Source: Candidatus Calescibacterium sp. (GTDB lineage: Bacteria > Calescibacteriota > Calescibacteriia > Calescibacteriales > Calescibacteriaceae). From it: a stretch of 64,000 bases of DNA. The notes below the pieces were generated by a model. It searched no databases and was not told where the DNA came from. It worked only from the letters and a program-made list of their open reading frames with translations. Made by a program: the position numbers and the translations under genes. The stretch is from contig JANXBU010000003.1 of assembly GCA_025060505.1 (NCBI GenBank), positions 62,001 through 126,000 of the forward strand, written 5' to 3'. Shown here piece by piece: positions 1 to 64,000 of this stretch. Position 1 is the stretch's first letter. Every line of letters begins with the position of its first letter.

Positions 1-173
1 AGATAAAAAAAACATGGAACATTGAAGCAGCTAAGGAAGTTGCAAAGATATTAGCTCAGAGAATGATTCAAAAGGGTATTAAGAAAGCTGTGTTTGATAG
101 AAGATTTAGAAAATATCATGGAAAGCTCAAAGCATTTGCTGATACACTAAGAGAAGGAGGTGTTGATTTCTAA
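1..173 (+). CDS. rplR: 50S ribosomal protein L18, C-terminal part (cut by window edge)
   Basis: An open frame enters the window and stops at 171-173. Its last 56 or so residues contain the basic helix region and end in REGGVDF, which matches the usual L18 C-terminus (REAGLEF type). L18 binds 5S rRNA in the large subunit. The stop codon TAA shares its last base with the ATG of the next gene, rpsE, so the two are translationally coupled as in the standard spc operon order L18-S5. The start lies outside the window. Confidence 0.93.
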   Translation, partial: IKKTWNIEAAKEVAKILAQRMIQKGIKKAVFDRRFRKYHGKLKAFADTLREGGVDF

Positions 174-742
174 TGGGTAAGTGGGGTAAGAACGGAAGAA
201 TGTACGCAGGAGAAGCTTACAAATATCTTGAAAAATATCTCCCTACACAAGACGATGAGATTGTAGAAAGAGTCATAGAAACTAGCAGGGTCACGCGTGT
301 TACAAAGGGAGGAAAAAGATCAACATATAGAGCATTTTGCATTGTGGGTAATCAGAAGGGTGCTGTTGGATATGGAATTGGGAAAGCTCCGGAACCTGCT
401 GATGCAATAAGAAAAGCTGTAAACAGAGCTAAAAAAAATATGTATCTTGTTCCTATGGTGGGCGGGACTATTCCACATGAGGTGGAGGGAAGATTTTCTA
501 CATCTCGTATAATAATGAAACCAGCTGCTCCGGGAACTGGAATAATTGCCGGCGGTGTTGCAAGAACTCTACTTTCTGCTGCTGGTGTTAAAGATATACT
601 CACAAAATCAATTGGAGGGAATAATCCTATAAATCTAGTTAACGCCATGTTTGATGCTTTTTCAAAACTCAGAACTCTATCATTTCAAGCTAAACTGAGA
701 GGAAAGAAAACAAGAGAATTGCTTTCTTCTTCAACATCGTAA
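173..742 (+). CDS. rpsE: 30S ribosomal protein S5
   Basis: This 189-residue protein has the typical length of S5. The N-terminal dsRNA-binding fold includes RVTKGGKRSTYRAF and the glycine-rich VGYGIGKA loop; the C-terminal half has the conserved GTGIIAGG stretch and ends in a lysine-rich tail. S5 sits in the 30S subunit and acts in decoding fidelity and in translocation. An AAGGAGG sequence lies about 12 nt upstream of the ATG, inside rplR. The usual next genes rpmD, rplO and secY do not follow; the next coding region, 164 bp away, is aroKB. Confidence 0.98.
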   Translation: MGKWGKNGRMYAGEAYKYLEKYLPTQDDEIVERVIETSRVTRVTKGGKRSTYRAFCIVGNQKGAVGYGIGKAPEPADAIRKAVNRAKKNMYLVPMVGGTIPHEVEGRFSTSRIIMKPAAPGTGIIAGGVARTLLSAAGVKDILTKSIGGNNPINLVNAMFDAFSKLRTLSFQAKLRGKKTRELLSSSTS

Positions 743-815
743 TCTCCACTGAATTATACAAAAATTCTTTATAAAATAAGGAAGCCTAATGCCCAATTCT
801 CTTCTATTTAGATTG

Positions 816-851
816 TATATTGCGATTCAGTTAATATATAAACGCAATATA
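816..851. repeat. 9-bp inverted repeat upstream of aroKB
   Basis: TATATTGCG at 816-824 is repeated as the exact reverse complement CGCAATATA at 843-851, with an 18-nt AT-rich spacer. It lies between rpsE and aroKB, 56 bp before the aroKB start. It has no following T-tract, so it is more like an operator than a terminator. No regulator can be assigned. Confidence 0.35.
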
Positions 852-906
852 TTTTCAAATTTGCGACAAATTCAGATAATTTCAATAAATTGAAACTTCT
901 TCTGAT

Positions 907-2514
907 ATGATCATCTTTCTTACCGGATTGCCCGGAGTTGGAAAATCAACAGTAGGTAGGATTGTTGCTGAAAAACTAAAATATTCTTTTGTAGAACTTG
1001 ATCAACTCATAGAGAAAAAAACGGGTAAATCTATACCGGAGTTGTTTTCGGTTGACGAAAAGTTTTTCAGATTTTGGGAGTCAAAAGTCTTGAAGGAAGT
1101 TGTGGATGGTTTATCAAACTCTGTTGTATCCCTTGGGGGAGGTGCTATCATTCTCAAAGAGAATTTAGATTTGATAAGACAAAAGGGCATTGTTGTGAAT
1201 CTAACAGCGCAAGTTCAGCAGATACTCAAACGTATTGAATCAGATACATCAAGACCAATTTTGTATGGAGATAAGAGAAGTAGACTTGAAACTATTGCAT
1301 CAGATAGAGAGAAGCTTTACAGGATCTGTGATTTCTCTGTGGATACATCAGATATTTCACCCGAAATCGCTGCTGAAAGAATACTGCATTTTCTGAGTGA
1401 GTTTTCTAATATCAGATCTATTAGGGTAAACCTTTATGATAGATCGTATGATATTCTTATTGGTTCAAATCTACCAAAATCAATAATACAAAATAGGGTA
1501 AAGAGAAATCTTCCGGACCTGAAGAAAGTTGTCATAATTACATCTCCTTCTATAAAATATGTTTCATTGAACGGGGTTTCATTATATGGTCGTGTGAAAG
1601 CTATTTTTGAAACATCAGAGGTTGTTGAGGTAGATCTTCCGGAAGGTGAGCAGACAAAAGATATTCTCTATGCTATACATCTTTGGAACAAATTTACAGA
1701 AAAAGAGATCAGAAAAAGTGATCTTATCGTTGTTGTTGGAGGTGGAGTTTTAGGAGACCTTGTTGGTTTTGTAGCATCTACTTATCTTAGAGGTGTCAAA
1801 TATATAAATGTTCCAACAACTCTTCTTTCTCAGGTTGACTCTTCAATAGGTGGAAAAACAGGAGTAAATACAGAAATAGCAAAAAATATGGTTGGCACTA
1901 TATATCAACCATTTCTGGTTTTGAGTGATATAGACTTCATAAAAACTCTTCCGAAAAGTGAGTTTTTCTCTGGTATGGGCGAAGTTCTAAAATATGCTGT
2001 ATCATCTGATAGATATCTTTTTGATTTTGTTTCAGAAAGAATAGATGATATAATGAACAGAGATCAGGATGTTATAAAAAATATGGTTTCTCTATGCGCA
2101 AAGATAAAAGGAGATATAGTTTCTGCTGATGAATATGAGGAAAAAGGTTTACGTTTTGTTCTGAATTTTGGACATACAATAGGTCATGCCATTGAATCTG
2201 CTAATAACTTCAAGATACCACATGGGATTGCTGTTGCCAAAGGTTCAATTTTCGAGACAAAAATATCAGACAAAATACTTGGAAAAAATCTTTATCCACA
2301 GGTTCTTGATTTCGCGAGAGCTCTTGGATTTGATGAGCAATTTGAAATCAAGGATGTGAAAAGGTTTATTTCTGCTCTAAAAGTTGATAAGAAAACCAGA
2401 GCAGAATACATAAACTTCATACTGATTGAAGATATAGGTAAAGGCAGGTTGGAAAGAATAAAGATCAGCGAATTTGTAAGTATACTCAAAGAGGTGCTGA
2501 AAATAGATCTATAA
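907..2514 (+). CDS. aroKB: Shikimate kinase / 3-dehydroquinate synthase fusion (AroKB)
   Basis: A 535-residue fusion of two shikimate-pathway enzymes. Residues 1 to about 165 are shikimate kinase, with Walker A GLPGVGKST and the conserved SLGGGAI loop. Residues of about 175-535 are 3-dehydroquinate synthase, with the NAD-binding GGGVLGDLVGF, the PTTLLSQVDSSIGGKTGVN segment and the zinc-ligand motif NFGHTIGHAIE. The two activities catalyse steps 5 and 2 of chorismate synthesis. The domain order kinase first, synthase second is known from Thermotoga-type AroKB proteins. No Shine-Dalgarno sequence is visible before the ATG. The c-di-GMP gene downstream starts 38 bp after the stop. Confidence 0.96.
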   Translation: MIIFLTGLPGVGKSTVGRIVAEKLKYSFVELDQLIEKKTGKSIPELFSVDEKFFRFWESKVLKEVVDGLSNSVVSLGGGAIILKENLDLIRQKGIVVNLTAQVQQILKRIESDTSRPILYGDKRSRLETIASDREKLYRICDFSVDTSDISPEIAAERILHFLSEFSNIRSIRVNLYDRSYDILIGSNLPKSIIQNRVKRNLPDLKKVVIITSPSIKYVSLNGVSLYGRVKAIFETSEVVEVDLPEGEQTKDILYAIHLWNKFTEKEIRKSDLIVVVGGGVLGDLVGFVASTYLRGVKYINVPTTLLSQVDSSIGGKTGVNTEIAKNMVGTIYQPFLVLSDIDFIKTLPKSEFFSGMGEVLKYAVSSDRYLFDFVSERIDDIMNRDQDVIKNMVSLCAKIKGDIVSADEYEEKGLRFVLNFGHTIGHAIESANNFKIPHGIAVAKGSIFETKISDKILGKNLYPQVLDFARALGFDEQFEIKDVKRFISALKVDKKTRAEYINFILIEDIGKGRLERIKISEFVSILKEVLKIDL

Positions 2515-2552
2515 ACTTCTTGGAGTTTTTTTATAATTATATTTGTGTTTCT

Positions 2553-3413
2553 ATGCCCGTTCATGAGATAACAGATGCTACTGATATAACTCAGATAAAG
2601 AAAGAAGATAAAGACTCTGAAAGAGTAGCTGTTTTAGTAGTTGAGAGTCCGCCAGATCTTATTGGTAGAGAGTTTTTAGCAGATTCGGTTGGAATAATCG
2701 GAAGATCATCTAATGCAAACATTGTTATTCCGGAAAAAAGTGTTTCAAGAAAACATGCTTTCTATGAATTTGATCCAAGGCTTCAGAAGATTTTCATAAA
2801 AGATTTGAATTCTACAAATTCAACATTTGTAAATGGTAAGAAAATAACATCTGCGTATGTGAACGCGGGGGATAGGATCAGTTTGGGAAAAGTAGTCCTG
2901 AGATTTGATTTGAGAACAAGAGCTGAGCAGAATTTGAGAGAAAAAATCAAAAAACAAGCCGTATATGATCTTCTTACAGGTATTTTGAACAGAAGCGCAC
3001 TTGAGCAAGAAATCAAAAAACTTATTATGAATTCAGAAAATTTTTGTCTTATCTTTATAGACCTTGATAACTTCAAGCAAATAAATGATACATTTGGACA
3101 TCAGAAGGGAGACGAACTTCTCAAATCTTTTTCATCTATCTTGAAGAATTCAATAAGAGAAACAGATATAGCAGGGAGATATGGTGGAGATGAGATTGTT
3201 TTGGTTCTAAGAAAAATAAATTCAAATATCGCAAAAGATATTATGAATAGAATCAGAGAAAATTTCAGAAAGCACTTTTCAGAATATGAAAAGATAGGAT
3301 TTAATTTCTCTTATGGTGTTTCTGAGTTTCCAAAAGATGCAGAAACAATGGAAGAACTAATAATGAGGGCAGACCAGAGACTTTACGAAGATAAAAAAAG
3401 AAGGAAAAAGTGA
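2553..3413 (+). CDS. FHA-domain diguanylate cyclase (GGDEF)
   Basis: An N-terminal FHA phosphothreonine-binding domain (about residues 35-110; GRSSNANIVI, SVSRKH, NSTFVNGKKI) is followed by a GGDEF domain (about 125-286). The signature is GGDEI, preceded at the correct five-residue distance by RETD, a canonical RxxD inhibitory I-site. It should make c-di-GMP from GTP, with product inhibition, and be recruited or controlled through phosphothreonine partners; a Ser/Thr kinase is encoded at 60523-61950. An upstream TTG at 2520 would add 11 residues, but the ATG at 2553 is preferred because TATAAT (2532-2537) lies just before it, suggesting an almost leaderless transcript. No signal peptide or membrane segment is visible. 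Confidence 0.93.
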   Translation: MPVHEITDATDITQIKKEDKDSERVAVLVVESPPDLIGREFLADSVGIIGRSSNANIVIPEKSVSRKHAFYEFDPRLQKIFIKDLNSTNSTFVNGKKITSAYVNAGDRISLGKVVLRFDLRTRAEQNLREKIKKQAVYDLLTGILNRSALEQEIKKLIMNSENFCLIFIDLDNFKQINDTFGHQKGDELLKSFSSILKNSIRETDIAGRYGGDEIVLVLRKINSNIAKDIMNRIRENFRKHFSEYEKIGFNFSYGVSEFPKDAETMEELIMRADQRLYEDKKRRKK

Positions 3414-3460
3414 AACAGATCAATTTACTTGCTTTATACTGAATTCTATATTATGTGTTA

Positions 3461-5122
3461 TCAGCATCTTCCAAATTTTTTTTCGAGTTCTTCGATATCT
3501 AACTTTATAACAGCTGGTCTTCCATGCGGACATCTTTGATCTACATCAAAATCTTGTAGGATTTGTAAGATATCCCAGTGATCTAATTTATCTCCGCTTC
3601 TTATTACGGTTCGGCAAGCTACGCCCGCCAGAAAGTTTTCTATTTTTTTCATCTCAAATCCTTCCGAGAACTCCATCAGAAAATCTGAGAGCTCAAATCC
3701 AGAAAGATAATATGGTATTGAAGATATTTTTATCTTAGAGTTTTCAATATCAGCTGAAATGTTTAGTCCGATCTTTTCAAAATCTTCTTTTCTATCAAGT
3801 ATCTTCATTATCACATTTTTCGGAAGAGTTACTTCAAATGGTATAGCAAACCTCAGAACTTCATTCTTTTGTATTTTCTGAAATTTCTCTTTGAGTTCTC
3901 TGAAATATCTTCCTTCGTGGTATGCGTGAAGGTCAACAAAATAAATTTCACCATCAAATTCAACTATTGAAAAAATTCCTTTTATAACTGCCAGAACTTT
4001 TAATGCTTTTTTGTGTTCAAATATTGAAGTGTTTGTTGTCATCTGTGCTTGTGTTTGAGATTGACTTATTTGAGTTTTCTGGTTATCTTGCAAGCCTATA
4101 TTTTGCTCTTCTGTTATGTATTTTTGTGTATCAGATGTTTCAATTCTCGCTAGGTATCTGTGTCTTATTGCTTCTTCAATAGATGTTATTATGAGCTCTT
4201 TTATTTTTGTTGGAGCTCTCCATCTCACTTCTGTTTTTGTTGGATTTACATTGACATCATACATTTCTGGTGGGGCATTTATAAAAATTATGTAATCAGA
4301 GTTTTTCAAGAAATTGAATTTTGATATGGCTGAAAATACAGTTTTGTCTCTTATATATCTTTTGTTAAGAAATATCCATTTTCCTATGCCAGTTTTCTCT
4401 CCCCAGATTATTCCTTCTATTCCTATGTTCCCTACATGAAAATTGATATCTATTTTGCTGCTGTTTTTGTTTTCTCCGAAAAGTGATTTTATTGTTTCTT
4501 CAAGACTTCTTCTAGGTTTCAGATTCAAAACTGTTTCTCCATCTCTTGTAAGCTTGAATCCGATATTTGGAAAAGCCAGAGCGTATCTTGATACAACTTC
4601 TGTGATATACGAGAATTCAACCTGATCTGTTGATAGAAACTTTTTTCTCGCAGGTGTATTGTAGAAAAGATCTTTTACTATAATTTGTGTTCCTGGTTCA
4701 ATGTACAGCTTTTTCACATGTGTTATTTTTCCGCCTTCCGCTGAGACCTCCGTTCCAAGTTCCTGATTTTTTGTCCGCGTTCTTATTATGATTTTTGAGA
4801 CCGTTGCTATTGAAAAAAGCGCTTCTCCTCTGAATCCGAAGGTTGTTATGAAGTTCAGATCTTCTTCTTTTGATATTTTACTTGTTGCGTGTTTGTGAAG
4901 ACACAAAACAGCATCTTTCTCACTCATTCCATCACCATTGTCAAAAACAGAAATAAAATCTTTTCCTTTTACGTTTACGTCTATCTGTGTAGCGTTCGCA
5001 TCAATGGAATTTTCAACAAGTTCTTTTACTACGGCGGAAGGTCTATCTATAACTTCTCCCGCTGCTATCAGAGAAGCAACTTTTTCGGGAAGTATGAAAA
5101 TTTTCTGTTCATCTGTTTTCAC
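3461..5122 (-). CDS. mutL: DNA mismatch repair protein MutL
   Basis: A 553-residue MutL with the N-terminal GHKL ATPase (AAGEVIDRP, ELVENSIDA, DNGDGM, GFRGEAL) and the C-terminal dimerization/endonuclease region. The C-terminal part has ACRTVIRSGDKL and CPHGRP, both typical of the metal site in endonuclease-type MutL. The main motif reads DLHAYHEGRYFRE where DQHAxxExxxxE is expected, so the second glutamate is shifted by one. Translation starts at GTG 5122; upstream TTTACC and TAATAT spaced by 17 bp look like a promoter giving a very short leader. It is divergent from the GDP-fucose synthase gene and convergent with the FHA-GGDEF gene. No mutS is nearby. Confidence 0.96.
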   Translation of the reverse strand: MKTDEQKIFILPEKVASLIAAGEVIDRPSAVVKELVENSIDANATQIDVNVKGKDFISVFDNGDGMSEKDAVLCLHKHATSKISKEEDLNFITTFGFRGEALFSIATVSKIIIRTRTKNQELGTEVSAEGGKITHVKKLYIEPGTQIIVKDLFYNTPARKKFLSTDQVEFSYITEVVSRYALAFPNIGFKLTRDGETVLNLKPRRSLEETIKSLFGENKNSSKIDINFHVGNIGIEGIIWGEKTGIGKWIFLNKRYIRDKTVFSAISKFNFLKNSDYIIFINAPPEMYDVNVNPTKTEVRWRAPTKIKELIITSIEEAIRHRYLARIETSDTQKYITEEQNIGLQDNQKTQISQSQTQAQMTTNTSIFEHKKALKVLAVIKGIFSIVEFDGEIYFVDLHAYHEGRYFRELKEKFQKIQKNEVLRFAIPFEVTLPKNVIMKILDRKEDFEKIGLNISADIENSKIKISSIPYYLSGFELSDFLMEFSEGFEMKKIENFLAGVACRTVIRSGDKLDHWDILQILQDFDVDQRCPHGRPAVIKLDIEELEKKFGRC

Positions 5123-5206
5123 TAATTATGATATATTATCTTTCTTTCCTTTGTTGGTAAATTATAATTTGTTTCAAGTTATTCATAAATTTTTATTTAT
5201 TTTAAG

Positions 5207-6316
5207 ATGCAATCTGATTCAAAGATAGTGGTTTTCGGAGCAAGTGGTCTTGTTGGAAATTCAATATTAAAGAAGCTAATAAACAGAGGATACAAAAATA
5301 TTGTATCTGTTTACAGAACGAAGCTACCTGAGGTAGATGGGAACACTAAACTCGTGAAATTGGATTTGATAAGACAGCAAGAGGTAGAAGATTTTTTTCA
5401 GAGAGAAAAACCTGAATATGTTTTCTTTGCGGCTTCTCGTGTTGGTGGTATTTACGCTAATAGTACCTACAAAGCTGATTTCATTTATGAGAACATAATT
5501 ATTGCTGCGAATGTGATCCACTCATCTTTCAAATTCGGGGTCAGAAAGCTTCTTAATCTTGGTTCATCTTGTATATATCCTAGGAACTCTCCTCAACCAA
5601 TGAAAGAAGAATATCTTCTAACGGGGATGCTTGAAGCAACAAACGAACCTTACGCAATAGCAAAAATATCAGCAATAAAACTTTGTAGGTACTATAATGA
5701 ACAATATGGGACAAATTTTATTTCTGTTATGCCAACGAATCTGTATGGTCCAGGGGATAATTTTGACCTGATGAATTCGCATGTTCTTCCTGCACTTATA
5801 AGAAAATTTCATCTCGGAAAACTCATCTTGAATGAAGACTGGGAAAACCTATATTTAGATATCAGGAGAAGACCCATAGATTCTCTTGATAGAAATTCAA
5901 AAAGAGAAGATATTTTAGCTGTTCTTAGAAGATATGGTGTAGATAAAGGTACTGTTTATGTATGGGGAACTGGGGAAGTTTACAGAGAATTTCTTTATGT
6001 TGAAGATATGGCTGATGCTTGTGTTTTCCTGATGGAGAAAATAGATGCAAAGGATATGAAAAAAATATCCCCAGACTTTTTTGTAAATGTTGGTGTTGGA
6101 GAGGACATAAAAATAAAGGATCTAGCAAAAATGGTAAAGGAAGTTGTTGGTTTTTCAGGAAAAATAGAACATGATCTTACAAAGCCAGATGGTGTTCCGA
6201 GAAAGCTGCTCGATATAAGCAAGATCAGAGAACTTGGTTGGGAGCCAAAGCTCAAAGATATAATAGAGGGAATAAAAATAACTTATCAGTGGTATTTGAA
6301 AGATATTCACTCATAA
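5207..6316 (+). CDS. fcl: GDP-L-fucose synthase (GDP-4-keto-6-deoxymannose epimerase/reductase)
   Basis: A 369-residue short-chain dehydrogenase of the extended type. It has the Rossmann motif GASGLVG, the catalytic LGSSCIYP segment and the YAIAK (YxxxK) pair, and the family stretch PTNLYGPGDNFD. The reaction converts GDP-4-keto-6-deoxy-mannose to GDP-L-fucose with NADPH for surface polysaccharide. It is longer than E. coli Fcl because of an insert of roughly 45 residues (about 207-250) before the VWGTG-YREFLYVEDMA region, seen in some bacterial homologs. No gmd gene lies nearby. A different 6-deoxy sugar product is possible. Confidence 0.92.
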   Translation: MQSDSKIVVFGASGLVGNSILKKLINRGYKNIVSVYRTKLPEVDGNTKLVKLDLIRQQEVEDFFQREKPEYVFFAASRVGGIYANSTYKADFIYENIIIAANVIHSSFKFGVRKLLNLGSSCIYPRNSPQPMKEEYLLTGMLEATNEPYAIAKISAIKLCRYYNEQYGTNFISVMPTNLYGPGDNFDLMNSHVLPALIRKFHLGKLILNEDWENLYLDIRRRPIDSLDRNSKREDILAVLRRYGVDKGTVYVWGTGEVYREFLYVEDMADACVFLMEKIDAKDMKKISPDFFVNVGVGEDIKIKDLAKMVKEVVGFSGKIEHDLTKPDGVPRKLLDISKIRELGWEPKLKDIIEGIKITYQWYLKDIHS

Positions 6317-6371
6317 CTTTCTGAGAACTGCTGAAAGGATTTTTTCAATTTTTAATTTTTTGTATTTGTGG

Positions 6372-6458
6372 GCCGAGGTGGCGGAATTGGCAGACGCGTA
6401 GGACTCAGGATCCTATGGGGGAAACCCCGTGCGGGTTCAACTCCCGCCCTCGGCACCA
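6372..6458 (+). tRNA. tRNA-Leu (anticodon CAG)
   Basis: A class II tRNA with acceptor pairs GCCGAGG / CCTCGGC, the anticodon stem TAGGA / TCCTA closing the loop CTCAGGA (anticodon CAG), a long variable arm and an encoded CCA end. It follows the fucose synthase gene by 55 bp. In contrast to the other four tRNAs here, no coding region starts directly behind it. Confidence 0.97.
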
Positions 6459-6613
6459 AATGCAATAGAATTCACCGAATAATTAAATATAAACAAAGAT
6501 AATCCTACTCTGATGCAAACAAAAGGTCTAGCCAAATGAGATAAAGAAAAAATCAAAGCTTCTCTGCATATAAAAAGGAGATTTCCTACGATTTAGATAC
6601 CTGTAATCTATAG

Positions 6614-6647
6614 GGCAAAAAATCTGAATTTACAAATATATTTTGCC
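6614..6647. repeat. 7-bp inverted repeat just upstream of the nuoE-like gene
   Basis: GGCAAAA at 6614-6620 faces TTTTGCC at 6641-6647, 23 bp before the start codon at 6670. The position between a likely promoter and the start suggests an operator, but a repeat this short can occur by chance. The rest of the 6459-6669 gap shows nothing recognisable. Confidence 0.25.
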
Positions 6648-6669
6648 TTTATAAAAAATATATAAAAAT

Positions 6670-7302
6670 ATGGCAAAAAGGCGTATAGGTATAACACATA
6701 TACACTCACCTGATGAGCAAGTTCCTTTTGAGTTCCTTCCAGCAGAATATGGTGTATATAAAGATAATCTCAAAGAATGGGCAAATGAACACTATATTGC
6801 AAAAAGATTTCCTAAAAAGGGAAGTATAACAGAGGAAGAAAAAAACAGGATAAAAAGTTTCTTTGAAACAAGAAGAAAGGAATTCCCAGACGGAACATCT
6901 GCTTTGCTTCCGGTTCTGAACGACATAAAGAAGAACTACGGTGTAGTTTATACAGAATATATGGATGAGGTGGCGAACCTGTTTGGTGTTCATCCGTCTT
7001 ATGTTCTTGGGGTTGCCACTTTTTATACAATGCTTGAAGGCTTTGATGGAAAAGCAGAAATATATGTATGCAATTCTCTTCCTTGCTATCTTCAAGGTTC
7101 AGAGGAAATTTTGCAAGAGTTCCTGAGGAAGGCAGACGATGAAGTAGAAATAAGAGAATGGGTTTGCCTTGGAAGATGTGAGTTTGCTCCAGTTGTTCAT
7201 ATTCCATATACAGAAAAGTCGTTTGGGCACGTTACCAAAGAAGATGTTGAGCAGATAATAAAAATATCTAAGGAAGTTTGTCCTTGGAGGAACAAAAAAT
7301 AA
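6670..7302 (+). CDS. nuoE: NuoE-like NADH dehydrogenase 24-kDa subunit (thioredoxin-like [2Fe-2S])
   Basis: This 210-residue protein has the 24-kDa subunit layout: a helical N-terminal part (about 50-110) with the motif GVHPSYVLGVATFYTM, then a thioredoxin-like [2Fe-2S] domain. The four cluster ligands are visible as CNSLPC (CxxxxC) and CLGRC (CxxxC). Such subunits pass electrons from NADH/FMN in complex I, or serve in NAD-linked formate dehydrogenases and hydrogenases. No nuoF or other partner is adjacent, so which complex it joins cannot be told. The ATG has no Shine-Dalgarno sequence; a TATAAA-rich stretch lies immediately upstream. Confidence 0.9.
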   Translation: MAKRRIGITHIHSPDEQVPFEFLPAEYGVYKDNLKEWANEHYIAKRFPKKGSITEEEKNRIKSFFETRRKEFPDGTSALLPVLNDIKKNYGVVYTEYMDEVANLFGVHPSYVLGVATFYTMLEGFDGKAEIYVCNSLPCYLQGSEEILQEFLRKADDEVEIREWVCLGRCEFAPVVHIPYTEKSFGHVTKEDVEQIIKISKEVCPWRNKK

Positions 7303-7445
7303 ATTTCTTTAAAAATGTTTCTGTACTGAAACTTAAAAGGAATTTTTTTGAAACATCACATTATGATTGACTATAAATCCTGAAAATAAAATTTTACTTT
7401 CGAGTAGGAACAAAATTTGCAATAATTGTTGAGGAGGTACGAAGT

Positions 7446-8174
7446 ATGGATAATGTAAGATATGCTTTGAAGGAAGATCAAATAGAACAAGCGGCTCAAA
7501 GTTTAGAAACAGCATCGGCGGAAGAAATAATAAAGTGGGCTGTTCAGAATTTTGGAAATAGGTTGGCAATTGGTTGTTCTCTTGGTGCAGAAGATATGGT
7601 CATTATGGATATCGCTGTAAAAATAAAACCAGATGTTCCATTTCTTTTCTTAGATACAGATTTTCATTTTGCAGATACACTCGAACTTCTTGAAAAAGCC
7701 AAGAGAAAGTATGGAGCTAATATAATTGCACTCAAATCTGAATATACACCGGAGGAGCAAGCAAAGAAATTTGGTCCTCAGCTTTTTTTCACAGAACCGA
7801 ATTTATGCTGTACTTTGAGAAAAGTTATGCCGCTTAAATCCGCTCTTTTAAATTACGAAGCTTGGATCACCGGGATAAGAAGAGAACAAGCTCCAACCAG
7901 GCGCAATGCAAAAGTTGTTGAACAGGACAAAGTCTTTGGTCTCATAAAAGTAAATCCACTTGTCAGATGGACTCATCAGGATGTTTGGGACTACATAAAG
8001 AGAAACTCAGTTCCGTACAATCGCTTGCATGATATGGGATATCCTTCAATTGGTTGTGCTCCTTGCACTCAACCTGTAAAACCGGGGCAAGATCCAAGAT
8101 CTGGTAGATGGGCTGGAACAGGAAAGACAGAGTGTGGACTCCACTCAGAAAAAGATATTGCAAAGCTAACATAA
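7446..8174 (+). CDS. cysH: Phosphoadenylyl/adenylyl-sulfate reductase (thioredoxin), [4Fe-4S] type
   Basis: A 242-residue CysH-family protein with the PP-loop-like IGCSLGAEDMV region and the four cysteines of the [4Fe-4S] APS-reductase subtype: a CC pair (LCCTLRKV) and CAPC, followed by the catalytic ECGLH near the C-terminus. The cysteine pairs favour adenylyl sulfate rather than PAPS as substrate. The enzyme releases sulfite for cysteine synthesis. It has a good Shine-Dalgarno sequence (GAGGAGGT) ahead of the ATG. pyrE starts 15 bp after the stop and is probably cotranscribed. No sulfate adenylyltransferase is in the window. Confidence 0.94.
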   Translation: MDNVRYALKEDQIEQAAQSLETASAEEIIKWAVQNFGNRLAIGCSLGAEDMVIMDIAVKIKPDVPFLFLDTDFHFADTLELLEKAKRKYGANIIALKSEYTPEEQAKKFGPQLFFTEPNLCCTLRKVMPLKSALLNYEAWITGIRREQAPTRRNAKVVEQDKVFGLIKVNPLVRWTHQDVWDYIKRNSVPYNRLHDMGYPSIGCAPCTQPVKPGQDPRSGRWAGTGKTECGLHSEKDIAKLT

Positions 8175-8189
8175 TTTGCTTGTATCTTA

Positions 8190-8732
8190 ATGTCACAATT
8201 TGATGCTAAAGAAAGAATATTACAAATAATAAAGCAGAAAGCTGTACTGAGGGGTAAATTTATTCTATCATCTGGGAAGGAATCAGACTATTACATAGAT
8301 ATAAAAAAGGTTTCTTTTGATGGTGAGTTTTTGGAACTTGTTTCAGATATTATAGCTGATCTGATATTTAGCAATTTCAAAACTTGTGATGTTGCTGGTG
8401 TAGAGCTTGGAGGAGTTCCTCTTGTTTCTGCTACTGTATTGAAGATCAAACAAAAGGGATTTGATTCAAAAGGTGTTATTATCAGAAAAAATCCGAAAGA
8501 ATACGGAACACAAAAATGGATAGAGGGACCGGACAACATCAGCAAAGTTGTTCTTATAGAAGATGTGATAACTACAGGTGCAACTACTCTTTCTGCAATA
8601 GATAAACTAAGGCAAAACGGAATAGAAGCCGAGGGGGTTATATGTGTTGTAAACAGGGGTGGGCTTCGAAACATAGCTGATAAGAACATCAAAGCAATGA
8701 GTATATTTGAGTTGCAAGATATAATCTCATGA
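8190..8732 (+). CDS. pyrE: Orotate phosphoribosyltransferase
   Basis: A 180-residue type I phosphoribosyltransferase. The PRPP-binding signature VVLIEDVITTGATT is at about residues 117-130, and the N-terminal part has the LSSGKESDYYIDIKK segment typical of PyrE; VELGGVP forms the conserved flexible region. It joins orotate to PRPP to give OMP in pyrimidine synthesis. It sits 15 bp behind cysH in the same direction. The stretch 8733-8939 after it holds no recognisable feature. Confidence 0.96.
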   Translation: MSQFDAKERILQIIKQKAVLRGKFILSSGKESDYYIDIKKVSFDGEFLELVSDIIADLIFSNFKTCDVAGVELGGVPLVSATVLKIKQKGFDSKGVIIRKNPKEYGTQKWIEGPDNISKVVLIEDVITTGATTLSAIDKLRQNGIEAEGVICVVNRGGLRNIADKNIKAMSIFELQDIIS

Positions 8733-8939
8733 GCTGGTTTGAACTTTATTTTGTTTTCATAAATGTTTTTGTGGATAAACTTTGAGAATATCATTCTTGT
8801 TCCCAAATATGCAAAGCTATCTTTCAGAGATTGCTGTTTGTGATGTTTTCCAAAATATTTGAGATTGAGCAAATACATCAGTATTATTGCTGAAAAATTT
8901 GTAATTAATTTTATTAATCTCCATTCTTGACGTATTGGA

Positions 8940-10016
8940 ATGTCTTACTATTTTAGAACTTTCAAGATAAAATTTATTCTCTTTAATCTTGTTCTATCAT
9001 CTGTTTTTTTATACAAAGGTAAATTGAGAGCCGATGATTTACAAGAAACAGAAAGGATATTTCATACACTCTGTTCAACTTGTCATGGAAAAGATGGAGG
9101 AGGAATATCAGATGAAGATGTTCAAAAGCTTGGTTTAGATAAGGCTCCAGCGAATTTTAGAGATGTACAGTTCAGTTCAAGAGAACCGAAGTATGTTTGG
9201 AAAAGGGTTATAAGGGATGGTGGGGAAAGACATGGTTATTCCAGGTATATGCCATCTTTTGGCAATGTTCTTTCAGAAGCTCAAATAGATCAAATTGTTA
9301 GATATATCAAGGGTTTGGGTTACGATCCAAGTTATCCTCAGGGAGAGCTGAATTTTACTCGAGCTATATTTACTGCGAAGGCTTTTCCGGAAGATGAGTT
9401 TATATACATAGGAAACTATACGAAGTCAAAATTGGTTTCTTATAAACAAACTTTTTACTTTGCAAAGAGAATAGGAAATGTCTATCAGGTGGAGTTTAAA
9501 AATTCATTCATACATTCTTCAGATTTTTCGGGAGAATTTGAGACAGGGGTAAAATGGAATTTTCTGCATCTTGAACATAATCTGATTATCTCTTCATTTG
9601 GCTTTGAGGTTGCTATACCTTATATGTCTGATGAGAAATGGGTCTATGCTCCATATCTTGCATTTGGAAAGGGCTTTGGTAATCGTTTCAGTTTTCAGAT
9701 TAGCTCAAAGTTGATGCATAGTTTGGTCTCCAAAGAAATTAAACTTAATCTGAGCTCTGCTTTTCATTTTATTCCAACAGTAGAGGTTGGACGGACAATC
9801 ATTCCAGCTCTTGAATTTTTGGCCGATTATTCTCCGAAGGAAGATTATTTAGTGCCTTATTTGGTTCCTCAGCTATATTTCTCTATATCAAAAAGGGGTC
9901 ATCTCGCTTTGAATATTGGTTTCAAGCAACCATTGAGAACATCAGATGAAAAATTCTCTGTTGTAGGTTTCCTGCTGTGGGAATATATTGACGGATGGTT
10001 TTTTGAGGGACTATAA
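8940..10016 (+). CDS. Mono-haem cytochrome c domain fused to a probable outer-membrane beta-barrel domain
   Basis: The protein has 358 residues. An N-terminal hydrophobic segment (about 10-27) acts as signal peptide. A class I-like cytochrome c domain follows, with the haem site CSTCH near residue 44 and a methionine in RYMPSFGNVLSE as likely sixth ligand; the domain ends near residue 125. The remaining 230 residues contain no helix-rich or hydrophobic segments but many alternating aromatic/polar strands, such as EFETGVKWNFLHLEHNLII and PYLVPQLYFSIS, as in transmembrane beta-barrels. It could place an exported electron carrier at the outer membrane. The cytochrome assignment is firm; the barrel is an inference from strand pattern. 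Confidence 0.8.
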   Translation: MSYYFRTFKIKFILFNLVLSSVFLYKGKLRADDLQETERIFHTLCSTCHGKDGGGISDEDVQKLGLDKAPANFRDVQFSSREPKYVWKRVIRDGGERHGYSRYMPSFGNVLSEAQIDQIVRYIKGLGYDPSYPQGELNFTRAIFTAKAFPEDEFIYIGNYTKSKLVSYKQTFYFAKRIGNVYQVEFKNSFIHSSDFSGEFETGVKWNFLHLEHNLIISSFGFEVAIPYMSDEKWVYAPYLAFGKGFGNRFSFQISSKLMHSLVSKEIKLNLSSAFHFIPTVEVGRTIIPALEFLADYSPKEDYLVPYLVPQLYFSISKRGHLALNIGFKQPLRTSDEKFSVVGFLLWEYIDGWFFEGL

Positions 10017-10110
10017 GTGATGCGGAGTATCCCAAACAGATAAATACTTTGTATTTCTTTTATTCAGTCTTTTGAATAGATTCAATTTCAAATTTTTAAG
10101 TTTTGGATTT

Positions 10111-10998
10111 ATGAAGGTTATAGTATTTGGCTATGGAGGACAGCTCGGAACAGATATTGTAAGGTGTATTGAGGGGAAAGCGAATTACAAAATTTTTGCT
10201 TTCAGACATCAGGATTTAGATATAAATGATTTTGAAAAAGTCAAAGAGGTTATCTTATCGATAAAGCCGGATATTGTTTTCAATTGTTCTGCTTGGAACA
10301 AAGTTGACGATGCAGAGTTTCCGGAAAACTCAAATTTAGTTTTCAGAACAAATGCTTTTGCTCCATCAAACATGGCTCGTGTGTCCTCAAGAATAAAATC
10401 TATATTTGTAAATATATCCACAGATTATGTATTTGATGGAAGAAAAATGATGCCTTATGAAGAAACGGATGATGTTAATCCTTTGAGTGTTTATGCGCTC
10501 TCTAAGCTACTTGGAGAGCTTTTGGTAAAAAAACATTCTGAGAGATACATAATAGTTCGTTCTGGTGGACTTTACGGGATATCTGGTTCGTTTGTATCTC
10601 AAAGAACATATAGAAACTTTGTTGAAAGAGTTATAGAAAATGTATCTGCTGGCAAAAAAATGAAGATAGTGAATGATGTTTTCTCAGCTCCAACTTATAC
10701 TTTTGATCTTGCGAGAAAAATATGCGAGATTGTTGAGGACGGTTTTTTGGGCATTATACATATAATGCAAAATGGTGTTATTTCATGGTTTGATTTTTCA
10801 ATACAAATTTGTAAGATGATGAGATTTGATGAATCTTATATAGAACCTGTGACTTATGATCAACTTAATCCAATAGCAAAGAGACCAAAATTCTCTGTTT
10901 TAAAAAATTCAATACTTGATAAACTTGGGAAAAATGACCTGATGGATATTCAAGAAGCTTTGGAAAAATATCTGAAAGAAAGATCAAGATATATTTGA
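10111..10998 (+). CDS. rfbD: dTDP-4-dehydrorhamnose reductase (RfbD-like)
   Basis: A 295-residue NAD(P)-dependent reductase of the RmlD family: Rossmann motif GYGGQLG at the N-terminus, NCSAWNKVDDAE, the STDYVFDG signature and the catalytic YALSK. It reduces dTDP-4-keto-rhamnose to dTDP-rhamnose for cell-surface glycans. I use the ATG at 10111; an upstream TTG at 10072 would add 13 residues before the Rossmann strand, which is unlikely. No other rml genes are nearby. Confidence 0.9.
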   Translation: MKVIVFGYGGQLGTDIVRCIEGKANYKIFAFRHQDLDINDFEKVKEVILSIKPDIVFNCSAWNKVDDAEFPENSNLVFRTNAFAPSNMARVSSRIKSIFVNISTDYVFDGRKMMPYEETDDVNPLSVYALSKLLGELLVKKHSERYIIVRSGGLYGISGSFVSQRTYRNFVERVIENVSAGKKMKIVNDVFSAPTYTFDLARKICEIVEDGFLGIIHIMQNGVISWFDFSIQICKMMRFDESYIEPVTYDQLNPIAKRPKFSVLKNSILDKLGKNDLMDIQEALEKYLKERSRYI

Positions 10999-11096
10999 CG
11001 GAAGAGTTACTGTTAATGTAGAGGCTGTGCAGAGAAAAGAATTTCATATTTCAGAAAATTTGTAAATTGAATTAATTCCTGTAAATTTACACATAA

Positions 11097-12263
11097 ATGT
11101 TTCTCATTCTCTTGGCAATAACTGGGACTTTACCTTGGGTCATAACAAAGTTTGTGTTTGGGCATGTTGTAAATTATATCCAGGTTGTTTTAACTGGTAT
11201 ATGTATCATTTCGGCAGGTTTTCTTTTATCTTGGGCTTCTGATGCTTCAAGAAAATATATATCTGGAGCACTTTCCATAGCTATTGTTGCAATTCTTGCA
11301 GTTTTGCCGGAGTATGCTGTAGACATTTATCTTTCATACAAGGCAGGTATAGATGAGCAGTATTCACATTACGCCGTTGCGAATATGACGGGAGCGAACA
11401 GGCTTCTGATAGGTGTTGGATGGCCAGCTATACTTCTGGCTTTTTTGGTTTTCGGAAGAAAAGGAGCCGAGATAAACCTGAAATCAGGAATCGAATTTGA
11501 TGAAAAGGTTAGAAACGAAATATTTTTTCTCCTTATTTCTACAATATGGAGTTTCAATCTGTTTATAAAGAAAAGTATATCTCTTATTGATTCTCTTTTT
11601 CTTATTCTGATTTTTGGAATTTACATATATAGGGCTTCTAAGGAGGAGACCGAGGAGCTCGAAGAGGATTTTGAGCCAATCAGGACCATAAATCATCTGA
11701 AAAAAGGTGTTGCTATTCCTCTTATTGTTTTTATGTTTGCTTGGTCTGGTTTTGCAATTTTCATCTCCGCAGAAAGTTTTGCAGAAGGACTCATTTCTCT
11801 TGGAAAAGAATTTGGAATAAATGAGTTTTTACTGATTCAGTGGCTTGCTCCCTTCGCTTCTGAATCTCCTGAGTTTGTGATAGTTCTCATATGGGCAGTC
11901 AAAGCTCGTGGATCAGATGCTCTAAGAGCTCTTGTCTCTTCAAAGGTTAATCAGTGGACTCTTCTTATAGGCTGTATACCACTTGCTTACAGTTTTTCTA
12001 AATTCATTCACGGTAAAGAGAATGTTCTCGGTGCTCTTGCTCTTGATCACAGACAACAATGGGAAGTTTTTCTAACCTCAGCTCAATCGCTTTTTGCGTT
12101 TTTCTTGATATATGACCTGAAATTTTCTCTCAAGGAGGCGCTTTTGCTTGCTGTTCTATTTTTCGCCCAGTTTTTCGTTGAACATCTGAGAGAGGAGATG
12201 ACATTTGTATATTTCGCTCTGTGTATTCCGTTTTTTATCTTGAAGTATTATAAAAAGGTCTGA
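11097..12263 (+). CDS. Sodium/calcium exchanger family (CaCA) membrane protein
   Basis: A 388-residue polytopic membrane protein with about ten hydrophobic segments and two alpha-repeats. Repeat one contains AVLPEYAVD and repeat two APFASESPEFVIV, each with the acidic residue following proline that coordinates cations in this superfamily. The two halves are joined by an acidic loop (EETEELEEDFE, around residue 185). It probably exchanges Na+ or H+ for Ca2+ across the inner membrane. The exact ions cannot be told from sequence. Confidence 0.88.
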   Translation: MFLILLAITGTLPWVITKFVFGHVVNYIQVVLTGICIISAGFLLSWASDASRKYISGALSIAIVAILAVLPEYAVDIYLSYKAGIDEQYSHYAVANMTGANRLLIGVGWPAILLAFLVFGRKGAEINLKSGIEFDEKVRNEIFFLLISTIWSFNLFIKKSISLIDSLFLILIFGIYIYRASKEETEELEEDFEPIRTINHLKKGVAIPLIVFMFAWSGFAIFISAESFAEGLISLGKEFGINEFLLIQWLAPFASESPEFVIVLIWAVKARGSDALRALVSSKVNQWTLLIGCIPLAYSFSKFIHGKENVLGALALDHRQQWEVFLTSAQSLFAFFLIYDLKFSLKEALLLAVLFFAQFFVEHLREEMTFVYFALCIPFFILKYYKKV

Positions 12264-12302
12264 TTAAGAAGATGGCATAATACAAACTTTTTCAAATTCC
12301 TT

Positions 12303-13724
12303 TTATCTCATGAATTCCGTTATTTTTCTTGAGATGTGCTTTATGAGTGCGTCTGGATGAAGAGGTTCAATTGGTAAGCTCAGAATTTGTTTTGTAATTT
12401 CTTCGGTGTAGAGGTTGTCGTAAACTTTGCTGTTTCTTGCAATTGATGGAACTTTATGCATTGGGTATGGATAATATACTCTTGTTTCAATGTTGTTTCT
12501 TGAGAGAAAATCTCGTAGTTCATCTGCCTTTTTTCTTTTCAATCTTATTGTGTACTGGTGATATACATGGAACCTTTTTGGTGGCTCATACGGCAAAATT
12601 ATATCAGGGTGATTTATTTCTCTGTTGTATATTTCAGCTATTTTTCTTCTCCTTTCCGTAAAGAATTCTATCTTATCGAGTTTTTTTAGTAGAAGACTTG
12701 CTTGTATTGTATCTAATCTTGAATTCATACCTATGTACTCTGCATAGTCTCTTATCTTTGACCCGTGCTTCCCGAGAATACTTGCATACTCATATATTTT
12801 TTGATCATTTGTTGCGATGACTCCTCCATCGCCATGCCCACCAAGATTCTTTGAAGGGAAGAAGCTGAAACACCCGACATCTCCTATTGTACCGGTGTAT
12901 TTTCCATTGAACTTTGAGTAAAAACTCTGCGCGCAATCTTCAACTACAAAAAGGTTATGTCTCTTTGCTATATCTAATATAGCATCCATATCTGCTGGTA
13001 ATCCGTAAAGATGAACAACAACAATACCCCGAGTCTTTTTCGTTATTGATTCTTCTATTGATTCTGGAGATATTGTGTATGTTTTTTCATCAACATTAGC
13101 TATAACAGGTGTTGCTCCAGAAAGTATTACGGCTTCGGCAGTTGCTAAAAAAGTGAGATCTGGAACTATTATTTCATCTTCTTCTTTGGAAAAAAATTCT
13201 TTGTTGAATCTTGAGAGCGCTATGGCTCTCAGTCCAATAACAAGCGCGTCTGTTCCAGAGTTTACTCCTACAGAATATTTCGCTCCGATTTTTTCACATG
13301 TAGCTTTCTCCAATTCCTTTACTTCTGGACCCAAGATCCAGTTGCCAGAATAAAAAGACTTCAAAAGAGAGGACACAAGTTCGTCTGAGAAATATCTTAC
13401 CTCCTTGCTCAAAGAAAGCATTCCGATATTTCCAAAGTCTATTTTTTCCTCATTTATCTCAAGGAAATTTGAAAGGAATTCTTCTGGTGTCAGGTGGCTA
13501 TTTTCTCTCTTCTGTCTTGTTATTATAACAGGGTTTTCTCCAAAAACTATCCATGGGAGAATCTGATTTATACCATCTATTTTTTCATTTTTATTGTGCC
13601 ATATTGGTATGAAAAACTCTTTTGCAAAAGAAACTATTTGCTTTAGAGCGGGATTCGAATTTATTTCACCTACTATTTCTTCATCAAAGATTATGTCGCT
13701 TGGAATTCTTATTTTCTCTCCCAT
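12303..13724 (-). CDS. DegT/DnrJ/EryC1/StrS-family PLP aminotransferase with N-terminal extension
   Basis: From residue 105 or so onward this is a standard sugar aminotransferase: VNSGTDALVIGL, DLTFLATAEAVI, VVVHLYGLPADM, EDCAQSF and the PLP-lysine motif SKNLGGHGDGG. These enzymes transaminate keto-sugar nucleotides for surface polysaccharide. Ahead of the core is an extra domain of about 105 residues with no recognised motif. I take the ATG at 13724, giving 473 residues; a TTG at 13832 would add 36 residues and overlap the macrodomain gene by 41 bp. It is the last gene of an EAL-macrodomain-DegT run on this strand. Confidence 0.93.
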   Translation of the reverse strand: MGEKIRIPSDIIFDEEIVGEINSNPALKQIVSFAKEFFIPIWHNKNEKIDGINQILPWIVFGENPVIITRQKRENSHLTPEEFLSNFLEINEEKIDFGNIGMLSLSKEVRYFSDELVSSLLKSFYSGNWILGPEVKELEKATCEKIGAKYSVGVNSGTDALVIGLRAIALSRFNKEFFSKEEDEIIVPDLTFLATAEAVILSGATPVIANVDEKTYTISPESIEESITKKTRGIVVVHLYGLPADMDAILDIAKRHNLFVVEDCAQSFYSKFNGKYTGTIGDVGCFSFFPSKNLGGHGDGGVIATNDQKIYEYASILGKHGSKIRDYAEYIGMNSRLDTIQASLLLKKLDKIEFFTERRRKIAEIYNREINHPDIILPYEPPKRFHVYHQYTIRLKRKKADELRDFLSRNNIETRVYYPYPMHKVPSIARNSKVYDNLYTEEITKQILSLPIEPLHPDALIKHISRKITEFMR

Positions 13725-13791
13725 TATGTTTAAAGATTTTGATTCTGCCAATGGGTATAATTTTTTCTGCTTTCTTTTTATTTTTAATGCA

Positions 13792-14313
13792 TTATTTTTT
13801 ATTTTGCTTGAATTTACTAAGAGTCTCCTCAAAAGATCTTACCATCTCTTCATCAATATCAACAAGTATTACCTTTTTGATGTTTTTTGGTTTGAATTCT
13901 GATATGGCTTTTATTATAAGTTCTGCTGCTGTTTTTTTATCGACTCCACCAACTCCTGTTCCCATCCCGGGTATAGCTATCGATTTTATTCCGTTCTTAT
14001 CTGCCTCTTCAAGAGCGCCGTAGGTTGCTTTGAAAACATTTTCCGCAGGTATAGACATGCCAGGTCTTTCCATTGTTGGAGCATGTATTATTCCCTTGAA
14101 TTTGTGTTTAAGTTTCCCGGCAGATGTTATGATTGCTTTCCCAACGGGTATCGGAGCCTTCTCAATAGCTTCTTTTTCTACTTCATCTCCACATGTTCTT
14201 TTCAGAAAGCCAGCTACACCACCGCCCATATATCCATAAGAGTTCGCTGCATTTACTATTGCCTCTGCCTCAACCTCTATTATGCTTCCTTTTTTTATTT
14301 CTATCTCTATCAT
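13792..14313 (-). CDS. Macro domain protein (ADP-ribose binding/hydrolysing)
   Basis: The 173 residues form one macro domain: AEAIVNAANSYGYMGGGVA near the N-terminus supplies the catalytic Asn and the ADP-ribose binding loop, and IPGMGTGVGGV near residue 120 is the second phosphate loop. Family members bind ADP-ribose, remove ADP-ribose from proteins or deacetylate O-acetyl-ADP-ribose. The long form with the Gly-rich first loop resembles the bacterial/archaeal single-domain group. It lies 33 bp behind the EAL gene and 67 bp before the aminotransferase gene. Its substrate is unknown. Confidence 0.94.
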   Translation of the reverse strand: MIEIEIKKGSIIEVEAEAIVNAANSYGYMGGGVAGFLKRTCGDEVEKEAIEKAPIPVGKAIITSAGKLKHKFKGIIHAPTMERPGMSIPAENVFKATYGALEEADKNGIKSIAIPGMGTGVGGVDKKTAAELIIKAISEFKPKNIKKVILVDIDEEMVRSFEETLSKFKQNKK

Positions 14314-14346
14314 TTTTATTCTTTGCGTTAATGTAAGCTATTAAAT

Positions 14347-15843
14347 CTACTCTCCGATTATTTCTTCTTCTGTGAGTGGTGGGCAGAGTAAGAAACCCTG
14401 TGCCATATCAAATTTCATGGATTTTGATATTTCCATTTCTCTTTCAGTCTCTATACCTTCTACTACAACCTTGCGATTTAATTTGTGAGATATATATATT
14501 ATACCGTTGGTTATCAATTTGAAAAACTCGTTATCCTTTTCGATTTCCTTTATTACTTCTTTATCAACTTTTATTATGTCGGCGGGTATATCTTTTATGT
14601 GTGCAATCAAAGTTTGAGGAGAACCATAGTCATCAAGTGCTATCAGAAAGCCAAGTTTCTTTAGCTCAGAAAATCTTTCCTGAGCCTTTTCTATTTCTTT
14701 CTGATCTGACCTTTCGCTAATTTCGAAACATATTCTACGCGGATCTATTCTATATTTTTCAATGTTTTCAAGTATAGTCTTGAAAAATTTCTCCTCCAAG
14801 ATAAAGCGAGCTGTTATATTGAATGAAAAAAAGTACTTTGGAAGTTTTCTACATATCTCGGAAATCCTCTCGAAAAGAAATTCATTTATATCTCTCAGAA
14901 GACCGATTTCTTCGCTAATTTTGATTATTTCATCTGGACTTATCTCTTTTTCTTTCCATCTTATAAGCATCTCGTATCCTTTTATCCTCATGTCTTCCAG
15001 AGAAAATATAGGTTGGAAAACCGGGTATATTTTGCCTTGTTTTATTCCATCAAAGAGCTCTTCCATAAGATAAGTTTTTTTCCATAGGGTAGTTTTGAGT
15101 TCCTCTGTAAATATATCAAAAGTATTTGATCCTTTTTTTATACTCTCTTCAAGTGCAAGCTCACTTGCTTTCAGCAGCTCTACTATGTTGCTCCCATCAT
15201 ATGGGTAAACGCTTATTCCCATGCTTACGGAAGCTGAAATTTCTTTGCCAGATATACTGATTTTCTGTTTGGTGATGTTATCGATTATTGTATTTGACAC
15301 TTTTTTTATCTCTTCTTCTAATCCTTCTCTTCCGTTTTGGGTTGATTTTATCTCATTTAAAATCATGAACTTTCTATCTGATACTACACCTACAACTATA
15401 TTTCTTTTGGTTTCTATATCTTGTCTGAATATGTTGATAATTTCTTCTAAAACGAGTTTTGTGATTATTTCCTGAATCTCATCTCCAAAATGTGAGACGA
15501 GTGTATCAAAATGCCGAATCATTATATTGTATAGGACGAATGTTTTGTTTTTATTCTTCTCTATGATTTTCTTTGCGGAAGATATAAAATCCGCTCTTCC
15601 GCTAATTATTATATCCCCATCTAATATTTTGCTTACTTGTCTTAGTTCATAATCGTGTAAGTTATCTACTATTTCAAAGTTCTTCCCGAGTCTTTTTTTT
15701 ATAGTGTCTATTTCTTTACCAGATAGCCCAAGAACTATTATCTTTTTCTTTTGTATTTGTTCTGTTTGTATTTGTTTTGAATGTATGCTGGTTTTATCTA
15801 CTATTCCCTCTGATACCTCGTCTGGATTTTTCATCTCAAACAT
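14347..15843 (-). CDS. c-di-GMP phosphodiesterase with degenerate GGDEF and intact EAL domain
   Basis: In this 498-residue protein, residues of about 90-240 resemble a GGDEF fold (SVSMGISVYPYDG, ASELALEESIKKGSNTF) but the signature loop is replaced by SDRKF, so cyclase activity is unlikely. Residues of about 255-490 form an EAL domain. EML replaces the name motif (GYEMLIRW), and the metal and catalytic positions are kept: FNITARF, FEISERS, ALDDYGS, IKVDKE, VEGIETE and AQGF. It should hydrolyse c-di-GMP. There is no membrane segment; the first 90 residues, with a possible receiver-like alpha/beta pattern, are unassigned. Confidence 0.9.
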   Translation of the reverse strand: MFEMKNPDEVSEGIVDKTSIHSKQIQTEQIQKKKIIVLGLSGKEIDTIKKRLGKNFEIVDNLHDYELRQVSKILDGDIIISGRADFISSAKKIIEKNKNKTFVLYNIMIRHFDTLVSHFGDEIQEIITKLVLEEIINIFRQDIETKRNIVVGVVSDRKFMILNEIKSTQNGREGLEEEIKKVSNTIIDNITKQKISISGKEISASVSMGISVYPYDGSNIVELLKASELALEESIKKGSNTFDIFTEELKTTLWKKTYLMEELFDGIKQGKIYPVFQPIFSLEDMRIKGYEMLIRWKEKEISPDEIIKISEEIGLLRDINEFLFERISEICRKLPKYFFSFNITARFILEEKFFKTILENIEKYRIDPRRICFEISERSDQKEIEKAQERFSELKKLGFLIALDDYGSPQTLIAHIKDIPADIIKVDKEVIKEIEKDNEFFKLITNGIIYISHKLNRKVVVEGIETEREMEISKSMKFDMAQGFLLCPPLTEEEIIGE

Positions 15844-16030
15844 ATCTTACCTCGTATATTTAATACATTAATACATTCTAATTTTAATGACTATCTTTTA
15901 TTTCCAATTTAGTGTATGGCAACTTTAATATTAATTCATAATTTTATCTTTTTGTTTTTTCTGTTATATTTTTATTTTCTCCTTTTGTTGTTTTTTTTTT
16001 ATTTTTCACATTCTTTATTACTTTTCGTTT

Positions 16031-16612
16031 ATGAAAGACAGATTTTTTCTGATAAAGAGCTCTATAGAGGAGAGTATAGAAACTTTAAGGTCTTTGTTTA
16101 ATTCTGTAGAGGATATACAGAAGGCGGCATTTTTGATTACAGAGAGCTTTTTAAGGGGTGGGAAAGTTCTTGTGTTTGGAAATGGTGGATCAGCAGCAGA
16201 TTCTCAACACTTTGCTGCTGAACTCGTTGGGAAATTCAGAGATCAAAAAAGAAAGGGATTTCCAGCTATTGCTCTTACCGTAGATACATCTGCTCTAACA
16301 GCTATAGCTAATGATTGGGAGTTCGGATATGTCTTTGAAAGACAGCTTGAAGCACTTGGGCGTAGCGGAGATGTTGCTTTTGGTATCACTACCTCCGGAA
16401 GATCGCAAAATGTTCTAAGAGCTCTTGCAAGAGCTAAGCAAATCGGTATGAAAACAATTTCTCTTGTTGGGAGATATACCGATGAAGTGAAGCCGGTTTC
16501 CGATGTTGTTATATCTGTTGGTTCATCTGATACACAAAGAATTCAGGAAGCTCATTCTCTTATTATTCATATAATATGCGAGATTGTGGAAAGGGAAGTT
16601 ACAGAGAGATAA
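16031..16612 (+). CDS. gmhA: Phosphoheptose isomerase (sedoheptulose 7-phosphate isomerase)
   Basis: A 193-residue SIS-domain protein with the GmhA motifs VFGNGGSAADSQHFAAEL, ALTAIANDW and FGITTSGRSQNVL, and the C-terminal QEAHSLIIHIICEIVE helix carrying the conserved Glu and His residues. It converts sedoheptulose 7-phosphate to heptose 7-phosphate for lipopolysaccharide core or S-layer glycans. The start ATG has no Shine-Dalgarno sequence and follows a long T-rich tract. It stands alone, divergent from the EAL gene. Confidence 0.96.
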   Translation: MKDRFFLIKSSIEESIETLRSLFNSVEDIQKAAFLITESFLRGGKVLVFGNGGSAADSQHFAAELVGKFRDQKRKGFPAIALTVDTSALTAIANDWEFGYVFERQLEALGRSGDVAFGITTSGRSQNVLRALARAKQIGMKTISLVGRYTDEVKPVSDVVISVGSSDTQRIQEAHSLIIHIICEIVEREVTER

Positions 16613-16739
16613 AAGGAATGCTCGTAGGAATACCCGAAAAATGTGTTGTGCGGTTTGAATTTTTGTTTCCTATATTATTAGATCAAGATATAAAGAAACG
16701 ACTTGCAGCGACAGACTTTAGGAAACAAGGAACTTGTTC

Positions 16740-17507
16740 CTAAGCTTTTTTCTCATCTGTCTTTTGAATCTGTGATATAAATCTGAAAAGTTCTATTGGG
16801 ACTGGTAATACCAATGTTGCTGTTTTTTCTGTTGCAAGTTCAGAGACTGTTTGCAGAAAACGTAGCTGAACTGTTATTGGGTTTTGTGCGAGGGTATCTG
16901 CTGCTTCTTTAAGTTTTTGTGCTGCTTGAAATTCAGCTTCTGCTAATGTTATTTTTGCTCTTCTTTCTCTTTCTGCCTCGGCTTGTCTTGCCATAGCTCT
17001 TTGCATCTCTTGGGGGAGATCTATATGTTTTATCTCAACAGCTGAAATTTTTACTCCCCATGATTCCGTTGTTCTATCAAGTATTTCCTGTATTGTAGTA
17101 TTTATTTTTTCTCTGTGAGCCAATATTTCGTCAAGTTCAACTTCTCCGCAAACTGAACGCAGTGTTGTTTGAGCAAGCTGACTTGTTGCATAAATGAAGT
17201 TTTCAACAGATACAATAGCTTTTCCTGGATCAACTACTCTGAAATATACAACTGCATTTATTTTGACTGAAACATTATCTTTTGTTATTACATCTTGTGG
17301 AGGAATATCCATTGTAATTATTCTGAGTGATACTTTTTGGAGTCTATCTATTATGGGTATTATCAAAACAAGCCCAGGTCCCCTTACTCCTACAAGTCTT
17401 CCAAGTCTGAAGACAACGCCTCTTTCATACTCCTGAAGGATTTTTATAGCCGATGAAAGTATGAATGCTCCAATTATAAGTATAGGTAATAAGACAGATA
17501 GTTCCAT
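16740..17507 (-). CDS. Slipin/stomatin-like SPFH (band 7) membrane protein
   Basis: A 255-residue protein with one N-terminal membrane segment (about 3-20), then an SPFH domain starting with [15 protein letters not shown] and including [13 protein letters not shown] and [16 protein letters not shown], and a charged coiled-coil ([18 protein letters not shown]) near the C-terminus. Such slipins form oligomeric membrane scaffolds. They are often paired with an NfeD protease, which is not seen here. The ATG lies only 9 nt after the 3' end of tRNA-Lys on the same strand, with no Shine-Dalgarno sequence. Confidence 0.94.
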
Positions 17508-17516
17508 TATTTGTTT

Positions 17517-17589
17517 TAGGCCGTGCGGGATTCGAACCCGCGACCCCCGGCTTAAAAGGCCGGTGCTCTTCCGTCTGAGCTAACGGCCC
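17517..17589 (-). tRNA. tRNA-Lys (anticodon TTT)
   Basis: Reading the minus strand, acceptor GGGCCGT pairs with ACGGCCT (one G-T pair), the anticodon stem CCGGC/GCCGG closes the loop CTTTTAA (anticodon TTT), and the T-arm GCGGG-TTCGAAT-CCCGC is perfect. CCA is not encoded. The slipin start codon follows after the 9-nt AAACAAATA. Confidence 0.97.
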
Positions 17590-17746
17590 AATTCTTATTT
17601 ATCTTTAAAACTCTATGTAGGCCAAACACTAAAAACAGAATAAAATATGTTTTTTATTCCTCTGATTCTCTCATGTATCTTTGGCGGAGTGAACTCTCTT
17701 AACTTGTCAATCCAGGGATTTTATGCTATAGTTTATAGATAATTTT

Positions 17747-19279
17747 TTAATCTTTGAAATCCTTTATCATGTCAACAAGTTTTTTTGAATATTCTTTGAG
17801 TTCTCCTATTTTTGATCTTAGGTTTTCAAGATTTCTCTTTGATTCGTCAAGTATAGATGATACTCGTGTTATTGATCTCGCAATTTCTGAACCAGCTCTT
17901 TCTTGTTGTGTGAATGCTGCTGCTATTGCGCTTATCTGATCTTTTGTCTTTGAAAATTTTTCCTGTATTTTTGTCATGGTTTGGGCGCTACCGGCAGCTA
18001 ATTTCGTATTCTCCTCTACCTTTTGAGATACTTTAATTATGTTTTCTGTTGTTCTGGATACCGCACTTCCAAACTGTGATATATTTGAAGATATTTCTTT
18101 GGCAAGCTGAAAAGTTCTCCCTGCCAATCTCCTAACTTCATCTGCAACAACTGCGAATCCCTTTCCATGTTCCCCAGCCCTTGATGCTTCTATTGATGCG
18201 TTCAAAGCTAAAAGATTTGTCTGATCAGTTATATCTGTTATAGCAGATACAAAACTTTCTATTTTCTTTCTCATCTCTTCAACTTTATTTATCTCAGATA
18301 TAACATCTTTTAACCTGTTTGTAAAATCTCCTATTGTGTTTAGAGATGAGTTTATAGTTCTTCCGCTCTCTGCTAAAGCATGGTATGATTCCTCTGTTGT
18401 GGAAGCTATTTTGTTCAGGTTTGAGGTGGATTCCGAGATAGTTGATGAGAATTCCTCTGTTGCAGTTGATATTCTCGATAGCTCAAGTATCTGCCCTGAT
18501 ATTTTCTTTGAAAATTCATCTATTAGCTCGTATGTTTTCTCAACGAACTCATCTACCTTTCCTGCTGTTTCAGATATTTGCCGAATTATTTCTATAAGCT
18601 TTCTTAAAAACTGGTTGAAATTCTGGCAAAGTTCTCCTATTTCATCTCTGCCCTGATAATTGATAAATTTTCTCAGATCAGTTGCTCCTTCTGATACTTC
18701 TTTGAGTCTCCCAGAAACTCTCTTTATGTTGTTGTGAACCTGTATGCCGTAGAGTAATCCTATAATTGATATGAAAATCATAGAAAGCAATATAGATGCG
18801 ATAACTGTTATGTTCTGGAAGCTCACTATACTTTCGATTCTTTTTGCATAGTTTGTCTGTAAAGTAGGAAATGCTTCGGAAAGTGTAACAACAAGATCTG
18901 CCAGAGTAGCTACATCTTCAGAGGAAAACTCAGAAAGCTTTGATGATTTCTGAACTACATCTTGAAGTTTCTTAGTAGCACTCTCAAAATTACTGATATC
19001 TACCCCAAGAGATTTCATCTTCTGTATTTTACCATCAATTTCTTCAAAGACAGGAATTATATTGCCAAGGACATCAGGAGAGGAAAATTTTATTGCTTGA
19101 TCAATACCACGAGATATTTCCAGCATCAACATTTTTACTTCTACTAACTCTCCGTAGTTTACAGCTATTTTTGATATTCTCTGCCCCCCAACAAATATCA
19201 CGATTCCGGCTACGAAAAAGAATAATGAACCAAGGATAAAGCCAAGAATTATTTTCTCTCTTATCCCTATCCTTATCAT
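17747..19279 (-). CDS. Methyl-accepting chemotaxis protein
   Basis: A 510-residue chemoreceptor. There is a membrane segment at about 10-30, a short helical periplasmic sensor of about 125 residues, a second membrane segment near 158-178, a HAMP domain ([16 protein letters not shown]) and a long coiled-coil signalling domain with the hairpin tip [19 protein letters not shown] and EVRRLAGRT. It relays a ligand signal to CheA/CheW. The periplasmic part is predicted all-helical, like four-helix-bundle sensors; the ligand is unknown. Its stop is 157 bp from tRNA-Lys on the same strand. Confidence 0.96.
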
Positions 19280-19347
19280 AATAAAAAATTTAGTAAGATT
19301 TCTACAAAAAAGTTGTTTTTATTGTGTTTGAAAAAATTTTCGTTTAG

Positions 19348-20664
19348 ATGATAAAGCTTCAAGATCTTCTGAGCCATAATGAAAAGATATGTGTTGTTGG
19401 TCTAGGTTATGTTGGTTTGCCGCTCGCTGCGGCTCTATCAAAGTATTTCAAGGTTATAGGTTTTGACAAGAATGAAAAAAGAATAAAGGAGCTCAAAGAT
19501 GGTGTAGATAGAACTGGCGAATTTACAAAAGATCAGCTCAAGAGTTCGGATATTTACTTTTCATCAGACCCATCTGTTATTTCAGATTGTAGGTTCATAA
19601 TAGTAGCTGTTCCTACTCCGGTTGATAATATGAAAAATCCAGATTTCCAATTTCTCAGAAGCGCTTCTGAAACTGTTGGAAAATATATGAAGAAGGGAAG
19701 TATAGTTGTTTTTGAATCAACTGTTTACCCCGGAGCTACGCGGGAGATATGTGTTCCCATTCTTGAGCGAACAAGCTTGATGAAATGGAAGAAAGATTTT
19801 TTTGTAGGATATTCTCCAGAAAGAATAAATCCGGGAGATAAGGAGCACACAATAGATAAGGTTGTTAAAGTTGTTTCTGGTGATACTCCTGAGACACTTG
19901 AGGTTGTAGCCGGTGTTTATGGGAGAATAACGGGTATTCACAGGGCAGAAAGTATAGAAGTTGCGGAAGCTGCAAAAGTGATAGAGAATATACAAAGAGA
20001 TATAAACATAGCTCTTATGAATGAGCTTTCTCTTATATTTCACAAAATAGGGCTAGATGTAAAATCTGTTTTAGCTGCTGCAAGAACCAAGTGGAATTTT
20101 CTCCCGTTTGAACCCGGCCTTGTTGGCGGACACTGCATACCTGTTGACCCATATTATCTTGCATACAAATCTCTTGAAGTAGGTCACGTCCCAGAACTTA
20201 TTTTAGCTGGCCGAGGTATAAACGAATTCATACCAGTTTATATAGCTCAGGAGGTTATTAAACTTCTGATAAAAAATGAAAAAAAGGTAAAAGGTGCAAA
20301 TGTTCTTGTGCTTGGTGCAACTTTTAAAGAGAATGTTCCGGATGTAAGAAACAGTAAGGTCTTTACAATGATAAAAGAACTGCAAGAATTTGGAGTATCA
20401 ATTTTTATATATGATCCTGTTGCAGATAAGGAAGAGATGTCAAAAGAATATCAAAAAGACCAGTATAGGTATGAGGTGATTGATCAGGTGAATGGTAAAT
20501 ATGACTGTGTTGTTGTGGCTGTTAAGCATAAGATGTTTTATGAAAATATTTCGGTTGATTTTGTAAGAAGTATTTCAACAGAACCGCCTATACTTGTTGA
20601 TGTGAAAAGTATGTTTGATAGAAATCAGTTTGAGAAGATGGGTATAATATACTGGGCCCTGTAA
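19348..20664 (+). CDS. Nucleotide-sugar (UDP-HexNAc type) 6-dehydrogenase
   Basis: In this 438-residue dehydrogenase of the UDP-glucose/UDP-GlcNAc family, the N-terminal NAD domain has VVGLGYVGLPLA; the middle has VFESTVYPGAT, SPERINPGD and AAKVIENIQRDINIA; the active-site cysteine is in GGHCIPVDPYYLAYK. A C-terminal UDP-binding domain follows (ATFKENVPDVRNSKV). The PTPVD and NIQRDINIA features place it with the TviB/WbpA/WbpO group, which oxidises UDP-N-acetyl sugars to uronic acids for surface polysaccharide. Substrate choice between GlcNAc and GalNAc is not decided by what I can see. Confidence 0.93.
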   Translation: MIKLQDLLSHNEKICVVGLGYVGLPLAAALSKYFKVIGFDKNEKRIKELKDGVDRTGEFTKDQLKSSDIYFSSDPSVISDCRFIIVAVPTPVDNMKNPDFQFLRSASETVGKYMKKGSIVVFESTVYPGATREICVPILERTSLMKWKKDFFVGYSPERINPGDKEHTIDKVVKVVSGDTPETLEVVAGVYGRITGIHRAESIEVAEAAKVIENIQRDINIALMNELSLIFHKIGLDVKSVLAAARTKWNFLPFEPGLVGGHCIPVDPYYLAYKSLEVGHVPELILAGRGINEFIPVYIAQEVIKLLIKNEKKVKGANVLVLGATFKENVPDVRNSKVFTMIKELQEFGVSIFIYDPVADKEEMSKEYQKDQYRYEVIDQVNGKYDCVVVAVKHKMFYENISVDFVRSISTEPPILVDVKSMFDRNQFEKMGIIYWAL

Positions 20665-20842
20665 TCTTGTGCCAAGTTTTTATCAGAGTTATTATCAGAG
20701 TTAGTATATGTCATTTACCGTTTCTCCTGCATTTTGTCGTTTTCCTGGGATCTGTTGCAATACTGTTTGAGCTTTCAGATCTTATACGGTGGTGTATTTT
20801 GTGTTTGCAACTTTTCTCGGATTATTCGTATTTTGAATCGTT

Positions 20843-22039
20843 TTATTTTTGCAACTGGTTTGTTATCTTTCTATCGTTTGGCATAATTATCGCCATTATG
20901 AAGGCAAGGGATATGGGAGCGATTAGGAAAGTAAAATATTCTTTTTGAGATGATATAAATCCAGAGGCAGATATTGTTAGTATTACAGCTATTACTCTGC
21001 TTATGAGTCCAACGAAGCTTGTAGCTTTTGCAAGATGTTCTTGTTTATGAAATCTTCCTATCCAATCCATAATTATTGGATATGCGGGAAGCATAAGAAA
21101 TCCACTAACAGAAAGCGATATCATGACAAAAGATGCACTCGCTTCTGTTCTAAGTATAGCGAAAAATATAGCTATTGCAGGTATTATTGTTCTGAGGTAG
21201 ATTGTTCTTATGTTATTTTGACAGATTTTTTTTGGTAGAAAAGTTATCGCTATGAGTCCAGATATTATTGATACTGCTACGGATCTCCCAGCAATATCTT
21301 CAAGTCCCTCTGATTTTAGAACCGGCTCAAGCCATGTTGCAAGGTTGTCAAATGTTGCAACACCTAAACCTAGTATTGCTCCTATTATCAGTAAATCTTT
21401 ACTTCTGAGCAAATATCTGAAATCTTCTTTTATTTGTAGTTTTGGAGTTTTTTCTATATCTTTTTGTTCGTTTTCTTTAATTATCTTGTTTGAATAAAGA
21501 AAAAGTATAAATCCTATTAGCGAGGTTATTATTGATGGTATAGATAAACCCCTTGTCCCACCGATTTCATACATTTTAACGCCGAAGAACAAAGAAAATA
21601 CTGCTCCAAGATACATCACTAAGCTCAAAATGGATATTATTTCTGTTTTTTTCTCTGGAAATATCCTTGATGAGAATGGAACAAATGAGTTTAGCAGAAA
21701 TGGCTGACCAATTGCGCCACAGAGTTGAAAAGATAAAATCCACCACCAGTTGTTGTATATAGGTCTTCCCAACGAAGATATTGTGGTCATCAATATTCCA
21801 AAGGTCAACCACTTTTTGAAATCTTTATCAAGAAGGATTCCACTTGGTATAGTCAATATAAGGAAAAGTATAGGGTATGTTATTGCTAAAAAACCTATGT
21901 TTTTCACATTTGTGTTTATTTCTTCTGAAACTTTGGTAATAACTGGTGAGTAGGTTACCCATATAGCTTGAGACGAAAATATTAAGAGCGCAAAGCCTAT
22001 AAGAAGTAAATATTTCAGATGATTTTTTTCTGATTCCAT
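20843..22039 (-). CDS. Major facilitator superfamily transporter
   Basis: A 398-residue protein with about twelve hydrophobic segments in two halves. The loop after the second segment has the MFS pattern IPSGILLDKDFKKW (GxLxDrxxrr type). Start taken at ATG 22039; an upstream TTG at 22081 would add 14 residues. Some members with this layout carry haem or small organic molecules, but the substrate here is unknown. The gene is convergent with the dehydrogenase gene and divergent from the DsrE gene. Confidence 0.88.
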   Translation of the reverse strand: MESEKNHLKYLLLIGFALLIFSSQAIWVTYSPVITKVSEEINTNVKNIGFLAITYPILFLILTIPSGILLDKDFKKWLTFGILMTTISSLGRPIYNNWWWILSFQLCGAIGQPFLLNSFVPFSSRIFPEKKTEIISILSLVMYLGAVFSLFFGVKMYEIGGTRGLSIPSIITSLIGFILFLYSNKIIKENEQKDIEKTPKLQIKEDFRYLLRSKDLLIIGAILGLGVATFDNLATWLEPVLKSEGLEDIAGRSVAVSIISGLIAITFLPKKICQNNIRTIYLRTIIPAIAIFFAILRTEASASFVMISLSVSGFLMLPAYPIIMDWIGRFHKQEHLAKATSFVGLISRVIAVILTISASGFISSQKEYFTFLIAPISLAFIMAIIMPNDRKITNQLQK

Positions 22040-22202
22040 TAAAGAGAAATTAGCTAAAAATTTTAAAAATATGTGGAGCAAGAATTTATGTCTTTTATTT
22101 ACTTTATCATAGGATGTTTTGCTTTGGTGAGAACTGTGTAACGGAAGATTTTATCTTTTTGTTGTAGTTATCTTTAAAAAATCAACATATTAATATAAAG
22201 AG

Positions 22203-22736
22203 ATGGCAGATATAAAACAAGATATTTCGTCATATTCATTGCCTGAGCGAAAAACAGAGGAAAAAAAAGATAAAATGAGAATAATTTGCTTTTCTGGAGA
22301 TATGGATAAAGCATTTGCAGTTTTGACCTTGGCGTCAACTGCGGCTTCCCTTGGTATGGATGTAGCTATATTTTTTACATTCTGGGGTCTATCATTAATA
22401 AAGAAGAACAGGAAACTCAAAGGTAAAAACTTTCTCCAGAAGATGATGGATATTATGATGCCGTCCGGTCTTGATTCATTGAAGCTCTCTAAAATGAACA
22501 TGGCTGGTCTTGGTCCATTTTTTATGAAAATTCTTATGAAGAAGACGAAATCTCCTGATTTAAAGGATCTTTTTGAAGCTGCGAAGGAATCTGGTGTAAA
22601 GTTTTATGCTTGTTCTACATCTTGTTCCATTCTGGGTATAGATAGGTCAGAGTTTGTTGATGAAGTTGAAGAGATTGTTGGAGCTGCGACTTTTATTTCG
22701 GAAGCAAAAGATGCAAAAATATCACTTTTTATATAG
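22203..22736 (+). CDS. DsrE/DsrF-like (DsrE2) sulfur carrier protein
   Basis: A 177-residue member of the DsrE2 group. After a 25-residue charged leader comes RIICFSGDMDKAFAVLTLA, then VAIFFTFWGLSLIKK and a methionine-rich middle; the conserved cysteines lie in FYACSTSCSILGI near residue 140. DsrE2 proteins partner TusA in passing persulfide sulfur. The next gene, 23 bp away, is a TusA. A TATTAATATAAA stretch directly before the ATG and no Shine-Dalgarno sequence suggest a near-leaderless start. Confidence 0.9.
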   Translation: MADIKQDISSYSLPERKTEEKKDKMRIICFSGDMDKAFAVLTLASTAASLGMDVAIFFTFWGLSLIKKNRKLKGKNFLQKMMDIMMPSGLDSLKLSKMNMAGLGPFFMKILMKKTKSPDLKDLFEAAKESGVKFYACSTSCSILGIDRSEFVDEVEEIVGAATFISEAKDAKISLFI

Positions 22737-22759
22737 AACTTTTACTAATTTTTTGTTTT

Positions 22760-22990
22760 ATGATTAAGGTTGATGCCGAATTTGATGCACGCGGGCTCAA
22801 GTGTCCGATGCCTGTTATAAGAGCCAAGAAAAAATTAGATGATCTTTCATCTGGTCAAGTTATACTCGTTATAGCAGACGATCCGGGAGCTAAGAAAGAT
22901 TTTCCTGCTTTTTGTATGCAAACCGGGCATGACCTTATAGATTTGAAAGAAGAAAATGGAGTTTTCAAGTTTTATATAAGGAAAAAATAA
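22760..22990 (+). CDS. tusA: TusA-family sulfurtransferase
   Basis: This small protein of 76 residues has the TusA signature: FDARGLKCPMPVIRAKK with the persulfide-carrying cysteine at about residue 15, then the VIADDPGAKKDFPAFC strand-helix. TusA shuttles sulfane sulfur to tRNA thiolation, molybdenum cofactor synthesis or sulfur oxidation systems. Between DsrE2 upstream and another DsrE-like gene downstream it is probably part of a sulfur relay. tRNA-Ala starts one base after its stop codon. Confidence 0.96.
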   Translation: MIKVDAEFDARGLKCPMPVIRAKKKLDDLSSGQVILVIADDPGAKKDFPAFCMQTGHDLIDLKEENGVFKFYIRKK

Positions 22991-22991
22991 T

Positions 22992-23066
22992 GGGGCTGTA
23001 GCTCAGAGGGAGAGCGCCGGTATGGCACGCCGGAGGTCGGGGGTTCAAATCCCCTCAGCTCCACCA
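22992..23066 (+). tRNA. tRNA-Ala (anticodon GGC)
   Basis: Acceptor GGGGCTG pairs with CAGCTCC (one G-T pair), the D-arm is GCTC/GAGC, the anticodon loop is ATGGCAC with anticodon GGC, and CCA is encoded. It lies inside the sulfur-relay gene run: one base after the tusA stop and 7 nt before the GTG of the next DsrE-like gene. Confidence 0.97.
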
Positions 23067-23073
23067 AATTTCT

Positions 23074-23361
23074 GTGAAAACCGTTCTATTTATAATCCAC
23101 ACAGATGATCAAGAAAAAATAGAGTTTGCAAAAAAATTCTCCCAAGCTCTACTGAAAAAGGGAGCAGATGTTGAATTGTTTCTTATGAGTAAAGGTGTTA
23201 AGTTTGCTTATGAACTCAAGGCGTTTGTGGATAAAATTTCGCTATGTTCAAGAAATGCTCAGGAACTTGGAATAAATGAAATCCAGGGCATTGATTTTGC
23301 AAGCCAATACAGATTGTCTGAAATGGTTCAGGATTCAGATCTTATTATCCCTCTGATATGA
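23074..23361 (+). CDS. Small DsrE-like protein
   Basis: A 95-residue protein with the DsrE alpha/beta pattern: VLFIIHTDDQEKIEFAKKF, then GADVELFLMSKGVKFA, a cysteine in ISLCSRNAQELGI at about residue 59, and a C-terminal SEMVQDSDLIIPL strand. It lacks the full TusBCD motif set. The GTG start comes only 7 nt after the CCA of tRNA-Ala and has no Shine-Dalgarno sequence, so translation probably relies on the processed transcript. A role in sulfur relay together with the DsrE2 and TusA genes just upstream is inferred from position. Confidence 0.82.
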   Translation: MKTVLFIIHTDDQEKIEFAKKFSQALLKKGADVELFLMSKGVKFAYELKAFVDKISLCSRNAQELGINEIQGIDFASQYRLSEMVQDSDLIIPLI

Positions 23362-23413
23362 AATTGTTTTAAATTTCTTATAATTTATCCTTGTTTGACA
23401 ATTTTATCTATCA

Positions 23414-24247
23414 ATGGAACCTTTTATAGTGGGGGATGATAAAGTTAGGAAATGTCTGGTCGGTGGAGGGAATCCTGTATTTATAGCTGGTCCGTGTGTC
23501 ATAGAGAGCGAAGAATTTACTTTAAGTTGTGCTGATAAGCTACATAAGATTGCCGAAAAATACAATATACAGCTTATATTCAAGGCTTCCTATGATAAGG
23601 CAAATAGAACTTCTGTAAATTCATTCAGGGGACCAGGATATGAGAAAGGTCTGAAAATTCTCGAAAGGGTGAGAAGAGAAATAGGTTTGCCTGTTTTGTC
23701 TGATGTTCATTGCAAAGAAGAAATACAACCCGCTTCCGAGGTTCTTGATGTTATCCAGATTCCAGCATTTTTAGCGAGACAAACAGATATGCTTGTTTTT
23801 TCTGGGAAAACTGGGAAACCTATCAATATAAAAAAACCGCAGTTTGCTTCTCCTTATGATACCAAATATATGTTGGAGAAAGTTATGTCTACTGGAAACA
23901 AAAAGGTTATGATATGTGAGAGAGGAACGGCTTTCGGATATAGAGATCTTGTTGTAGATTTCAGAAGCATTCCGATTATGAGAAAATGGTCCTTTGTGAT
24001 TTTTGATGGAACTCATACAACTCAAAAACCGTCTGCCGGTGACGGAATTTCTGATGGAGAAAGGTGGCTTTCACCATACCTTACGAGGGCGGCTGCATCT
24101 GTTGGTGTTGATGGATTTTTTCACGAAGTTCATCCAGACCCAGATAGAGCTCTTTCCGATCCAAAAACATCAATAAACTTTCAGATGTTTGAGATGATTA
24201 TCAAACAGGTCAAAAGAATAATTGAGATAAACCTAGATTCACTATAA
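23414..24247 (+). CDS. kdsA: 3-deoxy-8-phosphooctulonate synthase (KDO-8-phosphate synthase)
   Basis: A 277-residue KdsA: the barrel motifs IAGPCVIES, FKASYDKANRTS, RGPG, LSDVHCKEE and FDGTHTTQKP are all present. The enzyme condenses PEP with arabinose 5-phosphate, making the precursor of KDO in lipopolysaccharide. The cysteine in AGPCVIES marks the metal-dependent class, as in Aquifex, rather than the metal-free E. coli class with Asn. Together with gmhA it supports an LPS-bearing outer membrane. Confidence 0.97.
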   Translation: MEPFIVGDDKVRKCLVGGGNPVFIAGPCVIESEEFTLSCADKLHKIAEKYNIQLIFKASYDKANRTSVNSFRGPGYEKGLKILERVRREIGLPVLSDVHCKEEIQPASEVLDVIQIPAFLARQTDMLVFSGKTGKPINIKKPQFASPYDTKYMLEKVMSTGNKKVMICERGTAFGYRDLVVDFRSIPIMRKWSFVIFDGTHTTQKPSAGDGISDGERWLSPYLTRAAASVGVDGFFHEVHPDPDRALSDPKTSINFQMFEMIIKQVKRIIEINLDSL

Positions 24248-24593
24248 ATTCTATAATATAAGTATTTTCTGCACTTGTGCTAATCTCTGGAGTAATTTGT
24301 TGATGTTATATTTATTATAAACTTTATTCGGACTTGTAAAAATACAATGTGTAGCTATTGAAATCTTTGAACCTTGAAGAATCAGGATTCGGTTTATTCA
24401 GGGTGAAATTTTGATAAGTTTTTAACAATTGAAGATAAATTACCCTTCATATGTTGAACTTAAGATAAAATTTTTAGCAAAGTATTAAATTGACCGTGTA
24501 GAAAGGTATTTAATTGATCAGTTTAATTTCTACATGAATTTTGGTGAATTCTAAAAACGGAGACATTTTTGAATTATTGCCAAAGTATATTAG
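24248..24593. other. 346-bp AT-rich intergenic region between kdsA and the DUF6992-like gene
   Basis: No coding region, tRNA or terminator can be supported. The one structure seen is an 8-bp inverted repeat, TGTAGAAA at 24497-24504 and TTTCTACA at 24537-24544, about 50 bp before the foreign-looking gene at 24594. It could be an operator or the trace of an inserted segment. Confidence 0.4.
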
Positions 24594-25112
24594 ATGTGGC
24601 TTATGAGTCGTATTAGTAGGTGTTTTTTGGTCTTTTTTTTATTTCCGTATTTTATATTAGCACAGGCAAATGCAGATGTTCAAACATTTCAGATTCGGGA
24701 GAAGCTTCTTAATCATCAAGAGAGAATAGGGCAGGTGTTAGGATTTTGGGCCCTGGGAAGCATCGGAGTTGGTATATATCAGATTACAACTGGAAAAACA
24801 TTTGTTCGATTTATGGGATATCAGAATGTTGCTTGGGGAGCAATTGATGGAGCGATTGCGCTATATGCGCTTTGGGACCGGAGCCGTAAGCATAAAGCAG
24901 ATCCTGAATCTATTGATTGGAAGCGAGAACGGGATTTCTTTGCACGCATACTACTTATAAATGCTGGACTAGATTTACTCTATATCAGTGTTGGAGCTTT
25001 GCTTCTTACGCGTAGCAAAGATGTACGCTGGCGAGGCACAGGGGCAGGTATTCTTATACAGGGAACATTCCTTCTGCTTTTAGATAGTATCGGATACTTG
25101 CTTCTACCATAG
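24594..25112 (+). CDS. DUF6992-like membrane protein, probably horizontally acquired
   Basis: A 172-residue protein with a signal peptide (about 1-28), then three to four hydrophobic segments (about 45-62, 75-92, 118-138, 148-171) and the phrase LNHQERIGQVLGFWALGSIGVG, which resembles the DUF6992 family found mostly in Bacteroidota-type genomes. The function is unknown. Codon use differs clearly from the neighbours: most arginines are CGT, CGA, CGC or CGG, while adjacent genes use AGA/AGG almost exclusively. This suggests recent transfer. The start is ATG 24594, or the ATG at 24603. Confidence 0.8.
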   Translation: MWLMSRISRCFLVFFLFPYFILAQANADVQTFQIREKLLNHQERIGQVLGFWALGSIGVGIYQITTGKTFVRFMGYQNVAWGAIDGAIALYALWDRSRKHKADPESIDWKRERDFFARILLINAGLDLLYISVGALLLTRSKDVRWRGTGAGILIQGTFLLLLDSIGYLLLP

Positions 25113-25308
25113 TTATAGCTGTTGGATTATAGATCTTAACTTCTTTGCTGAAAAACTCTGTATCAGCTATGCAGAAGTATAACTGAAATACTGAAGAGAA
25201 TTGAAAGCTTTAGCCAACAATTATAACTTTTGTTATTTCTCTTATTTATTGCAAATATTTTGTCTGCTATTTTTTATTTTTTTAAGCTTTTGTATAAAAA
25301 ATAGATTT

Positions 25309-26163
25309 ATGCCCTACGTCACATCTTTTGATGGTACCAAAATACATTACGAAGTTGTTGGAAGAGGAAAAACTCCTTTATTCCTTATAATGGGTCTTGG
25401 TATGGATAAAAGAGGCTGGATTTTCCAGGTTCCATATCTCTCTGATGATTTTCTTATTTTTCTTGTCGATAACCGAGGGATAGGAAATTCAGACATACCG
25501 GAAGGTTTCTTCTCTACCGCAGATATGGCTCAAGACATATACGAGATAATGAAAAAGGAAGGTATTCAAAAAGCAAACTTTGTTGGTATATCTATGGGAG
25601 GTATGATTTTGCAGAAATTTGCATCAAAATACAAAGACATGGTCAACAAACTCGTTCTTGTTTGCACACTCCATAAGCTTGATGATCACGAAAAACAACT
25701 TATAAGAGATGGACTCAAATTTGCAAAAGGAATTGAGGTTGATAAAATAGATGAGAATATCTTGAAACAATACATTAACATGCTTCTTGATACAGACCCA
25801 GAAAGAGTGTTGAGATACATTTCAAAAAATCTTTTCTCAAAAGAATTTGCAAGTAATAATCTTGATTTTGTATTTGATTTCTTTGCTGACTACATAAGAA
25901 ATGGTTTCAAAGTTAAGGGTTTTCTGAAACAACTTTACGCTGTCCTGGAGCACGATTCAACGGAAGATCTGAAAGAAATAAAATCAGATACTCTGGTTCT
26001 TACAGGTGATGCTGATAGGATGGTTCCTGTTTGGAAATCTGAGTTTATAGCAAAGAACATTCCATCAGCAAAACTCAAAATAATAAAGGGTGGTTCCCAT
26101 GCTCTTAATTTTGAGAGATATGAAGAGTTCAATAAAGATATCAGAGATTTTATTCTTTCATAA
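25309..26163 (+). CDS. Alpha/beta hydrolase
   Basis: This 284-residue protein is an alpha/beta hydrolase: VVGRGKTPLFLIMGLGMD near the N-terminus, FLVDNRGIGNSD, the nucleophile elbow GISMGGM (Ser near residue 97), the acid in LTGDADRMVP and the catalytic His in GGSHAL. The substrate is not evident; esterases and haloperoxidase-like enzymes share this outline. A TTG at 25201 would add 36 hydrophobic residues; I prefer ATG 25309 because the family usually starts with the MPYVTSFDGTKIHYE-type strand. RadA starts 12 bp after the stop. Confidence 0.88.
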   Translation: MPYVTSFDGTKIHYEVVGRGKTPLFLIMGLGMDKRGWIFQVPYLSDDFLIFLVDNRGIGNSDIPEGFFSTADMAQDIYEIMKKEGIQKANFVGISMGGMILQKFASKYKDMVNKLVLVCTLHKLDDHEKQLIRDGLKFAKGIEVDKIDENILKQYINMLLDTDPERVLRYISKNLFSKEFASNNLDFVFDFFADYIRNGFKVKGFLKQLYAVLEHDSTEDLKEIKSDTLVLTGDADRMVPVWKSEFIAKNIPSAKLKIIKGGSHALNFERYEEFNKDIRDFILS

Positions 26164-26174
26164 AATTCAAGGAA

Positions 26175-27515
26175 GTGCGTTATGTTTGTCAGATCTGTGG
26201 ATTCGTTTCTCCACGCTGGTTTGGAAAATGTCCTAACTGCGGTAGTTGGAACACTTTTGTAGAAGAAATAGAGGAGCGTAGGACAACAAAAAAACAAAAA
26301 TCCAGTAAAAGTTCAACAACACAAGAAAACAAGATCATTCCTGCAGATAAGGTAACGCTACTTCCAGAAGAATTTAGATTAAAATCAGGAATTTCAGAGT
26401 TTGATAGAGTTCTCGGCGGAGGTATAGTCCAGAGCTCTGTTATACTCATAAGTGGAGAGCCAGGTGTTGGAAAATCTACACTTCTTCTGCAAGTAGCTTC
26501 AAAAATATCAGATAAAGGAAAGGTTATCTATGCATCATCAGAGGAATCACCTGTTCAAATCGTTTCACGTCTGAGAAGATTGAAGGAAAAATTAAATAGC
26601 AACCTTTATGTGTGCTTTGAAAACAATGCTGAAAGAGCTTTTGACCAAGTGTCAAGTTTAGGTGATGTTTCATTTGTGATACTTGATTCAATCCAGAGTT
26701 TTTATTCTGATGAGCTTGAATCTGCTCCAGGAACTGTTTCTCAGGTCAGACATATTGCTATAATGTGTCAGGAATTTGCAAGATCAAAGAAAATCCCAAT
26801 AGTTATAGTCGGACATGTAACAAAAGAGGGTGTGGTTGCTGGGCCGAAAACACTTGAGCATATTGTTGATGTTGTTTTGTATATTGAGCCAGAAGGTATG
26901 TGGAGAGTTCTCAGAGCAACGAAAAATAGGTTTGGTTCAACAGGTGAGATCGGGTTTTTCGTTATGTCTGAGTCCGGACTACAAGAAGTGCAGAATCCAA
27001 ATCTCTTTGATTTAGATATTCTTTCAATTCCCGGAGCAAGTTTATCTTGCGTTATGGAAGGAAGCAGACTCTATGTTGTTGAAGTTCAGGCTCTTGTTTC
27101 TAAAACACATTTCCCTGTGCCAAGAAGATCTGCTCAAGGTTATGATATACTGAGACTAAATAACATAATCACAGTTCTTGAAAAATTTGTTGGACTTACA
27201 CTCTATGACAAAGATGTTCTCGTGAACATTGCAGGAGGAATAAGAGTCTCAGATGTATCCGTGGACCTTGCTGTTGTATCTTCAATTGTCAGTTCATATT
27301 ATGGAATACCGCTTGGAAGGCGCGTTTTTTTCGGAGAGGTTGGGCTACTCGGTGAAATAAGATCTTCCGAATTCGCTGATCAGAAAGTATCAGAAGTTGC
27401 AAAATTGAAACCCACTGAGATAATTACTGGTAAAACAAATTCGAAGTTGGTAAAGGTTTTCTACAATCTAAAAGATTTCTGTGCATATATTTCAAAACTC
27501 CCAAAAATTTCGTAA
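26175..27515 (+). CDS. radA: DNA repair protein RadA (Sms)
   Basis: A 446-residue RadA with its three parts: the zinc finger CQICG...CPNCG (residues 5-22), a RecA-like ATPase with Walker A GEPGVGKST and the RadA-specific KNRFGSTGEIG motif near residue 255, and a C-terminal Lon-protease-like domain (about 290-446, VNIAGGIRV). RadA drives branch migration in recombination. Translation begins at GTG 26175. The gene is convergent with lipA, with only 7 bp between the stop codons. Confidence 0.97.
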   Translation: MRYVCQICGFVSPRWFGKCPNCGSWNTFVEEIEERRTTKKQKSSKSSTTQENKIIPADKVTLLPEEFRLKSGISEFDRVLGGGIVQSSVILISGEPGVGKSTLLLQVASKISDKGKVIYASSEESPVQIVSRLRRLKEKLNSNLYVCFENNAERAFDQVSSLGDVSFVILDSIQSFYSDELESAPGTVSQVRHIAIMCQEFARSKKIPIVIVGHVTKEGVVAGPKTLEHIVDVVLYIEPEGMWRVLRATKNRFGSTGEIGFFVMSESGLQEVQNPNLFDLDILSIPGASLSCVMEGSRLYVVEVQALVSKTHFPVPRRSAQGYDILRLNNIITVLEKFVGLTLYDKDVLVNIAGGIRVSDVSVDLAVVSSIVSSYYGIPLGRRVFFGEVGLLGEIRSSEFADQKVSEVAKLKPTEIITGKTNSKLVKVFYNLKDFCAYISKLPKIS

Positions 27516-27522
27516 TGTTTAT

Positions 27523-28431
27523 TCAGGAGCTAATCACATTGATTTCTTTGTTCTGAACATTTTGGCTGTTTGATCTGAGACTCTTGAAAATTCCATACTC
27601 TTCAAAAACTTTGTCAGCGATGTAAGAGCTTCTTACATTTGGACCAACTACTGCGAAGAATCCAAGAGATTTACAGTAATCTTCTAAATCTTTCCACTTA
27701 TCAAACATTTCTATGACATTTTGGTTTCTTGATTTTGTTGGTTGAAAATATTGTCCAACAGTTATTATGTCACAATCTGATTCAAGCTTTATTATTCTTA
27801 CAGCTTCAAGAATTTCACTGTATTCTTCACCAAGTCCAACAATCAAAGATGTTTTTGTTATAAAACCTTTTGATTTTGCGTATCTGAGGAGCTCAACTGA
27901 TTTTCTAAAATCTCCCCAAGGTCTTACACTCGGATATAGCCTTGGAACTGTTTCTATGTTGTGCGCGAAAATTTCAGGTTTTGCATCAAGAACTATATCT
28001 ATTTTGTCTTTATGGTAGTTCAGATCTGGTGAAAGTATTTCTACTTCGCATCCGATACTTTTCAAAGACCTTATACATTTTGCAAGGTGATTGGCTCCAA
28101 AATCTTCAAGATCATCTCTGTTGACAGATGTGAGGACTACGAATTTGAGACCCATCTCTAGGACAGATTTTTTGAGTTTTTCTGGTTCTTCTGGATCCAA
28201 GGGCGGAGGGTTTTTACTAGTTCTTATACCACAAAAAGAGCAGTGTCTTGTGCAGAAACTTCCCATAAGCAAAAATGTTGCTGTGTGATTCCCACCGAAG
28301 CATTCAGATATGTTTGGACAAAAAGATTCTTCACAGACAGTATGAAGATTATACTTTCTCAAAATTGTTTTTATTCTGTGTGTTTCTTTCAAGTTGAGTT
28401 TTGGTTTTATTGAACTGGAGAGCATAGCCAT
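27523..28431 (-). CDS. lipA: Lipoyl synthase
   Basis: This radical SAM enzyme of 302 residues carries both [4Fe-4S] sites: the auxiliary cluster in CEESFCPNISEC (CxxxxCxxxxxC) and the radical SAM cluster in CTRHCSFC (CxxxCxxC). It inserts two sulfurs into octanoyl groups on lipoyl domains of pyruvate or 2-oxoglutarate dehydrogenases or the glycine cleavage H protein. VGLGEEYSEI and VGQYFQPTKS also match the family. No lipB or lipoate ligase gene is in the window. Confidence 0.97.
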   Translation of the reverse strand: MAMLSSSIKPKLNLKETHRIKTILRKYNLHTVCEESFCPNISECFGGNHTATFLLMGSFCTRHCSFCGIRTSKNPPPLDPEEPEKLKKSVLEMGLKFVVLTSVNRDDLEDFGANHLAKCIRSLKSIGCEVEILSPDLNYHKDKIDIVLDAKPEIFAHNIETVPRLYPSVRPWGDFRKSVELLRYAKSKGFITKTSLIVGLGEEYSEILEAVRIIKLESDCDIITVGQYFQPTKSRNQNVIEMFDKWKDLEDYCKSLGFFAVVGPNVRSSYIADKVFEEYGIFKSLRSNSQNVQNKEINVISS

Positions 28432-28496
28432 ACTATATTCTCATCATTTTATCTTTTTTAATTATGTTGTGTAAATTCGTAATTTACGATTTGTTT

Positions 28497-29024
28497 ATGG
28501 AGGGAGCATTAGAGGTTTTTTTCGTAAATTCTAATTTTTCAGACCTTGAAGTAGATACTGTGTTTGATGTTGTTGAGTCCTTGGGCTACACACCAGAGGA
28601 TAAAGGGTATATAAGTCTACCACGAGATTCTTATTCTTCTGAAAGAAGTCAATACAATGCAGGCATGATTTTGAAGTATGTTTCTTATCTGAGGAAAGGG
28701 AAAGCTCTTGCAGTTGTAAAAGAAGATATATATTTTCAAAACCTTAATTTCGTTTTCGGTATCGCATCTCCAACTGCGAAAATTGCTCTTGTTTCTTTTG
28801 TTAGGTTGAATCCTGAGTTCTATGGATATCCTTTTGATAAAGATAAATACGTCATCAGGATAAAGAAGGAAATTATTCACGAGCTTGGGCATCTTGAAGG
28901 ACTTGTTCATTGTAATACTTCCGGATGTGTTATGAACTTTTCAAATTCCATATCCGATGTTGATCTGAAATCAGATAGATTTTGTGCCACTTGCCTGAAA
29001 CAACTTGGTAAATCGTATTACTGA
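28497..29024 (+). CDS. amzA: Archaemetzincin (M54 zinc metallopeptidase)
   Basis: The motif HELGHLEGLVHC followed by CVM and then FCATC gives the archaemetzincin zinc site: three His ligands, the Glu base and the four conserved cysteines of a second metal site (C..C..C..C). From ATG 28497 it has 175 residues, close to the usual length; ATG 28464 would add 11. The later start is preferred because TACGAT lies 6 nt upstream, as in other leaderless-looking genes here. The peptidase is soluble, with no signal peptide. The substrate is unknown. The family is common in archaea and some eukaryotes and patchy in bacteria. Confidence 0.93.
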   Translation: MEGALEVFFVNSNFSDLEVDTVFDVVESLGYTPEDKGYISLPRDSYSSERSQYNAGMILKYVSYLRKGKALAVVKEDIYFQNLNFVFGIASPTAKIALVSFVRLNPEFYGYPFDKDKYVIRIKKEIIHELGHLEGLVHCNTSGCVMNFSNSISDVDLKSDRFCATCLKQLGKSYY

Positions 29025-29051
29025 TCTTTGTGTATGTATAATATCTTCATT

Positions 29052-29123
29052 GGGCGTGTAGCTCAGTGGTAGAGCGCTGCTCTCACAAGGCAGAGGTCGG
29101 AGGTTCGATTCCTCCCACGCCCA
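29052..29123 (+). tRNA. tRNA-Val (anticodon CAC)
   Basis: Acceptor GGGCGTG pairs with CACGCCC, the anticodon stem CTGCT/GGCAG closes the loop CTCACAA with anticodon CAC, and the T-arm GGAGG-TTCGATT-CCTCC is perfect. CCA is not encoded. The methyltransferase reading frame opens two bases after the discriminator base. Confidence 0.97.
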
Positions 29124-29229
29124 CTAAACGAAACTGCGTTCATCAAAATTCTGGCAAAAATTCTTCTCAGAACTATATAAATCTGGAAAGGATTTCTACA
29201 TAAGATCCGGCTACGGTTCATTATCTTCT

Positions 29230-29823
29230 TTGCAATACAGGATACAAAAAGTGAAAGATATAAGAGAAAAATTCTGTTTGTATGGAAATATACTTGATGT
29301 AGGATGCGGTATAGGGAATTTTGTTGAATGTCTTGATGGAAAATATTTTGGAGTTGATTTTTCGTATGATTCCGTAAGGGAACACAGAGGAAAGCACAGA
29401 AAACCAGTTGCTGTTGGAGATGCTCAGAATCTTCCTTTCAAAGAGAAAGTTTTCTCATTCGTGAATGCTGTTGAAGTGGCACAATATATGGAAAACCACA
29501 GAATTTTTATCAAAGAAATATCAAGAGTTATGAAAAATGATGGAATTGCTATTGTGATCTCACCAAATCCGGACTCAATATTCTGGATCGTTCGTCAGAA
29601 AATAAGAGGCAAATCCCCACTCAACTTTGTTAAATTAACAGAAATTATTGAATATGCGAAAAATTCATCACTTGAAGTTGTGTATATAGACGGAATATTT
29701 CCTATTCCATTCTGGAAGATTTTTGATAGATTCTTTCAGATTTTTATCCCGAAATTCTTGAAAGTATATTTTGTTGTGTTTTTCTCAAAATCATTCGTTA
29801 TGGTTTTTAGAAAAAAATCTTGA
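29230..29823 (+). CDS. SAM-dependent methyltransferase (class I)
   Basis: Motif I is ILDVGCGIGNF at about residues 21-31, motif II lies in YFGVDFSYDSVREH and the post-motif region has VGDAQNLPFKEK and VNAVEVAQYMEN, typical of Methyltransf_11-like enzymes. The C-terminal stretch is hydrophobic and may touch the membrane. The substrate is unknown. The start is unresolved: the first conventional codon is TTG 29230, but the same frame stays open and protein-like back to the stop at 29125-29127, with FYIRSGYGS just upstream. A CTG at 29134, 10 nt after tRNA-Val, may be the true start. Confidence 0.85.
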   Translation: MQYRIQKVKDIREKFCLYGNILDVGCGIGNFVECLDGKYFGVDFSYDSVREHRGKHRKPVAVGDAQNLPFKEKVFSFVNAVEVAQYMENHRIFIKEISRVMKNDGIAIVISPNPDSIFWIVRQKIRGKSPLNFVKLTEIIEYAKNSSLEVVYIDGIFPIPFWKIFDRFFQIFIPKFLKVYFVVFFSKSFVMVFRKKS

Positions 29824-29874
29824 AACCTTTTTGTATTTCAAGAAAAGTGATCATTGCTGGAAGTAAGAGACAAA

Positions 29875-30561
29875 TTATTTGAATATTTTGTTCAGAAGAT
29901 TTTTGGATAGTTTCTTCAAATTGTCAAAGACCTCATCTTTTTGATTTTTGAGATTTTCTGTTGATATTCCTTCATCTGCAAGTTCTTTTTCATATTCCTC
30001 TGCCCAATGCTTTATCATTTTCTTCCCGACTTCAAGGTGAAACTGTATTCCCACTGCTTTTCCAAAAACAAAAGTTTGGTTTTCATATAAGGAAGACGAA
30101 AATACTCTCTGTGCTCCTTTTGGTAGATCAAATGTATCGCCATGCCAATGGAAAGCCGTAAACCTCTGAGGAAAATCGTCAAATAATTTGTGTTCACCGG
30201 TCTTAAAGACATCATACCACCCTATTTCTTTTTTGTGTCCCTTGAATACTCTTGCTCCAAGAACATAAGCCAGGATCTGGGATCCAAGACATATACCCAT
30301 TATAGGTTTTTCTGTTTCCAATGAGTATTCAGCAACAAGAAAACTATTTTTTAGAAAAGGATATCTTTCATACTCATACACGCCCATATATCCTCCGAGT
30401 ATAATGAATCCATCGAAGTTTTTGAGTTGTGATTTCTCAATATCGTTTTTCCATACATCAAGATATAAGAATTTGAGCCCGATTTCATTCAAGATTTCTT
30501 CAAACTCCCCAAGACCCTCTATTTCTACATGTCTTACTGCGAGGATCTCTTTCATTATCAA
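29875..30561 (-). CDS. Class I glutamine amidotransferase (GMP synthase-like)
   Basis: A 228-residue GATase1 domain protein without a synthetase domain. The nucleophile cysteine is in GICLGSQILAY at about residue 93 and the catalytic His in GIQFHLEV at about 173; FIILGGYMGVYE provides the oxyanion strand. Such stand-alone proteins may hydrolyse gamma-glutamyl compounds, but none can be assigned here. A second Met at position 3 is an alternative start. It is followed on its strand by the methyltransferase region and is divergent from the CheW-like gene. Confidence 0.9.
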   Translation of the reverse strand: MIMKEILAVRHVEIEGLGEFEEILNEIGLKFLYLDVWKNDIEKSQLKNFDGFIILGGYMGVYEYERYPFLKNSFLVAEYSLETEKPIMGICLGSQILAYVLGARVFKGHKKEIGWYDVFKTGEHKLFDDFPQRFTAFHWHGDTFDLPKGAQRVFSSSLYENQTFVFGKAVGIQFHLEVGKKMIKHWAEEYEKELADEGISTENLKNQKDEVFDNLKKLSKNLLNKIFK

Positions 30562-30619
30562 TATTTTTATTGAATGTTAAAGCTTTTGAAAATTTATGCA
30601 AATTTTAGATTCGGTAGTT

Positions 30620-30649
30620 TTGACAACACATTACTTTAAAGTTTATAAT
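30620..30649 (+). promoter_or_regulatory. Sigma-70-type promoter giving a leaderless mRNA
   Basis: TTGACA at 30620-30625 and TATAAT at 30644-30649 match both consensus boxes exactly, with an 18-bp spacer. The usual transcription start, about 6-8 nt after the -10 box, falls on the ATGATG at 30655-30660. No Shine-Dalgarno sequence is present. The transcript of the CheW-like gene should therefore be leaderless. Confidence 0.75.
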
Positions 30650-30654
30650 TCTAT

Positions 30655-31245
30655 ATGATGGTTGAGAAAGAAAGATACCTTGTTTTTCATATAGATGATA
30701 AAATATTTGCAATAGATATAGACAGGGTAAAGAAAGTTATAAAAGAAAAAGGAGATAGTTTGAGGATAACAGGACTTGACCAAGCTCCAAAGCAGGTAAT
30801 AGGAATAGCTGAGGTTGAGATAACGCAGAATGAGAAAAAGCTTATTACATTTATTGATTTCAAAAGTCTTTCTGGTGTAAAAACTTTCCTTCAAGAATAC
30901 GACAACATCTACGATCAGGATTCGGAGAAAACTAATGATTCAAAAGGAAAGCAATTGATGGATTCTGAAAAAATGGAGGAAGGAGAGAAAATTTATGATA
31001 TGTTGAGAAGAAGGGTTTTTGTTATAATATCTCATCCTGAGAAAGAGAATTACATAGGCATACTTGTTAATAGGGTTGAGGGTATAAGTGATTTCATAAA
31101 TGGAAAGAATGCCTATTTTTATGAGGCTCCTAACATAAGGGGGGTCAAAGATCTTTTTACTCATGTTATAATTTCATATCCAACAGAAAAAAAGATATTT
31201 GTTATAAAGACAGAGAAGATATTTGAAATGAGCGGAGTTGATTGA
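30655..31245 (+). CDS. CheW-like domain protein with an acidic insert
   Basis: A 196-residue single-domain CheW-like protein: the N-terminal YLVFHIDDKIFAIDIDRVKKVI strands (given here only in part: IFAIDIDRVKKV), GIAEVEITQNEKKLITFIDF, then a 45-residue acidic, charged insert (about 85-130) and the second half FVIISHPEKENYIGILVNRV. CheW proteins couple chemoreceptors to CheA. The insert is unusual, and no cheA, cheY or other che gene is next to it. It has a consensus promoter directly at its start codon. Confidence 0.82.
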   Translation: MMVEKERYLVFHIDDKIFAIDIDRVKKVIKEKGDSLRITGLDQAPKQVIGIAEVEITQNEKKLITFIDFKSLSGVKTFLQEYDNIYDQDSEKTNDSKGKQLMDSEKMEEGEKIYDMLRRRVFVIISHPEKENYIGILVNRVEGISDFINGKNAYFYEAPNIRGVKDLFTHVIISYPTEKKIFVIKTEKIFEMSGVD

Positions 31246-31635
31246 CTTCTGAAAGATTCATAAATAACTTGTCTTTATATTTCATCTATAATGATTTGTA
31301 TTGATCTTTTAAGCTATATCTGGTTTTTTCACAGCAAAAAGAAAAGATTATTTTCATTGAATTTTGATTTTGTGGGATGAAGTCGGTTTTTTGTGATTAT
31401 GAAACTTGTGATGTGAATGATTTGTTTTTTCCGGTCTATGCTTTGATTATAGAAATTTTGACCGACTGTGTATATGTTAATTTTGGGAAAGATATACCAC
31501 TTAAAAAACTATTGAATGCAGAATGTATGATTGTAAAAACAAATACTTTATTTTGAGACCAGATGATTCGGAGCAAAGGTGAATTAAAATATTGGTAAAA
31601 ATTAAATTCGTAACTGAAAACTAAATTTTTATGAT
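31246..31635. other. 390-bp gap between the CheW-like gene and an 84-residue hypothetical
   Basis: No RNA gene or established coding region is seen. It contains one short ORF of 59 residues at 31377-31556 on the plus strand, listed separately. The remainder is AT-rich without repeats that I can recognise. Confidence 0.5.
31377..31556 (+). CDS. Possible 59-residue ORF, hypothetical
   Basis: ATG 31377 opens a frame of 59 codons that ends in TGA 31554-31556. The N-terminal phrase VFCDYETCDVNDLFFPVYAL has a DxE arrangement similar to exonuclease motif I of family B DNA polymerases and DnaQ-like nucleases. The rest of such a domain is missing. It may be a chance ORF, a small protein or the remnant of a lost gene. 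The GTGGG just before the ATG is a poor ribosome-binding site. Confidence 0.3.
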   Translation: MKSVFCDYETCDVNDLFFPVYALIIEILTDCVYVNFGKDIPLKKLLNAECMIVKTNTLF

Positions 31636-31890
31636 ATGACCGATAAGGAATTCAATGATATAATAGAGAAGTTATCAAGAGTTTGGAGAAAAAGTTTTTC
31701 GGAAACTCTGAGAGATCTTTGCAATGAAGCTGGTATAAGTTTTAGACTTATTCTGAATAATGATGAAAAAAAAGAGATAGTCAAGAGAATTTTGGAGAAG
31801 AAAGAATCTGAGAGTATAATTCCTAGTGAGAAACATAATGAGATTTTAAGTTGGGTAAATAAGAGGAGGGGAAAGAGGCAATCTGAATAA
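31636..31890 (+). CDS. Hypothetical protein, 84 residues
   Basis: A small soluble protein, highly charged and predicted mostly helical, with a basic C-terminal tail (NKRRGKRQSE). I recognise no domain. It has no signal peptide or membrane segment and stands between the CheW-like gene and the MATE transporter gene. The ATG is preceded by an AT-rich stretch without a Shine-Dalgarno sequence. Confidence 0.55.
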   Translation: MTDKEFNDIIEKLSRVWRKSFSETLRDLCNEAGISFRLILNNDEKKEIVKRILEKKESESIIPSEKHNEILSWVNKRRGKRQSE

Positions 31891-31994
31891 AAAGTTGAGC
31901 TTTGATTCATATCGGAAGAGAATCAGTAAGAAGAATAGAAAGTATGACAGGGAGTATAAGTAAAACAGACAATATGATTCATAAAATTTGAGTT

Positions 31995-33371
31995 GTGGAA
32001 AGATTTCTCAGAAGAATAAAGTCTGCTTTTGAAAATAAGTTATTATATCAAACTTTCAAACTTTCCTATGTGGCAACTTTATCTGTTGTTGTTTCAAATA
32101 TACACAATCTTTTTGGAACTGTTATGGTTGGCCATGTTGGAGCAGATTCGGTTGAGCAAGTTTCTGCTATGGGTGTCGCTCTGATTATTTTATTACTTTT
32201 TTCTTCTCCAATGAATTCCTTCGGTTCAGCTTCTCAATCAATAATTTCAAGGTTTTGGGGAGCTGGGGATAGAAAACAAGCTCTTATCTCATTCAAGTCA
32301 GCTATGATTGCTAGTTTTATCGTTAGCGTAATTTTGAGTGCCCTTGTTTTCATCATAGGAGATAAAATAATTGCTATATCATCTACAAACAGTAAGGTCA
32401 GAGACTATGCGATGAAGTTTTTGATGATAAGAGTTATAGGTTTTCCTTTCTCAGCTGTTTCTTTTGTAATAAGAGGATTTTTTGACGCTATCGGAAAACC
32501 AAAAGAACATCTCAAATTTAATCTATATTCAACTCTTGTTTGTATTATACTTTCTCCTTTTTTTATATTTGGAATATTTTTTCCAAGACTAGAGCTTTAT
32601 GGTTTTGCTTTAGCTTCTTCTATATCTGGATTTGTCGCAATGTTTCTTGGACTTGTTTATGTAAAAGATTATATATTTCAAAATTTTTCTGTTGATGATA
32701 TAAAACAGGAGTCTTATTTGAAGATTTTGACTTCTTTTTTATTTAAGAATCTCAAAGTATCAATCCCTGCCTTGGGAGCTCAGTTTATTGCTGTAACTAC
32801 TTTTATTCTCTTTATGAGAGCTTCTGAATCCGAAGGGGTTGAGCATCAAGCAGCTACTTTTATACTTGTGAATATAATAAGTTTGTTTCTGTTGCCATCT
32901 TTTGCCATAGGAACAACTCTTGCTGCATTTTGTGGAAGACTCATAGGTGATGGAAAAACAAAAAAGGCAAAAAAAATCATATATGACGCTGTTATAGTTG
33001 TTGCTGTATTCGCTTCGTTTATATCTTTGATTTTCTTTTTATTCTCTTATCAGATCATCGATGGTTTTTCAAACGATGATATGGTCATAGATGTTGGAGG
33101 TAAAGTTATGAGAATATTTTCTCCCGGTTTATTTTTTCTTGTATCCGGTATGATCCTTATAAATACTCTTATAGGTATAGGGGATACAAAATTCGTTATA
33201 ATTCTTGAATTTATAGCTCACTTTCTTATACTTATTCCTTCTCTTATTTTTGTGGGAATATTTTTGAGAGCAAACTCCATTTATATATGGCTTATAGTTT
33301 CTCTTTACTTTGCTATCGTTTTCTCTGCTTCCTTCATAAGATTGAATAAATTAGAATTTAAAGAGATATAA
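31995..33371 (+). CDS. MATE-family efflux transporter
   Basis: A 458-residue protein with about twelve membrane segments in two similar halves. The family features GTVMVGHVGADSVEQVSAMG near the N-terminus and RGFFDAIGKPKEHLKF about residue 165 fit the MATE fold. Such transporters export cationic compounds using Na+ or H+ gradients; the substrate is unknown. It starts with GTG. Its stop TAA overlaps the ATG of the next gene by one base, so the two are translationally coupled. Confidence 0.93.
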   Translation: MERFLRRIKSAFENKLLYQTFKLSYVATLSVVVSNIHNLFGTVMVGHVGADSVEQVSAMGVALIILLLFSSPMNSFGSASQSIISRFWGAGDRKQALISFKSAMIASFIVSVILSALVFIIGDKIIAISSTNSKVRDYAMKFLMIRVIGFPFSAVSFVIRGFFDAIGKPKEHLKFNLYSTLVCIILSPFFIFGIFFPRLELYGFALASSISGFVAMFLGLVYVKDYIFQNFSVDDIKQESYLKILTSFLFKNLKVSIPALGAQFIAVTTFILFMRASESEGVEHQAATFILVNIISLFLLPSFAIGTTLAAFCGRLIGDGKTKKAKKIIYDAVIVVAVFASFISLIFFLFSYQIIDGFSNDDMVIDVGGKVMRIFSPGLFFLVSGMILINTLIGIGDTKFVIILEFIAHFLILIPSLIFVGIFLRANSIYIWLIVSLYFAIVFSASFIRLNKLEFKEI

Positions 33372-34093
33372 TGAATTGGGGTATCCGTGATCTCAAATGG
33401 GAAACTGAAGCATCTGGAATAAAATTCGGAGAAATTGTTTTTAGCGGAAGCGATTTTTCTCAAAAAGTGAATCCAATTTCCGATTTACATAGATACAATT
33501 ATATAGTCGCAAGGTTAAATCCAGAAGACTTAAATTTCGTTGAAAAGTTATATTTCCTGTTCTCTGAAAAATTCAGTTTGTCTGATACATTCGCTGTAAT
33601 AAGTATGAAGATTCCTCGATTTGGAAGAGAGAATTTTTCTAGGTGGAATGATTACTGTATCTTAAACGGAAAAGATTTGACTTCTCGAGAGGAACTTTTA
33701 AACCAAGCCATGACTAAAATGAAAGTTTCCAGATACTTTAACGAGCTTCCTTATCAAATAGCAGAAAAGATTTACAGAAGGTGGCTGAATGAAATCATAG
33801 ATCGTGGTGTATCTTTTGTATTTTTGGAAAGATCAAATTTTAAGATTAAAGGTTTTTTAGGATTCATGGTAGAATCTGGTAGAGCTAAAAACTTTATATT
33901 ATTCGGTGAAGGTATCAGTTTTGTTTTTCTTATAAAACATTTTGTAAATTTTGGATCAGATCAGGGAATTAAGGATATGGAATTCAAAATAAGTTTGAAA
34001 AATCTCAGGGCTCTTAGGGTTATATCAAGGTGGATCAGAAACATAGAACACCAAATAAATTTTGAACTTGTTTTCTCAAAGATAAACATATGA
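33371..34093 (+). CDS. Probable GNAT-family N-acetyltransferase (WecD-like)
   Basis: A 240-residue protein coupled to the MATE gene by a one-base stop/start overlap. The N-terminal half has the WExxxxGIKFGEI pattern and the middle has VSRYFNELPYQIAEKIYRRW, as in dTDP-fucosamine acetyltransferase-like proteins, followed by a GNAT-like strand-helix region (FLGFMVESGRAKNFILFGEG, and SLKNLRALRVISRW at the C-terminal end). The assignment rests on pattern resemblance only. It may acetylate a sugar nucleotide or an amine. Confidence 0.6.
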   Translation: MNWGIRDLKWETEASGIKFGEIVFSGSDFSQKVNPISDLHRYNYIVARLNPEDLNFVEKLYFLFSEKFSLSDTFAVISMKIPRFGRENFSRWNDYCILNGKDLTSREELLNQAMTKMKVSRYFNELPYQIAEKIYRRWLNEIIDRGVSFVFLERSNFKIKGFLGFMVESGRAKNFILFGEGISFVFLIKHFVNFGSDQGIKDMEFKISLKNLRALRVISRWIRNIEHQINFELVFSKINI

Positions 34094-34097
34094 ATCT

Positions 34098-34124
34098 TTT
34101 TCTTATTCAATAAGAACCTTTTTT
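34098..34124 (+). terminator. Weak AT-rich hairpin followed by a T-run
   Basis: TTCTTA at 34100-34105 pairs with TAAGAA at 34111-34116 around a 5-nt loop and is followed by CCTTTTTTC. It lies just after the MATE/GNAT pair. The stem has a single G-C pair per strand, so it is weak. The gap that follows up to 34305 shows nothing else. Confidence 0.35.
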
Positions 34125-34305
34125 CTTATTTCTGAATCAATTTTCTAAATAAAGCGCGTGATTTTTATGAATAACACAAATATGTCTCAATCATAGAATC
34201 TTTTATTTCATCATTTTTGAATTTTTTATTCTGGGAAGATTTGATTTTCTGATAAACTTAACAAAGAATCGTCTTTTTGTTCTTGTACTGTTTCCTTGAT
34301 TAATA

Positions 34306-35910
34306 TCATTGTTCAGTAGTTATTATTTCATAGTTTTTGAATTTTATTATATATATATCGTTCAGATGAAGTATGAAGAGTTTATCTCCAACATATTCTG
34401 CGTAGCATTGACCACCTATGTCTGGAAATTTGAATTCTTGTTTGCCAATAACAGGAACAACTTTTGAGAAAATTTCTCTCTTCCCATCAGAGAATATGGC
34501 AAATATTCTGGAAAACTCTTCAGCTGATTCTCTTATTACGCCTATAACAAAGGTTCTTGTCAAAAATATTTCATCGCTGACTATTGCTGGTCTTCCCTGA
34601 TATATAAAAGTTTCCCCTTTTGTGGGACTTCCTATTTCTTCAAAGTTTTTGGCTCCTTCTGGAACCTCGTTCAGGAATTTTATTTTGAATATCTTGATGT
34701 TGGTTTGAGATTCGCAAGTGTTGTATAATTTTGGGAAGCTCCCTGAAAAGGGTGTATAATCTTTCCATGTGGGCTTTAGAGAGAGTATATCAAGATTTGT
34801 GCTATCAAGTGGGAATTCAAGTTTTGTCATCTTTGAGCTTGGGACCAGGGAATTCTCAGACAAATTTCCACCCCATACTACTATATTTTTCCCATCTATA
34901 TTTATTATGGCTGGATCGAGTGAGGAGAACGGATATGTTGTTGCTTGTGGATATATTAATGACCAAATCACTTTATTTCCTTCTACTCTGAATAAAGCTA
35001 TCTTCTCCAAACCGATTTTTGATATTTTACCTTCTTCTATTGCTATGTCTACTCTTGGTTCAAAAAATTTTACACCACCAATGATTGCAAACCAGTTTCC
35101 TAATTTTACTATTTTGTGGCTCATAACACCGTATCCAAAAAAACCATTCGGACCAAACGGGACAATATCTCCGCTATTTTCCATTATCACTAAATTCCCA
35201 TTGGGATATACTGCGATAGGTGATTGAACAAGATTCCCAGATATGTTTCCTCCTATTGAAATGAATTTTTCACCATCCCAAATAACTCTTGCTCCATGTA
35301 TTGGGGGAACGTTTGTACTGATAGGATTTATTTTGAAAGATCCACCGATCTCCTCGAGACTGTAGAGTCCAGGGAACATAAGATAGATTTTTTTCCCGTC
35401 AGAAGATAGATTGAGGAACGATGAGCTTATTTTTCCTATAACTTCTCCAGAGCTTCCCGGAATATCTCTTGTTGTAAATTCGACGATATTAGAGACATCT
35501 GAAAAATTTTCAGATTCATCATAAGTTCTTATACCAACATAATACTTGGTTTTTGGATCCAAATTTTTTATGAAGATTTTGACCTTTTGACCGGCGTACG
35601 GTGGATCTGGAACTTCTAGGGCTGGGATTCCCAATTGTTCAAAGTATTTCTCCGGCGAGTTTAAAAAATTCGTATCATCGGAATATCTCACATCAAATTT
35701 GAAAGCTTTACCTGAAAATATGTCATCTCCAGGTGCTGTGAATTCAAGCTCAGCTCCGAAATAGTCAACACTAACAACACGAAGATCTTTAATGTTTCCA
35801 GGAGGTATTCGATCATCTTCTTGAGTTCCGGTACTACAGGAAAATAAAAATAAATTGATAGCGATTGAAATAAGCGATACAGCGCTGCTATATTTATTTT
35901 TTATGTTCAT
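34306..35910 (-). CDS. Lipoprotein with fibronectin type III domain and propeller-like C-terminal region
   Basis: In this 534-residue exported protein, an N-terminal signal ends in a lipobox, LFLFSC, with the modified cysteine near residue 25. Residues of about 38-150 form a fibronectin type III domain that ends with KYYVGIRTYDESENFSDVSN. The rest is rich in short beta strands with recurring phrases such as FISIGGNISG, FAIIGGVKF and IVVWGGNLS, as in Kelch-like propellers. It is a surface or periplasmic lipoprotein of unknown task, perhaps binding polysaccharide or protein. No operon partner. Confidence 0.78.
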   Translation of the reverse strand: MNIKNKYSSAVSLISIAINLFLFSCSTGTQEDDRIPPGNIKDLRVVSVDYFGAELEFTAPGDDIFSGKAFKFDVRYSDDTNFLNSPEKYFEQLGIPALEVPDPPYAGQKVKIFIKNLDPKTKYYVGIRTYDESENFSDVSNIVEFTTRDIPGSSGEVIGKISSSFLNLSSDGKKIYLMFPGLYSLEEIGGSFKINPISTNVPPIHGARVIWDGEKFISIGGNISGNLVQSPIAVYPNGNLVIMENSGDIVPFGPNGFFGYGVMSHKIVKLGNWFAIIGGVKFFEPRVDIAIEEGKISKIGLEKIALFRVEGNKVIWSLIYPQATTYPFSSLDPAIINIDGKNIVVWGGNLSENSLVPSSKMTKLEFPLDSTNLDILSLKPTWKDYTPFSGSFPKLYNTCESQTNIKIFKIKFLNEVPEGAKNFEEIGSPTKGETFIYQGRPAIVSDEIFLTRTFVIGVIRESAEEFSRIFAIFSDGKREIFSKVVPVIGKQEFKFPDIGGQCYAEYVGDKLFILHLNDIYIIKFKNYEIITTEQ

Positions 35911-36099
35911 CGCACTACAATATATAAGGTAGTCATATTCTCAGCATTTTACAAGATTTTATTTCTTCTTCCAGAGAGCTTTTCTCTTGTTCTAAATGAT
36001 ATCTATTTCTTATTTTTTCAGATATAAAGTCATTTAACTTCTTAGTATTTTTCGGCTTGAGGCTATGTAATGGATTTGCGGTTTTGTATTATATGTTTT

Positions 36100-36336
36100 T
36101 TATTTTTTTCTTGCTTGTATATACTGGATTGCATCTTTCACGGTTCTTATTTTGTCAAGATCTTCATCTGGAATTGAAACCCCGAATTCTTCTTCCATTT
36201 TCATAATCATGTCAACTATGTCAAGTGAATCAGCTCCAAGATCATCTATGAAAGATGCGTCATCTTTTATATCTTCCACTTTCTTACCGAGTTTCTCTGC
36301 TATTATACTCTTAACTCTAATTTCAATGCTTTCCAT
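36100..36336 (-). CDS. acpP: Acyl carrier protein
   Basis: This small acidic protein of 78 residues has the phosphopantetheine site [17 protein letters not shown], with the serine at about residue 37. It carries growing acyl chains in fatty acid synthesis. The Shine-Dalgarno sequence GGAGGGGAG is just before the ATG. No fab genes are adjacent, which is unusual because acpP normally sits next to fabG or fabF. Confidence 0.97.
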
Positions 36337-36460
36337 ATTCTCCCCTCCGTTCAGAAACTAAATATTCATTGATGTAATGAAATTTGATAAATTTCAGAAT
36401 CTTCTAATGAAAAAATATTCTTCAAGAAAAAGTTTCGTGATTTTATTAAAATTAAATTAA

Positions 36461-36934
36461 ATGTTGAAGTTTGGAAGAATATTTTGTGCGTTATTTTTTT
36501 CTCTTTTGCTTATTAATTCTTCATCCGCTGCTCAGGTTGAAAGTGAAGCTCGGGAAAGAAACGAAGTTAGGAGAATAATAGATGAGATAAAGGAAAGTCT
36601 TAGGATAATAAATCCAACAATTTCTGATTTGAGAAAAAGTCTGGATGAAAAAACCTTAGAAGCTAAAACATTTAAAGAGCAGATAACAAAAATAGAAAAT
36701 GATATAAAGTCAATAAATCAAAAAATAGCAGATATAGAAAGTAAGATAAATCAATACATTGAAAGAAATATGGGATATGAAAAGAAAATAGAAGAAGCAA
36801 AAAGAGAAGTTAGGATAAATTCAATGATGGTAAGAATACTTGGGCTGGGAGTAATAATTTCTATAATAATTTCAGTAGTATCTATTATTTATTCAAGAGG
36901 TATCAGAAGAAGATCAAGAATGTTTAGATTTTAG
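36461..36934 (+). CDS. Exported coiled-coil protein with C-terminal membrane anchor
   Basis: A 157-residue protein with a signal peptide (about 1-24, ending SSSAAQ), a long heptad-patterned coiled coil (about 30-118, rich in Glu, Lys, Ile and Leu) and a C-terminal membrane segment (about 125-147) followed by the basic tail RRRSRMFRF. It should lie mostly in the periplasm, anchored in the inner membrane with the tail inside. It is not recognisable as a known family. The ATG lies in an AT-rich region without a Shine-Dalgarno sequence. Confidence 0.7.
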   Translation: MLKFGRIFCALFFSLLLINSSSAAQVESEARERNEVRRIIDEIKESLRIINPTISDLRKSLDEKTLEAKTFKEQITKIENDIKSINQKIADIESKINQYIERNMGYEKKIEEAKREVRINSMMVRILGLGVIISIIISVVSIIYSRGIRRRSRMFRF

Positions 36935-37023
36935 TGTAGTTTTTTCATATTGCGGAAGCTGAGTTCTTATATTCTGAAAATTACAACAGGTTGGAGCAAA
37001 GACAAAAGATAGAAAGAAACAAA

Positions 37024-37311
37024 ATGAACAAATCAATAAGGATATTTTTAAGCGAGAAACAAGATAAAAAAAGAATATTCGAAACAATACGTATGGCTCT
37101 CGGAATAACGCTAAAGGGACACATTGTGGAGCTTTATGTATCTTCTGATGTTCCTCTTGATTCTCTTGAGAAGGAAAAAAGAGAGGAGATCGAAGAATTT
37201 CTGCAAGCTATAAAGTATATGGGTGGAAACTACATATTTGTAGAAGATATACAAAAGATTATGTTCGAAAAAATTAGAGAAAAAGGGAAATTTGACATAT
37301 TAGTTGTATGA
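37024..37311 (+). CDS. Small DsrE-like alpha/beta protein, function uncertain
   Basis: A 95-residue protein with an N-terminal strand RIFLSEKQDKKRIFETI, a GHIVELYVSSDV strand, a long acidic helix and a C-terminal FDILVV strand. The pattern resembles DsrE/TusC-like proteins, and the pairing of a TIR-like strand with a helix also recalls the small gene at 23074. There is no cysteine where a DsrE catalytic one would be. A TTG at 36991 is an alternative start. The 3' end is convergent with hslV. Confidence 0.5.
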   Translation: MNKSIRIFLSEKQDKKRIFETIRMALGITLKGHIVELYVSSDVPLDSLEKEKREEIEEFLQAIKYMGGNYIFVEDIQKIMFEKIREKGKFDILVV

Positions 37312-37380
37312 TTCTTGTAGAATTGACAACATCGAACTGGGAGATTTTTTAGCTTGTTTTTTTCATTTTCACTCATTGTC

Positions 37381-37902
37381 TTACTCGATTGTTTCGACAT
37401 ATACATCTTGGTTTGAATATATAGAAATTTCTCCGGATATTTCTATCGCTTCTTTTACGATTTGGTCTGCTGTAAGGTTTGTGTGTTTATACAGAGCTTT
37501 TGCTACCGCAAGTGCAATAGGTCCTCCAGAGCCAATTGCTGCTATATTGTCATCTGGTTGGATTACATCTCCGTTTCCTGAGATTACAAGTATTTGATTT
37601 TTGTTTGCTACTATCAACATAGCTTGAAGTTGCCTTAATGCTCTGTCGGTTCTCCATTCTTTTGCAAGTTCTACAGATGCTTTCAGTAGATTTCCGGAGA
37701 ACTCTTGTAGTTTTTTTTCGAATCTTTCAAGAAGTGCTATAGCATCTGCTGTGCTTCCGGCAAAGCCCGCAAGAACTTGGCCATTGTATATTCTTCTAAC
37801 CTTTTTTGTTTTATGTTTGAATATTGTATCACCAAGGGTCATCTGACCGTCTGATCCCATAGCAACTTTATCGTGCCTTATTAGGGCGAGAACAGTTGTC
37901 AA
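37381..37902 (-). CDS. hslV: ATP-dependent protease proteolytic subunit HslV
   Basis: A 173-residue T1-family protease. The chain starts with Met-Thr-Thr, and the first Thr becomes the catalytic N-terminal nucleophile after Met removal. VAMGSDGQMTLGDTIFKHK and AGFAGSTADAIALLERFE are typical of HslV, as is IGSGGPIALAVAKAL. HslV forms a dodecamer capped by the ATPase HslU, whose gene is not in the window. The start is TTG 37902, only 9 nt after the CCA end of tRNA-Asp. No Shine-Dalgarno sequence is present. Confidence 0.96.
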   Translation of the reverse strand: MTTVLALIRHDKVAMGSDGQMTLGDTIFKHKTKKVRRIYNGQVLAGFAGSTADAIALLERFEKKLQEFSGNLLKASVELAKEWRTDRALRQLQAMLIVANKNQILVISGNGDVIQPDDNIAAIGSGGPIALAVAKALYKHTNLTADQIVKEAIEISGEISIYSNQDVYVETIE

Positions 37903-37911
37903 AGAGTGGGC

Positions 37912-37988
37912 TGGCGGGGCTGACGGGACTTGAACCCGCGACCTCCGGCTTGACAGACCGGCGTTCTAACCAACTGAACTACAGCCCC
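37912..37988 (-). tRNA. tRNA-Asp (anticodon GTC)
   Basis: On the minus strand, acceptor GGGGCTG pairs with CAGCCCC, the anticodon stem CCGGT/GCCGG closes the loop CTGTCAA with anticodon GTC, the T-arm CGGG-TTCAAGT-CCCG is intact and CCA is encoded. It lies 58 nt after rnpB and 9 nt before the hslV start, all on the same strand. Confidence 0.96.
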
Positions 37989-38046
37989 AAGAGAACAATA
38001 TAAAAATAATCACAAAAAATCAGAAATGCAAAAATCAGAAAATAAT

Positions 38047-38510
38047 AGGATTGAGAGATAAGCCGGTTTCTGTATTTGAGGAACATTTATCTGAGCGACC
38101 TACCCGGGAGTACAAGGGAAGCCAGAAGAACTTCCCATGAGCTTGTAGCTCATTTCCTCCCTACTTGGTCTTGCTCAGGGCAAGGTTTTCCTCTAAACTC
38201 GGTTACCCGAATTTAGGGGACGCTCTTACCGTCCCTTTTCACCCTTACTTTGTGAGTAAAAACCCACAAAGCGGTATTTTTTCTGTGGCACTCTCTGGGA
38301 CACTCATCCCCGGGCTCCATCTTTTCTGGGAGATATGCTGGGATAGCTCGTTTATGATTCTGCGGACAAATCGTCCATGCATCCCATCTTTCCCAGAAAA
38401 GACTTAACCCGTGCCCTCTTCTGGTTGAGACCGGACTTTCCTTCCAGCAGATTCTTCCCCCGGGTTACCCCGAAGGGTTCCTCTGCTGAACGTTCCTCTC
38501 CCTCAATCCT
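38047..38510 (-). ncRNA. rnpB: RNase P RNA (bacterial type A)
   Basis: The minus strand begins with AGGATTGAGG (P1), which pairs with CTCTCAATCCT at the 3' end. Close to the 5' end is GGAAAGTCCGG, the conserved CR-I sequence, and near the 3' end is AAACCGGCTTATCT, the conserved CR-V part. Several GC-rich helices lie in between. These are clear RNase P hallmarks. The length of about 464 nt is somewhat longer than the typical 350-400. tRNA-Asp and hslV follow downstream on the same strand. Confidence 0.95.
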
Positions 38511-38649
38511 ATACTTCAAATCTAAATAATCTCTACAGAATTTACCAAAGGTTCAGAAAATATTAGAACTTTTACCATATATCTATTTTGGCAATATCTG
38601 TGTTCTTGTAATTTCAATATTTGTTTATAGGGAACTTTAAAAATTTTCC

Positions 38650-39240
38650 GTGGAACAATTTGTACGAAAACTCGGGCATTTTTTCTTCAAACGAAGAAGC
38701 TATGCATCTTTGCCCATTTTTGCTTTCTTCTTCTTTTTCGGTCGGACATCTATTATTTCTTTTATTTTAGCGCTCTGTCTTATAGCTTTTGGTGAATTCA
38801 TAAGAATCTGGGCTGTTTCTTTCTCAGGACCTGCTACACGAACAAGAACTATAAAAGCTCCATTTCTGGCAACAGATGGTCCGTATCAGATAATGAGACA
38901 TCCTATATACTTTGGAAATTTCTTTGTTGGACTTGGTTTTACTCTTTCACTTACTAATAATCTCTACCATATATTAGTCTTTTTAATCTTCTTCTTTATT
39001 TTCTATGGATCTATAATATTCGCTGAGGAGGATTTTCTCGAAAACAAATTTCAAGACGAATGGAGAAATTATAAGCAAAAAGTTCCAATGATTATTCCAA
39101 AAAAGTTGAGAAAAGTCTCTTTTGGAGATTTGAAGATGTCTTTAAAATCTGAAAGATCAACTTTCATAACAATATCAATAATTCTCATATTATCATCTAT
39201 CAAAATTTTCGTAATACCTTATGCTCGTATCAGTTTTTAG
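38650..39240 (+). CDS. Isoprenylcysteine carboxyl methyltransferase (ICMT)-like membrane methyltransferase
   Basis: A 196-residue protein with about four membrane segments. The cofactor motif DGPYQIMRHPIYFGNF (GPYxxxRHPxYxGN) in the middle is shared by ICMT and phospholipid/isoprenoid methyltransferase families, and EEDFLENKFQDEW-Y follows near residue 150. Bacterial members methylate lipids or proteins of unknown identity; the bacterium should have no prenylated-CaaX substrates. GTG 38650 is used as start. It is preceded by rnpB on the opposite strand. Confidence 0.88.
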   Translation: MEQFVRKLGHFFFKRRSYASLPIFAFFFFFGRTSIISFILALCLIAFGEFIRIWAVSFSGPATRTRTIKAPFLATDGPYQIMRHPIYFGNFFVGLGFTLSLTNNLYHILVFLIFFFIFYGSIIFAEEDFLENKFQDEWRNYKQKVPMIIPKKLRKVSFGDLKMSLKSERSTFITISIILILSSIKIFVIPYARISF

Positions 39241-39445
39241 ACCAAGATTTATGAAATATCATGTGCGAAAGAATTAAGTTCAGCTACAAAACAATAAAAC
39301 GTTAAAATTATTGAATAGATGTAATAGTGGTGTCAGAAACTTTTGCTTGCTATATCGCTTCATTTTTGGCTCATTTTTTCGGTGAAGGACATAGACAAAA
39401 TATTGTAGAAAAAATAATTTGTTTATGAAATACTATAATTTGGTT

Positions 39446-41416
39446 ATGACAGAGGAGATCTCGGAGGTAAAGCTCCCCTTTGAAGAGAAGATAAAAACAA
39501 AGGGTTGGACTTATGTTAGTCCTAAAAAGTATCTTGAGCTGCACAAGGAAACACTCAAAGATGGCTTCTGGCTATCATTAGCTCAAAAGCTGGATTGGTT
39601 CAAAAAGCCAACAATTGAAAAAACCGAGGAGAAAAGGTTCTTTTGGAAATGGTTCCCAGATGGAGTTCTCAATATGTCTTATCTTTGCCTTGACTCAAAC
39701 TTAAAGACACGAAAAAACAAAGTTGCTTTCTTTTGGCTCGGTGAAGACGGCAAAGAAAAAGTTATGACCTATGGAGATTACTATAGGTTGGTAAACAGAC
39801 TTGCTTATGCTCTGTATCACAAGTTTGGAATAAGAAAAGGAGATGCGGTATCTGTTTATATGCCCCTTATTCCTGAGACTCCAGCTGTTCTCTTGGCGCT
39901 TGCAAGAATAGGTGCTGTTTTCTCTGTTGTCTTTTCCGGTTTCAGCTCCCAAGCTCTGCACGACAGAATAATAGATTCAAAATCAAAATTGCTTATAACC
40001 GCAGATGGATATTACAGAAGAGGCAAAAAGATACTTTTGCAAGAAAATGTAAGGAATGCAATTCACAATACAGATATTCAGAATATTCTTGTTTTCAGAA
40101 GACTAGGGGAAGGGTGGGAGAAGGGCGAAAAAGAATCATTCTCAGATGAAATTCTTGATGACACAAGTCCTTCTATATATTTTGAACCTGAGAAAGTTGA
40201 ATCATCTCATCCGCTTTTTATACTTTACACATCTGGAACCACTGGAAAACCGAAAGGAATTTTGCACGATACAGGTGGATACGCTGTTTTACTTTATGCA
40301 ACTATGAAATGGGTTTTTGATGCAAGCGAGGACGATGTATTCTGGTGCACAGCCGATGTAGGATGGATTACCGGACACTCCTATGTGGTCTTCGGGCCTA
40401 TGATGTTGGGGCTGACAAGTGTTATGTATGAGGGAGTTCCAGATTATCCACATCCGGGAATATGGTGGGAAATTATTGAAAGGTACGGAGTAAGCATATT
40501 TTACACTTCTCCCACTGCTATAAGAATGCTTATGAAATACCCTGATGAGTATGTTAAAAGATATGACCTATCTTCTCTTAGACTTTTGCATTCGGTAGGT
40601 GAGCCAATAAATCCGGAAGCTTGGACATGGTTTTTTGAGTATGTGGGTGGTAAAAGATGTCCAGTTGGCTCAACCTGGTGGATGACAGAAACAGGTGGGG
40701 TTATAATATCTCATACTCCGGGCTGGAAACTCGTTCCTCTGAAATCTGGAACAAATGCTTTCCCTATTCCGGGTTGCAGCGTTTCTGTTTTGAGAGCTGA
40801 TGGAACTCCAGCTGATGCAGGGGAAAGAGGTTTTCTTGTCATAGATAATCCTTTTCCCGGAATGCTTCTTACCATATACGGAGATGACAAAAGATATGTT
40901 GATACCTACTGGTCTCGTTTTGAAGGAAAATTTTATGCCGGAGATTATGCAATAAAAGATGAAGATGGATACATATGGGTTCTCGGTAGAGCAGACGAGG
41001 TTATAAAGATTGCTGGACACAGAATTGGTACTTATGAGATTGAATCTTCTTTGGTAGGATACGAGGGAGTTGTGGAGGCGGCGGTAGCAGGTGTTCCGGA
41101 CGAGGTCAAAGGCGAAGTTCCAGTAGCTTTTGTCGTTCTCAAAGAAGGAGTTTCACCGAGTCAGGAGCTGAAACAAAAACTTATAAACATCGTCAGAAAT
41201 TCCGTTGGAGCAGTAGCTGTTCCAAAAGATATATTCTTTGTTTCAAAATTGCCAAAAACAAGAAGCGGAAAAATTATGCGCAGACTTATGAAAGCTGTGT
41301 TCGTTGGAAAGGAACTCGGTGATGTATCTACTCTGGAGGATGAAGCTACTATTGATGAGGTCTCAAAAGCATTTTACGAATTCAAAGAAGAACTTAAAAG
41401 TAGATCTTCTGAGTAG
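39446..41416 (+). CDS. acs: Acetyl-CoA synthetase (AMP-forming), acs-like
   Basis: A 656-residue AMP-forming ligase: the ATP motif YTSGTTGKPKGILHDTGGYA at about residues 263-282, STWWMTETGG with the acetate-pocket Trp, YAGDYAIKDEDGYIWVLGRADEV, and the C-terminal KTRSGKIMRR containing the lysine that is acetylated for control. It activates acetate to acetyl-CoA. The Met in WWMTETG is the AcsA-type variant of WWQTETG. I chose ATG 39446 because TATAAT lies 6 nt upstream; TTG 39419 and ATG 39425 are alternative starts adding up to 9 residues. Confidence 0.95.
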   Translation: MTEEISEVKLPFEEKIKTKGWTYVSPKKYLELHKETLKDGFWLSLAQKLDWFKKPTIEKTEEKRFFWKWFPDGVLNMSYLCLDSNLKTRKNKVAFFWLGEDGKEKVMTYGDYYRLVNRLAYALYHKFGIRKGDAVSVYMPLIPETPAVLLALARIGAVFSVVFSGFSSQALHDRIIDSKSKLLITADGYYRRGKKILLQENVRNAIHNTDIQNILVFRRLGEGWEKGEKESFSDEILDDTSPSIYFEPEKVESSHPLFILYTSGTTGKPKGILHDTGGYAVLLYATMKWVFDASEDDVFWCTADVGWITGHSYVVFGPMMLGLTSVMYEGVPDYPHPGIWWEIIERYGVSIFYTSPTAIRMLMKYPDEYVKRYDLSSLRLLHSVGEPINPEAWTWFFEYVGGKRCPVGSTWWMTETGGVIISHTPGWKLVPLKSGTNAFPIPGCSVSVLRADGTPADAGERGFLVIDNPFPGMLLTIYGDDKRYVDTYWSRFEGKFYAGDYAIKDEDGYIWVLGRADEVIKIAGHRIGTYEIESSLVGYEGVVEAAVAGVPDEVKGEVPVAFVVLKEGVSPSQELKQKLINIVRNSVGAVAVPKDIFFVSKLPKTRSGKIMRRLMKAVFVGKELGDVSTLEDEATIDEVSKAFYEFKEELKSRSSE

Positions 41417-41428
41417 AAATTTTTAGTG

Positions 41429-42811
41429 TTATTCGCTTTCTAGAACCTTTTGCATTCTTATTAACTCTTTTTCTATGTTTTGAAGAACGCTTTCTCTATT
41501 TTCAACATTTATAGGGTTGTTTTCAATGATATACTTAGATACAAGCAATCCAGCGATGTAGCTTCCGTTCTGATTCCAGTGTCCATTATTTTTGTAGTAG
41601 AGTCCCTTTTTTGCTCCAAGTGATAAACTTTTCTGAGCAGCTGAGTATTTTTCAAAATCTTGTGTAAGATCTATATACAAGATATTATGTTTTCTGAATA
41701 CATCTGCAAGTATTCTGTTTGGGAGGTAAAAATCTATGTGATCTATTTTGGGTCTCAGCTGTTTGTATACCTGCTCCTTAGACGGTATCATAACTACAAG
41801 GAGTTTTGATCCTATTTGTTTGGCATAATCATTGAATTCAATGATATTTTGAATGTGCTGGTTCCAGGCTTGATTCAACCATTCATACTTATGTTGTTGT
41901 ATGAAAGGTAGTAGATGTAGCAGATTTAGATTTGCATCCTGATTTTTGTTCTGCTCTATATTTTCTCTTTCTTCTGGTGCAGCTTTATCGGATTTTTTTT
42001 CTACGAGATTTAGGGATGCAGCAATTTTTCGAAGAAATTCATTGTTTCTTATTATGTTATATATTATTGAATTTTTAGTAAGCCAAGCTTTTATTTTAGA
42101 AATTATTGATTCGTATTTTCTTTTGTGTTCTTCAACCTCTATTGTAGCTTTCTTCACTTCTCTGATGATTTCCTCATCGCTAATAATTTCTTTTTCTCCG
42201 GTTTCAAGATTTTTGAGTTTAATTTTTCCAACAAGAAATCCATCTATTACAGTGACTCCCGGGAAAAGCCAGTCATCTGTGAGGTCATTTCTCATAAGAT
42301 ATCCAACTATGATCAGAGAAGGTTTTGCTTGAATTTTCTGTATAACTCTTTTTGCTTTTATCATTTCTTTTTTCGTTCCATATCCTCCGACACCACATTT
42401 TATAACTCTTTTTTGAATAGTATCTTCTATTGTCGAACCGATTGTCTTTTCAAATGGAACAAAGCCCCAGGTGAAACTATCTCCAACCAGAACTATTGGT
42501 TCCTTTTCTCCTTGGTATGGTTTATCAAAACAACCGAGTTCGTTTGACCACACAGGAAATCTTATTCCCTCAACTGTATAGAAGAATCCTGTTTTATTTT
42601 TAGAAATATCGTAGCCTAATTCTTCATCTGCTTCAAAGTAATATCTTAGGGCAACGCTGAAAGGATCAGAGTAATCTGTTATTCTCAGATTATCGTATGG
42701 TGTAAATCGCAGAATCAGTTCAACAAGTATAATAGAAAAAAAGAAGCTCAGAAGTATGAACACAGAAGTGAACAAGTATTTTCTTTTATTGTTTTTAATT
42801 TCGTCCTTCAT
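41429..42811 (-). CDS. Membrane-anchored SGNH-type hydrolase
   Basis: This 460-residue protein has one N-terminal membrane anchor (about 12-34) and a periplasmic SGNH hydrolase fold: LVGDSFTWG (Ser nucleophile), IVGYLMRND with the Asn and GHWNQNGSYIAGL carrying the catalytic His pair. It resembles acetylesterase/AlgX-like proteins acting on exported polysaccharides. The region between about 195 and 300 is a charged helical insert. It is convergent with acs with 12 bp between the stops. The substrate is unknown. Confidence 0.82.
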   Translation of the reverse strand: MKDEIKNNKRKYLFTSVFILLSFFFSIILVELILRFTPYDNLRITDYSDPFSVALRYYFEADEELGYDISKNKTGFFYTVEGIRFPVWSNELGCFDKPYQGEKEPIVLVGDSFTWGFVPFEKTIGSTIEDTIQKRVIKCGVGGYGTKKEMIKAKRVIQKIQAKPSLIIVGYLMRNDLTDDWLFPGVTVIDGFLVGKIKLKNLETGEKEIISDEEIIREVKKATIEVEEHKRKYESIISKIKAWLTKNSIIYNIIRNNEFLRKIAASLNLVEKKSDKAAPEERENIEQNKNQDANLNLLHLLPFIQQHKYEWLNQAWNQHIQNIIEFNDYAKQIGSKLLVVMIPSKEQVYKQLRPKIDHIDFYLPNRILADVFRKHNILYIDLTQDFEKYSAAQKSLSLGAKKGLYYKNNGHWNQNGSYIAGLLVSKYIIENNPINVENRESVLQNIEKELIRMQKVLESE

Positions 42812-43040
42812 ATTTATATTGATATATTTGAATTCCAGAAATTTAATAATTTCAGAGATTATGTTAGATCAATAAAACTTGAAACTCTCATCTGATGCGA
42901 ATTATTTTTGCTCCTGATATGTTTGATTGTTTTTGTAATACTTAATCTACGCTATTTTTATGAGAACACATTTTTTCTTGGCGACCTGAAAATATCTGGT
43001 TAAGCAAAGAATTTTTCTGATAAATCTAAATTTTAGGGCG

Positions 43041-44063
43041 ATGGGAAGTGTTAAGGATGTAGAGTTGTTGAGGCCACCCACTGAATCAAGGTCGGGGGAG
43101 GGTATATTTTTGTTCTCAGATAGATTTTCTGTTTTTGATTGGGGTGTTATGCCAGACCTAATAGATGGCAAAGGTAAGTCTATTTGCATTATCGGAGCTT
43201 GGTTTTTTGAAAAACTTCAAGACTTGGGCTTAAAAACTCACTACATAGGTGTGCTTGATGACGGAAAAGTCAAAAATCTCAAAGATGTCGTATCTCCTCC
43301 ATACAGAATGCTTGTGAAATTTCTCAGAGTGATAAAACCAAAATTAGATGGAAAATCTTATGACTACTCCGATTTCAAAAAACAAGATGGAAACTTTGTT
43401 ATTCCTCTTGAAGTAATATACAGAAACTCTTTGCCTGCTGGATCAAGCGTTTTCAGAAGATTGAAAGAAGGGAAAATCTCTTTGGCCGATATCGGTCTTG
43501 ATGAGTTTCCGAAGGAAAACACAAAACTCAAAAGCCCCATAATTGATTTTTCTACAAAATTTGAAAGCCAAGATAGATACATCTCTCAAGACGAAGCAAA
43601 GAGCATAGCTGGACTAAAAGATAAGGAGTTTGAGAAGATAAAAGAATATACTCTGATTGCCAACAAAGTTATAACGGAAGCTGTTGAAAGAATTTCAGTC
43701 TCAAATGAAGATGGTAAATTTGAATTTGGTTTTGATGAAAACAGACAGATAATTTTTGTTGATGTTATAGGAACACCAGATGAATGCAGATTTATGTATG
43801 ATGGAATACAGGTAAGTAAAGAAGTCTTAAGATCATATTACAGAAAAACAGATTGGTATGAAAAGTTGGTTGAAGCAAAAAGCAGAGACTTTGTAAAGTG
43901 GAGAGAACTTGTTGGTCAAAATCCTCCCACTTTACCAAACGAAATAAAAAAACTTGTTTCGGAGCTATATATGTCCTTTTGCAATGAGATAACACAGAGA
44001 GATTGGTTCAAAGTAAGATCTTTTAAAGATGTGGTAAAAGAAGTGAAATCTTATTTTGGATGA
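43041..44063 (+). CDS. purC: Phosphoribosylaminoimidazole-succinocarboxamide synthase
   Basis: In this 340-residue SAICAR synthase, the N-terminal GSVKDVE and FSDRFSVFDWGVMPD segments carry the ATP-site residues, VIPLEVIYRNSLPAGSS is the family signature and FVDVIGTPDECRFMYDG (PurC IGTPDE) is the second. It catalyses purine synthesis step 8. Length and motifs fit the long form seen in archaea and some deep-branching bacteria. No other pur genes are nearby. The flagellar operon begins 32 bp after its stop. Confidence 0.93.
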   Translation: MGSVKDVELLRPPTESRSGEGIFLFSDRFSVFDWGVMPDLIDGKGKSICIIGAWFFEKLQDLGLKTHYIGVLDDGKVKNLKDVVSPPYRMLVKFLRVIKPKLDGKSYDYSDFKKQDGNFVIPLEVIYRNSLPAGSSVFRRLKEGKISLADIGLDEFPKENTKLKSPIIDFSTKFESQDRYISQDEAKSIAGLKDKEFEKIKEYTLIANKVITEAVERISVSNEDGKFEFGFDENRQIIFVDVIGTPDECRFMYDGIQVSKEVLRSYYRKTDWYEKLVEAKSRDFVKWRELVGQNPPTLPNEIKKLVSELYMSFCNEITQRDWFKVRSFKDVVKEVKSYFG

Positions 44064-44095
44064 GAAGGTAGGAAAATTTTTCACTGGAACACATT

Positions 44096-44923
44096 TTGCA
44101 TCTTTCAGGCGTGGGACTTTCTCATCAGGCTCTTTACATAGGTGCTTCCGGAGCCTATGCAAACCAGAGAAAACTTGAAGTTATATCGAACAACCTTGCT
44201 AACACATCAACTCAGGGATACAAAAAAGATATACCTGTTTTCATAGCCATACCAGAGACAAAGTCTCCCATAACTCCGCTCAATCCAAAGCTCTACTTTG
44301 ATCTCCATAAGGAGCAGATAAGCCAAAGAATGGTCATGTTTGATGAAACCTATATGGATTTCTCCCAGGGTACTTTTATAGAAACCGGAAATGTTCTTGA
44401 TTTAGCTATAAACGGAAAAGGTTTTTTTGCTGTTGAAACTCCAGATGGTGTAAGGTTCACGAGAGCTGGAAATTTTTTCTTATCGCAGGAAGGTTATATA
44501 ATCACTCAGGATGGATACAAAGTTCTTGGTGCCAAGGGAGAACCTATGAAGATACCCTTTGATGAGTGGGCTCCGGAAGACATTGTGGTGACACCAGATG
44601 GTGGAGTGTTTGTAGGAGTTAGACAGGGAGATTCAAGAAAAAGCGTATTTGTAGATAAAATAGCAGTTTATGAAATTCCACAAGATATAACTTTAACAAG
44701 AAAAATTGGGCAAAATCTCTTTGAAGTTTCTGATCAGGAGTATGTACTCGAGGCTCAGCAATACGAGATACTTCAGGGATATCTTGAAACTTCTAATGTG
44801 AATCCTATAACAGAAATGATGGCTTTGATAGAAGCTCAAAGAGCTTATGAGATGAACACAAGAGTTATTACTGCTACTGACTCATTGATGGCTACATCTG
44901 TGAGAGAATTGGGTAGGGTATAG
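44096..44923 (+). CDS. flgF: Flagellar basal-body rod protein FlgF
   Basis: A 275-residue rod protein with the flagellar N-terminal signature LEVISNNLANTSTQGYKKD, the GTFIETGNVLDLAINGKGFF block, and the C-terminal NPITEMMALIEAQRAYEMNT helix. This set and its place before flgG identify it as FlgF, a proximal part of the rod. The start is uncertain: TTG 44096 or GTG 44111. It forms the first gene of the flgF-flgG-flgA-flgH-flgI-flgJ operon, close behind purC. Confidence 0.92.
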   Translation: MHLSGVGLSHQALYIGASGAYANQRKLEVISNNLANTSTQGYKKDIPVFIAIPETKSPITPLNPKLYFDLHKEQISQRMVMFDETYMDFSQGTFIETGNVLDLAINGKGFFAVETPDGVRFTRAGNFFLSQEGYIITQDGYKVLGAKGEPMKIPFDEWAPEDIVVTPDGGVFVGVRQGDSRKSVFVDKIAVYEIPQDITLTRKIGQNLFEVSDQEYVLEAQQYEILQGYLETSNVNPITEMMALIEAQRAYEMNTRVITATDSLMATSVRELGRV

Positions 44924-44968
44924 ATTTGTTTATTTATTTTGTAAGTATTTGAAAGGAGGTACAAAGCC

Positions 44969-45763
44969 ATGTTCAGAGCATTGTGGACATCTGCAACTGG
45001 AATGTCGGCACAGCAAAAAAATCTTGATACAATATCCAACAATCTTGCTAATGTGTCTACACCGGGTTTCAAGAAATCTCGTGTTGAGTTTGAGGATCTT
45101 GTTTATCAGGATCTACTTATTCCTGGGGCAGAAACATCTCTGCAATCAACTCACCATCCAACTGGAGCTCAGATAGGAAGTGGAGTCAGGGTATCGGGTG
45201 TAACAAAGGTAATAACTCCGGGTGAGCTTGTTGAAACGGGTAGAGAATTCGACTTGGCAGTGGATAGTGAAGGATTTTTCCAAGTTCTTCTTCCAGATGG
45301 AAGCATAGCATACACCAGGGCAGGAAATTTTCAAAAATCAGAAGATGGTGTTCTTGTTACTCCCCAAGGTTATCCTTTGTTTCCAGAGGTCGTTATTCCA
45401 CAGGAGGTAATTCAGGTTCAGGTAAGTCACGATGGAGTTATAACTGGTATTATACCTGGGCAGGAATCTTCTCCGATAGTTCTTGGACAAATAGAGCTTG
45501 CAAGGTTTATAAATCCATCTGGACTCAAATCAATAGGTAAAAATCTTTTTGTGCAAACTTATGCTTCCGGTGATCCAATTGTTGGCATTCCGGGGCAGGA
45601 GGGTTTCGGAGAGGTTCTACAAGGATTTCTGGAGATATCAAATGTGAATGCAGTTCAGGAGATGATAAGTATGCTTCTTTCTCAAAGAGTTTATGATATG
45701 TGTTCTCGTTCAATCATTGCAGCAGATAATATGATGGCAACAACGGTCAACATAGTTAGATGA
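44969..45763 (+). CDS. flgG: Flagellar basal-body rod protein FlgG
   Basis: A 264-residue distal rod protein. The N-terminus MFRALWTSATGMSAQQKNLD and NNLANVSTPGFKKSR, the middle GELVETGREFDLAVD and the C-terminal NVNAVQEMISMLLSQRVYDM helix match FlgG. It has a strong Shine-Dalgarno sequence (GAAAGGAGGT) 9 nt before the ATG. It assembles outside the inner membrane into the flagellar driveshaft. The 81 bp behind it contain a duplicated fragment of flgA. Confidence 0.96.
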   Translation: MFRALWTSATGMSAQQKNLDTISNNLANVSTPGFKKSRVEFEDLVYQDLLIPGAETSLQSTHHPTGAQIGSGVRVSGVTKVITPGELVETGREFDLAVDSEGFFQVLLPDGSIAYTRAGNFQKSEDGVLVTPQGYPLFPEVVIPQEVIQVQVSHDGVITGIIPGQESSPIVLGQIELARFINPSGLKSIGKNLFVQTYASGDPIVGIPGQEGFGEVLQGFLEISNVNAVQEMISMLLSQRVYDMCSRSIIAADNMMATTVNIVR

Positions 45764-45781
45764 GATCCAGTAAAAATTAAA

Positions 45782-45812
45782 AGGGAAAAATTTTCATAGG
45801 AACGGTTTTTGC
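45782..45812 (+). repeat. 31-bp copy of a flgA segment in the flgG-flgA gap
   Basis: Positions 45782-45812 match 46062-46092 inside flgA in 28 of 31 bases, exactly 280 bp away. Both are translated in the same register within their local frame (GKxFIGTxFA). The copy is upstream of the flgA start and is not translated in a known gene. It looks like a remnant of a partial duplication. Confidence 0.7.
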
Positions 45813-45844
45813 TAAAAATCAAGAAAGGATAGGAGGTGATAACC

Positions 45845-46498
45845 ATGAATTTCTTGGTAATTATATCTTTGATTTCCCTGACAGAATCGGATATAGTTCA
45901 GAAAATAAGGCAGGAGATAAGTTGTGATGATTGTGATATTAAAGTTTTATCTTATCATCTCCCATTTGGAAAAAAAATTGAAGAATTTGATTCAGTCGAG
46001 ATAATCTCAAAGGATACGAAAGCTTACGGTAGAAAGATATTTACCGCATACTTTGCAAAGGAGGGAAAAAATTTCATAGGAACAATTTTTGCCTATGTTG
46101 ATAAGATGGTTCAGGTCTTGGTTCCAACCAGAAGAGTTGAAAGAAACGAGAAATTGAGTTTTTCTGATCTTGAAATCAAATTTGTCCCACTCACGCTTGT
46201 TCCAAAAGATTTTCTGTCTCCAGATGAGATATCTGGCAGAGAGATTTCCTTGAAAGTTCCTGTTGCAAAGGGTGAGATTTTAAGAAGAGCACACATTGCA
46301 GATGAGCTTGTTATTAGGAAGGGTGATAAGGTAAAACTTGTTCTGGAGAATCCAAAATTCTATATTGAGTTTCCTGCTATTGCTTTATCTGACGCAAAGA
46401 GTGGGGAAGAAATAAAAGTTAGGAATCTGAATTCAAACAAAGTTGTTTATGGTAGGGCAAAAGAAGGAAGGATAGTCATTGTCAATTCCTTTGATTGA
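45845..46498 (+). CDS. flgA: Flagella basal-body P-ring formation protein FlgA
   Basis: A 217-residue FlgA whose C-terminal SAF-like half carries VPTRRVERNEKLSFSDLE and the end VRNLNSNKVVYGRAKEGR, a typical FlgA closing motif. It is a periplasmic chaperone for FlgI. The N-terminal signal (NFLVIISLISL) is short. I use ATG 45845 because AGGAGGTG sits at 45831-45838; a GTG at 45836 overlaps that site and is rejected. Confidence 0.92.
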   Translation: MNFLVIISLISLTESDIVQKIRQEISCDDCDIKVLSYHLPFGKKIEEFDSVEIISKDTKAYGRKIFTAYFAKEGKNFIGTIFAYVDKMVQVLVPTRRVERNEKLSFSDLEIKFVPLTLVPKDFLSPDEISGREISLKVPVAKGEILRRAHIADELVIRKGDKVKLVLENPKFYIEFPAIALSDAKSGEEIKVRNLNSNKVVYGRAKEGRIVIVNSFD

Positions 46499-46524
46499 AT
46501 TTTGATAGTATGGAGGGAAAAAGT

Positions 46525-47217
46525 ATGAATTCTAACATAATTTACAAAAAGAATCTCTGCAAGTTTCTAAGCGTAGCTTTTTTGTTTGCTATATCTTGTG
46601 CAAGTAGAGAGACCCCGGAACTTCCAAAAGCAGAGAACGAAGAGATAGAAGTTTCTCAGGAGATACAGAAACAAGAGGGAGCTTTGTTTTATGACAATTC
46701 GCCGTTATCTAACATGTATGCTGATATGAAAGCAAAAAGAGTAGGAGATATAGTTATAGTTCGTGTAGTTGAGAATGTTGTTGCTACGAATGATCAGAGA
46801 AAGGAAGCTTCAAGGAGATCAAAAATGAAATACGATATTGGGGGAAGTTTATCAAAGACAAAAGGATTGGAGGAATTGTCTATTGGAGCAGGAGCTGGTG
46901 GAGAAAACGATTTTTCTGCAAAAGGTGTTCAGAAGAGCAAGAATGAGTTTATAGCTTCGGTTGCAGCTCGTGTTGTGAAAATATTGCCGTCAGGTAATCT
47001 TGTTATAGAAGGAGAAAAATACATAAAGCACAACTCTGAACTTCAGAAACTTTATGTCAGAGGGATTGTAAGACCAGAAGACATAATGCACGATAACTCG
47101 GTTTTGTCAACCGCTATTGCTAATGCCAGAATAGAGTATATATCTGAGGGGGACTTTGCTACTAAATCAAAACAGGGGTGGCTCCAGAAAATTTTAGATT
47201 TTATATCTCCGTTTTAA
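46525..47217 (+). CDS. flgH: Flagellar L-ring lipoprotein FlgH
   Basis: A 230-residue L-ring protein with a signal peptide and lipobox, LFAISC (cysteine near residue 24). SNMYADMKAKRVGDIVIVRV is the L-ring start motif and the C-terminal half has SGNLVIEGEKYIKHNSELQ, DNSVLSTAIANARIEY and GWLQKILDF. It forms the ring in the outer membrane around the rod. ATG 46525 with GGAGGG upstream is chosen over TTG 46495, which lies within flgA. Confidence 0.95.
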   Translation: MNSNIIYKKNLCKFLSVAFLFAISCASRETPELPKAENEEIEVSQEIQKQEGALFYDNSPLSNMYADMKAKRVGDIVIVRVVENVVATNDQRKEASRRSKMKYDIGGSLSKTKGLEELSIGAGAGGENDFSAKGVQKSKNEFIASVAARVVKILPSGNLVIEGEKYIKHNSELQKLYVRGIVRPEDIMHDNSVLSTAIANARIEYISEGDFATKSKQGWLQKILDFISPF

Positions 47218-47229
47218 AGGGAAAATTTT

Positions 47230-48366
47230 ATGTTTGGTGTTGAAAAATCAAGAAAAGTTTTTAGAAATTCAACGAAGGTTTTGATTCTTTCTTCTTTTTC
47301 ATTGTTTGTTTCTTTTCTGCTTTCTGCTAATGCTTTTGGAGCGAGAATAAAGGATATTGCTTCTGTTGAGGGGGCTCGTTCTAATTTCCTTATTGGTTTC
47401 GGTATAGTTGTTGGTTTGCGAGGAACAGGAGATATAATATCTCCGAATCTGACGGTTCAAACTCTTATAAACCTTCTCCAGAAAATGGGAATAAGACCTG
47501 ATCCTACTGCTTTGAGAAGTTTTGGAATTATGGCACCAAGAACAATAAGACCAAGAGATTCTGCAATATGTATGATCACAGCTGAACTTCCGCCGTATGC
47601 TAAGCCCGGAATGAAAATAGATGTTCAGGTTGCAGCTATGGGGGATGCAAGAAGTTTGAGAGGTGGACAGCTTATTCTGACTCCACTTTTTGGACCAGAT
47701 GGCCAGATCTGGGCTCTTGCTCAGGGACAGGTTATAACCGGAGGAAAGCAGGTTTCTGGATCAACAATTGATGGAGGATTTCCAACTGCTGGTAGAATAC
47801 CAGGAGGAGGGACAGTTGAAAGAGAACTTCAACATAACTTGAATGATAGAAGATTTATTAGAATATTTTTGAACAATTCTGATTTTTCTACTGCTAAATC
47901 TGTTGCTGATTCTATAAATAGCTTTGCTGGTGTTGATCTTTCTTATGTTCAGGATGCGAGAACTGTTTTCGTTGTTATACCGGAAGAGTTTACAGGTAGA
48001 GTTGCTGAGTTTATATCTACTATAGAGAATCTCGTTGTCTCTACAGATTCACCAGCAAAGGTTGTAATAAATGAAAGAACAGGAACGGTGGTTGTGGGAA
48101 AAAATGTTGGAATTTCGGAAGTAGCGGTAGCGCACGGAGAAATAGTAATAAAAGTTAGGAAAGAACCTTCGCCACTCCCCCCGGAATTCGCTACCGCTAT
48201 GCCCCAATTTGAGGAAAGAAAGATAAATATTCTTGCACCTGCTGCTACTGTTGATGAGCTTGTAAGAGAGCTCAACAGAATAGGAGCTTCTCCACAAGAT
48301 ATAATATCAATCCTTCAAGCTCTCAAAGGAGCCGGAGCCCTGCAAGCTCACATATCTACTGAATAA
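47230..48366 (+). CDS. flgI: Flagellar P-ring protein FlgI
   Basis: This P-ring protein of 378 residues has a long signal peptide (about 1-37, cleaved before ARIKD). The mature chain has DIASVEGARSNFLIGFGIVV, GLRGTGD, VTAxxPPYAKPGMKIDVQV-like and SLRGGQLILTPLFGPDG, and ends IGASPQDIISILQALKGAGA. The P-ring surrounds the rod in the peptidoglycan layer. The gene is 12 bp behind flgH and 6 bp ahead of flgJ. Confidence 0.97.
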   Translation: MFGVEKSRKVFRNSTKVLILSSFSLFVSFLLSANAFGARIKDIASVEGARSNFLIGFGIVVGLRGTGDIISPNLTVQTLINLLQKMGIRPDPTALRSFGIMAPRTIRPRDSAICMITAELPPYAKPGMKIDVQVAAMGDARSLRGGQLILTPLFGPDGQIWALAQGQVITGGKQVSGSTIDGGFPTAGRIPGGGTVERELQHNLNDRRFIRIFLNNSDFSTAKSVADSINSFAGVDLSYVQDARTVFVVIPEEFTGRVAEFISTIENLVVSTDSPAKVVINERTGTVVVGKNVGISEVAVAHGEIVIKVRKEPSPLPPEFATAMPQFEERKINILAPAATVDELVRELNRIGASPQDIISILQALKGAGALQAHISTE

Positions 48367-48372
48367 AGAATT

Positions 48373-48756
48373 ATGAAAACGAATGATATATTATCTTTAA
48401 AGACAAACGCAACAAATAAAAACAAGCCAAACATAGCAAATAAAAACAATGAAATTTACAGTCCCGATTCTTTTACTGTCTATCGTCTCCCTTCTCCAAA
48501 AAAGAGTAGGCAAGTTGTCAAGGAGGTTGCAAAAGATTTTGAAGCTTTCTTCATAAGAGAGTTCTTGAAGGATTCATTACAGATATCCGGAGAACTTTCT
48601 GAGAAATACGGATATTTCTACAAGGAAATCATAATTGATGTTCTTTCTCGTAGCTCATCTTTTGGAATAAAGGATTTTTTCGAAAAAGCAATAGAGAATC
48701 AACTTGAAGCTATGCAGAGAGGTTATATAACTAAGAAAAATTTTGGAAAGTATTAG
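48373..48756 (+). CDS. flgJ: Flagellar rod-assembly protein, FlgJ N-terminal domain
   Basis: A 127-residue protein with the rod-binding domain of FlgJ: VAKDFEAFFIREFLKDSL and EKYGYFYKEIIIDVLSRSS. The C-terminal muramidase domain of enteric FlgJ is absent, as in many bacteria. It likely caps the growing rod. It is the last gene of the flagellar operon. Confidence 0.88.
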   Translation: MKTNDILSLKTNATNKNKPNIANKNNEIYSPDSFTVYRLPSPKKSRQVVKEVAKDFEAFFIREFLKDSLQISGELSEKYGYFYKEIIIDVLSRSSSFGIKDFFEKAIENQLEAMQRGYITKKNFGKY

Positions 48757-48912
48757 TTTTTCATTTTTCTTTCAATTTTCGGAAGATTTAAACTTTGGAA
48801 TCTTTTTGTTCTGTTGTAATCATCATCTATGTGGATTTTGAGGTCTTATATTTTCATCCAGAGAGTTTTGATGTTCGCAACAAAGTAGAATCTTTTATTT
48901 TTCTGTTATTTA

Positions 48913-49488
48913 TTAGAAGCCTCTTTCTGTTTTCTTTTTGAGTTCTTCATCTAGTTTTTTGAGCATTTCGTCTGATCTTTCTTTTACAAGTGCTCTGTGC
49001 TGTTGTCTTGCTGCTTCTCGCATTTTGTCTGCTAAATTCATAAGAGCATTATTTATTTCCAGTGCTGCAAGACAGTAGTGTATTTTCTTCTTTTCATCTA
49101 TATATCTATCTATTATTTGAGACCCAACCAGAGTTGCTTCTGTAACTGTTTTTATTATACTTTGAGTGAATTCATCGAGACCTTCTTTCTCTGGATTAAA
49201 GAAGTCTCTGTTGTTTTCCATAAAGTCTGTCACGAGCGACGCGACGTATGTGTTCAGAATTTTTGCAAGTTCTGCTCTTGCCCGGGTATCGCATCTGGTT
49301 CTATCCATTGCTTCACTTGGAGTTTGATTTGCGACACCAACTCCGTATATTTTCTGTTCCTGCGGAAATGCTCCAGAACCTTTTCTTACCCATTCCGGTT
49401 CCTTTTTCGCACAAGAGTAGAGAATAGATCCTAAAATTAAAAAGGAAATAAACGCTGTAGCTAATTTTTCCGTGTTTTTCCTTGTCAT
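48913..49488 (-). CDS. LPP20-family lipoprotein
   Basis: A 191-residue lipoprotein with signal and lipobox ILYSC (cysteine near residue 26). The LPP20 domain follows: PEWVRKGSGAF, KIYGVGVANQ, DTRARAELAKILNTYV and the C-terminal HYCLAALEINNALM. This family includes the Helicobacter LPP20 protein and the FlgP/FlgT relatives associated with the flagellum. The position directly after flgJ, though on the other strand, suggests a motility-linked role; this is an inference. It has a Shine-Dalgarno GAGGAGG before the ATG. Confidence 0.85.
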   Translation of the reverse strand: MTRKNTEKLATAFISFLILGSILYSCAKKEPEWVRKGSGAFPQEQKIYGVGVANQTPSEAMDRTRCDTRARAELAKILNTYVASLVTDFMENNRDFFNPEKEGLDEFTQSIIKTVTEATLVGSQIIDRYIDEKKKIHYCLAALEINNALMNLADKMREAARQQHRALVKERSDEMLKKLDEELKKKTERGF

Positions 49489-49625
49489 AAATTCCTACCT
49501 CCTCTCTAATTTAATTTAATCACTTGCGTTGATCTTTGTTATTTTTGAGTCGATATTTGAACATGACCAAAAAGATTTGGAAATATAGAAATGTTTTGTT
49601 GTATCAGATATTATTTTGTATAGTA

Positions 49626-50348
49626 ATGAATGATGGTAAACCTAAATACAAAAGAATACTGCTGAAACTTTCGGGAGAAATATTTGGAGGAGAAAATAAG
49701 TTCGGATTTGAACCTGATGTTTTCAAACAAATAGCTTCACAAATTATAGAGGCTTATGATCTTGGTGTTCAAATTTCTGTCGTTGTTGGAGGAGGAAATA
49801 TAATAAGGGGAGTTATTGCGGAAAAGATCGGAATAGATAGAGCTACTGCCGACTATATGGGAATGCTCGCAACTGTTATAAACGCTCTACTGCTGCAGGA
49901 GGTCATTGAGCAGAACAAATATGCTTGCAGAGTTATGAGTGCAGTTCATATTCCAGCAGTTTGTGAGCCTTATATAAGAAGAAGAGCTATAAGACATCTT
50001 GAGAAAGGAAGAATTGTTATTTTCGCTGGTGGAACAGGGAATCCTTATTTCTCAACAGATACCTGTGCGACCTTAAGAGCATCTGAAATAAAAGCAGATG
50101 TTATTTTGAAAGCAACAAAGGTAGATGGAATATATGATTCTGATCCAATGATAAACAAGAGTGCAACAAAGTTTGATTCAATAAGCTATTCAGATTTTCT
50201 CAGATTACAGCTTAAGGTTATGGACGCTACAGCTGTTGCTCTTTGCATAGAAAGAAAAATCCCAATCATTGTATTCAATGTCTACGAAAAAGATAATCTG
50301 AAAAAAGTTCTACTCGGAGAAAAGGTTGGAACTTTGCTTCATCCCTGA
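49626..50348 (+). CDS. pyrH: UMP kinase
   Basis: A 240-residue hexameric UMP kinase with RILLKLSGEIFGG, VVGGGNIIRG, DYMGMLATVINALLL and AGGTGNPYFSTDT. It phosphorylates UMP to UDP. ATG 49626 is chosen; upstream in-frame ATG codons at 49563 and TTG 49536 would add a nonhomologous N-terminus. In most bacteria pyrH is next to tsf and frr; here frr is at 57899-58474 on the other strand. Confidence 0.97.
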   Translation: MNDGKPKYKRILLKLSGEIFGGENKFGFEPDVFKQIASQIIEAYDLGVQISVVVGGGNIIRGVIAEKIGIDRATADYMGMLATVINALLLQEVIEQNKYACRVMSAVHIPAVCEPYIRRRAIRHLEKGRIVIFAGGTGNPYFSTDTCATLRASEIKADVILKATKVDGIYDSDPMINKSATKFDSISYSDFLRLQLKVMDATAVALCIERKIPIIVFNVYEKDNLKKVLLGEKVGTLLHP

Positions 50349-50411
50349 ATAATGTAATTTTCAATTTTTGATCAGAATTTTGCTCAAAAGTAAGAAATGC
50401 AAGCAATGAAC

Positions 50412-51023
50412 CTAAAAATCCTTTACTTCTTCAAAACCATCTGGAATTGCTATATCAATATTGAAATTTTTATACGATACTTTTTTCACCTTCATTCTTA
50501 TACCTATTTCTTTTGAAAAAATTTCAACTTTATCAATAGGGAATCCAATCTCTGTTGTATATATCATTATTTTGCTAACATTCTTTATCGAGTTTTCCTT
50601 TGGTATAAGTTCATAAACCCCCTTTTTTCTGCTGTTTATCTCAAAGAAATTTATAATCTCATCAGACCCGGATAAAATCTGAATGATCAGATTTTCGGAG
50701 ACACTATCTGATAACTTCTTTGTATAAACTTTTTTCTTATCTGGAAATACGAACTGTAATAAATTACCGTCTGAGATTATGTAACTGTTCTTATAAGATA
50801 TTCTGAAAGTTAAAGGGGCTTGGAATTGTATATCGCCAGATTTTCTCTGTATTATTCCTTTCTGTTCAAAAACTTCTTCATCAAATTCAACTTTCCATTG
50901 TTTAATTTTTCTGAGATTATTGAATATGTCTTTGAGTTCAGTAGAGCAGAGTAATCTTTGAGGATTTGATATTGAAAAAACAAAGGTAAGTGAGAAAATC
51001 AATATGCTTATCTTATGTTTCAT
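50412..51023 (-). CDS. lolA: LolA-like outer-membrane lipoprotein carrier
   Basis: A 203-residue periplasmic protein with a signal peptide (about 1-27) and the LolA beta fold: QWKVEFDEEVFEQKGI, KSGDIQFQAPLTFRISYKNS and the IISDGNLLQFVFPDKKKVYTK segment. LolA carries lipoproteins from the inner to the outer membrane. Identity is inferred from the strand pattern, since LolA sequences vary widely. The window contains several lipoprotein clients (FlgH, LPP20, the fibronectin lipoprotein). Confidence 0.82.
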   Translation of the reverse strand: MKHKISILIFSLTFVFSISNPQRLLCSTELKDIFNNLRKIKQWKVEFDEEVFEQKGIIQRKSGDIQFQAPLTFRISYKNSYIISDGNLLQFVFPDKKKVYTKKLSDSVSENLIIQILSGSDEIINFFEINSRKKGVYELIPKENSIKNVSKIMIYTTEIGFPIDKVEIFSKEIGIRMKVKKVSYKNFNIDIAIPDGFEEVKDF

Positions 51024-51675
51024 TCTGATAAATTTATTTTCCGTTGGAGGAGATTTTGAAATTTCGGAACGGATGAAATGTAGTATTTTGTCTGAAATAT
51101 TTAAACAGATTTTTTATTGGAGTATGTGTTTAGATTTTTGTCCGAATTTTAGCCGAAGAACGATCTAACACAATTATGAGGTTTATTGCAAAAATTGAAG
51201 TATTGTGTGTGTAGATTTTAAGCACTTTTACTCTATGCTGAATAAGGGCTACAGATGATTTGGAAAGGTAATCTTGTTACTTTTCAGATGTATTCTTATG
51301 ATTTGTGGTTTTGTAATTTCAAGTTTTTTGGGAATGATTTTCTTGTTCGCGCGTTTGCGATTGACTAAAAGAATTGACTAAAAGATTTCTGAAAATTGTG
51401 CTATGTGATTGTTTTTTTTTAGCATAAACGATTATGTTTTTTGACATAAGGAGCCCAGTTGCGGAGAAATTTGAAAAATATGATGAGGGCTTCTCTTTTG
51501 ACCTTTACCTTTAATTTTTTTGATTTTTCTTTTATTTTCCTTTTCATTTTCCTTTTTATTTTTCTTTTCTTCTTTGATTATTTGAGATTTTTTGTTTTAG
51601 GAGAAATTTTCGGTCTGAAAAATTTTGGAATTTCCTCAGGGGATTAAGCTCCTCTGGGGGAAAGGAGGAAAAAAT
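51024..51675. other. 652-bp upstream region of the porin/phosphate block
   Basis: No protein gene can be supported. It contains a tandem 13-bp repeat at 51360-51385, a TTGACA hexamer at 51441-51446, a pyrimidine tract of about 80 bp (51500-51580) and the porin ribosome-binding site. The tract is translated as a low-complexity Phe/Leu/Ile string in one frame (51459-51647), which I do not call as a gene. The region is probably a regulatory zone with a long leader. Confidence 0.5.
51360..51385 (+). promoter_or_regulatory. Tandem 13-bp direct repeat upstream of the porin gene
   Basis: ATTGACTAAAAGA occurs twice without a gap, at 51360-51372 and 51373-51385. Direct repeats of this length in front of phosphate genes recall response-regulator binding arrays such as PhoB/PhoP sites, although the usual period is 11 bp and the sequence is not a Pho-box consensus. 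The distance to the porin ATG is 290 bp. Confidence 0.45.
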
Positions 51676-51692
51676 ATGGTTAGCATCGCGGG
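51661..51692 (+). repeat. Direct repeat, upstream copy, at the porin start
   Basis: AAAGGAGGA at 51661-51669 and TATGGTTAGCATCG at 51675-51688, followed by CGGG, recur after the pst genes at 55741-55749 and 55752-55765, followed by GCGGG. The copy here covers the porin ribosome-binding site and first codons. Two copies in the same direction flank a 4-kb block of four genes. Confidence 0.75.
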
Positions 51693-52776
51693 AATGATAA
51701 TATGGAGTATAGTATCGTTTAGCATACATGAATCGGAGGCAGCTTCAGCTGATATCAGGCTCAGAACCCAAGCTCTGTTCACTGTTCTCTTTGAATCACC
51801 AAAGCCTTTCGGTGATAAGGAAGGTGTGATAGACAACATACTTCCGAACATTCCAGACTCGAAGTTCTACTATGGGTTCTCAATAAGACGCTCTCGTTTT
51901 GATCTTCGGGGGCACACTGTTACAAAGTCTTTAAGATACAGGTTACAAGCAGAGTTTGCTGGGGCATCTGTATCTCTTCTTGACTTCATCATAGACTACA
52001 AGTTCTCAGATATATTCAGTATAAGAGCCGGACAGTACAAAATACCATACAATAGAGAGGAGCTAACATCCTCAGGTGAACTTGAGTTCGTAGATAGATC
52101 TGTTATAAACTCCTACTTCTCTCCTGCAAGAGACATCGGGATGAACGTAACTCTTGGGCCGGAGATGGTCAAAGTTAATCTTGGAGCATTCACAGGTTGG
52201 GGTAGAGGTTATGTTAGAGTAGATAAGACAAATCTCAACAGAAACCTTCTTTATGTTGCAAGAGTTGAGATATCGCCGGTTGGAAAAATGGTATATCCTC
52301 AGCCAAATCTCAAAGGTGAGGAGGCTATAAACATTGGTCTCTCTGCTATGTTATTCCCGGTTTCGCAAGTTGAGATAGATAACAAGAAAATATCTGGTAG
52401 GAGAGATAAATCAGATGTACTCAGAACAATAGAGAACAGGGCTCAGAAAACAAATCTTCTTTCCTTCTCCGGCGATGCTAAGGTCTGGTCTGGTCCCTTA
52501 TCTTTTGAGTTGGAGGGACATCTGACAAATCTCTATGATTCAAATATACTTGGAATAAGGATTCAGCCTTCTTATATGTTTACGCAGAATATTGGTCTCG
52601 CTTTTAGGTTTTCTTCAGTACTCAATGAGAAAGATAAACCAATATTTGAGCCCGGTATTGCTTTCTCTTACTACTTCAAAGATCACACAAAGTTGCAGGT
52701 GGATTACATCAACCAAAGGGGACCTAGAAACAAATTCGCCTCTATTAGGACTCAGTTCCAAATAGAGGTTAAGTAG
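51676..52776 (+). CDS. Phosphate-selective porin (OprP/OprO family)
   Basis: A 366-residue outer-membrane porin: a signal peptide cut around SEA-ASA (residue 22), then a beta-barrel with the family phrases FSIRRSRFDLRGHTVTKSL, IRAGQYKIPYNREELTSSG and FSPARDIGMNVTLG. It ends in the beta-strand IRTQFQIEVK. ATG 51676 is chosen, with an AAAGGAGG ribosome-binding site 7 nt upstream. pstS follows 59 bp later, so import of phosphate through the outer membrane is likely. Codons look optimised for high expression. Confidence 0.9.
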   Translation: MVSIAGMIIWSIVSFSIHESEAASADIRLRTQALFTVLFESPKPFGDKEGVIDNILPNIPDSKFYYGFSIRRSRFDLRGHTVTKSLRYRLQAEFAGASVSLLDFIIDYKFSDIFSIRAGQYKIPYNREELTSSGELEFVDRSVINSYFSPARDIGMNVTLGPEMVKVNLGAFTGWGRGYVRVDKTNLNRNLLYVARVEISPVGKMVYPQPNLKGEEAINIGLSAMLFPVSQVEIDNKKISGRRDKSDVLRTIENRAQKTNLLSFSGDAKVWSGPLSFELEGHLTNLYDSNILGIRIQPSYMFTQNIGLAFRFSSVLNEKDKPIFEPGIAFSYYFKDHTKLQVDYINQRGPRNKFASIRTQFQIEVK

Positions 52777-52835
52777 GGGGGGAGTATAAGGAGGTAGGAA
52801 ACGTTAACAAAAAATAAACTAAGGAGGTATAAAAC

Positions 52836-53870
52836 ATGACAAAAAATAAGCAAAAAACAAAGGTAGAAAATAAAAAAGTAAAGGCAAGTTCACTGCTCCT
52901 CTCTGCTCTTATTCTGATTACATTCTCTCAGGTTTATGCTCAGGAGCCTATAATCAAAATAGACGGTTCTTCAACAGTATATCCTATTACCGAAGGTGTA
53001 GCCGAGGAGTTCCAGAAGATGAAAAAGGGAGCTGTTCGTGTAACTGTTGGTATATCTGGAACAGGTGGAGGATTCAAAAAGTTCTGCAGAGGTGAGACAG
53101 ACATATCAAATGCTTCAAGACCAATACTCAAACAGGAAATAGAGGCGTGCAAGCAAGCCGGTATAGAATATATAGAGCTTCCGGTTGCTTATGATGGACT
53201 TTCTGTTGTTCTGAATCCGAAGAATGACTGGGCCAAGTGTCTTACAGTTGAACAGCTCAGAGAAGTATGGAAACCTGAATCTCAAGGTAAGAAGTTCTTA
53301 TGGTCTGATCTTGATCCGAGCTGGCCAAAGGAAGAAATAAAGATATGTGGAGCTGGTTCTGACTCCGGAACTTTTGATTACTTTACCGAAGCGATAGTTG
53401 GTAAAGCAAAAGCTTCAAGAGGAGACTATACCGCTTCTGAAGACGACAACGTTCTTGTTCAGTTTGCTGCAAGAGAAAAAGGTGCTCTGTGTTACTTTGG
53501 TCTAGCTTATGCAGAGGAAAACAAGGGAAAAGTCAAAACAGTTCCAATAAAGAATCCAAAAACTGGTCAGTGTGTTTCTCCCTCATATCAAACGGTACAG
53601 GATGGAAGCTACCAACCACTTTCAAGACCACTTTTTATATACGTGAATGCGAAATCTGCTGAAAGACCTGAGGTCAAAGAGTTTGTTGAGTTCTACATAA
53701 AGAATGCTGGTAAAATAGCGAAACAGGTAAAATATATAGCTCTTCCAGACAAAGCTTATGAGTTGGTAAATGAAAGGTGGAAGAAGCGACAGACTGGTTC
53801 TGTTTTTGGTGGTGAACCAGAAACCGGAGTAACTATTGATGATCTTCTGAAGAGAGAAACTAAGAAATGA
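52836..53870 (+). CDS. pstS: Phosphate ABC transporter substrate-binding protein PstS
   Basis: A 344-residue periplasmic binding protein with a signal peptide (about 1-37, ending QVYAQ-EPI). The phosphate-site segments are IDGSSTVYPIT, GISGTGGGFKKFCRGETDISNASRP and GAGSDSGTFDYFTEAI. It captures phosphate for PstCA. The start ATG has AAGGAGGTATAAAAC before it. The stop overlaps the pstC ATG by four bases. Confidence 0.95.
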   Translation: MTKNKQKTKVENKKVKASSLLLSALILITFSQVYAQEPIIKIDGSSTVYPITEGVAEEFQKMKKGAVRVTVGISGTGGGFKKFCRGETDISNASRPILKQEIEACKQAGIEYIELPVAYDGLSVVLNPKNDWAKCLTVEQLREVWKPESQGKKFLWSDLDPSWPKEEIKICGAGSDSGTFDYFTEAIVGKAKASRGDYTASEDDNVLVQFAAREKGALCYFGLAYAEENKGKVKTVPIKNPKTGQCVSPSYQTVQDGSYQPLSRPLFIYVNAKSAERPEVKEFVEFYIKNAGKIAKQVKYIALPDKAYELVNERWKKRQTGSVFGGEPETGVTIDDLLKRETKK

Positions 53871-54784
53871 CAATAGATATTAAAAAGAAGATGGACTCAG
53901 CCGTTCACGTTTTTCTTATGATAGTGGCGGCTGTGTCCATCTTAATTACTTTCGCAATAGTTTGGGTTTTGATTGCTGATACAGTAAAATTTTTCTCTCA
54001 CGAGGAGGGAGGAGGTTTCCCGTTATCCATCATAAGATTTTTTACGGAAACGGAATGGACTCCTACTTTCTTGAACAAGCAAATAGGTATATGGCCGCTT
54101 GTGAATGGAACATTTATGATAGCCCTCATTTCTATGCTTATATCTGTTCCCCTCGGACTCATTGTTGCAGTTTATTTGAGTGAGTATGCTAGCTGGAAAG
54201 TAAGAGAAACGGTAAAACCATGGTTAGATTTCCTTGAAGCTGTTCCGACGGTTGTTTATGGATATTTTGCCTTACTTTTTATTACTCCACTGCTCCAAAA
54301 AATCCTTCTGAATTTCGGAATAGAGATGCAAGGTATGAACGCTCTTTCGCCAGGAATAGTTATAGGTATCATGATTTTACCATTTACAGCTTCTATGGTT
54401 GAAGACTCTCTAAAAGGAGTTCCTCAGGATCTCCGCGAAGCTTCTTATGCTCTTGGATCATCAAGGCTAAGAACTGCTTTTCTTGTTGTTATTCCGGCTG
54501 CCAAATCAGGTATAATTTCTGCATATCTTTTAGGATTTTCAAGAGCCATAGGTGAAACTATGGTTGTTGCTGTTGCAGCTGGGATGTATCCACAAATCAC
54601 AGCAAATCCTCTTGAGCCAATCCAAACTATAACTGGGTATATAGTTCAGGTCGCTCTGGGAGATCTACCATACGGTTCTTTTGAATATCTCTCTATATTT
54701 GCAGCAGGATTTGCATTATTTGTTATTACTTTGATTTTCAACTCTATTGCAGTCTATCTTAAATCAAAATCTATGGGGTACTAA
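53867..54784 (+). CDS. pstC: Phosphate ABC transporter permease PstC
   Basis: A 305-residue inner-membrane permease with six membrane segments. The EAA-type cytoplasmic loop reads DLREASYALGSSRLRTAFLVVIPAAKSG (partly given: REASYALGSSRLRTAF), and ALSPGIVIGIMILPF and GFSRAIGETMVVAVAAG are PstC hallmarks. It starts in the ATGA overlap with pstS. It pairs with PstA. Confidence 0.95.
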   Translation: MTIDIKKKMDSAVHVFLMIVAAVSILITFAIVWVLIADTVKFFSHEEGGGFPLSIIRFFTETEWTPTFLNKQIGIWPLVNGTFMIALISMLISVPLGLIVAVYLSEYASWKVRETVKPWLDFLEAVPTVVYGYFALLFITPLLQKILLNFGIEMQGMNALSPGIVIGIMILPFTASMVEDSLKGVPQDLREASYALGSSRLRTAFLVVIPAAKSGIISAYLLGFSRAIGETMVVAVAAGMYPQITANPLEPIQTITGYIVQVALGDLPYGSFEYLSIFAAGFALFVITLIFNSIAVYLKSKSMGY

Positions 54785-54785
54785 T

Positions 54786-55706
54786 ATGCAAATAGAGGAG
54801 AAAAAAGTAGGTTTTGATATAAACTACTACATAAAGAAGGTCAAGTTCAGCGATAAATCCTTTGAGCTATTCGGTCTGTTTTGTATCTTTCTTGTTATGA
54901 CTTTCCTTTTCGCTGTTTGCTTGGATCTTTTGCTGGACGGACTTGTTAGGATTAAGGATAAGAATTTTTATCTTTCTTTTCCCTCAAGGTTTCCGCAAGA
55001 AGCTGGAATACTTTCCGCGTGGGTTGGGACCATTTATGTTATGGCCGGAGCAACTTTTTGGGCAATAGTTCTCGGTGTTCCAACTGGAATATATTTGGAA
55101 GAATATGGTGGAAAAGGTAAAATAGCAAGAATCATAGAGGCTAACATCTCAAATCTTGCTGCCGTTCCATCAATAGTTTATGGACTTCTTGCACTTGGAA
55201 TTTTTGTGTATAGATTCGGATTTGGAGAGAGCATCCTTACAGCAGGTTTAACGTTAGGAATACTTATGCTACCGGTTATTGTTGTTTCTACAAGAGAATC
55301 AATAAGAAGAATTCCTATCTCTATTCGTGAGGCTGCATACGCTCTCGGAGCAACAAGATGGGAAACTATATTTCATCATGTTCTACCTTATTCCATCGGA
55401 GGTATACTCACTGGACTTATCATTGGGATATCAAGAGCAATAGGAGAGACTGCACCATTAATAACTATTGGTGCTTTGACGTTTATAGCTTTCCTTCCAA
55501 CTCCTATTTGGGAAAGTTTTTTTGAAATGCTCAAATCTCCTTTTACTGTTCTTCCAATTCAAATGTACAACTGGGTTTCAAGACCTCAGGAAGAGTTTCA
55601 TACAAACGCTGCTGCTGCTGGATTTGTTTTACTTGTTCTGGCTTTTCTGATGAACGCGATAGCTTTTTACATAAGGTTTAGGGTGAGGAGAAAGTACCAG
55701 TGGTGA
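54786..55706 (+). CDS. pstA: Phosphate ABC transporter permease PstA
   Basis: This permease has 306 residues and six membrane segments. The EAA loop has REAAYALGATRWETIFHHVLP, preceded by LMLPVIVVSTRESIRRIP, and the channel helix GISRAIGETAPLITIGA is typical of PstA. ATG 54786 follows the pstC stop directly; the TTG at 54747 inside pstC is rejected. The ATPase gene pstB, normally next, is missing; the region behind holds a terminator and a remnant repeat. Confidence 0.95.
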   Translation: MQIEEKKVGFDINYYIKKVKFSDKSFELFGLFCIFLVMTFLFAVCLDLLLDGLVRIKDKNFYLSFPSRFPQEAGILSAWVGTIYVMAGATFWAIVLGVPTGIYLEEYGGKGKIARIIEANISNLAAVPSIVYGLLALGIFVYRFGFGESILTAGLTLGILMLPVIVVSTRESIRRIPISIREAAYALGATRWETIFHHVLPYSIGGILTGLIIGISRAIGETAPLITIGALTFIAFLPTPIWESFFEMLKSPFTVLPIQMYNWVSRPQEEFHTNAAAAGFVLLVLAFLMNAIAFYIRFRVRRKYQW

Positions 55707-55737
55707 TCTTTGGTTTGAGTAGAAAATTTTGATTGGA

Positions 55738-55811
55738 GAAAAAGGAGGAGGTATGGTTAGCATCGGCGGGTTTTTTCTAATCCTTAAATCCTTTTTTCCT
55801 CCTCCTTTTTC
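55738..55811. terminator. Bidirectional terminator-like inverted repeat between pstA and the TM2 gene
   Basis: GAAAAAGGAGGAGG at 55738-55751 is the exact reverse complement of CCTCCTCCTTTTTC at 55798-55811, giving a perfect 14-bp stem flanked by A and T runs. The 46-nt loop contains the second copy of the porin-start repeat. The two convergent genes ending at 55706 and 55931 make a bidirectional terminator plausible. The large loop is unusual for an intrinsic terminator. Confidence 0.65.
55741..55770 (+). repeat. Direct repeat, downstream copy, after pstA
   Basis: This repeats the porin translation start: AAAGGAGGA, then TATGGTTAGCATCG, then GCGGG. The ATG at 55753 opens a frame of only 22 codons that begins MVSIGG, compared with MVSIAG for the porin, and ends at 55821. 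It looks like the start of a second, deleted porin copy. Confidence 0.75.
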
Positions 55812-55930
55812 AGTATTATGATATTTTAAAAATAGTTTTTTGTTTATATAATGAAAATCAAGATATTTTAGCATTGTTTATACTTTTTGTGTTTTGTGGA
55901 AACTTCAACCCGTCAGTATATTTTTAACAA

Positions 55931-56290
55931 CTATTGATATGGTTGTCCGGTAATCTTTTCAAAAATTTCTGCATATATTTTATCGTTGGTTCTCTCAACC
56001 TGCTTCCAAAGAGTAATAACATCATACAGGAGAAATACAAAAGTTATAAGAAATATAATGAAGCTTGCTTTCAGAATGTCTATAAAATGAAAGAAGAAGA
56101 ATCCTGAGAGAAAAGATAATATTCCGGCTGAAACAAGAGATATGTATAAAATTCCTTCTGTGGGGCGAAGAAGATAGAATTTGTGTACGCCTGCGAACCA
56201 GAAAAATATACATAGTACATAAGCTGTAAGGACATCTTTTTTCCTTCTTGAAAATTCAGTGGAAACTAGTTTTATTTTGTCATCTGTCAT
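55931..56290 (-). CDS. TM2-domain membrane protein
   Basis: A 119-residue protein with three hydrophobic segments. The TM2 motif is present: VLCIFFWFAGVHKFYLLRPTEG, with the GxHxFYL core, followed by a glycine/serine-rich hydrophobic hairpin and a charged C-terminus. TM2 domains are widespread and their bacterial role is unknown. It is convergent with pstA. Confidence 0.82.
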   Translation of the reverse strand: MTDDKIKLVSTEFSRRKKDVLTAYVLCIFFWFAGVHKFYLLRPTEGILYISLVSAGILSFLSGFFFFHFIDILKASFIIFLITFVFLLYDVITLWKQVERTNDKIYAEIFEKITGQPYQ

Positions 56291-56338
56291 GGTTATTCAA
56301 AACAAACAGGTAGAACATTTGCTAATTTTATCTTATAA

Positions 56339-57385
56339 TTATTTTCTCAGAGATAGTTTCTCTAAAATTTTCTTTGAGATGCTCTCAAAGGATTCTGAAA
56401 CTTCTCCATCTTTCTCAAGAACATATATTCTTCCTTCATCTGACATTTTCATAAGATCAGGATCAAATGGTATTTCACCAATGAAATCTATTCCATAGCT
56501 TTTTGCAACATCTCTTCCTCCTCCTTTCCCAAATATGTAATGTCTCTTACCACAAGAGTCACAGGTAAAGTATGACATATTTTCAATCACTCCTAAAATT
56601 GGAACGGATAGCTTTTTGAACATACTTATTCCTCTTCTGAGGTCCTCAAGTGCGAGTTCCTGAGGAGTTGTTATCATAACCATACCGGATATATCTGCTT
56701 CCTGTGCTAAGGAAAGTTGAACATCTCCGGAGCCCGGAGGGAGATCCATAACCAAAACATCTGTGTCTGCCCATAAAGTTGAAAATGTGAGTGTTCTGAA
56801 AGCTTTCATCACCATAGGTCCACGCCATATAACTGGTGTATCTCCTTTGGCCATATAACCAATTGACATTATTTTTACTCCAAATTTTTCTGCTGGAGAT
56901 ATGTTTTTTCCATCCGGTGAGTAAGGTTCGTAATCCTGAGTGCCGGTTATTCTTGGAACAGACGGTCCGTGAATATCAAGATCTAAGACAGCTGTGTTGA
57001 ATCCAATTTTTTTGATAGAGTATGCTAAATTTACTGCTACCGTCGATTTACCTACGCCGCCTTTTGTGGAATATATAGCTATACTTTTTCCTCTTATTGG
57101 TATTTTGTTCTTCTTGAATATCTCTCGTTTTCTAACAGATATTTCAACATCTTCTCTGTGTTTCAAGACATCATAAACTTTCTCTCTTATGCTTTCAAAT
57201 ACATCTTCTTTTTCTGTTGGAACTTCTATATCGACAAATACATATCCGCTTTCGTCAACGTCTATTTTCTTGATAAAACCGAATGAAACAATATCTCTTG
57301 AATATCCGGGATAATTTACTTTTTTCAGTTCCTTTATAACCTCGACTATTTTTTTTTCCTTTTCCTGTAGGGTCATTCTTTTCAC
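56339..57385 (-). CDS. apbC: Mrp/ApbC-type iron-sulfur carrier ATPase
   Basis: This 348-residue protein has an N-terminal MIP18/DUF59 domain (about 1-90) and a P-loop ATPase with the deviant Walker A KGGVGKST. The VMDLPPGSGDVQLSL motif and the CDSCG pair (CxxC) near residue 270 mark the Mrp family, in which a dimer holds an Fe-S cluster for transfer to apo-proteins. Start at GTG 57385, or the ATG at 57376. The Fe-S proteins in the window (LipA, CysH, NuoE) are possible clients. Confidence 0.95.
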   Translation of the reverse strand: MKRMTLQEKEKKIVEVIKELKKVNYPGYSRDIVSFGFIKKIDVDESGYVFVDIEVPTEKEDVFESIREKVYDVLKHREDVEISVRKREIFKKNKIPIRGKSIAIYSTKGGVGKSTVAVNLAYSIKKIGFNTAVLDLDIHGPSVPRITGTQDYEPYSPDGKNISPAEKFGVKIMSIGYMAKGDTPVIWRGPMVMKAFRTLTFSTLWADTDVLVMDLPPGSGDVQLSLAQEADISGMVMITTPQELALEDLRRGISMFKKLSVPILGVIENMSYFTCDSCGKRHYIFGKGGGRDVAKSYGIDFIGEIPFDPDLMKMSDEGRIYVLEKDGEVSESFESISKKILEKLSLRK

Positions 57386-57458
57386 ATTTAGTTTATTTTG
57401 TTTGATGTTTTGTGAAGTTCAGAAATGCTTTTTTGTATCGTTGGTAATGGAAATAAAG

Positions 57459-57884
57459 TCAAGGGTAGACCGAAAGTAATCTTATCAGATGAAAGAGATT
57501 TTTCAGGTCCTTGATGCAGAATTGCAATTTGATTTCTCTTTTCAAGAGCTTTCTAACAAGATCAAATGATTCCTTATCTATAATTGGTATATGCAGTGGT
57601 GAGACTATTTTTATTCTTGAAAGGTTAATGAGATCTACAGTGTTTGCTTCTATTCTTATGTTTGGAGAAAATATTTCACCATCTACTATGAAGCATTTTT
57701 TCTTGTTGAATGAGATGCCAACTTTTACATCGGAGTCTACTGCGTATATTGATATGTTTGCTTTTATTGAGAGAGCGTCTTTTTCTTTCCATTTGTTTTT
57801 TTCTATATTATCTTTGATCATCTGTGCGAGCATAACGGCCAGACCGTTTTCTTTTGCTTTTTCTTCAAGTTCTACTTCAAACAT
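57459..57884 (-). CDS. Hypothetical protein, possibly SCP2-like
   Basis: A 141-residue protein of unknown family. A helical N-terminus is followed by strands, ISIYAVDSDVKVGISFNKKK and FIVDGEIFSPNIRIEANTVD, whose order resembles a sterol-carrier (SCP2) fold. ATG 57884 is used since AAGGAGGGAGA lies upstream; an ATG at 57902 overlaps the frr stop. It follows frr on the same strand and may be cotranscribed. The function is unknown. Confidence 0.6.
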   Translation of the reverse strand: MFEVELEEKAKENGLAVMLAQMIKDNIEKNKWKEKDALSIKANISIYAVDSDVKVGISFNKKKCFIVDGEIFSPNIRIEANTVDLINLSRIKIVSPLHIPIIDKESFDLVRKLLKREIKLQFCIKDLKNLFHLIRLLSVYP

Positions 57885-57898
57885 ACAGTCTCCCTCCT

Positions 57899-58474
57899 TC
57901 ATGAAGAGATTTCTTTTTCTTTTGATTCTGTTAGCTTATCTATTTTACTTATGAATTCGTTTGTTTCTTTTTCTATGTCTTCAAGGATTTTTCTTTTTCT
58001 ATCTTCTGATATGTTTTTCATTTCTCTGATTTTGCTTCTGACTTTGTCTCTTGTGTTTCTTATGGATACTTTAAAATCTTCTGATTTTTTTCTGACCATT
58101 TTTATTATCTTTTCTCTTGTTTCCTGAGTCAGAGGAGGTATTTTTATCCTTATGTTTTTGCCATCGTTTGATGGAACAAGATCTCTTCCGGATTGTAATA
58201 TAGCCTTTTCTATTGCGGGTATTGTTGAGCTATCGTATGGCTGAATAAGGAGTGATGTAGATGATTCAAGGGTAATGAGTGCTACTTGATTTAGTGGTAG
58301 TTCGGAGTCATAAGCAAAGACTCTTATTCCATCAAGTAAAGAAGGGTGAGCTCTACCTGTTTTTATTTTTTTGAGTTCCTCTGATAATTTTTCAACTGCC
58401 TGACTCATTTCGTTTTTCATCTCTTTCAATAGAGCTTGCGGATCTATTTGGGTTTCTTGTTTTTGTTCTTTCAT
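57899..58474 (-). CDS. frr: Ribosome recycling factor
   Basis: This 191-residue RRF contains the family signatures LSEELKKIKTGRAHPSLLDG, PYDSSTIPAIEKAI and the C-terminal two-helix segment KISxxDxL-type repeat, with IRNTRDKVRSKIREMK. It separates the ribosome from mRNA after termination, acting with EF-G. It has an 18-residue N-terminal extension before the standard start region. The usual partner pyrH lies about 7.5 kb away. Confidence 0.96.
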   Translation of the reverse strand: MKEQKQETQIDPQALLKEMKNEMSQAVEKLSEELKKIKTGRAHPSLLDGIRVFAYDSELPLNQVALITLESSTSLLIQPYDSSTIPAIEKAILQSGRDLVPSNDGKNIRIKIPPLTQETREKIIKMVRKKSEDFKVSIRNTRDKVRSKIREMKNISEDRKRKILEDIEKETNEFISKIDKLTESKEKEISS

Positions 58475-58682
58475 AATAACATATCATTATTTCTGTTGAA
58501 AACAAAGAAAAATTAAACAGAAACAATTGTACATTGATTTCATATTGTTCTGATTTAGCAATGGTATGGTGTAAATTGTTATTTTTGTTCAAAGGAAGTT
58601 GTGAAATTTTGTTGAAATTTCTGGAAAAATTATTAAATTTATATATGATAACCTAACATATGGAAGGGAGGTAAAATAACAT

Positions 58683-59681
58683 ATGGTAGGTAGCAAAATA
58701 GAATTTCGTACCAATTCCGAAAAAGAAACAAAACAAGGTAATATATTGCAAGAGAAAATATTTGGTATCTTAGGAGATTTTGAGAAGAGAATTGTAATGC
58801 TAATGAACAGTGAAATGGAGAAAAAATTGAAAAAAGATATGAGGAGTGAGTTTGATCCATATTCACCTGATAACATTCCAGTAAGGTTTGAGGGCCTTCA
58901 GAGATCTTATGAAGCATCAAAGAAGCAATTTTGGAATGATACAGAAATAATAGATAATCTTATAAAGCAATATGGAGAACCGTCTTTACCAGATGATTAC
59001 AAAAGAGCGATAATGCATATCTTCTCTATTATATACTATGGAGAAATAGTTGCGATGATTGTTGCAGCTCAGCTCCTTGAAATGGTTGACGATTTTGATG
59101 CAAAAAAAGTTCTCGCTGCTCAGGTAATAGAAGAAGCTAAACACGCAACAGCGTACCAAAAATATCTTTCTTATCTTGGAGAATTACCACCTATTGAGCC
59201 ACATTCAAGGTTTGTTCTTGATGATGTAATGAGGACAAAAAGCAAAGTTCTTAAAATGATCGGAATGCAACTTCTTGTAGAGAATATCGCTTTCTATCTT
59301 TTCACAGCTGTAAAAAAGGTGTCAAAAGATCCTGTTTTGAAAGAGCTTCTTGAATATATAGCTATGGATGAAGCAAAGCATGTTGGGCTTGCGAGAAAAT
59401 ATCTCCCAGTTGCTATGAACAAGATATCTTTTCTAGAATACATTTACACTATAATAAAGCAGCTCCAGTGGACATATCACATTACTATGTCTATTTTAAA
59501 ATTGAAAGGCCATGCAAAGTACATAGGTATAGATGTTGCCAAATGGTTTAAGCTTGCTTTAAAGGATTTCCTTTCTGTTGCGTATGATATTGCGGGAAAA
59601 ACCAAGTTCGAAAAATTCGTGATACCAAAATCCTTTGCTGAGTGGTTTGGAAACTTTCTAGCAGACTCACTGTTTACATAG
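58683..59681 (+). CDS. Ferritin-like di-iron protein
   Basis: A 332-residue helical protein. The metal ligands of a carboxylate-bridged di-iron site are visible: a Glu in YYGEIVAM, EEAKH in QVIEEAKHATAYQKYL, another Glu in LLVENIAFYLF and DEAKH in IAMDEAKHVGLARKYLP. The layout resembles R2-like oxidases and other di-iron oxygenases. The substrate is unknown. The last 70 residues are mostly helical and may mediate dimer contacts. It has a good ribosome-binding site (GGAAGGGAGGT) and a likely promoter with TATGAT at about 58645. Confidence 0.82.
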   Translation: MVGSKIEFRTNSEKETKQGNILQEKIFGILGDFEKRIVMLMNSEMEKKLKKDMRSEFDPYSPDNIPVRFEGLQRSYEASKKQFWNDTEIIDNLIKQYGEPSLPDDYKRAIMHIFSIIYYGEIVAMIVAAQLLEMVDDFDAKKVLAAQVIEEAKHATAYQKYLSYLGELPPIEPHSRFVLDDVMRTKSKVLKMIGMQLLVENIAFYLFTAVKKVSKDPVLKELLEYIAMDEAKHVGLARKYLPVAMNKISFLEYIYTIIKQLQWTYHITMSILKLKGHAKYIGIDVAKWFKLALKDFLSVAYDIAGKTKFEKFVIPKSFAEWFGNFLADSLFT

Positions 59682-59751
59682 TTTTGTAATTTGTGGATTG
59701 AGCCTCAGGTAGCTGAGCATATCAAATTGCTAGGAATAATCTTTTTCAAAA

Positions 59752-60405
59752 TCACGAGTGTTGACCGTAACTTTTTTGTTTTCTCTCAAGATTAAGCAGA
59801 TATATTGCAGAAGATACGGCAGCTGGAGTTCCACCTTTTGTGGAGAGGTTTGTTAGAAATGGTATAATCTGTTTTTCATACAGATACTTTTTCACTTCAA
59901 GAGCAGAGACAAATCCAACAGGGAGTCCTATTAATGCTAAGGGTTTGGATTCTCTGTTGTTCTCACAGAATGTTATGACTTCATAAAGAAAAGTCGGAGA
60001 ATTTCCACATACAACGAGACCAACTTTTTTTTCTCCAAGAACTTTTCTCACAGCAGCTATACTTCTTGTTATTCCAAGTTTTTTTGCCATCTCTATAACT
60101 TCTGGGTCATTTATAGCGCATATTACATCTATTCCAAGTGATTTAGCGTAGTTTGAAATACCAGCTTTTGCCATCTCTACATCAACGAGTATGGGAAGAC
60201 CAGACCTTATTGAATTCAGTGCATTTTTGATGAAATCTTGATGGAATTTCAGTTCCGTTGCGAAATCAATATCTCCTGTGGCTTGAGCAACACGAACTGC
60301 TATACCATATTCTTCTTCATTTCTAAAAGTGTTCGGTAGTCTTTCTCTTATTATCTTGTGGCTCAGTTTTTCTATCTCATCTGGATTTTTCTCTATTTCT
60401 AACAT
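59752..60405 (-). CDS. cbiC: Precorrin-8X/cobalt-precorrin-8 methylmutase
   Basis: A 217-residue CbiC/CobH protein: RVAQATGDIDFATELKFH with the reaction-site His, LVDVEMAKAGIS, VVCGNSPTFLYEVI, IGLPVGFVSALEVK and a closing KGGTPAAVSSAI. It migrates a methyl group in corrin synthesis. No other cobalamin gene is in the window; the isolated position suggests the pathway is spread over the genome or that precursors are taken up. Confidence 0.93.
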   Translation of the reverse strand: MLEIEKNPDEIEKLSHKIIRERLPNTFRNEEEYGIAVRVAQATGDIDFATELKFHQDFIKNALNSIRSGLPILVDVEMAKAGISNYAKSLGIDVICAINDPEVIEMAKKLGITRSIAAVRKVLGEKKVGLVVCGNSPTFLYEVITFCENNRESKPLALIGLPVGFVSALEVKKYLYEKQIIPFLTNLSTKGGTPAAVSSAIYLLNLERKQKSYGQHS

Positions 60406-60522
60406 TCGTATTTAACTGTAATCTTATGAAAAAACTCACAGCAGTGTATCAGAAATATTCAGGAATTCCTTGAATTATTTGTTTTTGTCTTGTTTATTTA
60501 TCTTTCAAGTCTACTCAATTGT

Positions 60523-61950
60523 CTACTCAATTCTTTCTGTGCCTTTTCCAATTGATTCAGCAATGTATTTTACTTCCTGTAATCCAGATATATCTGCTGA
60601 TATTTCGAAAAGTTCTTTTGCTTGATGAAAATTTTTCTCTTTCGTTAGAATTACTCCCATTCTGAATATCTTCTCTGCATTCTGCATATCATAGCTTCCT
60701 TTGAATATTCCAGTAGATAATCCAAAAACAAATCCAAGAACGGAACTAACTATGAATATTTTCTTTCTGTTTACTTTTTTGTTTCTAATCCTTGTATTCT
60801 TAGATATGTTTTTCGTTAGGTTTTCTGAACCGATAATTCCTGATTCAGATGGTTTTGATTTTGCGTTCTGTTTTTGCTCATATATATTCATTATATCTTT
60901 TTTATTTTTCGTGTTGAGATATTTGTAGTATCTCTCATTCTCATAGTTATTTATTTCATGTTTTGGGGTAGCTTTTGTGTTAATACTTACATCTTGGACT
61001 GTGCTTTTTGATTCTCTTGATTTTTCGGAGAAATAAACTGTGATTCTTGTTTCCTCCTCAGAAAGTTCTTTTTCTTCTTCTTTTATTTTATCAAGAAAGT
61101 ACTCAGATATAAACGAGGAGAAGTTTTCCCTATACATCGGTTTTATGTTTAGTTCGTTCATTGTTTTTCTTATATCTTCTTGGAGTTCGGATGCCGATAT
61201 GTACCTTGATTCAGGGATCCTTGAAAGAGCTTTCAGTACTATTTGGTCTATTTTTTCATTTATTGAATCGTTGATGCGAGAGGGCGGAGTTATATTTCCG
61301 GATATAATCTTTCTTTTTATATCCTCTTTGTTTTTTCCTGAGAAAAGCTTTTTTGAAGTTAGTATTTCCCACATAAGGACTCCTATACACCATATATCTC
61401 CTGATTGTGTCCACCCCTTCCCAAGTATAACTTCTGGTGGAACATATCCGATTTTTCCAAAAGGATCAAAATCTCCATACTGTGGTAGAGTTATTCCAAA
61501 ATCAGATAATTTAATATTCCCGTTCCAAGATACAAGTATGTTTTTCGAGTTTATATCTCTGTGAACAAGTTGTCTCCCTTCAAAGTTATGAATGTATATT
61601 ACAGCGCTTAGAACTTTATCTATTATGTAGAAAAAAATATCCTCAGGTATTTTCTTCACCGTAGATACTAATTCTTTGAGATCAACTCCCCTTATGTATT
61701 CCATAACAATGAAGAATTCGTTATCTGTTTTTCCAAAATCAAATGTTTTGACTATGTTTTCGTGGTCAAATCTGGCTGAAATTTTTGCTTCATTCATAAA
61801 TAAATCGTGATGCTTTTTTGATGACTTTGATGTTTTTATTGCCAAAACTTTTTTGAAACCACCTTCTGATATTTTCCAGGCTCTCCATACTTTTCCCATA
61901 CCACCTTCGCCTATAACTTTTGTTACGATGTACTGCCCGAATTCTTTCAC
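60523..61950 (-). CDS. Transmembrane Ser/Thr protein kinase (Hanks type)
   Basis: This 475-residue kinase has an N-terminal catalytic domain (about 10-285): GEGGMGKVWRAW loop, LAIKTSK with the ATP-binding Lys, HRDINSKNILV catalytic loop, SDFGITLP and PPEVILG. A linker of about 100 residues is low in order and rich in charged and Asn/Lys residues. A single membrane segment (about 395-415) is followed by a short helical tail outside (about 60 residues, AKELFEISADISG). It may phosphorylate the FHA-GGDEF protein at 2553-3413; this is an inference from shared signalling logic. Confidence 0.93.
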   Translation of the reverse strand: MKEFGQYIVTKVIGEGGMGKVWRAWKISEGGFKKVLAIKTSKSSKKHHDLFMNEAKISARFDHENIVKTFDFGKTDNEFFIVMEYIRGVDLKELVSTVKKIPEDIFFYIIDKVLSAVIYIHNFEGRQLVHRDINSKNILVSWNGNIKLSDFGITLPQYGDFDPFGKIGYVPPEVILGKGWTQSGDIWCIGVLMWEILTSKKLFSGKNKEDIKRKIISGNITPPSRINDSINEKIDQIVLKALSRIPESRYISASELQEDIRKTMNELNIKPMYRENFSSFISEYFLDKIKEEEKELSEEETRITVYFSEKSRESKSTVQDVSINTKATPKHEINNYENERYYKYLNTKNKKDIMNIYEQKQNAKSKPSESGIIGSENLTKNISKNTRIRNKKVNRKKIFIVSSVLGFVFGLSTGIFKGSYDMQNAEKIFRMGVILTKEKNFHQAKELFEISADISGLQEVKYIAESIGKGTERIE

Positions 61951-62150
61951 AAATATGATTTTAAAAAGTTCTGTTTTGTAAATCCTTTTGTTTTTTATTT
62001 GTTCTTTTGTTCATTCGTATCGGTTCGAATGTATATATGCACTATTTTAAAAGATATTTTTATTTGAAAAAAATTTCTGTTATTTGTGAATTGAAAAACA
62101 TAAAATCTAAGATACATATGATAAAATAAAACAAAGGAGGTAAAAAAGTC

Positions 62151-62759
62151 ATGGCTGAGGTAAAGGAAGTAAAAATAGGACAGAAGGTTCCAGACTTTAA
62201 GATGACTTATTATGATCCAACAACAAAGGGTTTTGGTAGTATAAATCTTTATGATCTTCTTCAGCAAGGAAAATGGGTAGTTTTTTTCTTCTATCCTGCT
62301 GATTATACTTTTGTGTGCCCAACCGAACTCGCCGATGTTGGAGATAAGTACGACATTCTCAAAAAAATGAATGTGGAAGTTATATCTGTGAGTACAGACA
62401 CCCATTATGTTCATTTGGCTTGGACGAAAGATGAGCCACTTTTGAAAAACTTTAAGTGGAAGATGGCTGCCGATCCAACTGGCTTTATATCAAGAACCTT
62501 TGGAGTGTATGATGAAGCAACTGGTTTGGCTCTTCGTGGATCATTCATAATAAATCCAGATGGTATATTGGTAAGCTCTGAAATAAATCACTACGCTGTT
62601 GGGAGAGACTCAGATGAGCTCGTAAGAAAAATAGAGGCATTCCAGTATGTGAGAGAACATCCGGATGAAGCCTGCCCTGCAAAATGGGAGAAGGGTAAGA
62701 AAACACTCAAGCCCGGTCCTGATATAGTTGGAAGAGTTGGGGAAGTTCTTGCAAAATGA
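62151..62759 (+). CDS. ahpC: 2-Cys peroxiredoxin (AhpC type)
   Basis: A 202-residue peroxiredoxin. The peroxidatic cysteine is in DYTFVCPTELADV (near residue 60), the resolving cysteine in DEACPAKWEKGKKTLKPGPD near residue 180. The protein reduces hydrogen peroxide and organic peroxides in the cytoplasm. The ribosome-binding site AAAGGAGGT is 9 nt upstream of the ATG. An intrinsic terminator follows. No ahpF, thioredoxin or reductase gene is beside it. Confidence 0.97.
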   Translation: MAEVKEVKIGQKVPDFKMTYYDPTTKGFGSINLYDLLQQGKWVVFFFYPADYTFVCPTELADVGDKYDILKKMNVEVISVSTDTHYVHLAWTKDEPLLKNFKWKMAADPTGFISRTFGVYDEATGLALRGSFIINPDGILVSSEINHYAVGRDSDELVRKIEAFQYVREHPDEACPAKWEKGKKTLKPGPDIVGRVGEVLAK

Positions 62760-62834
62760 TAAACTTTTGCGTAAACGATATAAACTAAAAAGATTATTTA
62801 TTAACAACCCTCAATCCCCTTCTTACACCCCCTG

Positions 62835-62861
62835 GGGAGGGGCCTCGTCCCCTCCCTTTTT
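62835..62861 (+). terminator. Rho-independent terminator after ahpC
   Basis: GGGAGGGG at 62835-62842 and CCCCTCCC at 62849-62856 form a perfect 8-bp GC stem with the 6-nt loop CCTCGT, followed by TTTTT at 62857-62861. It lies 75 bp behind the ahpC stop. Confidence 0.9.
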
Positions 62862-62906
62862 CAACTTAAAACAACATAACCAAACAACTTACTAAAATAA
62901 AACAGA

Positions 62907-63857
62907 GTGGAGATAAACCTGATTGAGAACAAGAGTAAGTTCAAAGAAGAGGAATACGAATACGATGAGAAAAATTTTGATTTACCTTTTTATACACTTC
63001 AGAAGATAGATGGCGTAGTACAAAAAAAATTCAATTACAATTTCATATTTGTAGATGGTGTTCTTGAAGAAATTCCGGCGAGATTATACTTCAAAGACGA
63101 AGGTGGAGAGTTTATTGCTCAGATTTTTGTCGCTAATGTTGGAGCTGGATTTGAGAGTGGAAGGATAGCAAAATATAAAAACCAGATCATTGTAACATTA
63201 CCACAAAATTTGTCACAAAACAGTGATGTCTTGAAATTAATACAAGAAGAGTTGAAGAAATTTGTTCACAATTTTAATAGTGAAACATTTGAGCCGTATA
63301 TTCTGCCGACTCCGGAAGATCCGAGAACAAAAAGAAGTTTGATTCTTGAATATTTGAGAAAAGAGGAGTTTGTATTAGCAAAGGAATTTGTTAAAAATTC
63401 AGTTGATTCATTGGTTATATTTGACGGAAATCTTTCACAAGACGTTTTTGAGATTTTGCAAGATGTTGATATAAAAAGTCCCATAGTGGGAATAGTTAAA
63501 AATTTTTCTTGGCCAAAGGATTTTATATCTCAGTTCAATTTGGATGGATCGAAGACAGGTATTATATATACAAATCTTCGTAGCAGACACAGATACTCTT
63601 TCTTTCTGCAACTTAAGTCAAACATGAAGGACTCTTTGGTTCGTGTAGATTTTCTATATCCGTCTTCTGATCTGAGTGAGATTTCAGGTTTTGCAGATTA
63701 CATCTCTGAAAGGATTTTGGGATGGGCTCAAAGCATAGGAGGCAGAGCGCCGAAGAATATAACACCAATAAAAGTTCTTGAAAATCGCCTTAGATCTCTC
63801 GTGGGAGATTTAAAGCTTTACATCAGAGTTCTGAGAAAATGCTTTGGTATCAAGTAG
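62907..63857 (+). CDS. NurA-like nuclease domain protein
   Basis: This 316-residue protein has acidic and basic landmarks similar to NurA: FVDGVLEEIPARLYF near residue 50, VIFDGNLSQDV near 170, and VGIVKNFSWPKDF near 197, i.e. an aspartate after a strand, a second aspartate and a conserved lysine. The family makes 5'-3' nuclease activity together with the HerA helicase in DNA end resection. No HerA is visible because the window ends soon after on the other strand. GTG 62907 is used as start. Confidence 0.62.
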   Translation: MEINLIENKSKFKEEEYEYDEKNFDLPFYTLQKIDGVVQKKFNYNFIFVDGVLEEIPARLYFKDEGGEFIAQIFVANVGAGFESGRIAKYKNQIIVTLPQNLSQNSDVLKLIQEELKKFVHNFNSETFEPYILPTPEDPRTKRSLILEYLRKEEFVLAKEFVKNSVDSLVIFDGNLSQDVFEILQDVDIKSPIVGIVKNFSWPKDFISQFNLDGSKTGIIYTNLRSRHRYSFFLQLKSNMKDSLVRVDFLYPSSDLSEISGFADYISERILGWAQSIGGRAPKNITPIKVLENRLRSLVGDLKLYIRVLRKCFGIK

Positions 63858-63862
63858 CTCAC

Positions 63863-64000
63863 TCATTCACATTTGTAATTTTCTTTCCACAAAAGAAATA
63901 CAAAGACGCTCCATATCTTTTTTCTGTTATCTTTTTTCATCAAGATATGTTCTTTTAATATTTCCTTTAACATTTCTGTGTTCAGAATGTTATTTGGACC
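63863..64000 (-). CDS. asnB: Asparagine synthase (glutamine-hydrolysing), C-terminal end only
   Basis: The minus strand encodes at least 45 residues ending at the stop TGA at 63863-63865. The sequence LKEHILMKKDNRKKIWSVF, ending in LWKENYKCE, closely resembles the C-terminus of AsnB-type asparagine synthases (HlxxxxDNxxxLWxxxxFxLW). The gene continues beyond the window. It is convergent with the NurA-like gene. Confidence 0.8.
   Translation of the reverse strand, partial: GPNNILNTEMLKEILKEHILMKKDNRKKIWSVFVFLLWKENYKCE

Follow-up and report, generated by a model that had tools for sequence, protein, structure and literature searches.

Start codons placed about 9 nt behind tRNA genes in Candidatus Calescibacterium and its relatives suggest tRNA punctuation in a bacterial lineage

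In the little-known and uncultured bacterial family of Candidatus Calescibacterium sp., protein-coding genes recurrently begin a few nucleotides behind a tRNA gene on the same strand, with a gap that is roughly kept between genera without conservation of the spacer sequence and with a lack of Shine-Dalgarno (SD) sites. This layout likely represents tRNA punctuation throughout the lineage, such that tRNA and gene would share a transcript and 3′ maturation of the tRNA would release an mRNA with a short leader. We infer co-transcription, cleavage and the mechanism of initiation at the tRNA-led genes from genome sequence.

tRNA-led genes in the window

The window (the whole 64,000-nt stretch analysed, a part of contig JANXBU010000003.1) was annotated for tRNAs with ARAGORN and Rfam, and the discriminator base of each tRNA was set from the acceptor and T stems. 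The two methods agreed on five tRNAs, located where a preliminary description of the sequence had placed them. The loci are as follows.

6372..6458, + strand: tRNA-Leu (CAG), the exception; next ATG (6670) lies 211 nt past the CCA end at 6458 (ARAGORN)
16740..17507, - strand: slipin (SPFH/Band 7), ATG start at 17507
17508..17516, - strand: spacer aaacaaata, 9 nt, tRNA-Lys to slipin
17517..17589, - strand: tRNA-Lys (TTT), without encoded CCA (ARAGORN, Rfam)
22760..22990, + strand: TusA-like CDS, named by sequence, not by HMM search; ends 1 nt before tRNA-Ala
22992..23066, + strand: tRNA-Ala (GGC), CCA encoded; middle of a CDS-tRNA-CDS arrangement (ARAGORN)
23067..23073, + strand: spacer aatttct, 7 nt after CCA, 10 nt from the discriminator
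23074..23361, + strand: DsrE-like CDS, GTG start
29037..29042, + strand: candidate -10 element TATAAT 5′ of tRNA-Val (sequence)
29052..29123, + strand: tRNA-Val (CAC), no encoded CCA, C74 present at 29124 (ARAGORN, Rfam)
29124..29133, + strand: spacer ctaaacgaaa, 10 nt, tRNA-Val to CTG
29134..29823, + strand: methyltransferase CDS, near-cognate CTG start as read
37381..37902, - strand: hslV, TTG start immediately 5′ of the N-terminal Thr codon (TIGR03692)
37903..37911, - strand: spacer gcccactct, 9 nt from CCA to the hslV start, 12 nt counted from the discriminator
37912..37988, - strand: tRNA-Asp (GTC), CCA encoded (ARAGORN, Rfam)
37997..38002, - strand: candidate -10 element TATATT, 9 nt 5′ of tRNA-Asp (sequence; lineage-wide enrichment at such spacing)
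38048..38505, - strand: rnpB, RNase P RNA class A, 5′ of tRNA-Asp (RF00010, 193.4 bits)

Re-measurement reproduced the gaps first described, namely 9 nt from tRNA-Lys to the slipin ATG, 7 nt from tRNA-Ala to the DsrE-like GTG and 9 nt from tRNA-Asp to the hslV TTG, with 10 nt between the tRNA-Val discriminator (29123) and the CTG at 29134. No SD site was present between these tRNAs and the starts, and tRNA-Leu stood as the exception at 211 nt. Functional HslV has a threonine at its N terminus, and the TIGR03692 model begins at the residue right after the TTG (model positions 1-171 match HslV residues 2-172), so that the TTG start is well fixed. The tRNA-Asp/hslV spacer measures 8-9 nt in four relatives, and the tRNA-Lys/slipin pair occurs in three relatives with a gap of 9-10 nt. 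For the methyltransferase behind tRNA-Val, the first canonical start lies 106 nt from the discriminator. tRNA-Asp is preceded on its own strand, at a distance of ~60 nt, by rnpB, so that the genes for RNase P RNA, for one of its tRNA substrates and for HslV are neighbours.

Recurrence of the tight gap in the lineage

The window belongs to genome G000 (2.28 Mb, 115 contigs, 46 tRNAs). Of the 41 genomes in the comparison set, just four share its family and the rest are related at the level of the domain alone; the lineage is thus isolated in this set, with no relatives above family level. Estimated completeness of the five family genomes (G000-G004) is just 82-86%, and they probably represent a deep lineage without some marker genes.

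All tRNAs were surveyed in G000, G001, G002 and G003 (bacterium HR19), four genomes from at least three genera, the analysis covering the tRNA loci and a sample of other stretches. Downstream genes were called with a dicodon gene caller trained separately on each genome, and the first ATG, GTG or TTG was taken as the start. A same-strand start no more than 15 nt past the discriminator followed 25/46 tRNAs in G000, 23/45 in G001, 22/44 in G002 and 25/45 in G003; inclusion of near-cognate starts would raise the number for G000 to 29 of 46. Among tRNAs whose next gene is on the same strand, the proportions were 25/39, 23/35, 22/38 and 25/35, respectively, and gaps in all four genomes peaked sharply at 9-10 nt. 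The layout therefore extends beyond the window, and the alternative foreseen in the preliminary description, ordinary spacing at most other tRNAs, did not materialize: the majority of tRNAs with a same-strand neighbour are tightly spaced in at least three genera. About one third of the same-strand neighbours lack a tight gap. In the unrelated genome G014, the same method found no tight gap (0/29).

For comparison under a uniform rule, the longest open reading frame of at least 90 aa was taken in every genome, and one control sample was drawn from 30 unrelated families in addition to G014. A gap of 6-15 nt was found for 90/134 same-strand neighbours in the lineage versus 5/46 in the 30 families (Fisher p ~1e-11), and for 0/17 in G014. 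The control value is an upper bound, because the inspected matches include several poorly supported open frames and one (L360) with an SD-like AAGGA. With called starts, 83/142 tRNA-CDS gaps fell at 6-15 nt, compared with 19/349 of the gaps between same-strand CDSs in these genomes (p ~1e-36), for which the median was 65 nt. All of these p-values are too small, since they take no account of relatedness among genomes or of orthology among junctions; it is safer to rely on the number of distinct tRNA-gene junctions (37) and on the difference in proportions. A domain-wide survey of DNA patterns was discarded as evidence, as the T-loop pattern was unspecific and the majority of its matches were not tRNAs.

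Few genes start less than 6 nt from a tRNA, indicating that the gap also has a lower bound. Close starts were absent after five tmRNAs, one 5S gene and rnpB, which makes the layout specific to tRNAs; a role of stable RNAs in general as punctuation is unsupported. On the other side of the tRNA, the nearest same-strand CDS is usually far away (median 92 nt), so that most coding regions do not have a tRNA at each end, and CDS-tRNA-CDS arrangements such as window 22760-23361 are few.

Conservation and anchoring of the distance

The led genes are functionally mixed: hslV, slipin, DsrE-like, PfkB kinase, SecE, GAPDH (gap), HlyD-like, MreB, DUF2203, DSHCT helicase, M50 peptidase, thioredoxin, RF1 (prfA), CoA-binding protein, DnaX, BpsA, PRPP synthetase (prs), FIST, YfiO/BamD-like lipoprotein, ferritin, IspE and OppD-like ATPase. 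Pairs with a gap of at most 25 nt in both members numbered 18 between G000 and G002 and 18 between G000 and G003. Spacer identity in these shared pairs was 0.41 and 0.35, respectively (33-41% across genera), which we estimate to be near the expectation from composition only, and the start codon often changes between genera. The gap was identical in 6/18 and 8/18 pairs. In a few others the difference reached 12 nt, in part because the first start may be false; gap length is thus kept approximately, not exactly.

Approximately 40-47% of the tRNAs in the lineage encode CCA. If the leader were fixed from the CCA, the gap counted from the discriminator should be 3 nt longer for CCA-encoding tRNAs than for the others. 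The observed difference was 0.38 nt (95% CI -0.47 to 1.22), an interval that excludes 3, indicating that it is the tRNA body, at the discriminator, that anchors the ruler and ruling out the CCA in this role. In the CCA-less tRNAs of the four genomes, position 74 is a C in 98/103 cases, with a neighbouring gene or none, while the following position is free except for G and positions 75-76 vary. This pattern suggests that selection acts on C74 alone in these tRNAs, and its retention could reflect either a cut after C74 or contacts made by RNase P.

Initiation signals and start codons

SD-like 4-mers were found in just 2/79 tRNA-gene spacers, which are rich in A, C and T and contain ~5% G. Genome-wide, SD-like motifs precede ~4-29% of starts, depending on class, and the standard anti-SD is retained at the 16S 3′ end. 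At ordinary genes with an upstream gap above 25 nt, a TATAAT-like hexamer stands 12-16 nt before the start in 46/304 cases versus 13.4 expected (p ~5e-13), the placement expected of leaderless transcription, suggesting that such transcription is widespread in the lineage. Short or absent leaders accordingly look general in these genomes rather than peculiar to tRNA-led genes.

TATAAT-like hexamers are also enriched 14-18 nt before tRNAs (16/95 versus 4.8 and 13/85 versus 4.2 in the background). The tRNA occupies the place where the promoter of a leaderless gene would stand, and tRNA bodies have a GC content of 64%. Within the tRNA-plus-spacer stretches, a TATAAT-like hexamer (5 of 6 positions) was found in just 5/95, three of them in one Leu tRNA family.

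ATG serves as the start of 54% of tRNA-led genes versus 86% of other genes (p ~2e-11). Behind six tRNAs, the frame of the led gene stays coding 5′ of its first canonical start, as far as a near-cognate codon that stands 8-13 nt past the discriminator (window 29134, L015:1490, L018:1489, L024:1492, L232:1489 and L242:1487). The genes are as follows.

CTG, methyltransferase, window 29134: coding potential alone, weak
ATA, glycosyltransferase, L015: coding potential alone
ATT, Rsm22-like protein, L018: coding potential alone
ATT, methyltransferase, L024: coding potential alone, weak
CTG, IspE, genome G002: family model begins at residue 3 of the extended reading
ATA, OppD-like ATPase, genome G002: family model begins at residue 1 of the extended reading

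Given where their models begin, the canonical starts of IspE and the OppD-like ATPase would cut off conserved residues. Several led genes thus appear to use CTG, ATA or ATT as starts, most strongly these two.

Alternative explanations of the layout

The close spacing might result from operon compaction alone, with tRNAs as ordinary first cistrons towards which genes have crept, the variably cleaved or uncleaved transcript being translated and the distance having no function. tRNA-protein operons are established in bacteria (e.g. E. coli tufB), and at most 5/46 control neighbours show a tight layout of this kind. However, CDS-CDS pairs in the same genomes are not packed in this way (median 65 nt, 19/349 at 6-15 nt), and compaction would account neither for a gap that is roughly kept when the spacer sequence is not, nor for its lower bound. 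Ordinary compaction was rejected on the CDS-CDS gaps, and we regard this explanation as unlikely. It is more doubtful still that the intact tRNA acts as a structured 5′ leader, whereby the 30S subunit would load on an uncleaved precursor, the folded tRNA standing at a set distance upstream, and the state of the tRNA (charging, processing) would regulate the gene. Anchoring of the ruler on the tRNA body rather than on the CCA would suit such a leader, but from general structure a full tRNA ~9 nt 5′ of the start should clash with the mRNA exit region of the ribosome, and genes as different as hslV, mreB, prfA, gap, secE, prs, dnaX and thioredoxin have no common theme for regulation.

Two further explanations seem very improbable. 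Led genes could be transcribed from their own promoters, inside the tRNA or further upstream, making tRNA processing irrelevant to them. A tRNA can in principle contain start sites, a possibility that the preliminary description had itself raised as contrary to its proposal, but the scarcity of TATAAT-like hexamers in the tRNA-plus-spacer stretches (5/95) lends it no sequence support. Slightest of all is the chance that the start codons are mis-assigned and the true starts lie further 3′. The gene caller is simple and some first starts are ambiguous (e.g. TTG ATG at tRNA-Val-TAC), yet family models align within a few residues of the start for HslV, GAPDH, RF1, IspE, OppD-like ATPase, PfkB and DUF2203, and the gap is conserved between genera, so that mis-assignment is largely refuted.

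A model for release of tRNA-led mRNAs

Under tRNA punctuation, transcription would begin just 5′ of the tRNA, usually from its own promoter, or further upstream where a gene adjoins the tRNA; tRNA-Ala of the window, 1 nt behind the preceding CDS, would be an example of the latter. RNase P would generate the 5′ end of the tRNA, and an endonuclease would cut at the discriminator or a few nucleotides past it. The mRNA product would carry a leader of ~5-10 nt, its length set by the cut site, that is unstructured, poor in G and free of SD sites, and the ribosome would initiate by proximity at the first AUG-like codon near the new 5′ end. Such release of a nearly leaderless mRNA by cleavage of the tRNA would fit all of the sequence evidence and would suit these genomes, where many of the ordinary genes seem to have little or no leader as well. 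The promoter-like hexamers before tRNAs and their scarcity inside them bear on co-transcription indirectly. Against the model count the standard anti-SD of the 16S 3′ end, the SD-like motifs of some genes, the third of same-strand neighbours that lack a tight gap and the search for a bona fide RNase Z, which found none; moreover, by the rules of E. coli, very short leaders combined with TTG or GTG starts would make poor templates, although leaderless GUG and UUG starts are reported in P. acnes (PMC3848588).

RNase E/G is encoded in all five family genomes. A search of four of them found no bona fide RNase Z (best matches 36-51 bits; cut-off, 293), and since they are 82-86% complete this does not prove its absence. 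The only RNase Z-like matches are short MBL-fold proteins nearer to PDEase_II/Lactamase_B_2 (L296:1402-2181, L293:1345-2172). Classical RNase Z seems to be missing from genomes in which more than half of the tRNAs lack an encoded CCA. As a more tentative and rather less probable elaboration, an endonuclease other than classical RNase Z may cut at a fixed distance from the discriminator, C74 being one candidate site for a cut on its 3′ side, and the first AUG-like codon ~9 nt on, AUA, AUU and CUG included, would be chosen by position alone, tying mRNA supply to tRNA maturation.

Relation to known systems

tRNA punctuation is regarded as typical of compact mitochondrial genomes, and in the model for animal mitochondria the tRNAs are excised by RNase P and ELAC2/RNase Z. 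The present lineage resembles that system in having tRNAs directly 5′ of protein genes and apparent AUA/AUU near-cognate starts, and tRNA excision would likewise set mRNA 5′ ends and leave minimal leaders. It differs in having a bacterial chromosome of more than 2 Mb instead of one genome-length transcript, in that about half of its tRNAs lead genes, in its regular 9-10 nt spacer and in the lack of a clear RNase Z; many of its tRNAs also seem, from their upstream sequence, to have their own promoter. Because cleavage is a prediction from the layout, the search for RNase Z gave no clear match and most genes do not have a tRNA on each side, we do not count the lineage among systems of the mitochondrial type.

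Transcripts joining a tRNA to an mRNA are known from E. coli tufB. In T. kodakarensis, a tRNA-Lys lies inside the 159-nt 5′-UTR of TK0306 (PMC4247193). These are single cases of a transcript in which a protein gene follows a tRNA, as would hold here, whereas in the lineage the short, regular gap recurs throughout the genome.

Leaderless mRNAs and open reading frames adjacent to -10 elements have been described in Deinococcus-Thermus and Actinobacteria (PMC12340547, PMC3160421 and PMC3848588), and the last source reports leaderless GUG and UUG starts in P. acnes. The lineage shares with these bacteria a -10-like element right before many starts, little use of SD sites and tolerance of GUG and UUG. 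Their short leaders are set by the transcription start site, whereas the tRNA-led genes would use RNA processing; the texts of PMC12340547 and PMC3160421 make no mention of tRNA. The near-leaderless state is usually held possible just for the first gene of a transcript (PMC3160421), and tRNA punctuation would open this state to genes that follow another cistron.

Unusual tRNA 3′ processing, with cuts near C74 and many CCA-less tRNAs, is described for P. acnes and S. coelicolor (PMC3848588, PMC4681348), and P. acnes is reported to have no obvious RNase Z (PMC3848588). Many CCA-less tRNAs are common to these bacteria and the lineage, as is the lack of a clear RNase Z in the case of P. acnes. In both species, cleavage between the Cs of CCA was observed experimentally, whereas the lineage shows just retention of an encoded C74 (98/103 CCA-less tRNAs). 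Generation of mRNA starts by this processing is not described in the passages of the two papers covered by the analysis.

In agreement with the preliminary description, full-text searches of open papers found no recurring bacterial tRNA-to-start layout. Other lineages may share it, given that ~31 other families were sampled and subscription papers lay outside the search. If the proposal is true, a mitochondria-like layout at dozens of core genes of a free-living lineage would show that bacteria, too, can evolve punctuation, probably when their translation is already tolerant of very short leaders. Initiation that is defined by position and independent of SD sites could then be studied at the naturally occurring starts of the led genes, non-canonical codons included, and the lineage would be a candidate in which to look for an alternative tRNA 3′ nuclease.

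Changes of tRNA partner between genera

The DsrE-like gene stands behind Ala-GGC in G000 and behind Ala-CGC in bacterium HR19, and the YfiO/BamD-like gene behind Leu-TAG in G000 and behind Leu-CAG in G001 and bacterium HR19. In sequence, it is as if the tRNAs leading these genes had been exchanged or their anticodon had changed.
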